This document shows, piece by piece, positions 1-38,119 of a stretch of DNA of 38,119 bases; the first letter of the stretch is position 1; each line of letters opens with the position of its first letter. The notes below the pieces were generated by a model that was not told the origin of the DNA, did no database searches, and worked only from the letters and a program-made list of their open reading frames with translations. The position numbers and the translations under genes are program-made. This DNA comes from Aquificales bacterium (GTDB taxonomy: Bacteria > Aquificota > Aquificia > Aquificales > Aquificaceae), in NCBI GenBank assembly GCA_027037055.1, contig JALWBR010000007.1:1-38119 (forward strand), in the 5' to 3' direction.

Positions 1-81
1 CAATATACCCCTGTGGGTTATGGATTTGTCAGAAGGTACCCTCAGCTCACCTTTAACCTTTTTTATCCTACTTATCTTCAT
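1..81 (-). CDS. aroA: 3-phosphoshikimate 1-carboxyvinyltransferase (EPSP synthase), N-terminal fragment
   Basis: Only the first 27 codons are present; the gene runs off the left edge. Read on the minus strand from the ATG at 81-79, the frame gives a short basic leader and then GELRVPSDKSITHRGIL. This is the conserved N-terminal substrate-binding block of EPSP synthase (PSDKSITHR; the Lys and Arg contact PEP and shikimate-3-phosphate in known structures). EPSP synthase condenses shikimate-3-phosphate with PEP in the chorismate pathway. The start lies inside the end of tyrA (14-base overlap) with a GAGGT-type ribosome-binding site upstream, so translation is probably coupled. The pairing with tyrA makes sense because both belong to aromatic amino acid synthesis. 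The product is recognised from the motif alone. Confidence 0.85.
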   Translation of the reverse strand, partial: MKISRIKKVKGELRVPSDKSITHRGIL

Positions 82-925
82 CAATCATCAACCTCTTTTC
101 CCTTATCCTCTCCAAATATTTACATAGCTTTTCCGATTCTCCTTTTTCAATCATCCTCTTTATATCAGAAAGGACATCCATATAAACATCTATAGCTTCT
201 ATTACATTATTGCGGTTCTCCATAAAAATATCCCTCCACATCACTGGGTTACTTGCTGCAATCCTTGTAAAATCCTTAAAACCCGCACCGGGGTACTTGA
301 ACAAATCAATTTCCTTGGACATTCTGTCTATGGTTTCTATTAAACCGAAAGCTACAGCATGTGGAAGATGGGAAACCGCACCAAATACATAATCGTGGGT
401 AAAAGGGTCCATAAATTCAACATGTGAGCCTATGGATCTCCACATATCAACAACCCTGCTAATAAATGCACCGTTTGTATTTTCTGTGGGCGTTATTATC
501 ACCTTTTTATCTTTATATAAATCCGATCTACTGTATTCCACTCCTGATTTTTCCGTTCCAGCAATAGGATGACCGCCTACAAATCTCCCTCCTAAAAAAG
601 ATTCCATTTTATAAACTATATTTCCCTTAACACTACCTATATCCGTAACTATCACATCCTCCCCTATCAAATCCTTTAAGCACTCGCCTATTTCTGTAAA
701 GGTTCCGACAGGTGTTGCAATAATTACAATATCTAACTCTATACCTTCTATACAACCGAGATCCGTATAGCCGTAGTCTATTATTCCGAGATCCAGCGCC
801 TTATCAATGGAATTCTTATCTATGTCTATGCCGTAAATACTGTTACACAAACACGCCTCCCTCAAAGACAGGGCAAGCGACCCTCCCATAAAACCTACAC
901 CTATTATGCACGCATTACCGAACAT
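68..925 (-). CDS. tyrA: Prephenate dehydrogenase
   Basis: Oxidatively decarboxylates prephenate to 4-hydroxyphenylpyruvate, the committed step to tyrosine, with NAD(+). The 285-residue protein opens with a Rossmann fold (GVGFMGGS, residues 9-16; acidic residue in GIDID near 34). TDIGSVK (94-100) and GGHPIAGTEKSG (117-128, His119) form the family's active site, and a helical C-terminal domain contains SHLPH. There is no ACT or chorismate mutase domain, so this is the short monofunctional type. The ATG at 925 is preceded by TGATAGAAT and only 8 further bases, with no Shine-Dalgarno, suggesting its own promoter and a nearly leaderless transcript, although it also lies 23 bases after the upstream flavoprotein gene. 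It overlaps aroA downstream by 14 bases. Confidence 0.93.
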   Translation of the reverse strand: MFGNACIIGVGFMGGSLALSLREACLCNSIYGIDIDKNSIDKALDLGIIDYGYTDLGCIEGIELDIVIIATPVGTFTEIGECLKDLIGEDVIVTDIGSVKGNIVYKMESFLGGRFVGGHPIAGTEKSGVEYSRSDLYKDKKVIITPTENTNGAFISRVVDMWRSIGSHVEFMDPFTHDYVFGAVSHLPHAVAFGLIETIDRMSKEIDLFKYPGAGFKDFTRIAASNPVMWRDIFMENRNNVIEAIDVYMDVLSDIKRMIEKGESEKLCKYLERIREKRLMIDEDK

Positions 926-933
926 GCTTTTTT

Positions 934-942
934 ATTCTATCA
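934..942 (-). promoter_or_regulatory. Putative tyrA promoter, extended -10
   Basis: On the minus strand the sequence reads TGATAGAAT (942 to 934), an extended -10 (TG-N-TAGAAT). The predicted start of transcription is near 927, two bases before the tyrA ATG. No convincing -35 was found; it would fall in the end of the preceding flavoprotein gene. Confidence 0.5.
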
Positions 943-948
943 GAAGCC

Positions 949-2043
949 CTATCCTAATAAGCTCAAAAAGAAGTCAATTAAACCCCTTCTGTAGATATGC
1001 TTGTATCCCCTTATACCTTTAAGCAGATCCATATAACGCTCAAGTGCTTTACCCCTTCCCATCCGGAAGGCAACCTTCTGAAATCTGTAGGCTAAGGAGG
1101 CAATCTTCCCTGCGTAAACGAACTCAGGAACCATCTCCTTATTTACATAATCCCTGTAATATTCCTGCACATAATCAAAATCCTTCAAAGCACTTTTAAA
1201 AAGCAGTTCACCTCCCCACAGTCCGTAAAATATACCCTCACCGAGCAACGGATCGGTCATATTTGCACTATCGCCCACAAGGAGTATGTTACCCTTACCC
1301 GTATTTATGTCCTCCGCCTTCTCCGTAAAAGGTATAAACCACCCTTTACACCCTACATCTTTAACACCAAATTTCCTTTCCACATAGTCCTTTAATATAA
1401 GGGCTATATTTTCAGAACCCGTACTGGCTATACCTACACTTACTGTACCTTTTCCACTGGGAAACACCCACAAATATCCCCTTTTTACATAACCAAGCTC
1501 TATAATAACCCTTTCCGACAGTTCACCTTTAATGAACACCTCCACAGCTCTGTAATACTTCCTCCTCTTAAAACCAAGTCTCTTTAAGACCTTTGAATAA
1601 AAGCCGTCCGCCCCTACGAGGTATTTGGTAAAAAAGATCCCCTTGGATGTATGTACCTTAATCCAGTCCTTATCCGTTATATAACTTTCAAATTCGCATG
1701 CAGGTATGAACTCCGCCCCCGATTCCCTCGCACTTTCTAAAAGGAAATTATCAAAGTCCCTCCTGTGTATAATGTAGGCGATCGTATCACCTGAAAACTT
1801 GGTAATATAGGAAGAACCTCCGTAACCGAGGGTTCCACCCTTTATTTCATTCTTTACCAGATTCTTCCATCCCTGTGGGAAAAATCTCTCAATCCTTTTT
1901 GATAAACATCCTCCGCACAGTTTATCCCTTGGAAATTCGTATTTGTCAATAATAAGGACCTTAAAACCTATCTTGCTTAGTCTAAAAGCTGTATAGGAAC
2001 CCGAGGGACCAGCACCGACAACAACAAAGTCATATATTTTCAT
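949..2043 (-). CDS. FAD-dependent oxidoreductase, geranylgeranyl reductase family
   Basis: A flavoprotein of 364 residues from the ATG at 2043. It has an N-terminal dinucleotide-binding motif VVGAGPSGS (about 8-16), an acidic strand end (IIDKYEFPRDKLCGG, about 31-45) and a second FAD motif, LLVGDSANMTDPLLGEG, near residue 275. The CGG after the first fold and the GDSA..DPLLGEGI block are typical of the geranylgeranyl reductase/digeranylglycerophospholipid reductase group, which saturates isoprenoid chains. The substrate here is unknown; quinone side chains or other polyprenyl lipids are possible. A longer frame starting at 2091 exists, but the FAD motif needs only the 2043 start, and that start gives a 14-base overlap with rbfA. 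The gene sits between rbfA and tyrA with no clear pathway link. Confidence 0.8.
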   Translation of the reverse strand: MKIYDFVVVGAGPSGSYTAFRLSKIGFKVLIIDKYEFPRDKLCGGCLSKRIERFFPQGWKNLVKNEIKGGTLGYGGSSYITKFSGDTIAYIIHRRDFDNFLLESARESGAEFIPACEFESYITDKDWIKVHTSKGIFFTKYLVGADGFYSKVLKRLGFKRRKYYRAVEVFIKGELSERVIIELGYVKRGYLWVFPSGKGTVSVGIASTGSENIALILKDYVERKFGVKDVGCKGWFIPFTEKAEDINTGKGNILLVGDSANMTDPLLGEGIFYGLWGGELLFKSALKDFDYVQEYYRDYVNKEMVPEFVYAGKIASLAYRFQKVAFRMGRGKALERYMDLLKGIRGYKHIYRRGLIDFFLSLLG

Positions 2044-2368
2044 CGGACATTTCTGTCCATATCCTCTCCCACACCTTAAGTTCTTTGTCAACCTTGAACT
2101 CTAAGGAAGGTATTATCCTCGCCCTTATGCTTTTTTTAAGTAAGTGTCTTATAAATCCTGCAGAATTAGTAAGTGCTTTAAGTGTTTCCTCCTCTTTTTC
2201 ATCAGGTATAACTCTGAAATAAACCTTCGCCTTTGTGTAATCAGGTGTAACCTCAACCCTTGTTATAGTTACCAATCCCACATTCGGATTTTTCACCTCA
2301 CGGGAAATTATATTACTTATTTCCTCTTTCAATAAGCTTTCAAACCTTGCCTTCCTTCTGTCCTGCAT
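2030..2368 (-). CDS. rbfA: Ribosome-binding factor A
   Basis: A 112-residue KH-like protein that helps mature the 5' end of 16S rRNA in the 30S subunit. The family pattern is visible in order: an N-terminal helix ending in ISREVKNPNVGLVTITRVEVTPD (residues 20-42), a strand with AKVYFRV, and a C-terminal R.IPSLEFKVD block. Length is normal for the family. It is the first gene of a minus-strand unit with the flavoprotein (14-base overlap), tyrA and aroA. It diverges from uppP across a 34-base gap. No strong Shine-Dalgarno lies before the ATG, and a TATCAT hexamer sits about 17 bases upstream, implying a leader of only about 10 nucleotides. Confidence 0.95.
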   Translation of the reverse strand: MQDRRKARFESLLKEEISNIISREVKNPNVGLVTITRVEVTPDYTKAKVYFRVIPDEKEEETLKALTNSAGFIRHLLKKSIRARIIPSLEFKVDKELKVWERIWTEMSDENI

Positions 2369-2402
2369 GTTTCTCTAAGCAGGTATGATAACATAAATCA
2401 CC
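2369..2402. promoter_or_regulatory. Divergent rbfA/uppP promoter region with near-symmetric -10
   Basis: The 34-base gap between the two start codons contains TATGATAACATA (2384-2395), a near-palindrome. Plus-strand TATGAT (or TAACAT at 2389) would serve uppP and minus-strand TATCAT would serve rbfA. Neither gene has a good Shine-Dalgarno. Any -35 regions must lie inside the opposite coding sequence. Confidence 0.5.
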
Positions 2403-4010
<1,608 letters not shown>

Positions 4011-4661
4011 ATGAAAAAAACCCTTGCACTCTTGCCTCTTTTATCATACATGATTTCATGCGCGGGTCTCACCGCCAATCAGGGGGAAGATAGGATATCC
4101 TTGCTGGAAAGAAGAATTGAAGCCATGGAAGATAAAATAACAAAGATTGAAGAGGATATCTATAAGACCAATGTAAGAATAGATAACATATCAAGAAATA
4201 TAACCGACCTGAGGGTTGAGGTGGAAAAATTAAAACTGCCGAGTACGGGAAAAATTGAAACGGTAGAAGAGGAAGAAGAGGAATACGAAGAAGATTACAG
4301 AAAAGCCTACAACAGGGCTTTCAAATTGTATAACCTCAAAAGGTTAAACCAAGCGGTTGAAGCCTTTACCAATTTTATTGATAACTTTCCGGACAATGAT
4401 CTTACGGACAATGCCTACTTTTGGAAAGGTAGAGCATATTTTGAACTTGGCAATACGGAAAAGGCAAAGGAAGAATTCAAAAAACTGATTGAGATGTGTG
4501 AAAAAGGAAGGTTACCCAACTGTAACAAAGCCCCGTCCGCCTATCTTATGCTTGTAAGAATATACAGGATGGAAGGTAATGAAGAAGAAGCCAATAAAGC
4601 ATTAAAAGAGCTAAGGGAAAAATACCCCACATCTGAAGAGGCACAAAATATAATTAAGTGA
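4011..4661 (+). CDS. CpoB/YbgF-like periplasmic TPR lipoprotein
   Basis: A 216-residue exported protein. The N-terminus is a short basic hydrophobic signal ending in SYMISC, a plausible lipobox with Cys17. Next comes a Leu/Ile/Glu-rich coiled coil (about 27-75), an acidic linker, and two to three TPR units (about 95-215), including YNRAFKLYNLKRLNQAVEAF and AYFWKGRAYFELG. Coiled coil plus C-terminal TPRs is the CpoB/YbgF layout; CpoB in E. coli links the Tol system to septal peptidoglycan synthesis. No tol or pal genes are in the window, so the function is by analogy. The frame extends upstream to 3822, but AAGGAGG 8 bases before 4011 and the signal peptide fix the start. First gene of a unit with uppS, cdsA and galT. 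Confidence 0.78.
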   Translation: MKKTLALLPLLSYMISCAGLTANQGEDRISLLERRIEAMEDKITKIEEDIYKTNVRIDNISRNITDLRVEVEKLKLPSTGKIETVEEEEEEYEEDYRKAYNRAFKLYNLKRLNQAVEAFTNFIDNFPDNDLTDNAYFWKGRAYFELGNTEKAKEEFKKLIEMCEKGRLPNCNKAPSAYLMLVRIYRMEGNEEEANKALKELREKYPTSEEAQNIIK

Positions 4662-4667
4662 AGGGGA

Positions 4668-5366
4668 ATGGAAAACACAAAGATTCCCAGACATATAGCA
4701 ATAATAATGGACGGGAACGGCAGATGGGCAAGGGAAAGAGGACTGCCGAGAATAGCAGGGCATTACAAAGGTGTTGAAGTTGCGGAAGATATAGCACGAT
4801 ACTGCATAGAAATAGGTGTAAGCTACCTTACCCTCTTTGCCTTTTCCACGGAAAACTGGTACAGACCGAAGGAGGAGGTTGAATTACTCTTCGGTTTGCT
4901 AAAAAAATATCTTACGGATAAAAGGGATGAGCTTATAGAACTGGGAATATATACAAGGTTCATAGGCAGAAGGGACAGGATTGATAAAGATATTTTGACC
5001 CTCATGGAAGCCATGGAAAGGGACAAACCAAAGGATATTAAGCTCAATCTCATTCTTGCCATAGACTATGGGGGAAGGGATGATATAGTAAGGGCTGTCA
5101 GAAAATTGATAAATAAAGGTTTTAAAGAAGTTGATGAGATAAGCTTTTCCAAGTTTCTTGATCTCGGTTCCGTCCCGGACCCCGACCTGCTTATAAGAAC
5201 TGCGGGAGAAAAGAGGATATCTAATTTCCTTCTCTGGAACATTGCATACACGGAACTTTACTTCACCGATGTATGTTGGCCCGACTTTAACAGGGATATA
5301 CTTGATGAAGCCATAGAGGACTTTTCCAAAAGAAAGAGAAAATTCGGTAGGATTCTTAATGAGTAG
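4668..5366 (+). CDS. uppS: Isoprenyl transferase (undecaprenyl diphosphate synthase)
   Basis: Cis-prenyltransferase that extends farnesyl diphosphate with IPP to the long-chain carrier lipid for the cell wall. The 232-residue protein has IAIIMDGNGRWA (10-21) with the Mg-binding Asp15, the FAFSTENW block near residue 50, and the C-terminal RTAGEKRISNFLLW...AYTELYF block that holds the IPP-binding Arg residues. Length is slightly shorter than E. coli (253). It starts 6 bases after the CpoB-like stop and overlaps cdsA by 8 bases, so the operon makes envelope lipids. Chain length cannot be read from the sequence. Confidence 0.96.
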   Translation: MENTKIPRHIAIIMDGNGRWARERGLPRIAGHYKGVEVAEDIARYCIEIGVSYLTLFAFSTENWYRPKEEVELLFGLLKKYLTDKRDELIELGIYTRFIGRRDRIDKDILTLMEAMERDKPKDIKLNLILAIDYGGRDDIVRAVRKLINKGFKEVDEISFSKFLDLGSVPDPDLLIRTAGEKRISNFLLWNIAYTELYFTDVCWPDFNRDILDEAIEDFSKRKRKFGRILNE

Positions 5367-6069
5367 GGAAATTACGGGAATAATCATAGGTATAGTAACA
5401 TTAGCACTCGCCTTTATAAGTATCTATACGGTTGCCATAGGAGTACTTATACTCTCCTACTTTATGTCAAGGGAGATTTTTATAACCTTCGGCATAAGAT
5501 ACGCCCATCTTTTTATACCCATGATAGCAATTGCCACATGGATAAACCCCGCCTTGGGTATATTACTGTCTTTCCTTTACTGTTTCTCTTACGGTTACAT
5601 ACGCTGGGACATGGATGTATTTTTGAAAGTTTTTTTTACAAGTATATATGCGGGTGTTCTTCCTGTATATCTCATCTTTATAAGGGAAATGGGCTTTAAT
5701 GCACTTCTCGCCCTAATTGTAACCGTATGGGCGGTTGATATATCCGCCTACTATGTGGGTAAAACAATCGGCAAAGTACCTTTGGCACCGAGATTGTCTC
5801 CGAAAAAGACCGTTGAAGGGTTGATAGGAGGATTGATATCCGCAGTAATAGTATTCCCACTGATCTCCGATATGGATATAATACAGTCAATGCTTTCTGG
5901 ATTGATAATAGGGATATCCGCAGTAATAGGAGATCTCCTTAAAAGTTTTATAAAAAGACAAGCAGGTATAAAGGATTTTTCAAACATATTCGGAGAACAC
6001 GGGGGATTTGTTGATAGATTTGACTCCCTTGTTTTTACAGGTGCTTTATACTATTGTATTTTGTTATGA
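5359..6069 (+). CDS. cdsA: Phosphatidate cytidylyltransferase
   Basis: Membrane enzyme that makes CDP-diacylglycerol from phosphatidic acid and CTP, the precursor of all acidic phospholipids. It has 236 residues with several hydrophobic segments. The C-terminal signature is present: SPKKTVEGLIGG, then GDLLKSFIKRQAGIKDF and GEHGGFVDRFDSL. The protein is shorter than E. coli CdsA (285), with fewer N-terminal segments. It overlaps uppS upstream by 8 bases and galT downstream by 4 (ATGA). A CDP-alcohol phosphatidyltransferase that could use its product is encoded at 27161. Confidence 0.95.
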   Translation: MSREITGIIIGIVTLALAFISIYTVAIGVLILSYFMSREIFITFGIRYAHLFIPMIAIATWINPALGILLSFLYCFSYGYIRWDMDVFLKVFFTSIYAGVLPVYLIFIREMGFNALLALIVTVWAVDISAYYVGKTIGKVPLAPRLSPKKTVEGLIGGLISAVIVFPLISDMDIIQSMLSGLIIGISAVIGDLLKSFIKRQAGIKDFSNIFGEHGGFVDRFDSLVFTGALYYCILL

Positions 6070-6974
6070 GCTTTTTTATAAGGGAAGATCCCCTTACGGG
6101 AAAGAAGATAATAATATCATCCCTGAGAAGCAGGAGACCCCAACTTATAAAAGGGCTTTCTAAGGAAGAACCTATCCAATGTCCCTTTTGCCCGGGTAAT
6201 GAAAGCCTTACCGCGGAACCTGTTGATATATGCGAGGAGGAGGGTAAATGGATAGTCAGGGTGGTGCCCAACAAATTTCCCGCCATCCAAGGTTTACATG
6301 ATGTGATTATAGAAGCACGGGAACATAGCGCGGATATTGATACAATTGATCATCTTGAAAAGGTACTTGAAGTGTATCAGAGAAGAATGAAATACTTTTA
6401 TAACATAAAAGGCATTAAGTATGTTGCGGTTTTCAGAAACAGAGGAAAGGAAGCGGGAGCATCCATCCAACATCCCCACTCCCAGGTGATCGGTCTCCCC
6501 TTTTATCCAGAGAGGTATCTCTTGGAAAGGAAAAAATACGAAACATCAGAAAAACACCCGATGAAAAACCTTATAGAAAAGGAAAAGGAGGAAGGTATAA
6601 GACTTATAAAAGAAACGGATAATTTTGTCGCCATACTTGCCTATGCCCCCACAACTCCTTACGAAACATGGATAATACCCAAAACCGTAACATGTTGTTT
6701 TCTTGAAGAAAAGAGACTTGATGAACTATCCTATATCCTTAAATACGGGGTTAAGCTACTGAAGGTGGTATTAGGAGAAAACATGCCCTACAACCTCACC
6801 CTTCAGTCCGGAAGTCCTTGGGATAAGGACTATCATTACTACTTCAGAATAATGCCGAGAATCTCTGTCTTTGGCGGTTTTGAAATGGAAACAAATAACA
6901 TTATAGTGGGAATATTGCCTGAGGATGCATCAAAGGAGTTAAAACTGGCAAAGTCTAAGGTTGATATCCTATAG
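6066..6974 (+). CDS. galT: Galactose-1-phosphate uridylyltransferase family protein
   Basis: Nucleotidyl transferase of the HIT superfamily. From the ATG at 6066 (302 residues), Cys39 and Cys42 (CPFCPGN), His87 (REHS) and His136 match the zinc ligands of GalT. HPHSQV (136-141) carries the nucleophilic His138, which forms the uridylyl-enzyme intermediate. Classical GalT exchanges UDP between glucose-1-P and galactose-1-P. In an autotroph the role is more likely sugar-nucleotide supply for LPS or polysaccharide than galactose breakdown, and related enzymes use ADP-sugars. The start at 6066 overlaps the cdsA stop as ATGA; an in-frame ATG at 6054 is less likely. The 3' end overlaps queC by 20 bases. 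Confidence 0.85.
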   Translation: MSFFIREDPLTGKKIIISSLRSRRPQLIKGLSKEEPIQCPFCPGNESLTAEPVDICEEEGKWIVRVVPNKFPAIQGLHDVIIEAREHSADIDTIDHLEKVLEVYQRRMKYFYNIKGIKYVAVFRNRGKEAGASIQHPHSQVIGLPFYPERYLLERKKYETSEKHPMKNLIEKEKEEGIRLIKETDNFVAILAYAPTTPYETWIIPKTVTCCFLEEKRLDELSYILKYGVKLLKVVLGENMPYNLTLQSGSPWDKDYHYYFRIMPRISVFGGFEMETNNIIVGILPEDASKELKLAKSKVDIL

Positions 6975-7614
6975 ACTCAAGGGCTTCCTTTCTTTGGAGA
7001 CATGTAGGGCATTCACCGCAAGGGGGTAATGTACCCTTGTAACATGAATAGGTCTTTTCATAAGGCACACCCAGATCCTTTCCCAGTTTGGCTATTTCTT
7101 TCTTTGTCATACCGAGGAAAGGTGCGTATATGTGAATCCTTTCCTTCTTCTTGGCTACAAAGGTAGATCCCGCATTTATTGCAGCCTCAGCTGCGGCTAT
7201 AAACTCAGGTCTGCAATCGGGATACGGAACATCCAACGCATGAACACCTATACCTATATAGTTAATCTCAAGTATATCCGCAAATATGGAAGCTATTGAA
7301 AGAAAGTTTATATTCCTCATGGGCACCGTCGTAATCGGCGGTTCCTCCGTATATTCACCCGATGGTATATCTATTTCCTCATTCAAAAGAGCGGATTCCC
7401 TAACCGCGCTGTAAACGGGAATATCCACCACTATGTGATCCTTAACACCCGCAATTTTTGCAATCTCCTTTGCATAAGTAATTTCAACACTGTGCCTCTG
7501 CCCATAGTTAAAGGAAATGGCATACACCTCGGGAAATTCCCTCTTTACATACCATAGGAGGGTTGCACTATCCATCCCCCCTGAGAGTAAGACAATTATA
7601 TTTTTTTTCTCCAT
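6955..7614 (-). CDS. queC: 7-cyano-7-deazaguanine synthase
   Basis: Converts 7-carboxy-7-deazaguanine to preQ0 with ATP and ammonia, a step in queuosine tRNA modification. The 219-residue protein has the ATP-pyrophosphatase P-loop SGGMDS (11-16) and four zinc-binding cysteines at 191, 199, 202 and 205 (CYKGTLPPCGECPTC). The frame could begin at a TTG at 7617, but the ATG at 7614 is preferred. A minus-strand TATTAT (7625-7620) puts the predicted transcription start on that ATG, and no Shine-Dalgarno is visible. No other que genes are in the window. It is convergent with galT and divergent from the antiporter unit. Confidence 0.95.
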   Translation of the reverse strand: MEKKNIIVLLSGGMDSATLLWYVKREFPEVYAISFNYGQRHSVEITYAKEIAKIAGVKDHIVVDIPVYSAVRESALLNEEIDIPSGEYTEEPPITTVPMRNINFLSIASIFADILEINYIGIGVHALDVPYPDCRPEFIAAAEAAINAGSTFVAKKKERIHIYAPFLGMTKKEIAKLGKDLGVPYEKTYSCYKGTLPPCGECPTCLQRKEALESIGYQP

Positions 7615-7640
7615 CAAAAATAATATTTTATTATAAAAAT
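7615..7640. promoter_or_regulatory. Divergent queC/antiporter promoter, 26 bases
   Basis: The entire 26-base gap is AT-rich (AATAATATTTTATTATAA core). Plus-strand TATTAT (7629-7634) and minus-strand TATTAT (7625-7620) are mirror copies, each 6 or 7 bases from its start codon, so both transcripts would begin at or next to the ATG. There is no Shine-Dalgarno for either gene. Confidence 0.55.
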
Positions 7641-8126
7641 ATGGAATTAAGGGAGACAGATTTACCCGGCATAGGTAAAAAATATGATCTTACCCTTGAA
7701 AACGGCAAGGAAGTGGCAATAATCATTTACAGCACTGGTAAAAGGGAAATATACCTCATGGAAGACGAAGAACCCTTATGCACAATTGAACTTTCCGATG
7801 AAGAATCAAGGGAAATAGGCTTTTTGCTCGCGGGTGCGGTTTATCAGCCCATACCTTCAAGCAAGATGGAACTCATAATGAAAGAAATGGTAATGGAATG
7901 GATAAAGGTGGAAGAGGGATCAAATTTTGAAAATAAAACCATAGCGGATCTGCAGGTAAGGAAGAGAACGGGTGCTTCAATTATAGCCATTGTAAGGGGA
8001 GAAAAGATAATACCGAGCCCTGATCCCTATACGGAGATTATAAAAGCGGGAGATACTCTTGTGGTGGTGGGTACGAGGAATCAGGTCAATCAGGTCATAT
8101 CCTTCTGCAAAAAATGTAAGGATTAA
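7641..8126 (+). CDS. Antiporter regulatory subunit with TrkA-C (RCK_C) domain, KhtT-like
   Basis: A soluble protein of 161 residues. The N-terminal half (about 1-65: MELRETDLPGIGKKYDL..., then a beta-rich stretch) matches the N-terminal domain of KhtT-type proteins. The C-terminal half (about 80-160) is a TrkA-C domain with VRKRTGASIIAIVRG and AGDTLVVVGTRNQV, which binds a small ligand such as cyclic di-AMP in Bacillus KhtT. It overlaps the next gene, a CPA2 antiporter without its own TrkA domain, by one base (TAATG). The two are therefore most likely a regulator/channel pair like KhtTU. The ATG at 7641 was chosen because upstream residues in the frame lie over the queC start and promoter. 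Ligand unknown. Confidence 0.85.
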   Translation: MELRETDLPGIGKKYDLTLENGKEVAIIIYSTGKREIYLMEDEEPLCTIELSDEESREIGFLLAGAVYQPIPSSKMELIMKEMVMEWIKVEEGSNFENKTIADLQVRKRTGASIIAIVRGEKIIPSPDPYTEIIKAGDTLVVVGTRNQVNQVISFCKKCKD

Positions 8127-9271
8127 TGGAACATACAATACCCATAGAGATATCCCTTCTCTTCATATTTGTATTTATACTAACCTATATACTCAAAAAA
8201 ATAGGAATACCCGCAATAATAACATTCCTCGCAGCAGGATTTCTCGGCAAAATATGGATAGATTCATCCCATATTGACAATCTTTATATCTTCAAAGAAC
8301 TCGGTATTATCCTTTTGTTTTTCTTCATAGGACTTGAATTCTCCTTTGACAGATTAAAAGGTATGCTAAACACCTTTATGCCTGCAATGGTTGATCTTAC
8401 ATTTAACCTCGTAATACCCTTTATACTTCTTACGCTCATAGGTTTTGATTATCTTTCAGCCTTTATTATCGCAAGCGTCATTTATCCATCAAGTACTTCC
8501 ATAGTTGCAAAGCTCCTCGTAGATTATAGAAGGCTTGTGAATCCCGAAGCGGAATTACTGCTGGGCATTCTTATATTTGAAGATATAATCGCAATTGTAA
8601 TACTCACCTTCCTGTCTTATCTTACAAGTGGTTCCGAACCGAGTTTACTTTCCGTGGGATTAAGCTTACTAAAGATGTCCTTAATACTTATAGGCTTTTT
8701 CCTTTTGTACAAGTTTGTACTTTCAAAATTAACAAACCTCATGGATAAAGTCTCAGAGGATGAAAACTTTATATTTTTGGTCTTGGGTATCGTACTTTTA
8801 TTCGGTTCCTTCTTTAAAATGCAGGGTATATCCGAAGCACTGGGAGCCTTCCTTATAGGAGTAGCCATACCCCAAACAAAGATAGCCCATAATATTGAGC
8901 AACATCTGTCAAGTCTCAAAGAACTCTCAATAGGTATATTTTTTTTCTTTTTCACCTACGATATAGATTTTCAAATGCCCGAAAACAAGATATTACTATT
9001 GCTTCTCATAGTGCTGAGCATATTACTGAAGGGTATATCAACATATATAGGAGCTTACATTTACGGTCTTAAAAGGAAAGCAAGGCTAAGGGCTTCCCTC
9101 TCATTTCTCTCAAGGGGTGAATTCTCCGTCATAATATCCGCCCTTAATCCTTTATACAGCGGTATAACTGTACCCCTCATACTTGTAACCGCTGTTATAG
9201 GTACCTTACTCTTTGCGGTCGCAAGTGATATAGCCAATTTTATCCATCGGAATAAACAAAAGACCTCATAA
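8126..9271 (+). CDS. Cation:proton antiporter, CPA2 (KefB/KhtU-like)
   Basis: An inner-membrane protein of 381 residues, almost entirely hydrophobic, with roughly 11-13 membrane segments. The family's conserved features are present: GIPAIITFLAAG in the first helices, FFIGLEFSFDRLK, the ASVIYPSSTSIVAKLL block, ELLLGILIFEDIIAI (with an acidic residue in the membrane) and ALGAFLIGVAIP. It ends right after the membrane domain with no C-terminal TrkA-N domain, and the separate upstream gene supplies the TrkA-C part. Expected to exchange K(+) or Na(+) for H(+) across the inner membrane; ion specificity cannot be read from sequence. The 3' end overlaps the acyltransferase gene by 32 bases. Confidence 0.9.
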   Translation: MEHTIPIEISLLFIFVFILTYILKKIGIPAIITFLAAGFLGKIWIDSSHIDNLYIFKELGIILLFFFIGLEFSFDRLKGMLNTFMPAMVDLTFNLVIPFILLTLIGFDYLSAFIIASVIYPSSTSIVAKLLVDYRRLVNPEAELLLGILIFEDIIAIVILTFLSYLTSGSEPSLLSVGLSLLKMSLILIGFFLLYKFVLSKLTNLMDKVSEDENFIFLVLGIVLLFGSFFKMQGISEALGAFLIGVAIPQTKIAHNIEQHLSSLKELSIGIFFFFFTYDIDFQMPENKILLLLLIVLSILLKGISTYIGAYIYGLKRKARLRASLSFLSRGEFSVIISALNPLYSGITVPLILVTAVIGTLLFAVASDIANFIHRNKQKTS

Positions 9272-9869
9272 CTTCCTCAAGTTCTTTTCTTTTCTCCTCT
9301 ATATCATCATCCTCTTTAACATATATGAGTTTCCCGAACTCTATGGTACCCCTCGTAAAGGGAAAAGGTATAATAAACCTGTCCCATGTATTTAATGTTT
9401 TAGCCTTGTCAAATCTAACATACATGGGCAGTATAGGACATCCTGTTTTTTGAGCAAGAAATATTATTCCCTTTCCCACACTCAAATAAGGTCCCTTCGG
9501 ACCGTCAACGGTAAGAGCCATCTTCCCTCCCTTCTTTAAAACCTTTATTAATCTGAGCGCACCTAATCTTCCCCCCTTTGAAGGATCACCTTCCTCCGTG
9601 GAACCCCTTATGACATTGTAGCCGAGGGATTCAAGAAGGCGGGCGGAAATTTCCCCGTCCGGTGATCTGCTTGATAGTACATATATATCCTTATCAACGC
9701 CGTGAAGGGCAAGTCCCAGGGCATGACCGTGCAAAATGGCATATATCTTCCTTTTGTCATTTTTAAAGTCATAATCCACATCCCATTTTATTGATTTTGA
9801 CCACAATCGCAGTATCTTAGCCATTATAGGAACCGCACACAGGGCTAATTTGTACTCTATATAATTCAT
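9240..9869 (-). CDS. Lysophospholipid acyltransferase family protein, DUF374
   Basis: A 209-residue protein with a weakly hydrophobic N-terminus (about 1-25), then ILHGHALGLAL (about 44-54, resembling the family's HG.. catalytic block), SSRSPDGE, RGSTEEGDPSKGG and the diagnostic ALTVDGPKGP...KGIIFLAQKTGCPILPMYV. These define the DUF374 branch of the LPLAT superfamily, seen in diderm thermophiles and thought to acylate lipid A or phospholipids. The substrate is not established. It forms a single-gene minus-strand unit, convergent with the antiporter and divergent from the dapB unit. The minus-strand TAAAAT at 9886-9881 implies a leader of about 5 nucleotides with no Shine-Dalgarno. Confidence 0.85.
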   Translation of the reverse strand: MNYIEYKLALCAVPIMAKILRLWSKSIKWDVDYDFKNDKRKIYAILHGHALGLALHGVDKDIYVLSSRSPDGEISARLLESLGYNVIRGSTEEGDPSKGGRLGALRLIKVLKKGGKMALTVDGPKGPYLSVGKGIIFLAQKTGCPILPMYVRFDKAKTLNTWDRFIIPFPFTRGTIEFGKLIYVKEDDDIEEKRKELEEVMRSFVYSDG

Positions 9870-9914
9870 TATGTGTTAATATTTTAAGTTAATAACTAAC
9901 AAGGGAGAGTGGTC
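9870..9914. promoter_or_regulatory. Divergent DUF374/dapB-unit promoter region
   Basis: TTAATATTTTAA (9876-9887) lies between the divergent genes. Minus-strand TAAAAT (9886-9881) would serve the acyltransferase with a 5-nucleotide leader. Plus-strand TAATAT (9877-9882) would start the wall/division operon near 9889, leaving a leader of about 26 nucleotides with AAGGGAG (9901-9907) as ribosome-binding site. Confidence 0.45.
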
Positions 9915-10163
9915 ATGGAAGAACAGTATATCGCGGTACCTTTCAGCCTGGTAGGTTTTTTTATGACGAACAAGTCAATTGAAGAAAGCATAAGGAGTGA
10001 CATAACTCCTGAAGAGATGGAAAGGCTCCAAAACATAATAGCCACGCTCCTCTTTAAAGAAGGAGTGAAGGTGGCGGTTTACCCATCCGTTGTGCCCCCG
10101 GATCAAGCTGAAGAAGCTGCAAAGGAACTTGAAGATCTGATATTCGGAGAGGCGGGAGAATGA
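9915..10163 (+). CDS. Small protein of unknown function
   Basis: An 82-residue acidic protein (MEEQYIAVPFSLVGFFMTNK...), not recognised. It has a short hydrophobic beta-like N-terminus (YIAVPFSLVGFFM), a helical middle (SDITPEEMERLQNIIATLLF), a strand (GVKVAVYPSVVPP) and a C-terminal Glu-rich helix. No signal peptide or membrane helix is convincing and there are no Cys or His clusters. A GTG at 9909 is in frame, but AAGGGA at 9901-9906 is spaced correctly for the ATG at 9915. It overlaps dapB by the ATGA arrangement and heads the operon leading to ftsZ, so it is probably translated together with dapB. Real coding is supported by the ribosome-binding site, the overlap and neighbour-like codon use. 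Confidence 0.75.
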   Translation: MEEQYIAVPFSLVGFFMTNKSIEESIRSDITPEEMERLQNIIATLLFKEGVKVAVYPSVVPPDQAEEAAKELEDLIFGEAGE

Positions 10164-10954
10164 CAAAGGCGGTAATATGCGGTGCCCTGGGAAGGATGGG
10201 TAAGGCAATTCTGGAGGTTGCTGAGGAGGATCCGGATGTTGAAATTGTAGCAGGTGTTGAACACCCCGATTGTGTCAGAAGTACGGATCTCGGTGAAGCA
10301 ACCGGTATATCTTGCTATAAGGGTAAGCCCCTAACCTCAAGGCTTGAAGAAGTTCTTGAATATACGGATGTCGTTGTTGATTTCTCTGGGAACCCAGTAT
10401 CCGCGGTGGGCCATACAGCCCTTGCCTCGGCGGATGGTAAGGCTGTAGTCATAGGTACAACAGGTTTTTCTGAAAAGGAAATAGAAGATATTAAGAGTAT
10501 GGCAAAGCAAGCACCCATCCTACTCTCGCCCAATATGAGCTTGGGAGTTAACTTGTTATTTAAGCTTGTTGAAATAGCATCAAGCGTTCTAAAAGATAAG
10601 GATTTTGATATTGAACTTACGGAAATTCATCATAGATTTAAAAAGGATGCACCGAGCGGTACCGCTATGAAACTGCTTGAGATAATAAAAAACTCTACGG
10701 GCAGGGAAGATATTGTTTTCGGAAGACAAGGTTTGGCAAACAGGCGGGAGAAAGAGGTCGGCGTTTTCGCTCTCAGGGGAGGAGATGTAGTGGGAGATCA
10801 TACGGTTTATTTCCTCGGCATGGGTGAAAGGATAGAACTCACCCACAGGGCAACGAGCAGGAAAACCTTTGCAAAGGGTACTGTTGAAGCCATCAAATGG
10901 ATAAAGGGAAAATCCCCTGGTTTTTACAGCATGTTTGATGTCCTCGGATTATGA
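10160..10954 (+). CDS. dapB: 4-hydroxy-tetrahydrodipicolinate reductase
   Basis: Reduces HTPA to tetrahydrodipicolinate with NAD(P)H on the path to meso-diaminopimelate and lysine. The 264-residue protein has the nucleotide-binding motif GALGRMG (8-14), VVIGTTGF (about 96-103), and the catalytic and substrate-binding block EIHHRFKKDAPSGTA (155-169), with the His157/His158 pair, Lys162 and the SGT substrate loop. It is flanked by ATGA overlaps with the small gene upstream and mutS2 downstream. Its place in an operon with murB, ddl and fts genes fits DAP supply for peptidoglycan. asd, which acts earlier in the same pathway, is at 22249. Confidence 0.97.
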   Translation: MTKAVICGALGRMGKAILEVAEEDPDVEIVAGVEHPDCVRSTDLGEATGISCYKGKPLTSRLEEVLEYTDVVVDFSGNPVSAVGHTALASADGKAVVIGTTGFSEKEIEDIKSMAKQAPILLSPNMSLGVNLLFKLVEIASSVLKDKDFDIELTEIHHRFKKDAPSGTAMKLLEIIKNSTGREDIVFGRQGLANRREKEVGVFALRGGDVVGDHTVYFLGMGERIELTHRATSRKTFAKGTVEAIKWIKGKSPGFYSMFDVLGL

Positions 10955-13236
10955 GGGAAGCGGATCTTGAAAAACTTGAATTCTGGAAAATAAAAGAACA
11001 TCTGAAAAAATTCACAAACTCGGAAGCTACTGAGAAGTATATAGACAAGATAAGACCTTTAAAAAATAAAGAGGCGATAAACGAGGAAATTGAACTTTCA
11101 AAAACCTTTTTTAACATAGCGGAAAGGATTGAAATTTATAGATTTGAAGATATAGAGGATATTATTGAAAAATCAAAGATACCCGGTGTATTCTTATCTG
11201 TAAATGAACTATTAAAAATACTCAACATAATTAAACTTATAAAGATAGTAAAATCAGGTATCTCCGAATTCGCAGAGGAATTTCCCCATCTCAGAAAACT
11301 ACTCAAAAGTTTATACTCATTTCAACCCATTGAAGCGCTTATAGAAACAACCATTGATCCGGGAGGATTCGTCAAGGATAAAGCGAGCGAGGATCTCTAC
11401 AATATAAGGTCAGAATTGAAAAAACTTGAAGAAGAAGTTAAAGCACGACTTGAACGGCTTTTTGAAAGACCGGATACATCTTACATATTTTCCGACAGGG
11501 TTATAACCTTAAGAAACAACAGATATGTTGTACCCGTCAAAACGTCCCACTACAGAAAGTTATACGGCATAGTTCACGGAACATCCTCCACCGGGTACAC
11601 AACCTATGTAGAACCACAATTCGTGGTGGAGCTTAACAACAGAATAAGCGTACTTAGAGAGAAGGAAGAGAAGGAAGTAAAGAAAGTTCTGCAAAGAATT
11701 ACGAGATATGTGGGTGAAGACGGTGATAGGCTGTTAAAAAGTTTTCAAACCCTCGTTTACATAGATTACATAAAAGCAAAGTACATGTTTGCAAAAACAA
11801 TAAAAGGTGTGTTTCCGCACATGGGAGATAAGGTTATCCTTAAAAATGCCAGACATCCTCTTCTCGTTTTAGAAAAAGAAAATGTTGTACCCGTTAATAT
11901 AATCCTTGAAGAAAAAAAAGGGTTGATACTTACCGGTCCTAATACAGGAGGCAAAACCGTTTCCCTCAAAACATTGGGACTACTTGCCCTTATGTTCCAA
12001 TCCGCCATACCTATACCGGCAGATCCCGAAAGTGAACTACCCGTATTTGAAAATATCTTCGTTGATATAGGGGATGAACAAAGCATCCAACAAGATCTAT
12101 CCACCTTCTCCTATCACATATCAAATATTGTTGATTTCCTTGATAAAGTAAATGAAAGGACCCTCATACTTATAGATGAACTGGGTGCGGGTACTGATCC
12201 CGCGGAAGGTTCAGCCATAGGTATAGGTTTGCTTGAGTATTTAAGGGAGAAAAAGGCTTATGTATTCGTTAATACTCACCATACACCCGTTAAGTTGTAT
12301 GCAATAAGCTCGGAATACTATATACCCGCAAGTGTAACCTTTGATAAAGCCACCCTAAAACCGACTTACCAGATAATATATAACACAATAGGTCAGAGCA
12401 TGGCACTATACATAGCGGGAAGATTAGGATTGCCGGAGGAAATACTTAATATAGCAAGAAAAAAGATAGGATCAACAGGGGAGGAATATTTAAAAGCTGT
12501 TGAACTTCTTGAGGAATACACGCGCGAGTATCATAAGAAAGTGGAAGAAGTTGAATCCCTTAAAGAATCCTTGGAGAAGGAAAAGGAGAAGTACAAAAGA
12601 TTAAGCGAGGAGTTGGAAAGAAAGAAGAAAGAAAACTGGATAAGTATAGCATCCGAAGCCTATAACTTCCTTGAAAATCTTAAAAAGGAAGCAAGGAAAT
12701 TGCTATCAGGAAACAATATAAATGAGCTTGAACGGTTTATAGAAACAAAGAAAAAGGAAATAGCTACAAAAATAGGTGATGAAAGGATATTAAAATTCTC
12801 CGTCGGAGACTGGGTTGAGCTTGCCACAAACAGGGGTAAGAAAGGTAAGATTGAAAGGATAGAAGGTAATATAGCCATAGTGTCTTTCGGTCATATAAGA
12901 CTCAGAGCCAAATTGAAAGAACTTATACCCGTTAACAATAACACCAAACCACCCGATACCAATAAGGGCATATACATAAGAAAGGTTTTGCCCTCTGAGT
13001 TGTATCTAAAAGGACTCAGCATAGATGAAGCTCTGTTCAAGCTTGAAACTTTCTTAGAAGAGGCACACGCATCCGGTGTAAAGATGGCAAAAATTATACA
13101 CGGCGTCGGAACGGGAGCAATAAAAAATGCCATAAGGGAATATTTGAAGAAGTCCCCCTATGTGGTATTTTTCAGGGATGCCTATCCCCAAGAGGGAGGT
13201 TCGGGAATAACGGTAGTATTCTTAGATAAGGAGTGA
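10951..13236 (+). CDS. mutS2: Endonuclease MutS2
   Basis: A MutS-family ATPase without the mismatch-recognition domain, linked to suppressing recombination and to rescue of collided ribosomes in other bacteria. It has 761 residues, normal length. The order is N-terminal helical core domain (1-300), ATPase with Walker A GPNTGGKT (about 329-336) and Walker B LILIDELGAGTDP (about 405-417), a long Lys/Glu coiled coil (about 510-620), a KOW-like beta segment (VGDWVELATNRGKKGKIERI) and a C-terminal Smr domain (about 685-761). The Smr motif HGVGTGAI is present, but the usual LDLRG at the start of the domain reads LYLKG, a change at a position proposed to matter for nuclease activity. ATGA overlap with dapB; one base before murB. 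Confidence 0.96.
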   Translation: MREADLEKLEFWKIKEHLKKFTNSEATEKYIDKIRPLKNKEAINEEIELSKTFFNIAERIEIYRFEDIEDIIEKSKIPGVFLSVNELLKILNIIKLIKIVKSGISEFAEEFPHLRKLLKSLYSFQPIEALIETTIDPGGFVKDKASEDLYNIRSELKKLEEEVKARLERLFERPDTSYIFSDRVITLRNNRYVVPVKTSHYRKLYGIVHGTSSTGYTTYVEPQFVVELNNRISVLREKEEKEVKKVLQRITRYVGEDGDRLLKSFQTLVYIDYIKAKYMFAKTIKGVFPHMGDKVILKNARHPLLVLEKENVVPVNIILEEKKGLILTGPNTGGKTVSLKTLGLLALMFQSAIPIPADPESELPVFENIFVDIGDEQSIQQDLSTFSYHISNIVDFLDKVNERTLILIDELGAGTDPAEGSAIGIGLLEYLREKKAYVFVNTHHTPVKLYAISSEYYIPASVTFDKATLKPTYQIIYNTIGQSMALYIAGRLGLPEEILNIARKKIGSTGEEYLKAVELLEEYTREYHKKVEEVESLKESLEKEKEKYKRLSEELERKKKENWISIASEAYNFLENLKKEARKLLSGNNINELERFIETKKKEIATKIGDERILKFSVGDWVELATNRGKKGKIERIEGNIAIVSFGHIRLRAKLKELIPVNNNTKPPDTNKGIYIRKVLPSELYLKGLSIDEALFKLETFLEEAHASGVKMAKIIHGVGTGAIKNAIREYLKKSPYVVFFRDAYPQEGGSGITVVFLDKE

Positions 13237-13237
13237 T

Positions 13238-14128
13238 ATGAAGATCATAAACAATGCGGACCTTTCCCACTTAACGACAATAAAAATAGGCGGGAGATGT
13301 CATACACTTGCCTTTCCGGAAACGGAAGAAGACATACGCTACCTTATAAACCTTTCAAGGGACAAAGATATGCCCGTATATATACTCGGAAGGGGATCAA
13401 ACACAATTTTCGGAAGTATAAAGGGTGTTGTTATAAATATGTCCAGATTAAGAAGTACACCTATAATAAAAGAAGGCAACAACCATATTGAAGTAACCTT
13501 AAAGGGCGGAAATCCCTTAAGTGATCTTATAAACATATCCGCTGAAAAAAATACGGACGGCGTATATAGACTATACGGCTTTCCCGCCACAGTAGGCGGT
13601 GCGGTATCAATGAATGCGGGAGCATACGGTTATGAAATAAGTAAGTCTCTGAAAAGAATAAAATTTATAACATGGGAAGGCATCACCGAAGAGGCGGAAG
13701 TCAGCGACCTTTACTTCGGTTACAGAAAATCTCCTTTCCCTCATCTGGGTGTAGTTACAGAAGTAACCTTTGAGCTTCACCCATCTGCAACTTCTGTAAA
13801 AGAAGAAATAGCAAAGATTAAAACAGACAGGATAAAAAAGCAACCCATAAATATGCCCACATCCGGTTCAACCTTTAAAAACCCGAAAGAAGCCCCCGCG
13901 GGTTTATTGCTTGAGAAGTCGGGTGTTAAGGGCTTAAGAAGGGGTAATGTAATGTTTTCCCGAAAACATGCAAACTTCTTAATTAACCTCGGGGGGGGAA
14001 CTTTTGAAGATGCGGTTTATCTGATAAAAATGGCGGTAGAGATAGTGAAAAATGAAACGGGTATAGTACTTGAAGAGGAGGTGAGATTGGTTGAGGATAG
14101 TGGTGCTGATGGGTGGAAGATCCTCTGA
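13238..14128 (+). CDS. murB: UDP-N-acetylenolpyruvoylglucosamine reductase
   Basis: FAD enzyme that reduces enolpyruvyl-UDP-GlcNAc to UDP-N-acetylmuramic acid with NADPH. It has 296 residues, matching the shorter type II MurB. Visible motifs are TTIKIGG near the N-terminus, GRGSNTIFG, YGFPATVGGAVSMNAGAYG (FAD-binding, about 110-128) and the catalytic SGSTFKNP (about 205-212), followed by AGLLLEKSGVKG and the HANF-IN block. It starts one base after the mutS2 stop with AAGGAG in the mutS2 end. It shares 38 bases with ddl, an unusually long same-strand overlap. Confidence 0.96.
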   Translation: MKIINNADLSHLTTIKIGGRCHTLAFPETEEDIRYLINLSRDKDMPVYILGRGSNTIFGSIKGVVINMSRLRSTPIIKEGNNHIEVTLKGGNPLSDLINISAEKNTDGVYRLYGFPATVGGAVSMNAGAYGYEISKSLKRIKFITWEGITEEAEVSDLYFGYRKSPFPHLGVVTEVTFELHPSATSVKEEIAKIKTDRIKKQPINMPTSGSTFKNPKEAPAGLLLEKSGVKGLRRGNVMFSRKHANFLINLGGGTFEDAVYLIKMAVEIVKNETGIVLEEEVRLVEDSGADGWKIL

Positions 14129-14960
14129 AAGGGAAATATCCCTGAAAACGGGCAAAGCGGTTGCGGAAGGCTTAAGAGAACTCGGACATGAGGTTATAGA
14201 GATGGACCTTAACAGTAATACACCCTGTAAACTCCTTGAAATAAAACCGGACAAGGTATTTATAGCCCTTCACGGTGCCTACGGAGAGGACGGGCGTATT
14301 CAAGGTATGCTTGATATACTCGGCATTCCTTACACGGGAACGGGTGTACTCGGGAGTTCTATATGTATGAGAAAGGATATAACAAAAAAACTCTTAGAAT
14401 ACCACGGTATAAAGACTCCTAGGTGGCTCGTCCCAGAGAACGAAGAGGAAGTAAAAGCATGGAATATATTTCCTTGTATAGTAAAGCCCATTGATGAGGG
14501 TTCAAGTGTGGATCTTTATATCTGCAACGGTGAGGATGAGCTTGCAGAAACAACCTTAAACCTCTGGAAGAAAGGTAAAAAGATAATGGTTGAGGAGTTT
14601 ATAAAGGGTAAGGATGTAACTGTGGGTCTTTTAAAGGGAAAACCGCTACCCCCCATAGAGATAAGACCCAAGAAGGGAATATATGACTATGAAAGTAAAT
14701 ACACAAAAGGGAAAACTGAGTATGTGTTTTTGGAAGACAAAGAGTTGACAGATCAGCTTTATAAAATATCTTCTTTAATAAACGATATATTTGAGTTGAA
14801 AGATATGGCAAGGGTTGACTTCAGGATTACCGATAAAAAGGAAATATTCACCTTAGAAATCAACACCATACCCGGTATGACTGAATTAAGCTTACTCCCA
14901 ATGGCTTCAGAGAGGATGGGTATAGATTTTCGGGAGTTGTTGCATATAATTATTACTTAA
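14091..14960 (+). CDS. ddl: D-alanine--D-alanine ligase
   Basis: ATP-grasp enzyme that makes D-Ala-D-Ala for the peptidoglycan stem peptide. The 289-residue protein carries GGRSSEREIS near the N-terminus, LHGAYGEDGRIQG (about 60-72), KPIDEGSSVDL and the metal-binding C-terminal block with MARVDFRI and LEINTIPGMT. The start is a TTG at 14091, 37 bases before the murB stop codon ends. GAGGAGGT at 14075-14082, 8 bases upstream and inside murB, supports it, and RIVVLMGG immediately follows as in other Ddl proteins. A TTG start within a long overlap suggests deliberately coupled, low-rate translation with murB. Confidence 0.95.
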   Translation: MRIVVLMGGRSSEREISLKTGKAVAEGLRELGHEVIEMDLNSNTPCKLLEIKPDKVFIALHGAYGEDGRIQGMLDILGIPYTGTGVLGSSICMRKDITKKLLEYHGIKTPRWLVPENEEEVKAWNIFPCIVKPIDEGSSVDLYICNGEDELAETTLNLWKKGKKIMVEEFIKGKDVTVGLLKGKPLPPIEIRPKKGIYDYESKYTKGKTEYVFLEDKELTDQLYKISSLINDIFELKDMARVDFRITDKKEIFTLEINTIPGMTELSLLPMASERMGIDFRELLHIIIT

Positions 14961-14975
14961 CACGGAGGTGGGACA

Positions 14976-15716
14976 GTGCAAGCCGAGGGGAAAAGCAGGA
15001 TAAAGATATATACGGGGGTTTTATTGGGATTACTCTGGATAGCGTCAATGGCTGTTTTAGGATATACATTACCCTTTTTCCTTGATAATATAAATTTCTT
15101 CAAAGCCAAGAAGATAGTAGTTTACAAAAGCAAATACATTAATGGTAAAAAAGTAGAAGAAGTACTCGCTCAGCTCAATTGGAATTGGCTTTTTCTCAAA
15201 GAATCAACCGTTAAAAAACTGTTAAATGAATCGGTAGGCGGTATAGTCAGGGATGTAAACATTGACAGGGATATTACAAAGGAAGGCATTGTATTAAAGA
15301 TAAAGGTATATGAAAAAGAACCGGTAGCGGTAGTTAAGGAGAACAACAGGATATATCTCGTTGACGAAAAGGGTAATATTCTGCCATACAGGTACATTAA
15401 GGACAGATACCCTGTTATATTCACCAACAGTATTGACAATCTTAGGGAAAAGTTTGTTTTCTTCTACGAAAACATACTATCAAAGTCAAGCATAAGAGAA
15501 ACTTATGTATCTGATAACAAAATTATATTGTACTTGACCGATCCCAATGTAAAACTCCTGCTTCCGCCCCTTGAAGCCCTCAATTCCGCGGTGATAAAAA
15601 GATACGAGAGTGTTATAAATATAATAAGGAGTAGCAACTTGGAAAATGTAAGCGTTGACTTAAGGTTCAAGAAATTTGCCAGTCTTAAGAAACTTATAGG
15701 TATGGAGGATTTATGA
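14976..15716 (+). CDS. ftsQ: Cell division protein FtsQ/DivIB
   Basis: A 246-residue bitopic division protein. A short cytoplasmic tail is followed by one membrane helix (about 13-35, VLLGLLWIASMAVLGYTLPF). Next comes a POTRA domain (about 40-110: FFKAKKIVVYKS, KVEEVLAQLNWNWLF, then RDVNIDRDI and VLKIKVYEKEPVAVV) and the FtsQ-type beta domain (LVDEKGNILPY onward). It acts in the periplasm as a scaffold for FtsB/FtsL in the divisome. The start is GTG at 14976, supported by GGAGGTG at 14964-14970. The gene lies between ddl and ftsA, the classic dcw order, and overlaps ftsA by ATGA. Sequence conservation in this family is low, so context adds weight. Confidence 0.88.
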   Translation: MQAEGKSRIKIYTGVLLGLLWIASMAVLGYTLPFFLDNINFFKAKKIVVYKSKYINGKKVEEVLAQLNWNWLFLKESTVKKLLNESVGGIVRDVNIDRDITKEGIVLKIKVYEKEPVAVVKENNRIYLVDEKGNILPYRYIKDRYPVIFTNSIDNLREKFVFFYENILSKSSIRETYVSDNKIILYLTDPNVKLLLPPLEALNSAVIKRYESVINIIRSSNLENVSVDLRFKKFASLKKLIGMEDL

Positions 15717-16960
15717 AAGTTTTTGCTTCTTTGGATGTAGGAACAAGCAAAATAGTAGCACTCATCGGAGAACTTGACAGTCAGAAGGAACTACATGTTA
15801 TGAGTAAAGGGGAGGTGCCCTCAAGGGGTGTTGATCGCGGTTCAATAATATTTCTGAGGGACGCGAGCCATGCAATAGGCGAAGCCATAAAGGAGGTTTA
15901 CAGAAAATCCGCCTTTGACATATCAGATGTAATCCTCGGTATATCTTCATCAAAGATGATAAGCCAAAATGATACGGAAGGTATAACCCTTACATCACAA
16001 TCTAATGAAATAACGGAAGAACATATAAATAAGCTTTTGGAAGCAGGCAGAAATAAATTGAAGCAGGAAGGATATGACATCCTGCATATTATCCCCAAAA
16101 GATACAAACTTGACGATGCGGAAGGAATAATAAACCCCTTAGGTCTCGTAGGGTCAAAGCTTTCTGTTGACTTACATGCCATAAAAGTTCCCACAACGGT
16201 GGTACTTAATATGAAAAGGGCTGTTGAAGAAGCAAACGTAGGCGTATCGGACACGGTTCCAAATATTATAGCCTCAGCGGAAGCGGTTCTGCTGGAAGAG
16301 GAAAAAGATGCGGGCGTACTTCTGATAGATATAGGAGCTGGTCTGACGGATTTCATCTTATACAGGGACGGAAGTCCCGAAGTTGTTGGCTCAGTCAATC
16401 TCGCAGGTATAAATATAACAAAGGATATCTTGCAGATTATGAAACTACCCTTTGAAGATGCGGAAAGGTTAAAGAAGGAACACGGCTACGCCCTGACCGA
16501 TCTTATAAGAAACGATGAACTTATAAGTATATATCGCAGGGGTGAAGATAAAGAGATAACAATTAATAAAAGTGAAATAGCAAATATTATTCAGGCAAGG
16601 CTTGAAGAGATAATGGAAAGGGTGGTATCAAAACTTGAAGATGCTAATGTCTCCCTTGATTATGCCAATGCGGGAATAGTTATAACAGGCGGAACCGCCA
16701 ATCTGAAGGGTATTAAAGAGTTTGCGGAAAGGTACTTCAGCACATCGGTAAGAATAGGAAAACCCATAAATATAGGCAGCATAGACAACAGCATCAAAGA
16801 TCCCGCTTATGCAACCGCGGTAGGATTGCTTATACACAAAGTGAGAAATCTTGATAAACAGGATTTCTTCCTTAGGAGCAACAATGGTATAAGAAGAAGG
16901 GAGGGTGCTTTTGTGAATCGCATTAAAAAGTTTTTTGAAGATATAAAAAACATGCTCTAA
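15713..16960 (+). CDS. ftsA: Cell division protein FtsA
   Basis: Actin-like ATPase that anchors FtsZ to the membrane. The 415-residue protein has phosphate 1 (ASLDVGTSKIVALIGE, about 4-19), the 1C subdomain region up to about 190, phosphate 2 (GVLLIDIGAGLTDF, about 200-213) and the adenosine motif GIVITGGTANLKGI (about 321-334). The C-terminus, NRIKKFFEDIKNML, can form the amphipathic membrane-targeting helix that the family uses to bind the inner membrane. It overlaps ftsQ by ATGA and is followed 12 bases later by ftsZ with AGGAGG in the gap. Confidence 0.96.
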   Translation: MKVFASLDVGTSKIVALIGELDSQKELHVMSKGEVPSRGVDRGSIIFLRDASHAIGEAIKEVYRKSAFDISDVILGISSSKMISQNDTEGITLTSQSNEITEEHINKLLEAGRNKLKQEGYDILHIIPKRYKLDDAEGIINPLGLVGSKLSVDLHAIKVPTTVVLNMKRAVEEANVGVSDTVPNIIASAEAVLLEEEKDAGVLLIDIGAGLTDFILYRDGSPEVVGSVNLAGINITKDILQIMKLPFEDAERLKKEHGYALTDLIRNDELISIYRRGEDKEITINKSEIANIIQARLEEIMERVVSKLEDANVSLDYANAGIVITGGTANLKGIKEFAERYFSTSVRIGKPINIGSIDNSIKDPAYATAVGLLIHKVRNLDKQDFFLRSNNGIRRREGAFVNRIKKFFEDIKNML

Positions 16961-16972
16961 AGGAGGTTTAAA

Positions 16973-18058
16973 ATGGCTGCAAAAATAAAGGTATTCGGGG
17001 TAGGTGGTGGCGGTTGCAATATGGTCAACAGCATGTACAATCTCGCAGAGTATTACACGGATGGAATTGAAATCTATGCAGTTAACACGGATAAACAACA
17101 TCTTGAGATACTTAATGTGCCGAACAAGATCCAGATAGGTGAAAAAATAACTAAGGGATTGGGGGCAGGTGCGGATCCGTCAGTAGGCGAAAAGGCTGCT
17201 CTTGAGGACAGGGACAGGCTTCAGGAAATAATGAAGGATGCGGATATGGTTTTTATATCCGCAGGTCTCGGCGGAGGTACTGGAACAGGAGCAGCACCGG
17301 TTATAGCAGGTTTGGCTAAGGAGATGGGCATACTCACGGTGGCGGTGGTTACACTTCCCTTCAGCTTTGAAGGTACATGGAAGATGGAAAGGGCACTTAA
17401 AGGATTGGAAGAGCTCAAAAAGAATGTGGATACATATATAGTTATACACAATCAAAAGCTCAGTGAACTTGATTTGCCAGAAACAAAGAATATGACCATA
17501 GGTTCCGCTTTTAAGATGGTTGATTCCGTATTAGCAAAAACGGTTTACGGGATTACAAGTACAATCGTAGTACCATCCCTAATAAATGTGGACTTTGCAG
17601 ATGTGAAAACCATAATGCACAACGGAGGTCTCGGATTGATAGGAATAGGCGACGGAGAGGGACCTGATAAGATAGAAGAGGTTGTTCAAAAGGTAATAAA
17701 CAGCCCGCTTCTTGAAGGAAATACCATAGCAGGTGCAAGAAGGCTCCTGCTCACCATCTGGGTAAGTGAAGACACCCCCTACAGCGAAGTTGAAGAAGCT
17801 ATTAACAGAATAAGGCTCAATGCTGATGAAAACGCCGTTCTTATTTTCGGTGCCATGGTTGACAACTCAAGAACAGATTACATTAGGATATCTACTATAG
17901 CAACGGATTTCGGTGAAACACAGCAAAATAAACAACCAGAATTGAAGGTTGTTGAAAAACAAACGGAAACCTATAGAATACCAGCAGTGAATCAGGGCTA
18001 TAACAACGAGGACATAGAAAATATCCCCGCTATAGTAAGGAGATCAAGAAGAATATAA
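16973..18058 (+). CDS. ftsZ: Cell division protein FtsZ
   Basis: Tubulin-like GTPase that forms the Z ring. The 361-residue protein has the N-terminal GVGGGGCNMVN (9-19), the tubulin signature GGGTGTGAAPV (100-110), the T7 catalytic region (SLINVDFADV, with the two acidic residues) and a short linker ending in DIENIPAIVRRSRRI. That tail resembles the conserved C-terminal peptide that binds FtsA, although Ile-Val replaces the usual Phe-Leu. Aquifex FtsZ, as I recall it, also ends with an IPAVIRR-type tail. AGGAGG precedes the ATG. It is the last gene of the operon starting at 9915. A promoter for rpsB overlaps the region just after the stop. Confidence 0.98.
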   Translation: MAAKIKVFGVGGGGCNMVNSMYNLAEYYTDGIEIYAVNTDKQHLEILNVPNKIQIGEKITKGLGAGADPSVGEKAALEDRDRLQEIMKDADMVFISAGLGGGTGTGAAPVIAGLAKEMGILTVAVVTLPFSFEGTWKMERALKGLEELKKNVDTYIVIHNQKLSELDLPETKNMTIGSAFKMVDSVLAKTVYGITSTIVVPSLINVDFADVKTIMHNGGLGLIGIGDGEGPDKIEEVVQKVINSPLLEGNTIAGARRLLLTIWVSEDTPYSEVEEAINRIRLNADENAVLIFGAMVDNSRTDYIRISTIATDFGETQQNKQPELKVVEKQTETYRIPAVNQGYNNEDIENIPAIVRRSRRI

Positions 18059-18064
18059 ATTTTC

Positions 18065-18073
18065 TGATATAAT
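18065..18073 (+). promoter_or_regulatory. Putative rpsB-tsf-pyrH promoter, extended -10
   Basis: TGATATAAT (18065-18073), a textbook extended -10, sits 7 bases after the ftsZ stop. Transcription would begin near 18080, giving an rpsB leader of about 84 nucleotides that contains the full pseudoknot at 18091-18150. No good -35 is visible within ftsZ. Confidence 0.7.
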
Positions 18074-18090
18074 TTACTTACATTAAAACG

Positions 18091-18155
18091 CACCTTTCCC
18101 CGCTTGGGTTGCCCGCATGTGCGGGTGCGGGAAAGGGTGGCGAAACCCAAGGAGG
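18091..18155 (+). promoter_or_regulatory. Candidate S2 autoregulatory leader: H-type pseudoknot at the rpsB ribosome-binding site
   Basis: Three helices can be drawn by eye. Stem A pairs 18091-18103 (CACCTTTCCCCGC) with 18127-18139 (GCGGGAAAGGGTG), 12 pairs with single-base bulges at 18101 and 18135. Hairpin C, inside it, pairs CCCGC (18112-18116) with GCGGG (18121-18125) around ATGT. Stem B pairs TTGGGTT (18104-18110), which lies inside stem A, with AACCCAA (18144-18150), which lies beyond it, giving 7 perfect pairs and an A-B-A'-B' pseudoknot. Stem B ends on the A of AGGAGG (18150-18155), 8 bases before the rpsB ATG, so folding or S2 binding could block initiation. Autogenous control of rpsB-tsf by S2 is established in E. 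coli; this structure is inferred. Confidence 0.75.
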
Positions 18156-18163
18156 TATATGTT

Positions 18164-18991
18164 ATGGCAGTTATCTCAATGAAAGACCTGCTTGAGGCGG
18201 GGGTCCACTTCGGTCACGGAAAGGGAAGGTGGAACCCCAAAATGGCACCTTACCTCTACGGGGTAAGGAACGGTATCCATATAATTGACCTTAACAAAAC
18301 CGTTGTGTACCTTGAAAATGCCTATCACTTCGTTGCGGACAGCGTAGCAAAGGGGGCGGAGGTACTTTTCGTCGGAACCAAAAAGCAGGCAAGGGATGTA
18401 ATAAGGGAAGAGGCAGAAAGATGCGGTGCCTTTTATGTATGCGAGAGATGGGTGGGTGGACTGCTTACAAACTTCAGGACGGTAAGAAAGAGCATAATGA
18501 AACTTAGAAAACTTGAAATAATGGAAGAAGAAGGAATATTTGATGTCCTTCCCAAAAAGGAAGTAAGGAAGCTGAGAAGAAACATGGAAAAACTGAGAAA
18601 GCTGTACAGCGGTATAAGGAACATGGAGAGGATACCCGATATACTTTGGATAGTTGACACGGTAAGGGAAAGGATAGCTGTGGAAGAGGCAAAGAAACTG
18701 GGAATAACCATAGTTGCAATAGCGGATTCAAACTGCGATCCGGACGATATAGACTACATCATACCAGGTAACGATGATGCCATAAAATCTATCAAGCTTC
18801 TTACCTCAAAGATAGCGGATGCGGTTATAGAAGGTAAAACAAGGAAAGAAAGTGCGGAAGAGGTTGAAACAGAAGTTGTTAAAAGGCAAGTTGTTACCGT
18901 TGCGGAAGATGAAAGGGCCCTCTTTGAGAAAGCCATGGAAATGTCGGAAAAGTATGAGGAAATTGATAAAGATACAATAGAGTACGAATAA
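18164..18991 (+). CDS. rpsB: Ribosomal protein S2
   Basis: Small-subunit protein S2 (uS2) of 275 residues. The start [18 protein letters not shown] is typical, followed by [47 protein letters not shown] and PDILWIVD, in normal order. The C-terminus has a short acidic extension (about 235-275) beyond the conserved core. The frame runs upstream to 18104, but AAGGAGGT at 18149-18156 sets the ATG at 18164. It is first in the rpsB-tsf-pyrH string, a very common bacterial order, here joined downstream of the division operon. The leader before it appears regulatory. Confidence 0.98.
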
Positions 18992-19006
18992 TAAGGAGGT
19001 GTTTTA

Positions 19007-20607
<1,601 letters not shown>

Positions 20608-20619
20608 GGGGGTATAAAT

Positions 20620-22233
20620 ATGAAAATACTCGGGGAAGGAGTATTTGATTTAAATAAATTGATCGGGGAGCTTTACAGGGGAACTGATAAAAGTACAGCG
20701 AGCATATTTAAAATATTCAAGATAGGAAAGAAGTTTGACAAGCTTCCGAGGGGAATATGCGGGCGTAGCAGGAACTCCACATCCCTCATGGTTACGGATA
20801 AGGTAGAATTAGAAATGAGCCTTCACTTTGAAAATGTAAAAATAGAAGGTAAAGAACCGCATAGCACGATAATTATTAAAGGAGGTAGGGTAACTTTTGA
20901 AAATGTTTCCTTTGAATCTGTATCAATAGAAGTGGTAAAGGACGCTTATGTGTTTTTCTCTGGATGTGTATTTAAGAAAACGGACCTACCCATAATAGGT
21001 AAAGATAGCGCAAGGATAAAAATAGACGGCGGGGAGATATTCAGATATATAAAGGGAAGAAAAGTAAAATTATGCGATAAAGCAATGCTTTTGAACGCGA
21101 AAGAGCTTATGCATCCCCTTAAGCTGGACCCTTTAACAGTATTACAAAGCCTTTCCTTTGAAACTCTCACAGCGGTACCCTACATAGAGGTAACGGAACC
21201 GATCATTATTGAGGAGAATACGGAGATAGGAAATCCTAAAACCCCAATAGTAATTAAGTTTAAAACCGCGCCCGCCATCATAGTTCCGGACGGAATCAGC
21301 TTGAAGCTGAAAAATATATTCATAGAAGGTTCGGTTCACAGGGAAAAGGATAGATCCCCCCTTATATACCTTGAGCCAAAAGCTAACCTTGAGATAAATG
21401 AGTGTCATATAAACAACGGAGAAATAGCCTTCCTCTTAAAGAATGCCCACTTATCAATAAGCAGGTCGGAGATAAAAAACTTCAGGGATTATGCCATTAA
21501 GTGCACAGATTCTTCAGTTCTGGAAATGAAAAGCTCAAATGTTGTGGGATGCAAAGGTTTTATATATTCGGAATACAGCTCCCATATTTCAATAGTAGAT
21601 TCAATGATTAACAACTGCGAAACGCCCGTATTTAACATAAACAGCGGTTCAAAACTGATCATTAAATCCACGCAGATAAAAGAGTTTAAAGGATCAAACT
21701 ATTGTATAAACATGGACGAATCAACAGCTTACTTAGAAAGGATCAACCTTTCTTCCATGAGGGAAGGAACAAGCGGAATATACGCGGGCAATATGTCAAA
21801 GATAAAAATAGTCAGTTCGGTAATAAAAAATATTGATTCCCACTGTCTTTCAATACATAACAATACGGTAGGAGAGATAATTAAATGTAATTTAATAGGT
21901 AATTCAAGGAGATCCGGTTCACACGCCCAAATATGGTTAAAGGCATCAAGGGCTAATGTACTAAATACAAATATAGAAAGGTCTCCCGCAGGGAACGGTA
22001 TAGCAGTTACAGACTGGGCAAAAATTTACATAGCAAATTCAAAAATAGCCAACAATAAGGGCTTCGGCATATTTGTTGATAAAACATCAAGTATTACAGG
22101 CGAAAATATAAAAACGGAAGGTAATAGGAAAGGTCTCTTGTCCGAAATAGGAGCCAAGGTACAACTTGAATCGGGATGCATCATTAAGGATGAGATCCAA
22201 GAAGAAATACCTGTTAATTTAAATAAAAAGTGA
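20620..22233 (+). CDS. Right-handed parallel beta-helix protein, function unknown
   Basis: A 537-residue protein, not recognised as a named family. It has no signal peptide and no membrane helix, so it is probably cytosolic. Residues 1-65 are basic and partly helical. From about 66, short strands of 20-25-residue spacing follow one another (FENVKIEG, FENVSFESVSIE, VFFSGCVFKKT). After a break around 150-185, a long regular stack runs from about 190 to 520 with repeated patterns such as LEINECHINNGEIAFLLKN, LEMKSSNVVGC and AKIYIANSKIANNKGFGIF. This is the Asn/Ser-ladder pattern of pectin-lyase-like right-handed beta helices. No catalytic set is evident. AGGGGG precedes the ATG, 12 bases after pyrH, so it is in the rpsB unit. 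A structural or scaffold role is a guess. Confidence 0.85.
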   Translation: MKILGEGVFDLNKLIGELYRGTDKSTASIFKIFKIGKKFDKLPRGICGRSRNSTSLMVTDKVELEMSLHFENVKIEGKEPHSTIIIKGGRVTFENVSFESVSIEVVKDAYVFFSGCVFKKTDLPIIGKDSARIKIDGGEIFRYIKGRKVKLCDKAMLLNAKELMHPLKLDPLTVLQSLSFETLTAVPYIEVTEPIIIEENTEIGNPKTPIVIKFKTAPAIIVPDGISLKLKNIFIEGSVHREKDRSPLIYLEPKANLEINECHINNGEIAFLLKNAHLSISRSEIKNFRDYAIKCTDSSVLEMKSSNVVGCKGFIYSEYSSHISIVDSMINNCETPVFNINSGSKLIIKSTQIKEFKGSNYCINMDESTAYLERINLSSMREGTSGIYAGNMSKIKIVSSVIKNIDSHCLSIHNNTVGEIIKCNLIGNSRRSGSHAQIWLKASRANVLNTNIERSPAGNGIAVTDWAKIYIANSKIANNKGFGIFVDKTSSITGENIKTEGNRKGLLSEIGAKVQLESGCIIKDEIQEEIPVNLNKK

Positions 22234-22239
22234 TAAAAT
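22231..22239 (+). promoter_or_regulatory. Putative asd promoter; stop codon of upstream gene inside extended -10
   Basis: TGATAAAAT (22231-22239): the TGA is the stop codon of the beta-helix gene and also the TG-N of an extended -10. Predicted transcription start is near 22246, three bases before the asd ATG at 22249. No Shine-Dalgarno is present for asd. Confidence 0.5.
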
Positions 22240-22248
22240 CTATGGGCG

Positions 22249-23256
22249 ATGGGATACAGAGTAGCCATTGTAGGAGCTACCGGTGAAGTAGGAAGAAAGT
22301 TTTTACAAGTCCTTGAGGAAAGGAATTTCCCCGTCAATGATATTGTACTTTACGCCTCTTCAAGATCCGCGGGCACAAAGCTAACTTTCAAAGGTGAAAC
22401 CGTTGAAGTAAGGGATATATCAAAGGAAAATAGTTTTAGCGGAATTGATATAGCCTTATTTTCAGCGGGAAGCGGAGTAAGTAAAACCTATGCACCCCTC
22501 TTTGCAAGGGATAACGCGGTAGTTATTGACAATTCATCAGCATGGAGAATGGAGAAGGATGTTCCCCTCGTTGTCCCGGAGGTAAATCCCGAGGATGCTA
22601 AAAACCATAAGGGTATAATAGCCAATCCGAACTGTTCAACAATACAAATGGTTGTTGCCCTAAAACCCATATATGATAAAGTGGGTATAAGCAAGATAAT
22701 AGTTTCAACCTATCAATCCGTATCTGGCGCAGGTGCAAAGGCTATAAGGGAACTTGAAGATCAGGTAAGGATGTGGTGCAGGGGTGAGGAATTTCCTAAG
22801 GAGAATTACATACCGAGGAGGATAGCCTTTAATGTCGTACCCCATATAGACATCTTCTTAGAAAACCTTTATACAAAGGAAGAGATGAAGATGGTTAACG
22901 AGACGAGAAAAATACTGCATGATCCGGATATCAAAATTAATGCAACTACTGTCAGAGTCCCAGTATTTTACGGGCATGCGGAGGCAATAACCATAGAAAC
23001 AAAGGAATTTATATCTCCTCAAGAGGCAAGGGATATATTAAGCAAAGGTAAGGGCATAGTTGTTATGGATGATCCAGAAAACAAGGAATACCCCACACCC
23101 ATAGATGCGGAAGGAAAGGATGAGGTTTTTGTAGGAAGGATAAGGGAATCCTTAGTTTTTGAAAGGGGATTGTCCATGTGGGTGGTTGCGGATAATATAA
23201 GGAAGGGAGCTGCAACTAATGCTGTTCAAATAGCGGAGTTAATTATAAATCAATGA
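22249..23256 (+). CDS. asd: Aspartate-semialdehyde dehydrogenase
   Basis: Reduces aspartyl phosphate to aspartate semialdehyde with NADPH, the branch point for lysine/DAP, threonine and methionine. The 335-residue protein has the Rossmann motif IVGATGEVGRKF (7-18), ASSRSAGTKL, NPNCSTIQM with the catalytic Cys129, SVSGAGAKA, and VPVFYGHAE with the catalytic His near 243. The first ATG (22242) is out of frame; the ATG at 22249 gives the normal GYRVAIVGA start. There is no Shine-Dalgarno and a promoter element lies immediately upstream, so the transcript is likely leaderless. It supplies the pathway of dapB (10160). The 3' end overlaps hisA by 14 bases. Confidence 0.97.
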   Translation: MGYRVAIVGATGEVGRKFLQVLEERNFPVNDIVLYASSRSAGTKLTFKGETVEVRDISKENSFSGIDIALFSAGSGVSKTYAPLFARDNAVVIDNSSAWRMEKDVPLVVPEVNPEDAKNHKGIIANPNCSTIQMVVALKPIYDKVGISKIIVSTYQSVSGAGAKAIRELEDQVRMWCRGEEFPKENYIPRRIAFNVVPHIDIFLENLYTKEEMKMVNETRKILHDPDIKINATTVRVPVFYGHAEAITIETKEFISPQEARDILSKGKGIVVMDDPENKEYPTPIDAEGKDEVFVGRIRESLVFERGLSMWVVADNIRKGAATNAVQIAELIINQ

Positions 23257-23944
23257 GACCCTCATAAATAGCTTTCCCGACAACAACAAAATCCACAACA
23301 TCGCTCAATTTTTTTACATCTTCCAAAGAAGAAACACCTCCGGAAGCTATTAAGGGCTTTGAAGTCATTGATCTTATAACCCTATAAGGTTCAACATCAA
23401 CACCCTCAAGGGTTCCGTCCCTCTCCACAATAGTGTAAAGATAACCCCACAGTGGAATGTTATCATAACGCTTTACAAGATCATAGGGCTTTAAATCCGA
23501 AGAGGACTGCCATCCGGAAACCGCCACCCTACCGCCTTTACTGTCTATCGCAAGTATAATCTTATTCTTAAATTTATAAACCATACGCTCAAAAGCATCA
23601 GCATCGGTCACGGCAACGGTCCCGAGGACAAAGTAGTTTATACCCATGTCTTCGTAAAGTGATATATGTTCGCATGTCCTGAGTCCTCCGCCGAGTTCAA
23701 TTTCCCCGCGAAAGTTCTCCCTTATACGCCTTATGGCTTCACCATTTGCTGGTTCTCCTCTCTTGGCACCGTCAAGATCCACCACATGTAGCCTCTTAAA
23801 TCCGGAAGAATCAAAAAGCTCTGCAACGGAAGACGGATCATCCCTGTACTTTTTTACCTTTGAAAAATCTCCTTTCTCCAACCTTACAACCTTACCGTCC
23901 TTCAAATCAATGGCGGGTATTATAAATTCCTTCAAATTTACCAT
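23243..23944 (-). CDS. hisA: ProFAR isomerase (phosphoribosylformimino-AICAR-phosphate ribotide isomerase)
   Basis: Catalyses the Amadori rearrangement in histidine synthesis. The 233-residue (beta/alpha)8 protein shows the internal half-repeat of HisA/HisF: IIPAIDLKDGKVVRLEKGD near the N-terminus (general base Asp13), HVVDLDGAK, IELGGGLRT, a central LAIDSKGGRVAVSGWQ (second catalytic Asp) and the phosphate loops IASGGVSS and VVVGKAIYEG. It stands alone here, 10 kb from hisC, so the histidine genes are dispersed. A minus-strand TATAAT (23962-23957) gives a leader of about 6 nucleotides. It is convergent with asd and divergent from nuoE. Confidence 0.96.
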   Translation of the reverse strand: MVNLKEFIIPAIDLKDGKVVRLEKGDFSKVKKYRDDPSSVAELFDSSGFKRLHVVDLDGAKRGEPANGEAIRRIRENFRGEIELGGGLRTCEHISLYEDMGINYFVLGTVAVTDADAFERMVYKFKNKIILAIDSKGGRVAVSGWQSSSDLKPYDLVKRYDNIPLWGYLYTIVERDGTLEGVDVEPYRVIRSMTSKPLIASGGVSSLEDVKKLSDVVDFVVVGKAIYEGLIDL

Positions 23945-23978
23945 TGTCAGGAAAAGATTATATTGTAAAATTTAAAAC
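23945..23978. promoter_or_regulatory. Divergent hisA/nuoE promoter region
   Basis: The 34-base gap contains minus-strand TATAAT (23962-23957) for hisA and plus-strand TGTAAAAT (TAAAAT 23966-23971) for nuoE. The second puts the predicted transcription start one base before the nuoE ATG. Neither gene has a Shine-Dalgarno. Confidence 0.55.
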
Positions 23979-24443
23979 ATGTTTGAAAAAGAGCTTGAGG
24001 AAAAGCTTAAAAGTCACATAAATTATTTTCCCAGAAAGGAACAGGCCATACTAATGTGTCTTCATGAAATTCAGAATCACTACGGTTATATACCCAAGGA
24101 AAGCCTCAAGCCGTTATCGGATATGATAGGGTTGCCACTTAACCATGTGGAAGGCGTGGTCGCCTTCTATGATATGTTTGACACAGAAAGCCCCGCCCGT
24201 CACAGAATAAGGGTATGTGTAAGTATAGTGTGCCACTTCATGCAGAAGGACAAACTCATATCTGCCCTTAAAGAGAAACTGGGTATTGATATGGGTGAGG
24301 TTACGGAGGACGGAAGGTTTAAGCTAATCCCTGTTCAGTGTATAGGGGGATGTTCCGAAGCCCCCCTATTTATGATTGATGAAGATACTTACAAATTTGA
24401 AGGAGAGGAGAAGTTAGATGAAATACTTGCCAAATATACTTGA
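23979..24443 (+). CDS. nuoE: NADH-quinone oxidoreductase subunit E (2Fe-2S thioredoxin-like)
   Basis: Small peripheral subunit of complex I, or of a related NAD-linked enzyme. The 154-residue protein has an N-terminal helical part (HEIQNHYGYIPKES) and a thioredoxin-like domain with four [2Fe-2S] ligands at Cys80, Cys85, Cys121 and Cys125 (CVSIVC and CIGGC). It overlaps nuoF by 26 bases. No other complex I subunits (NuoG, membrane arm) are in the window, so the pair is separated from them. NuoE/NuoF-type pairs also serve in NAD-reducing hydrogenases and formate dehydrogenases, and sequence alone does not decide which. Probably leaderless. Confidence 0.93.
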   Translation: MFEKELEEKLKSHINYFPRKEQAILMCLHEIQNHYGYIPKESLKPLSDMIGLPLNHVEGVVAFYDMFDTESPARHRIRVCVSIVCHFMQKDKLISALKEKLGIDMGEVTEDGRFKLIPVQCIGGCSEAPLFMIDEDTYKFEGEEKLDEILAKYT

Positions 24444-25692
24444 AATTAAGGCGGAAACAACCCTCAATCTTTTGCTTGCAAGGGCTAAAAAGGTAAAGAC
24501 TCATTCAATAGATGAATATATAGAATCAGGAGGATACAACGCACTTAAAAAAGCACTAAGTATGGATCCTAAGGAGATTATTGATTGGGTTGATAAGAGC
24601 CAGCTGAGAGGAAGGGGAGGAGCAGGCTTTCCCACAGGAAAAAAATGGCAGTTTGCGGTGCAAAATCCCCCGCCGAGATACTTCGTATGTAATGCGGATG
24701 AATCGGAACCAGGCACCTTCAAAGACAGGGTATTAATTGAAAGGGATCCACACCTGCTTATAGAGGGAATGATAATATCCTCTTACGCCATAGGGGCGGA
24801 AAAGGCTTTCATATACATAAGGGGAGAGTATCCCGCGGGATATTACATACTCAGAAATGCCATAGAAGAGGCAAAAAGTAGAGGATTCCTGGGGAAAAAC
24901 ATACTCGGTTCCGGATACAGCCTTGATATATATGTGGCGCGCGGTGGCGGTGCATATATATGCGGTGAGGAAACAGCCCTTATAGAGTCATTGGAGGGTA
25001 AAAGGGGACACCCCAGATTAAAACCGCCCTTCCCCGTTCAAAAAGGCTTGTGGGGATGCCCCACTGTTGTCAACAATGTGGAGACAATATGTAACATACC
25101 TATCATTGTTGAAAAGGGTTGGGAAGAGTACAGATATATAGGACCATCGGAATATCCCGGACCCAAGCTGTTCCCAGTGAGCGGTAAGATTAAAAAACCA
25201 GGTGTTTATGAGCTTCCTATGAATACGACCTTAAGGGAACTTATATTTAAGTATGCAGGAGGAACGTTGGGAAACAAGAAGATAAAGGCTATACTATCGG
25301 GAGCCCTTGATTGCTTTTCAGCGGATGAACTTGACACACCTATGGATTATTCCCCAAAGGGTTTCGGAGGTACCGGTACGGTAATCGTACTAACCGAAGA
25401 AGATAATATAGTTGAGCTGTGTCTTAAAATTGCAGAATTTTACGAGCATGAAAGTTGTGGTCAGTGTACACCTTGCAGGGTGGGTTGTTATGAACAACAC
25501 AATCTGCTTAAAAAGATAATAAAGGGTGATGCCTCAGAAAAGGACTGGGAAGCATTCATTTATATCAATAAACATATACAGCCCACATCAATCTGCGGTT
25601 TGGGAGCGGTTGCAGGAAGATTGATAAGACAAGCCATGGAAAAATTTCCAAAAGAATTTGAAAGATATAAACCCACTGTAGTAAAATATTAA
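24418..25692 (+). CDS. nuoF: NADH-quinone oxidoreductase subunit F (FMN, NADH and 4Fe-4S)
   Basis: The electron-entry subunit: binds NADH and FMN and passes electrons through a [4Fe-4S] centre. The 424-residue protein has SQLRGRGGAGFPTGKKW (about 61-77, glycine-rich NADH/FMN loop), a YIRGEYPAGY block, GGGAYICGEETALIESLEG (about 178-196) and the cluster ligands Cys347, Cys350, Cys353 (SCGQCTPCR) and Cys393 (SICGLG). Length is normal. The ATG at 24418 lies inside nuoE with a GGAGAGGAG ribosome-binding site upstream. A tetraheme cytochrome gene follows 48 bases downstream. Confidence 0.97.
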   Translation: MKYLPNILEIKAETTLNLLLARAKKVKTHSIDEYIESGGYNALKKALSMDPKEIIDWVDKSQLRGRGGAGFPTGKKWQFAVQNPPPRYFVCNADESEPGTFKDRVLIERDPHLLIEGMIISSYAIGAEKAFIYIRGEYPAGYYILRNAIEEAKSRGFLGKNILGSGYSLDIYVARGGGAYICGEETALIESLEGKRGHPRLKPPFPVQKGLWGCPTVVNNVETICNIPIIVEKGWEEYRYIGPSEYPGPKLFPVSGKIKKPGVYELPMNTTLRELIFKYAGGTLGNKKIKAILSGALDCFSADELDTPMDYSPKGFGGTGTVIVLTEEDNIVELCLKIAEFYEHESCGQCTPCRVGCYEQHNLLKKIIKGDASEKDWEAFIYINKHIQPTSICGLGAVAGRLIRQAMEKFPKEFERYKPTVVKY

Positions 25693-25740
25693 CAGCATCT
25701 GATGGACGGAGTAAAACAATCACCCAAGGGAGGTGAGGAC

Positions 25741-26487
25741 ATGATGCGTAAAACATTGGGTTTATTAATTTTGGCCTTCCCTCTGGTGTCCTATGCTTAC
25801 GGACCCCACGAAGCCCTTGACTGCCTCGCATGCCACGATCCGCACTATGCCAAGGCTTACAAGATTTTCAAGGTGAAAAATGAAGTTTATCCAAACCCGA
25901 GGACTGGTAAGCCGATTGACGGCATATCCGCCCTGTGTCTCGGATGTCATAACCTGGAAAAGTTCGGCGGAGCCAATGTAAGACCCATATTCCTGCACAT
26001 GACCCACCCAGTCAATATAAAACCCAATCCTAAGATAGCTCAGGTTCCCAAAAAACTCCTGCGTGACGGAATCCTGCAGTGTGTTAGCTGTCACGACCCC
26101 CACCCTTCAAATCCCAACTGGAAATATCTAAGGGTTGATACAAAAGGAGGCTCCCAGGTAGGAAGATTCTGCGCCCTTTGCCACCCTGCAAAAGCTGATC
26201 TAAAATTCTACGGTCTTAGATCCAAAAAGGATTTAAAAGTGTTCACTTCTATGAATGAGGCAATAGGTCCCGTATCCCTATCCCTGAATGATCCTAATTT
26301 GACAATACAGAATCCCACTCCCAACTATGTAAGAGCCTTCGGTGATTTCAAAAACAGCCTTGCACCTGCCTATACTTATGTACCCCTTGAACCCTGGATA
26401 TACAACCCCGATCCCAAAAGGCTTCCTCCAGAACTCAGAAAGCTCATAGAGGCTTCAAAGAAGCCTAAGACAAAGAAAAAGAAGTAA
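25741..26487 (+). CDS. Tetraheme c-type cytochrome, periplasmic
   Basis: A 248-residue exported protein with a Sec signal peptide (residues 1-19, LLILAFPLVSYA, then YG) and four CxxCH haem sites at Cys28 (CLACH), Cys66 (CLGCH), Cys114 (CVSCH) and Cys144 (CALCH). Two are followed by DPH (CLACHDPH, CVSCHDPH), as in doubled CxxCH motif proteins. The spacing and the HMTHP and HP histidines suggest bis-His ligation. The rest, about 100 residues, has no haem and ends in a Lys-rich tail. The start at 25741 has GGAGG 7 bases upstream; the next ATG codon (25744) is also possible. Specific partner unknown; the place right after nuoF suggests an electron-transfer role. Confidence 0.88.
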   Translation: MMRKTLGLLILAFPLVSYAYGPHEALDCLACHDPHYAKAYKIFKVKNEVYPNPRTGKPIDGISALCLGCHNLEKFGGANVRPIFLHMTHPVNIKPNPKIAQVPKKLLRDGILQCVSCHDPHPSNPNWKYLRVDTKGGSQVGRFCALCHPAKADLKFYGLRSKKDLKVFTSMNEAIGPVSLSLNDPNLTIQNPTPNYVRAFGDFKNSLAPAYTYVPLEPWIYNPDPKRLPPELRKLIEASKKPKTKKKK

Positions 26488-26491
26488 ACCG

Positions 26492-27145
26492 ATGGGTGTA
26501 AAGGAAACTGTAAAGGCACTCTCCGTAATAGGATTGGGAGAGGTTTACATAACCAGGAAAGTCAAATCTTACCCGGATAAAAGGCAGGCCCTTAGGGCCC
26601 TCTTTGACTCTTATAAAGATTGTACCAAGTGTGACCTTCACAAAAGCAGAAGACAGGTAGTATTTGGCGATGGAAACCCTGATTCTCCAGTAGTCTTTGT
26701 AGGAGAAGCACCGGGCGAAGAGGAAGATATACAGGGTAAACCCTTTGTGGGAAGGGCTGGCAGATATCTTAACGAACAATTAAAAAGAATAGGCATGCCA
26801 AGGGAAACCGTGTATATAACAAATGTAAATAAGTGCAGACCGCCGGGAAACAGAAAACCGAATTATATTGAGATGCAGGCGTGCCTTCCCTATCTTAGAA
26901 AGGAGCTAAGTATAATAAATCCCAAGGTTATATGTTGCTTAGGTGCAACAGCTGCGGAAGGTATACTTGGTAAAAAAATACAAATAACAAAAATGAGGGG
27001 CCAGCTCTTCCCTTATCCTTACAACCCCTCAATAAAAGTATTCCTGACCTTTCATCCCGCTTTTATCTTGCGTAATATGAATGCGGAAGATGAATTTATA
27101 GAAGATCTGACGAAGTTAAAGGAAATTGTAAAAGGTGGGTTATAA
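26492..27145 (+). CDS. Family 4 uracil-DNA glycosylase
   Basis: Removes uracil formed by cytosine deamination, important at high temperature. The 217-residue protein carries family 4 hallmarks: motif A GEAPGEEED (71-79), motif B near the C-terminus (HPAFILRN), and cysteines for a [4Fe-4S] cluster at 44 and 47 (CTKC), 131 and 148/149. The N-terminal 40 residues precede the usual family start and may be a flexible extension. It begins 4 bases after the cytochrome stop. Its own stop codon lies inside a TATAAT element for the next gene. Confidence 0.95.
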   Translation: MGVKETVKALSVIGLGEVYITRKVKSYPDKRQALRALFDSYKDCTKCDLHKSRRQVVFGDGNPDSPVVFVGEAPGEEEDIQGKPFVGRAGRYLNEQLKRIGMPRETVYITNVNKCRPPGNRKPNYIEMQACLPYLRKELSIINPKVICCLGATAAEGILGKKIQITKMRGQLFPYPYNPSIKVFLTFHPAFILRNMNAEDEFIEDLTKLKEIVKGGL

Positions 27146-27146
27146 T
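27141..27146 (+). promoter_or_regulatory. Putative promoter for the phosphatidyltransferase-dnaN-sbcDC unit
   Basis: TATAAT (27141-27146) contains the TAA stop codon (27143-27145) of the glycosylase gene. Predicted transcription start is near 27153, 8 bases before the ATG at 27161, which lacks a Shine-Dalgarno. No clear -35 was found. Confidence 0.5.
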
Positions 27147-27160
27147 TTATTTTCTATAAA

Positions 27161-27787
27161 ATGAGCTACTTAACAAAAGAGTTTAAGCCGTACCTTGAAA
27201 GGGGACTTGATCCCCTAATTGATAAACTCGCCCATTTTAAAGTAAACCCCAATTCCATAACCCTTCTCGGACTTACCTTTATAGCGGGAGGATCTGTTTT
27301 TCTTTACTTAGATATGAGATATTACGGTGCAACATTGCTTATTATAGGCGCCCTCATGGATACCATAGACGGACACCTTGCCAGAAAAACGGGTGCCCAA
27401 TCACCTTTCGGAGCATTCTTAGACTCTACTGTTGATAGAATTTCCGACGCCCTGCCCCTTTGTGCATTTATCCTTATATACGCGGAAAGGGGTGAATACT
27501 TGTATGTCTTGATAACCCTAACAGCACTCGTATCCTCATTCCTCGTAAGCTATACCAGGGCAAGGGCTGAATCTCTCGGGGTAAAAAACATAGGAGGGCT
27601 TTTTGAAAGGTCGGAAAGATGGATAATCCTTCTCTTAGGCATACTTACCCAATTTGAAATAATAGCCCTTTTGATAATAGCGGTGGGTTCAGCATATACA
27701 TCCTTTCAAAGGGTAAAAATTACGGAAAAACTTCTGGAATCAGGAGGAAGAACCGATGATACTAACCGCGGACAGAGAAGAACTTGA
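27161..27787 (+). CDS. CDP-alcohol phosphatidyltransferase family protein
   Basis: Integral membrane enzyme that joins a CDP-activated lipid to an alcohol. The 208-residue protein has about six membrane segments and the complete active-site pattern D67xxD70G71xxA74R75 (MDTIDGHLAR) followed by G84xxxD88xxxD92. Candidates are phosphatidylglycerophosphate synthase (PgsA) or an inositol-phosphate-using enzyme of the archaetidylinositolphosphate-synthase type; the substrate cannot be told from motifs alone. An SERWIILLLGI segment follows the motif, as in many PgsA-like proteins. It overlaps dnaN by 32 bases and would use CDP-diacylglycerol from cdsA. Confidence 0.88.
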   Translation: MSYLTKEFKPYLERGLDPLIDKLAHFKVNPNSITLLGLTFIAGGSVFLYLDMRYYGATLLIIGALMDTIDGHLARKTGAQSPFGAFLDSTVDRISDALPLCAFILIYAERGEYLYVLITLTALVSSFLVSYTRARAESLGVKNIGGLFERSERWIILLLGILTQFEIIALLIIAVGSAYTSFQRVKITEKLLESGGRTDDTNRGQRRT

Positions 27788-28847
27788 AGTGGTTCTAAAA
27801 AAGGCAAGACAGGCAACGGAAACAAAGTCCGCTCTCCCCATACTTACAAATTTTCTTATATCTACAGAAGATTCGGTACTAATTATAAGGGCAACCGATC
27901 TTGAAAATTATTTGACAGTGAGAATAAGGGCTGAAGTTGAAAGGGAAGGTAAAACATGCGTTAATTCAAAAAAGATTACGGAAATAGTAAGGAATTTGAA
28001 TTCCGCAACGGTACAATTTGAATTAAAGGACAATAACCTGATAATAAGGGGAGGAAGAAGTGTATTTAAACTCCCCGTAGCGGACCCGGATGACTTCCCC
28101 GAATTTATGGAACCCCCAGAGGCATCGGAATACATAGGAGGAGAAATATTAATAAACGGAATAGATAAGGTAGAATACGCCCTTGCAAAGGAAGAAGGAA
28201 ATATAGCATTGCAGGGACTGTACATCTCTGGCCATGAAGATGAAATACACTTCGTGGGCTCTGACGGACACAGACTCGCCCTATTTTATCCAAAAGGACA
28301 TTTGAGTTCATCCCTTTTGCTTTCACGAAAAAGTTTAAAGGTGTTAAAGCAATTAGTAAACAGTATTGAAAATATAGGTATAAGTATCTCTCAAGACGGT
28401 TCCTTAGCATACTTCATGTCGGAAGAATGGCAGTTGGGTGTAAGGCTTTTGGAAGGCGAATTCCCCAACTACATGGGTGTAATCCCTACAAGCTTTTCAA
28501 GGGAAATTAAACTTGACAAAAATGAACTGAAGAGAATTCTAAAGAGGTTGTCAAGTATCGCGGAAGGCAATGTATTGCCTTTAAGAATGCATTTTGCCGA
28601 TAATTTGCTTGTGTTGGAGGTGAGCGATCCGGATTTCGGTGAAGGAAGGGAAGAAATGGATGTGGAATACACAGAAGAGCCTTATGAGATATCTTTTAAC
28701 GGCAAATATGTATTGGATGCAATAGATCATTTTGATACCGATGAAGTTATCTTTAAGTTTACCTCGCCTGATACCGCTGCACTTATAGAGTCAACAGATG
28801 AGGAGAAAGATCCGTATAAATGTATAATAATGCCCATGAGATTGTGA
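27756..28847 (+). CDS. dnaN: DNA polymerase III beta subunit (sliding clamp)
   Basis: Forms the dimeric ring that tethers DNA polymerase to DNA. The 363-residue length and three similar domains are typical. Recognisable parts are the N-terminal LKKARQATETKSALPILTNFLI (about 12-33), VGSDGHRLALF in the second domain (about 167-177), EFPNYMGVIP (about 231-240) and the end IIMPMRL, the usual PMR-type C-terminus that lines the partner-binding groove. AGGAGGA precedes the ATG inside the upstream gene. It is not beside dnaA or recF, so the classic origin cluster is broken up. Confidence 0.97.
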   Translation: MILTADREELEVVLKKARQATETKSALPILTNFLISTEDSVLIIRATDLENYLTVRIRAEVEREGKTCVNSKKITEIVRNLNSATVQFELKDNNLIIRGGRSVFKLPVADPDDFPEFMEPPEASEYIGGEILINGIDKVEYALAKEEGNIALQGLYISGHEDEIHFVGSDGHRLALFYPKGHLSSSLLLSRKSLKVLKQLVNSIENIGISISQDGSLAYFMSEEWQLGVRLLEGEFPNYMGVIPTSFSREIKLDKNELKRILKRLSSIAEGNVLPLRMHFADNLLVLEVSDPDFGEGREEMDVEYTEEPYEISFNGKYVLDAIDHFDTDEVIFKFTSPDTAALIESTDEEKDPYKCIIMPMRL

Positions 28848-28859
28848 AGGAGGTTTTAG

Positions 28860-29087
28860 ATGAAATTGCTTAAAGCCTTTATAATATTACTCCTTATGGG
28901 TATGCCCCTACTTGAATATGACTTCTCGGTAGCCAAAGAGTCCAAAAGCATAAAGACTAAGACGGTTAAGAAGGTAAAGAAAAAGAAAAGAAAATCCTAT
29001 AGATGGGTAAGGGTCTCCACAAAGGTAAACCGGAAGGTGGACGGGGATAAAATCAAGTTGGAAGACATGATCAGAGACATCCAATGA
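28860..29087 (+). CDS. Small basic exported protein of unknown function
   Basis: A 75-residue protein, not recognised. A hydrophobic N-terminal segment (about 4-18, LLKAFIILLLMGMPLLEY) looks like a signal peptide or anchor. It is followed by a strongly basic stretch, KTKTVKKVKKKKRKSYRW (about 34-51), and a mixed C-terminus. Coding is supported by AAGGAGGT 8 bases before the ATG, by tight spacing after dnaN (12 bases) and by an ATGA overlap with the next gene. The basic tail could bind nucleic acid, LPS or peptidoglycan; nothing decides between these. Confidence 0.7.
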   Translation: MKLLKAFIILLLMGMPLLEYDFSVAKESKSIKTKTVKKVKKKKRKSYRWVRVSTKVNRKVDGDKIKLEDMIRDIQ

Positions 29088-29824
29088 GTGATCAAAACAG
29101 TAAGATAATAGAGGAACTTAAATTAAGGCAGGGGGACACATGGCGTGTCCTCAAGATAATGAGCGAGTTTGTAAAAGGTTTTGATGAGCTTGCCCATCTC
29201 GGTCCCGCGGTTACCTTCTTCGGAAGCTCAAGGAGTAAAGAAACCGATACCTACTACAAGCTGGCATACGAAACCGCTTTTATGCTCGGTAAAAAGGGAT
29301 ACACGATCATAACGGGCGGTGGTCCGGGCATTATGGAAGCGGCTAACAGGGGAGCCTACGATAGCGGAACTGTTTCAGTAGGTCTGAATATTGATATACC
29401 CACAGAACAAGAAGCAAATAAGTATCAGAATATATCCTTGCAGTTTGACTACTTCTTCGTAAGAAAGGTAATGCTTATTAAATACTCCTTAGCTTACATA
29501 ATCTTTCCCGGAGGATTCGGGACCTTTGATGAATTGTTTGAAGCCCTTACCCTTATTCAAACCGGTAAAAGCCACAGGTTTCCTGTTATATTATTCGGCA
29601 GTGACTACTGGCAACCCCTCATAGACTATATGAAAAATGTTATGATAAAATTCGGTACTATAGATCCAGAAGATGTAAATATAATGACAATAACGGATGA
29701 TCCTAAGGAGGTGCTTGAGATAGTTCACAAAAGAAGCGAGGAAAAGTATAGATATCTTGAGGAATATGGTCAACCGAACGAATTCATGAAAAAGTTAAAG
29801 AAACTTATAGAAAAGGAAAGATGA
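29084..29824 (+). CDS. LOG-family Rossmann-fold protein (TIGR00730-like)
   Basis: A 246-residue soluble protein with both family signatures, GGGPGIMEAANRG (78-90) and PGGFGTFDELFEALT (142-156). The LOG family includes cytokinin riboside monophosphate phosphoribohydrolases and PpnN-type nucleotide 5'-monophosphate nucleosidases; it was formerly annotated as lysine decarboxylase. The most likely role here is hydrolysis of purine nucleoside monophosphates. It has ATGA overlaps with the small basic gene upstream and sbcD downstream, so it lies within a replication and repair unit. Confidence 0.9.
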   Translation: MSDQNSKIIEELKLRQGDTWRVLKIMSEFVKGFDELAHLGPAVTFFGSSRSKETDTYYKLAYETAFMLGKKGYTIITGGGPGIMEAANRGAYDSGTVSVGLNIDIPTEQEANKYQNISLQFDYFFVRKVMLIKYSLAYIIFPGGFGTFDELFEALTLIQTGKSHRFPVILFGSDYWQPLIDYMKNVMIKFGTIDPEDVNIMTITDDPKEVLEIVHKRSEEKYRYLEEYGQPNEFMKKLKKLIEKER

Positions 29825-30966
29825 AACTTGTACATATCTCCGATCTTCACGCAGGGAAAACCTTGGGCAATATATCAAGAAACGAAGATCTCCTTTACGC
29901 CCTTGACCAGATTATCAGCTTTTCAAAAGAAAACAGAGTAAATACTGTACTTGTAGCAGGCGATATTTTTGACAAGGCAAATCCCGATAACCTTTCAAAA
30001 CAACTCATATTTGAAGATTTCTTTCTCAGATTAAATTCACTCAATATAAACACAATAGTAATTGCGGGAAACCACGACAGTTATGATTTTTTTAAAAGCA
30101 TTAAAGAGCTGAGCAAGTTGGCACGAGTTCACATATTTGACAGACCCAACCCAGACAGCTTTACAATAGATCTTGATCATGTAACAATAGTTGCACTTCC
30201 TTATCCTTCTGAGAGGGTGATCACAGAAGCAAGTGAAAGAGCAAATATATCTTACGCGGAGAAGGTTGAGAAATTTATCAATTATATGGATAAAAAAACA
30301 GAAGATAGAAAGATCAAAATACTTTTAGCCCACCTTATGATAGCGGGAGCGGTATGTACCCATACAGAAAGGGAAGTACATATATCAGATTATTACGCTG
30401 TGCCACCTTCCGCCATTCCTACTTCTTTCACCTATGTCGCCCTCGGGCATGTTCATAAGTATCAGAGGATAGATAAAGCTCCAGTTCCCACCTACTACAG
30501 CGGAACCCTTTACCAGATAGACTTTTCTGAAGCGGGACAGGAAAAGTACTTTAACTTCATTGAAATAGACAAAGAGGGTATAAAACACTTGGAAACGGTT
30601 AAAATAGATATTAAAAATCCCCTTATAAACATAGAAGTTGATCAGGATGAGGTTCTAAAAAAGCTACCCGAATTGAAAAAATTAAGCGGATATATAAAAC
30701 TCATAGTAAATGTTAAAAATAAAAAGACAGTACCCTACATAGTTGACAGGATAAAGGAGGAGATAGGCGAAAAGCTTCCGAGGGGCGTTGAACTAAGAAG
30801 CGAATATGACACCCGTAAGGCTCATTCCCTTGAAAATATAAACCTTACACCCCTCGGACTGTACAAGGAATACTATAAAAAGGAATATGGGGAGGAGATG
30901 CCCGAGGATATAGAGAGGGCTTTCATAACCCTCTTAGAGGAAACCTATGAGACCCCTTCTCCTTGA
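29821..30966 (+). CDS. sbcD: Exonuclease SbcCD subunit D (Mre11-like)
   Basis: Metallophosphoesterase nuclease subunit of SbcCD, which cuts hairpins and processes double-strand ends. The 381-residue protein has the five phosphoesterase motifs: SDLHAG (7-12), AGDIFD (46-51), GNHDSYD (83-89), LLAHLM and LGHVHKY. A C-terminal part (about 260-381) contacts SbcC. The overlap with sbcC is 20 bases and the ATGA overlap with the LOG gene is 4 bases. Start at 29821. Confidence 0.96.
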   Translation: MKLVHISDLHAGKTLGNISRNEDLLYALDQIISFSKENRVNTVLVAGDIFDKANPDNLSKQLIFEDFFLRLNSLNINTIVIAGNHDSYDFFKSIKELSKLARVHIFDRPNPDSFTIDLDHVTIVALPYPSERVITEASERANISYAEKVEKFINYMDKKTEDRKIKILLAHLMIAGAVCTHTEREVHISDYYAVPPSAIPTSFTYVALGHVHKYQRIDKAPVPTYYSGTLYQIDFSEAGQEKYFNFIEIDKEGIKHLETVKIDIKNPLINIEVDQDEVLKKLPELKKLSGYIKLIVNVKNKKTVPYIVDRIKEEIGEKLPRGVELRSEYDTRKAHSLENINLTPLGLYKEYYKKEYGEEMPEDIERAFITLLEETYETPSP

Positions 30967-33895
30967 AATAGAAGGCTTTTCTGTTTACAAGAAAAAACAA
31001 ACCATAGACTTCAGCGAACTCACCTTCTTCGTTATACAGGGTAAAACCGGAGCGGGTAAAACGAGCATAGTTGATGCTATTACCTACGCCCTATTCGGAA
31101 AAGTACCGAGGTATCAGAACAATCCCAAGGGTATAAATACAAAGGTCCTCTCAAGGGGTGCGGACAGCCTTAAAGTATCTCTTGAATTTATGGTTAAAAA
31201 CAGAAAATACAAGATAGAAAGATTTTATTCCAAGAAAACAAAAAGCATAGTCAGGTTTTATGAAGATAACAAGAGATTGGATCTCAAACTAAAAGAGAAA
31301 GAGATGGAAAGGTTCATAGAAAAACTCATAGGTGTTACCTATGACATCTTTACAAAGGTTATACTTCTACCACAAGGTGAATTTGACAGGTTCCTGAAAC
31401 CGTCAAAGCCTGCAGAGAGAAGGGAAATATTACTCAAATTGCTCGGGATTGATTTTGAACTTATAAACAAAAAAGCCTCAGAGAAGTATAAAGAGCTTGA
31501 GGGAGAATATACAGAACTTCTGAGAGAGTACGAAGGCATAAAAGATATGGATCCCAAAACCGTTGAAGACACAGAAAGGGAAATTGAGGCACTTAAAAAG
31601 GAAGAGGGAAAAATAAAAGAAAATCTTAAGGAGATTGAGAAAGAGATTGAAAAGGCTAAAAAATACAAAGAACTTATGAACAGGTTTGAGGATGCAAAAA
31701 GACGATATGAAACGCTTATTAAGAAGAAAGATGGGATTTCAGAAAAGGAAAACCTTCTTAAAGAATACAGAGAACTTCGTCCCTTTGTCCCTTATATTAA
31801 CATGCACGAAACCATTTCGGAAAATCTTAAACATTTAAACATAGAAAAGGAAGATCTTGAAAGAAAATATATAGCACTAAAAGCAGAACTTGAAAATCTC
31901 ATCCAAAAACTTCACGGGTACGAAGATAAAAGGAAAAAGATATCATCCCTTAAAGAAAAACTGAACCTTCTTTTAATAGGGGAGGAAAAAATAAAGGAGG
32001 CTTTAAACCGTTTCAAAACCATAAGAAATCTAAACAAAAAACTTGAAGAATTGAATATAAAGAGGAGAGAGTATGGGAAAGAAATGGAAGATACCATCAA
32101 AAGAATAGAAAAGGGGAAAAAACTTATAGAGAATCTTAAAGAGGAAATTGAATTCTTGATTCAATATGAGCGTATATATCCGGAATTTATGAAGATAAAG
32201 AGCGATATGGAAAGAAAAGAGGAACTCGGTAAAAAATTAAGGGAGTATGAGGATAAACTCAAAGAAACCGAGAAAAAACTTGAAAAGGAGAAGAGAGAGC
32301 TTAGTGAGATTAAGGGAAGGTTAAAGAAGCTGGAAGAAAAAATGAGCTTATACAAAGCGCATACAATAAGAGAACAGCTTAAGGAAGGGGATATATGTCC
32401 GGTATGCGGTAACATCTATAGAGGTAAATATGTAGATGAGCATATAGAGGTAGATACGGAGAGACTGGAAAAGGATATTGAAAGGCTGAAAGATATTGAG
32501 AAGATAAAGGAGAGAACCATAGGGAAGATGGAAGGTACCATAGGACAGATAATTAAGGAAAGGGATACGATTATAAAAGAGATAAGAACTTTATCGGAGC
32601 GTATTAAAAATACAAGTGTAAGCAAATACAGGGAAGAAGATTTGGAAATTAAGATAAAGGAGTTGGGTGAAAAGAGAAAAACCCTTGATAAATATAACAA
32701 CAGACTGGTAGAATTGCAGGAGAAACTTAGTGGATTAAAGGAAAAGGCGGGTGAGATAGAAGGGGATATTAAAAAGATAAGTTCTTTGATATCCGAGTAC
32801 AAAGAGTATATAAATTCCTCAATAGATTGGGTAAAGAATAACAAACTTTCAAAGGAAGATACCTTAACTTCCATATATGAGGACATTTCTGCAAATCTAA
32901 AATCGCTAAGTAAAAAGATAGATGAAATAGAGAAAGGTTACGAAGAAATTAGAAACAGGGTTGAAGAAAAAAGAAGACAAGAAACCTTGTTTAAGGAAAA
33001 ACTTGAAAATACAAAGAAAAGGATAAAAGAGCTTGAAAAGGAACAAGAAGATATAGCGGAAAAGCTCGTACCCCTCTTTATGAAGTACGGAAATCTAAAG
33101 GAGCTGAAGGGAAAAATTATTGACGATGAAAGTGCAAAGAATATAGAAGAGGAGATAAACCAATTTAGGATGGAGACTGAAAAATTGAAGGAAGTTATGG
33201 AAGAAAGTCTGAGGGAAGCGGAAAATATAAAAACTTCTGGGGATGTTTATCAGCTAACAAAAAAGAAAGAAGATATGGAAAATATACTCTCAGAAATTCA
33301 AAGGAGGAAAGGTGAGCTTTCCGCCAATATAACCCACATGAAGGAGATCCTAAGCAGAAAGGAAAAGATGGAAAAGAGGAAAAAAGAACTTGAAGAAAAA
33401 CTCCTTATATACAAGAGAATAAAGGAAGATTTAAGAAGTGATAAGCTTCCTCAGTTTACATCAAATCTTATGATGATAAAGCTTATAGATGCGGCAAACG
33501 CCTACTTTTATGATTTTACAGGTTCATACACTTTTGAAATAGATGAAGGCGGAAATCTAATGATAGTTGATCATACTCTGGCGACAGACAACATGAGGGG
33601 TGTAGATTCCCTAAGTGGTGGTGAAACCTTCATAGCGTCCTTGTGTCTCGCCTTGGGTATAAGTGATATTCTCTCTCAAAATGCACCTTTGGAAAGTCTT
33701 TTCATAGACGAAGGTTTCGGATACCTTGATGAAGAGACAAGAGAAAAGGCATGGGAAACCCTTGAGATGCTAAAATCCAAGGTTAATAGAATGATAGGAA
33801 TAATAACACACATACCCGATTTGGCGGAAAAGTTTGAACAAAAGATAATTGTTAAGAAGAAAGGAAATACCTCTACAATTGAAGTTATAAGTTAA
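30947..33895 (+). CDS. sbcC: Exonuclease SbcCD subunit C (Rad50-like ATPase)
   Basis: The longest gene here, 982 residues. Walker A GKTGAGKTS (32-40) lies at the N-terminus, followed by a Q-loop region (VILLPQGEFDRFL, about 139-151). Two very long Lys/Glu/Leu coiled coils (about 180-480 and 500-830) flank the zinc hook CPVC (484-487). The signature LSGGE (889-893), Walker B FIDEGFG (about 919-925) and the D-loop YLDEETRE end the ATPase. This is a full SbcC/Rad50. With SbcD it forms the ATP-dependent nuclease. Its stop shares four bases with hisC, which converges from the other strand. Several long antisense frames in it are artefacts of the coiled-coil composition. Confidence 0.97.
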   Translation: MRPLLLEIEGFSVYKKKQTIDFSELTFFVIQGKTGAGKTSIVDAITYALFGKVPRYQNNPKGINTKVLSRGADSLKVSLEFMVKNRKYKIERFYSKKTKSIVRFYEDNKRLDLKLKEKEMERFIEKLIGVTYDIFTKVILLPQGEFDRFLKPSKPAERREILLKLLGIDFELINKKASEKYKELEGEYTELLREYEGIKDMDPKTVEDTEREIEALKKEEGKIKENLKEIEKEIEKAKKYKELMNRFEDAKRRYETLIKKKDGISEKENLLKEYRELRPFVPYINMHETISENLKHLNIEKEDLERKYIALKAELENLIQKLHGYEDKRKKISSLKEKLNLLLIGEEKIKEALNRFKTIRNLNKKLEELNIKRREYGKEMEDTIKRIEKGKKLIENLKEEIEFLIQYERIYPEFMKIKSDMERKEELGKKLREYEDKLKETEKKLEKEKRELSEIKGRLKKLEEKMSLYKAHTIREQLKEGDICPVCGNIYRGKYVDEHIEVDTERLEKDIERLKDIEKIKERTIGKMEGTIGQIIKERDTIIKEIRTLSERIKNTSVSKYREEDLEIKIKELGEKRKTLDKYNNRLVELQEKLSGLKEKAGEIEGDIKKISSLISEYKEYINSSIDWVKNNKLSKEDTLTSIYEDISANLKSLSKKIDEIEKGYEEIRNRVEEKRRQETLFKEKLENTKKRIKELEKEQEDIAEKLVPLFMKYGNLKELKGKIIDDESAKNIEEEINQFRMETEKLKEVMEESLREAENIKTSGDVYQLTKKKEDMENILSEIQRRKGELSANITHMKEILSRKEKMEKRKKELEEKLLIYKRIKEDLRSDKLPQFTSNLMMIKLIDAANAYFYDFTGSYTFEIDEGGNLMIVDHTLATDNMRGVDSLSGGETFIASLCLALGISDILSQNAPLESLFIDEGFGYLDEETREKAWETLEMLKSKVNRMIGIITHIPDLAEKFEQKIIVKKKGNTSTIEVIS

Positions 33896-34932
33896 AGCCT
33901 CTCCAATACCACCCTTAATTTTTCAAGAAAGAAATCATTATCTTCTGGCTTCCCCACAGAAACCCTCAAACACCTATCAAGCAAAGGCATATAGGATACA
34001 TCTCTTACAAGCACATCTTCCTTTATAAGTTCCTTATGAACAACATCCGCTGGAAAGGGTGTTCTAAAGAGGATGAAGTTAGCCTTACTCCTGAAGACCT
34101 CCACCCCCTCTATACAGGACATTTCCCTTTCAAGGCGTTCCCTCTCTTCTATGACTTTGTCAACCACATATCTTATATAATCCTTAGCCCTGCTTAAAAT
34201 ATATGTGGCAACCGCTTGAGATATAGCAGAAATATTAAAGGGTAGTCTGATCTTTTCTATCTCCCTTATAATCTCTTTAACACCTACGAGCACCCCTATA
34301 CGAAGACCTGCCATACCTATCTTGGAAAGGGTTCTAAGGACAAGCGTATCTTCCCTTCTTAAAGCATCATTTATAAAAGTATCTTTTGCATAATCGTAAT
34401 AGGCTTCATCCACCACAATAAAAATACCCTTTTCCCTAAGGGAGTTTATTTTTTCCCTTGAAAACAGGTTGCCTGTAGGATTGTTAGGATAAGCGAAAAA
34501 AGCGAGATCCACATCCTCTACTACATTTTGACTCCTTTCTGTATCTATATCAAATCGCGAATCTAAGGGAACCTCAAAGGGCTTTCTGTCTGCGACCTTA
34601 GTGGAAATAAGGTACATGGGAAAAGTGGGAACTGGTATAAAAACACCCTTCTCCCCTACGACAAGGCTTATGTAATATATAAGCTCATCGGAACCGTTTC
34701 CGAGAAGTATATTCTCTTCTGGTACACCTATAAAATCCGCTACAGCCCCCTTTAACCTTTTAGCCTCAGGATCGGGATAAAGCCTTATCTTAGTCTCATC
34801 AACCTGTCTCAGGGCTTCATAAATAATATCCTCTGGAAGTTCAAAAGGTAGCTCGTTTGAGGAAAGCCTTACCCTACACCGGGTAGTCTCCGTTTTATAT
34901 GGGGACAAACCATCCAATCTATTATTTATCAT
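33892..34932 (-). CDS. hisC: Histidinol-phosphate aminotransferase
   Basis: PLP enzyme that transaminates imidazole acetol phosphate with glutamate in histidine synthesis; the same enzyme can act on aromatic amino acids. The 346-residue protein has the HisC-style N-terminus VRLSSNELPF, GNGSDELIYY, NPTGNL (151-156), DEAYYDYA (175-182) and the PLP lysine Lys204 in TLSKIGMAGLRIG. Length is normal. The ATG at 34932 overlaps the upstream ribbon-helix-helix gene by 11 bases, so the two are translated together. It converges on sbcC with a 4-base overlap. Confidence 0.93.
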   Translation of the reverse strand: MINNRLDGLSPYKTETTRCRVRLSSNELPFELPEDIIYEALRQVDETKIRLYPDPEAKRLKGAVADFIGVPEENILLGNGSDELIYYISLVVGEKGVFIPVPTFPMYLISTKVADRKPFEVPLDSRFDIDTERSQNVVEDVDLAFFAYPNNPTGNLFSREKINSLREKGIFIVVDEAYYDYAKDTFINDALRREDTLVLRTLSKIGMAGLRIGVLVGVKEIIREIEKIRLPFNISAISQAVATYILSRAKDYIRYVVDKVIEERERLEREMSCIEGVEVFRSKANFILFRTPFPADVVHKELIKEDVLVRDVSYMPLLDRCLRVSVGKPEDNDFFLEKLRVVLERL

Positions 34933-35164
34933 CAGTTTCCTGATTCTTCTGAATTTCTTCTTCCTCTACTCTCCCGAGATACATCTCAAGTTCTGTAACT
35001 GTTGATTCCATTAGCTTATCTTCCAAAATACCCCTTATAAGTCTGTTAAGCTTCCTTTCATCCCCCATTGCTACACCATTAAGTATTAGATAAAGCCTCT
35101 TGGGTAAAGAGATGGAAACCTTTTTATACCTCGGACCACCTTTTCTACGACCCCTTTTTGCCAT
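34922..35164 (-). CDS. Ribbon-helix-helix-like putative DNA-binding protein
   Basis: An 80-residue protein with a basic N-terminus (MAKRGRRKGGPRYKK), then a strand VSISLPKRLY and two helices (about 24-51), a layout that fits the ribbon-helix-helix (CopG/Arc) DNA-binding fold. The C-terminal 25 residues are Glu-rich. Such proteins usually act as dimers and often control their own genes. AAGGAGGA lies just before the ATG. It is coupled to hisC by an 11-base overlap, which makes a local regulator a reasonable guess, but no target is shown. A TGATAAAAT element and an inverted repeat lie upstream. The fold assignment is by eye. Confidence 0.6.
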   Translation of the reverse strand: MAKRGRRKGGPRYKKVSISLPKRLYLILNGVAMGDERKLNRLIRGILEDKLMESTVTELEMYLGRVEEEEIQKNQETDDK

Positions 35165-35211
35165 TATCTTCCTCCTTAATCAATATTATTTTTTGTAAAG
35201 GAATTATTAAT

Positions 35212-35229
35212 TGATAAACTATTTTATCA
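35212..35229 (-). promoter_or_regulatory. Putative promoter and inverted repeat before the RHH-hisC pair
   Basis: Minus-strand TGATAAAAT (35229-35221) is an extended -10 whose TGA is also the stop codon of the upstream gene. TGATAAA (35212-35218) and TTTATCA (35223-35229) form a 7-base inverted repeat with a 4-base spacer over the same spot, which could be an operator for a dimeric RHH protein. Predicted start is near 35214, leaving a leader of about 50 nucleotides. Confidence 0.4.
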
Positions 35230-35721
35230 CTTCATGTATGTTTTTTCAAAGCTTTTAAGAAATTCAGATAGATGTTTTAAAACTTCTTCATAAACGATAA
35301 AAGGCGTTATGAGAGTTTTCAATACTTCGCTATCCTGAGCAGGCTCAAGCATATCCCGTAATACAAGCAGTAAAAAGTCAACTCTTGCTGCCAATGTATT
35401 TACAGGATCAAGATTTTTTATATCCCTCTCCAGATAATTAATCATGTTAGAGAAAACACTTATATCAAAATTAAATATCTCATAATCGTCATATATACTG
35501 TCAATAACATCATCTAATTTCGGTATAAATATTTTTTCTATTCCACTGAATATTCCTTGAAGTATCGCAAGGGATTCTCCATCATCCATTGATTCCGCTA
35601 TCATCAATATCTCTTCAATATCAGCCTTTATCTCACTCCTTATCCCGAGCAGAATATCAAGGGTAAGCCTGAGTAATCTGTCACATGTAAAAACCTTCTC
35701 AAGGGTAGCAAGATGTTTCAT
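35227..35721 (-). CDS. Helical protein of unknown function
   Basis: A 164-residue protein, not recognised. It is acidic and predicted by eye to be almost all alpha-helical (LRLTLDILLGIRSEIKADIEEILMI, SVFSNMINYLERDIKNL and RVDFLLLVLRDMLEP are amphipathic stretches). There is one Cys, no membrane segment and no signal peptide. Its ATG overlaps the stop of the Toprim gene (ATGA at 35721-35718), which suggests the two products work together. Codon use matches the neighbours, so it appears native. Confidence 0.7.
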   Translation of the reverse strand: MKHLATLEKVFTCDRLLRLTLDILLGIRSEIKADIEEILMIAESMDDGESLAILQGIFSGIEKIFIPKLDDVIDSIYDDYEIFNFDISVFSNMINYLERDIKNLDPVNTLAARVDFLLLVLRDMLEPAQDSEVLKTLITPFIVYEEVLKHLSEFLKSFEKTYMK

Positions 35722-36068
35722 GATCCGTACTCCTTAATATCTTCAACATTCTCCACCCCCATCTCCCTGAGGTATTCCCTGAAATCCTCATCCACTTCAA
35801 ACCCCTGCGAGGATAAAATCTCCTTCATATTTGAATTTATCCTTTCACCCGCATCGTCAAGATCAAATAGTAGGATTACCCCCCTTGTTTTTCCCTCCAA
35901 CATATCGGGTATGTCCGCGAATCTTTTCCCAGAAAGATCCATAATATTCCTTATACCATATTTTTTTAAAGCCAGTATATCCCTTTTACCCTCAACCAAC
36001 ACTATAAACTCCCTTGATCTCCTTCTTAATTCTCTTATCCATTCTTTAAAATCCCTAAACCTTCCCAT
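35718..36068 (-). CDS. Small stand-alone Toprim-domain protein
   Basis: A 116-residue protein that is little more than a Toprim domain. The conserved Glu is in VLVEGKRD (23-30, Glu26) and the acidic DxD is in [10 protein letters not shown] (66-75, Asp69 and Asp71). Both are needed for metal binding in topoisomerases, DnaG primase, RNase M5 and OLD nucleases. The N-terminal 20 residues are very basic and could bind nucleic acid. It is much shorter than any of those enzymes and has no partner domain, so its activity is unknown. It overlaps the end of trpB by 14 bases and the start of the unknown helical protein by 4. Confidence 0.85.
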
Positions 36069-37248
36069 TCATAATCTTCATAACCTGATACATATCCTTA
36101 TCACCGCGACCTGAAAGGTTTATAACAACAACACCTCCCTTTCCCAGCTCCCTCGCAATATCAACAGCCCTTATAACCGCATGTGCGGATTCAAGGGCGG
36201 GTATGATTCCTTCGGTTTTTGAAAGAAGTTTGAAACCTTCAAGGGCTTCCTCATCCGTGGCTGTTAGATACTCCGCCCTGCCGATCGCCTTAAGGTAGGC
36301 ATGTTCCGGACCCACCCCCGGATAGTCAAGACCTGCGGACACGGAATGGGTGCTCAAAATCTGTCCTTCTTCATCCTGAAGAAAATAGCTTTTCATCCCG
36401 TGCAATACACCCACCGAACCCCCGTTAAGGGATGCTGCATGTTTTCCCGTTTCTACACCCATGCCTGCAGCTTCAACCCCTATCAATCTTACATGTTCAT
36501 CATTAATAAAACTATGAAATATACCTATTGCATTAGATCCTCCTCCCACACAGGCTACTACCGCATCAGGCAATCGCCCTTCCGCCTCAAGTATCTGCTG
36601 TTTTGTTTCCTCACCAATAATTTTTTGGAAATCTCTCACGATAGTGGGGAAAGGATGTGGTCCTACAACGGATCCGAGTATATAATGGGTATTTTCAACA
36701 TTTGTAACCCAATCCCTTAAGGCTTCATTTATTGCATCTTTTAGTGTTCTTGAACCACTTTTTACTATCCTAACCTCAGCACCGAGTAGTTTCATCCTAA
36801 ACACATTTAACTCCTGCCTGCGGGCATCCTCTTCCCCCATGTAAACCACGCAATCTATACCCAGCAAAGCACATGCTGTGGCTGTAGCAACACCGTGCTG
36901 TCCAGCTCCTGTCTCCGCAACTACCCTATTTTTATTTATCCTTTTTGTCAACAGAGCCTGCCCCAAGGTGTTATTTATCTTGTGGGCACCCGTATGAAGC
37001 AGGTCCTCCCTTTTTAGATATATCTTTGCTCCCCCCACATATTCTGTAAGATTTTTGGCAAAGAATAAAGGTGTGGGTCTTCCTGCGTAAACCCTCAGAA
37101 GATAATTCAATTCACTCCAGAAGGATTCATCCCTCTTTATTTCCTCGTACTTCTCCTCTAATTCTTCTAAGGCATACATAAGGGTCTCGGGAACAAACCT
37201 TCCTCCGAAATCACCAAAATATCCCTTTTTTGTCCGATTATTCTGCAT
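36055..37248 (-). CDS. trpB: Tryptophan synthase beta chain
   Basis: PLP enzyme that joins indole and serine to make tryptophan. The 397-residue protein begins [22 protein letters not shown] in the usual TrpB1 way. It contains the PLP lysine Lys90 in [16 protein letters not shown], the [19 protein letters not shown] block, the phosphate-binding GGGSNAIG, and LSGRGDKD near the C-terminus. This is the allosteric TrpB1 type that pairs with TrpA, which is not in the window. It has a short leader without Shine-Dalgarno from TATTAT or TATATT elements shared with the tRNA promoter. The Toprim gene follows with a 14-base overlap. Confidence 0.97.
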
Positions 37249-37280
37249 AAGAATGATTGTAATATAATAAGCTTAGTAAA
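37249..37280. promoter_or_regulatory. Divergent trpB/tRNA-Ala promoter region
   Basis: Plus-strand TATAAT (37263-37268) would start the tRNA transcript near 37275, 6 bases before the mature 5' end. On the minus strand, TATTAT (37269-37264) and TATATT (37266-37261) overlap it and would start trpB 5-8 bases before its ATG. Confidence 0.55.
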
Positions 37281-37354
37281 GGGGACGTAGCTCAGACTGG
37301 GAGAGCGCCGGCATCGCAAGCCGGAGGTCGGGGGTTCAAATCCCCTCGTCTCCA
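37281..37354 (+). tRNA. tRNA-Ala (anticodon CGC)
   Basis: A 74-base cloverleaf. The acceptor GGGGACG (37281-37287) pairs with CGTCTCC (37347-37353), including the G3:U70 pair that marks alanine tRNAs. The D arm is around GCTC...GAGC, and the anticodon stem CCGGC/GCCGG (37308-37312 and 37320-37324) encloses the loop ATCGCAA with anticodon CGC (37315-37317). The T arm has GGTTCAAAT. Discriminator base is A at 37354. CCA is not encoded; the next bases are CTA. Confidence 0.95.
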
Positions 37355-37368
37355 CTATATTCCCCGAG

Positions 37369-38119
<751 letters not shown>

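Follow-up and report, generated by a model that had tools for sequence, protein, structure and literature searches.

A 537-residue protein predicted to fold as a right-handed beta-helix, and lacking an export signal, is encoded directly behind rpsB, tsf and pyrH in a contig of an Aquificales bacterium (GCA_027037055.1, JALWBR010000007.1). The locus, which lies in the stretch of 38,119 nucleotides that was analysed as a whole and is referred to here as the window, raises the question of what such a protein does in the cytosol and among such neighbours. The initial annotation suggested a scaffold, filament or binding platform, a role that is plausible. The best explanation, put forward tentatively, is that the protein is a cytosolic, probably non-enzymatic scaffold docked by a conserved cationic amphipathic N-terminus, with a layout resembling that of the bactofilins without being a bactofilin.

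Genomic context of the beta-helix gene

The gene and its surroundings comprise the following features:

18089–18155, + strand: 5' leader of rpsB, upstream of the whole run, with stem P1 (CCTTTCCC/GGGAAAGG) and a pseudoknot (CTTGGGTT/AACCCAAG)
18164–18991, + strand: rpsB, ribosomal protein uS2 (PF00318, E=4.7e-94)
19007–19882, + strand: tsf, elongation factor Ts (PF00889, E=4.3e-69)
19885–20607, + strand: pyrH, UMP kinase (PF00696, E=3.9e-38), with a homologue in 41 of 41 genomes
20608–20619, + strand: gap of 12 nt from the pyrH stop to the ATG, equal in length in four genomes, with the ribosome-binding site GGGGGTATAAAT
20620–22233, + strand: beta-helix gene without export signal, an ORF of 537 aa
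22249–23256, + strand: asd-like aspartate-semialdehyde dehydrogenase gene (PF02774, E=4.5e-56; PF01118, E=5.4e-37), 15 nt downstream

The gene order is ftsA, ftsZ, rpsB, tsf, pyrH, the beta-helix gene and asd. With the pyrH stop at 20607 and the ATG at 20620, the 12-base spacing given in the initial annotation is exact, and the successive gaps from rpsB to asd measure 15, 2, 12 and 15 nt. Because these gaps are short and a simple scan of positions 17900–23400 found no terminator-like site on the + strand, the genes from rpsB to asd are likely to form one co-transcribed run. The same order is found in the four genomes of the genus, while the surroundings of rpsB–tsf–pyrH vary in other genera, in which different genes follow pyrH, often an ORF of 181–186 aa whose N-terminus reads like that of frr, the ribosome recycling factor.

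In all four genomes the TGA stop of pyrH stands in frame with the ATG of the beta-helix gene, 12 nt apart (window positions 20605–20620). A read-through fusion of PyrH and the beta-helix protein is made possible by this shared frame and is judged unlikely; ordinary initiation is the likelier course, since the ribosome-binding site is retained, reading GAGGT in one congener.

A candidate regulatory leader upstream of rpsB

The pseudoknot of the leader pairs a loop with the bases immediately preceding the Shine-Dalgarno sequence of rpsB, at which it ends. Among the leaders compared, that of the window (18089–18155) and those of loci L071–L089, both P1 (8–10 pairs) and the pseudoknot (6–8 pairs) are kept in 16 of 16 Aquificales sequences, with the letters changed on both sides of the pairings. 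P1 thus occurs as CCTTTCCC/GGGAAAGG or CTCTAATC/GATTAGAG and the pseudoknot as CTTGGGTT/AACCCAAG, CGGGTT/AACCCG or AAAAGGGT/ACCCTTTT, and at most 2 of 300 shuffles of each leader sequence do as well. No Rfam match is listed at the leader in the window itself; in the relative L073, the t44 model scores 25.1 bits (E=0.0018), which lies below its gathering threshold of 44 and thus falls short of t44 membership.

In Escherichia coli, uS2 represses the rpsB–tsf mRNA via its 5' UTR (PMC10931766). Judged from its sequence, the Aquificales leader is a candidate, and probably an instance, of a uS2 autoregulatory element far outside the gamma-proteobacteria. By inference, the beta-helix gene would be subject to the same uS2 feedback as rpsB.

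Fold and anatomy of the protein

The initial annotation recognised a beta-helix, and Pfam and AlphaFold2 agree on this fold; a structure other than a beta-helix was not obtained. The protein matches Beta_helix (PF13229) with E=2.7e-17 and NosD (PF05048) with E=3.5e-5, just over the cut-off, and its hydrophobicity is autocorrelated at 23 and 45 residues, which, together with the modelled strands, places it among the right-handed beta-helices with their stacked coils of ~22–24 residues and parallel sheets. From an alignment of four close sequences only, AlphaFold2 reached a pLDDT of 72.6 for the full length, exceeding 90 over most of residues 250–400, and a pLDDT of 85.2 with a pTM of 0.87 for the second block alone. 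Two blocks joined by a break near residues 150–185 had been described, and the model reproduces them with closely similar, approximate boundaries:

20620–20778, + strand: residues 1–53, basic N-terminal region (pI ~10.1; low AlphaFold2 confidence)
20779–21048, + strand: residues 54–143, beta-helix block 1, ~4 coils (AlphaFold2 strands, spanning 54–136 in the full-length model)
21049–21180, + strand: residues 144–187, non-repetitive, partly helical break (AlphaFold2 helices at 160–164 and 171–177; pLDDT ~40–55)
21181–22191, + strand: residues 188–524, beta-helix block 2, ~14 coils of ~23 residues (AlphaFold2 of the block alone)
22192–22230, + strand: residues 525–537, C-terminal tail, invariant in four genomes and predicted by AlphaFold2 to have no capping helix

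Foldseek searches of the PDB and of viral models, made with the full model and with block 2, returned only generic beta-helices at ~10% identity and a TM of at most ~0.54, among them alginate lyases, tailspikes, pertactin-like adhesins, GH87, AlgE epimerases and phage appendages. For the predicted structure, this result confirms the class of fold without narrowing it further. Sequence-level searches of NCBIfam, PADLOC and the PDB gave no match. A clear match to a characterised enzyme family was one of the results that, by the initial annotation, would refute its reading, and none was found in Pfam, NCBIfam or PDB sequences, where the protein belongs neither to the polysaccharide lyases and epimerases nor to GH28 or GH87. 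A known enzyme, as far as the absence of any Pfam or NCBIfam enzyme model and of any PDB sequence match can tell, and a defence protein, for which PADLOC gave no match, were both discarded as candidates.

The basic N-terminus and the lack of an export signal

An N-terminal export signal is the defining mark of secreted beta-helix proteins, and this protein has none. The N-terminus contains no hydrophobic segment, the best 19-residue window starting in residues 1–44 scoring 0.46, and in each of the four genomes the stop codon of pyrH itself precedes the ATG in frame by five codons. Because of this stop, an upstream start cannot add a signal peptide; a hidden signal peptide or alternative start is thus excluded, and the earlier claim that the protein has no export signal holds.

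Equally well founded was the description of a basic N-terminal region: residues 1–52 have a pI of 10.1 and a charge of +6.5, in a protein whose overall pI is 9.0 and whose lysine content is 10%. Cationic amphipathic stretches are located at residues ~10–21 and ~31–47, and when 11-residue windows are ranked by amphipathic moment over the full length, each of the top eight falls within residues 10–47. Residues 1–53 also form the least variable long region of the protein.

Distribution and selection

The gene is present in four of the four genomes of its genus, at 90–92% identity, with equal length and identical neighbours; a four-sequence profile run against 136 Aquificota genomes detected it in none of the remaining 132. 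No sequence match was found in the phage (50,697 records) and plasmid collections, and none in IMG/VR by pattern search. As far as sequence comparison reaches, the fold is a common one but the family an orphan, confined to one Aquificaceae genus; the scan of named genomes is sensitive to close relatives only, and distant relatives may exist outside Aquificota. A recently mobile gene was also considered and rejected, there being no phage or plasmid match, no mobile genes nearby and a stable order in the four genomes.

Among the members of the genus, the computed dN/dS of the beta-helix gene is 0.056–0.080, beside 0.006–0.037 for pyrH and 0.036–0.092 for tsf, values which show a real, constrained protein under purifying selection. 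Because dN/dS is ~0.07, and with the same length in four genomes, the ORF can be neither spurious nor frameshifted. Variable positions number 7 of 97 in the N-terminus and break, compared with 77 of the 427 coil positions (Fisher p=0.009), an estimate of conservation that rests on four sequences. This lower variability of the non-coil parts, coupled with the amphipathic windows in residues 10–47, suggests, without proving, that the coils are a tolerant framework and that the N-terminus and break are interfaces.

Synonymous change is reduced across residues 60–145 (window 20797–21054), where dS among the four genomes is 0.36, about half the 0.67–0.95 of the remaining gene; noise, recombination and an overlapping signal are all conceivable causes.

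Other beta-helix proteins of the genome

About nine further ORFs of the same genome have Beta_helix matches. The eight that were analysed all carry signal-like hydrophobic N-terminal segments, called from hydropathy and by eye, and have a pI of 4–5; seven of them (C2, C3, C18, C26, C28, C32 and C48) form one paralogous family, with mutual E values of 1e-6 to 1e-70. Genomes of the same genus contain 8–13 Beta_helix matches each, compared with 0–3 in the 37 other relatives searched. The 537-residue protein shares the repeat class and the genome with this family; whereas the family members are acidic and possess signal-like segments, it is basic. Descent as a paralogue of the secreted family was rejected, as there is no significant similarity and a search of its own genome returns the 537-aa protein only. 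Its pI of 9.0, its 10% lysine and this lack of similarity mark it, by the sequences compared, as a separate entity in a genome rich in exported beta-helices.

The acidic paralogous family has at least seven members in the genus (L046, L047, L048, L051, L052, L053 and L054). Several of these paralogues end in a Cys-Gly motif, a hydrophobic stretch and a basic tail, an arrangement resembling a C-terminal sorting signal.

Functional interpretation

On the scaffold explanation, the protein would be co-expressed with translation genes and hence made in proportion to growth. Its basic amphipathic N-terminus would attach it to the inner membrane or an acidic partner, by analogy with bactofilins, the two-block rod would serve as the scaffold and the break at residues ~144–187 may act as a joint or partner site. 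Counted against this are the lack of a confident AlphaFold2 structure for residues 1–53, the predominance of glycan-acting enzymes, tailspikes and adhesins among the Foldseek matches, though all of these are generic, and the true bactofilin and MinC already present in the genus. A much broader proposal, that the protein represents a new class of cytoskeletal or scaffold proteins built as large cytosolic beta-helices, produced in parallel with the translation machinery under uS2 feedback, anchored by a cationic N-terminal peptide and invented in one thermophilic genus, is distinctly unlikely.

An RNA- or ribosome-associated factor, whose basic N-terminus and break would bind rRNA or ribosomes while the rod acts as a spacer, is unlikely, although it would suit the position behind rpsB and tsf and the pI of 9.0 overall and 10.1 at the N-terminus, set against the acidic secreted beta-helices of the genome. 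However, Pfam detects no known RNA-binding domain, and the variable surroundings of rpsB–tsf–pyrH in other genera make the neighbourhood alone weak evidence. Most solved beta-helices act through the groove of the helix, and a cytosolic enzyme acting in this way on a sugar, nucleotide sugar or intracellular polymer would be consistent with a Foldseek list composed mostly of polysaccharide lyases, epimerases, glycosidases and tailspikes, as well as with the invariance of W439, W466, H408 and H435 in four genomes. Nevertheless, any long beta-helix yields such a list, with ~10% identity and a TM of at most ~0.54 throughout, no Pfam or NCBIfam enzyme model applies and a polymer substrate is not expected in the cytosol; such an enzyme is quite improbable.

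The pre-neck appendage and tailspike matches in Foldseek (Bacillus phage Karezi, TMq 0.51, rmsd 4.1) would accord with a phage origin, a tailspike or appendage protein having been domesticated and taken into the operon. This origin is very improbable, given that tailspikes match any beta-helix, that no phage genes surround the locus and that neither the phage records nor the pattern search of IMG/VR produced a match. Finally, the signal-like segments seen in the eight other genomic beta-helices that were analysed invite the view that this one too is an ordinary exported beta-helix with a mis-read start or a non-classical route of export. That view is barely credible in the face of the upstream stop in four genomes, the missing hydrophobic stretch, and a pI of 9 and 10% lysine in a protein dissimilar to its exported counterparts of pI 4–5.

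If the scaffold explanation is correct, the few beta-helix proteins known from the bacterial cytosol would gain a large, rigid, heat-stable rod, and the locus would show that a gene specific to one genus is able to establish itself directly behind the essential rpsB–tsf–pyrH genes and be kept there under strong selection. If the role is ordinary, a well-documented orphan family remains. The protein may also lend itself to the engineering of thermostable repeat proteins. The restriction of the gene to one genus, and the separate secreted beta-helix family carried by the same genomes, go beyond the initial annotation.

Comparison with known beta-helix proteins

With the Pfam families Beta_helix (PF13229) and NosD (PF05048) the protein shares a repeat type, the match being to that type rather than to any functional family; most characterised members are exported, whereas the 537-residue protein has no signal peptide and a basic N-terminus. 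A search of the literature for cytosolic beta-helices in Aquificales, and for cytoplasmic proteins with PF13229, turned up no relevant paper.

Cytosolic right-handed beta-helices also include the C-terminal domain of MinC, SufB/SufD, FBXO11 and SHCBP1. The likeness to MinC consists in a cytosolic beta-helix and in the ftsA–ftsZ pair directly upstream of the run in the genus; Pfam lists no MinC_C (PF03775) match in the 537-residue protein, and replacement of MinC was rejected because a normal MinC is encoded elsewhere in the genomes of the genus. Bactofilins are cytosolic beta-helix proteins that are targeted to the membrane by a short N-terminal sequence in which hydrophobic and lysine residues occur (PMC12448750). 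The layout of a basic tail and a beta-helix rod is common to both, but the bactofilin core is single and of ~110 residues, whereas the present protein has ~430 coil residues in blocks of ~90 and 337, with PbH1-type repeats. The bactofilin family PF04519 (BacA, CcmA), whose members assemble into non-polar filaments without nucleotide, is not listed for it at E up to 10, and replacement of a bactofilin was rejected, as the genus has a separate, true one.

The initial annotation considered a cytosolic version of the fold unexpected. The location is supported by the lack of a signal; the surprise was somewhat overstated, as the bactofilins (PMC12448750) and a protein from another family of the order provide precedents. 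The latter, encoded by a 442-aa open frame on the - strand (L067, G027:C3), is a beta-helix without export signal that carries a PCFITTATLKALGG motif in the C-terminal portion and is unrelated by sequence to the 537-residue protein.
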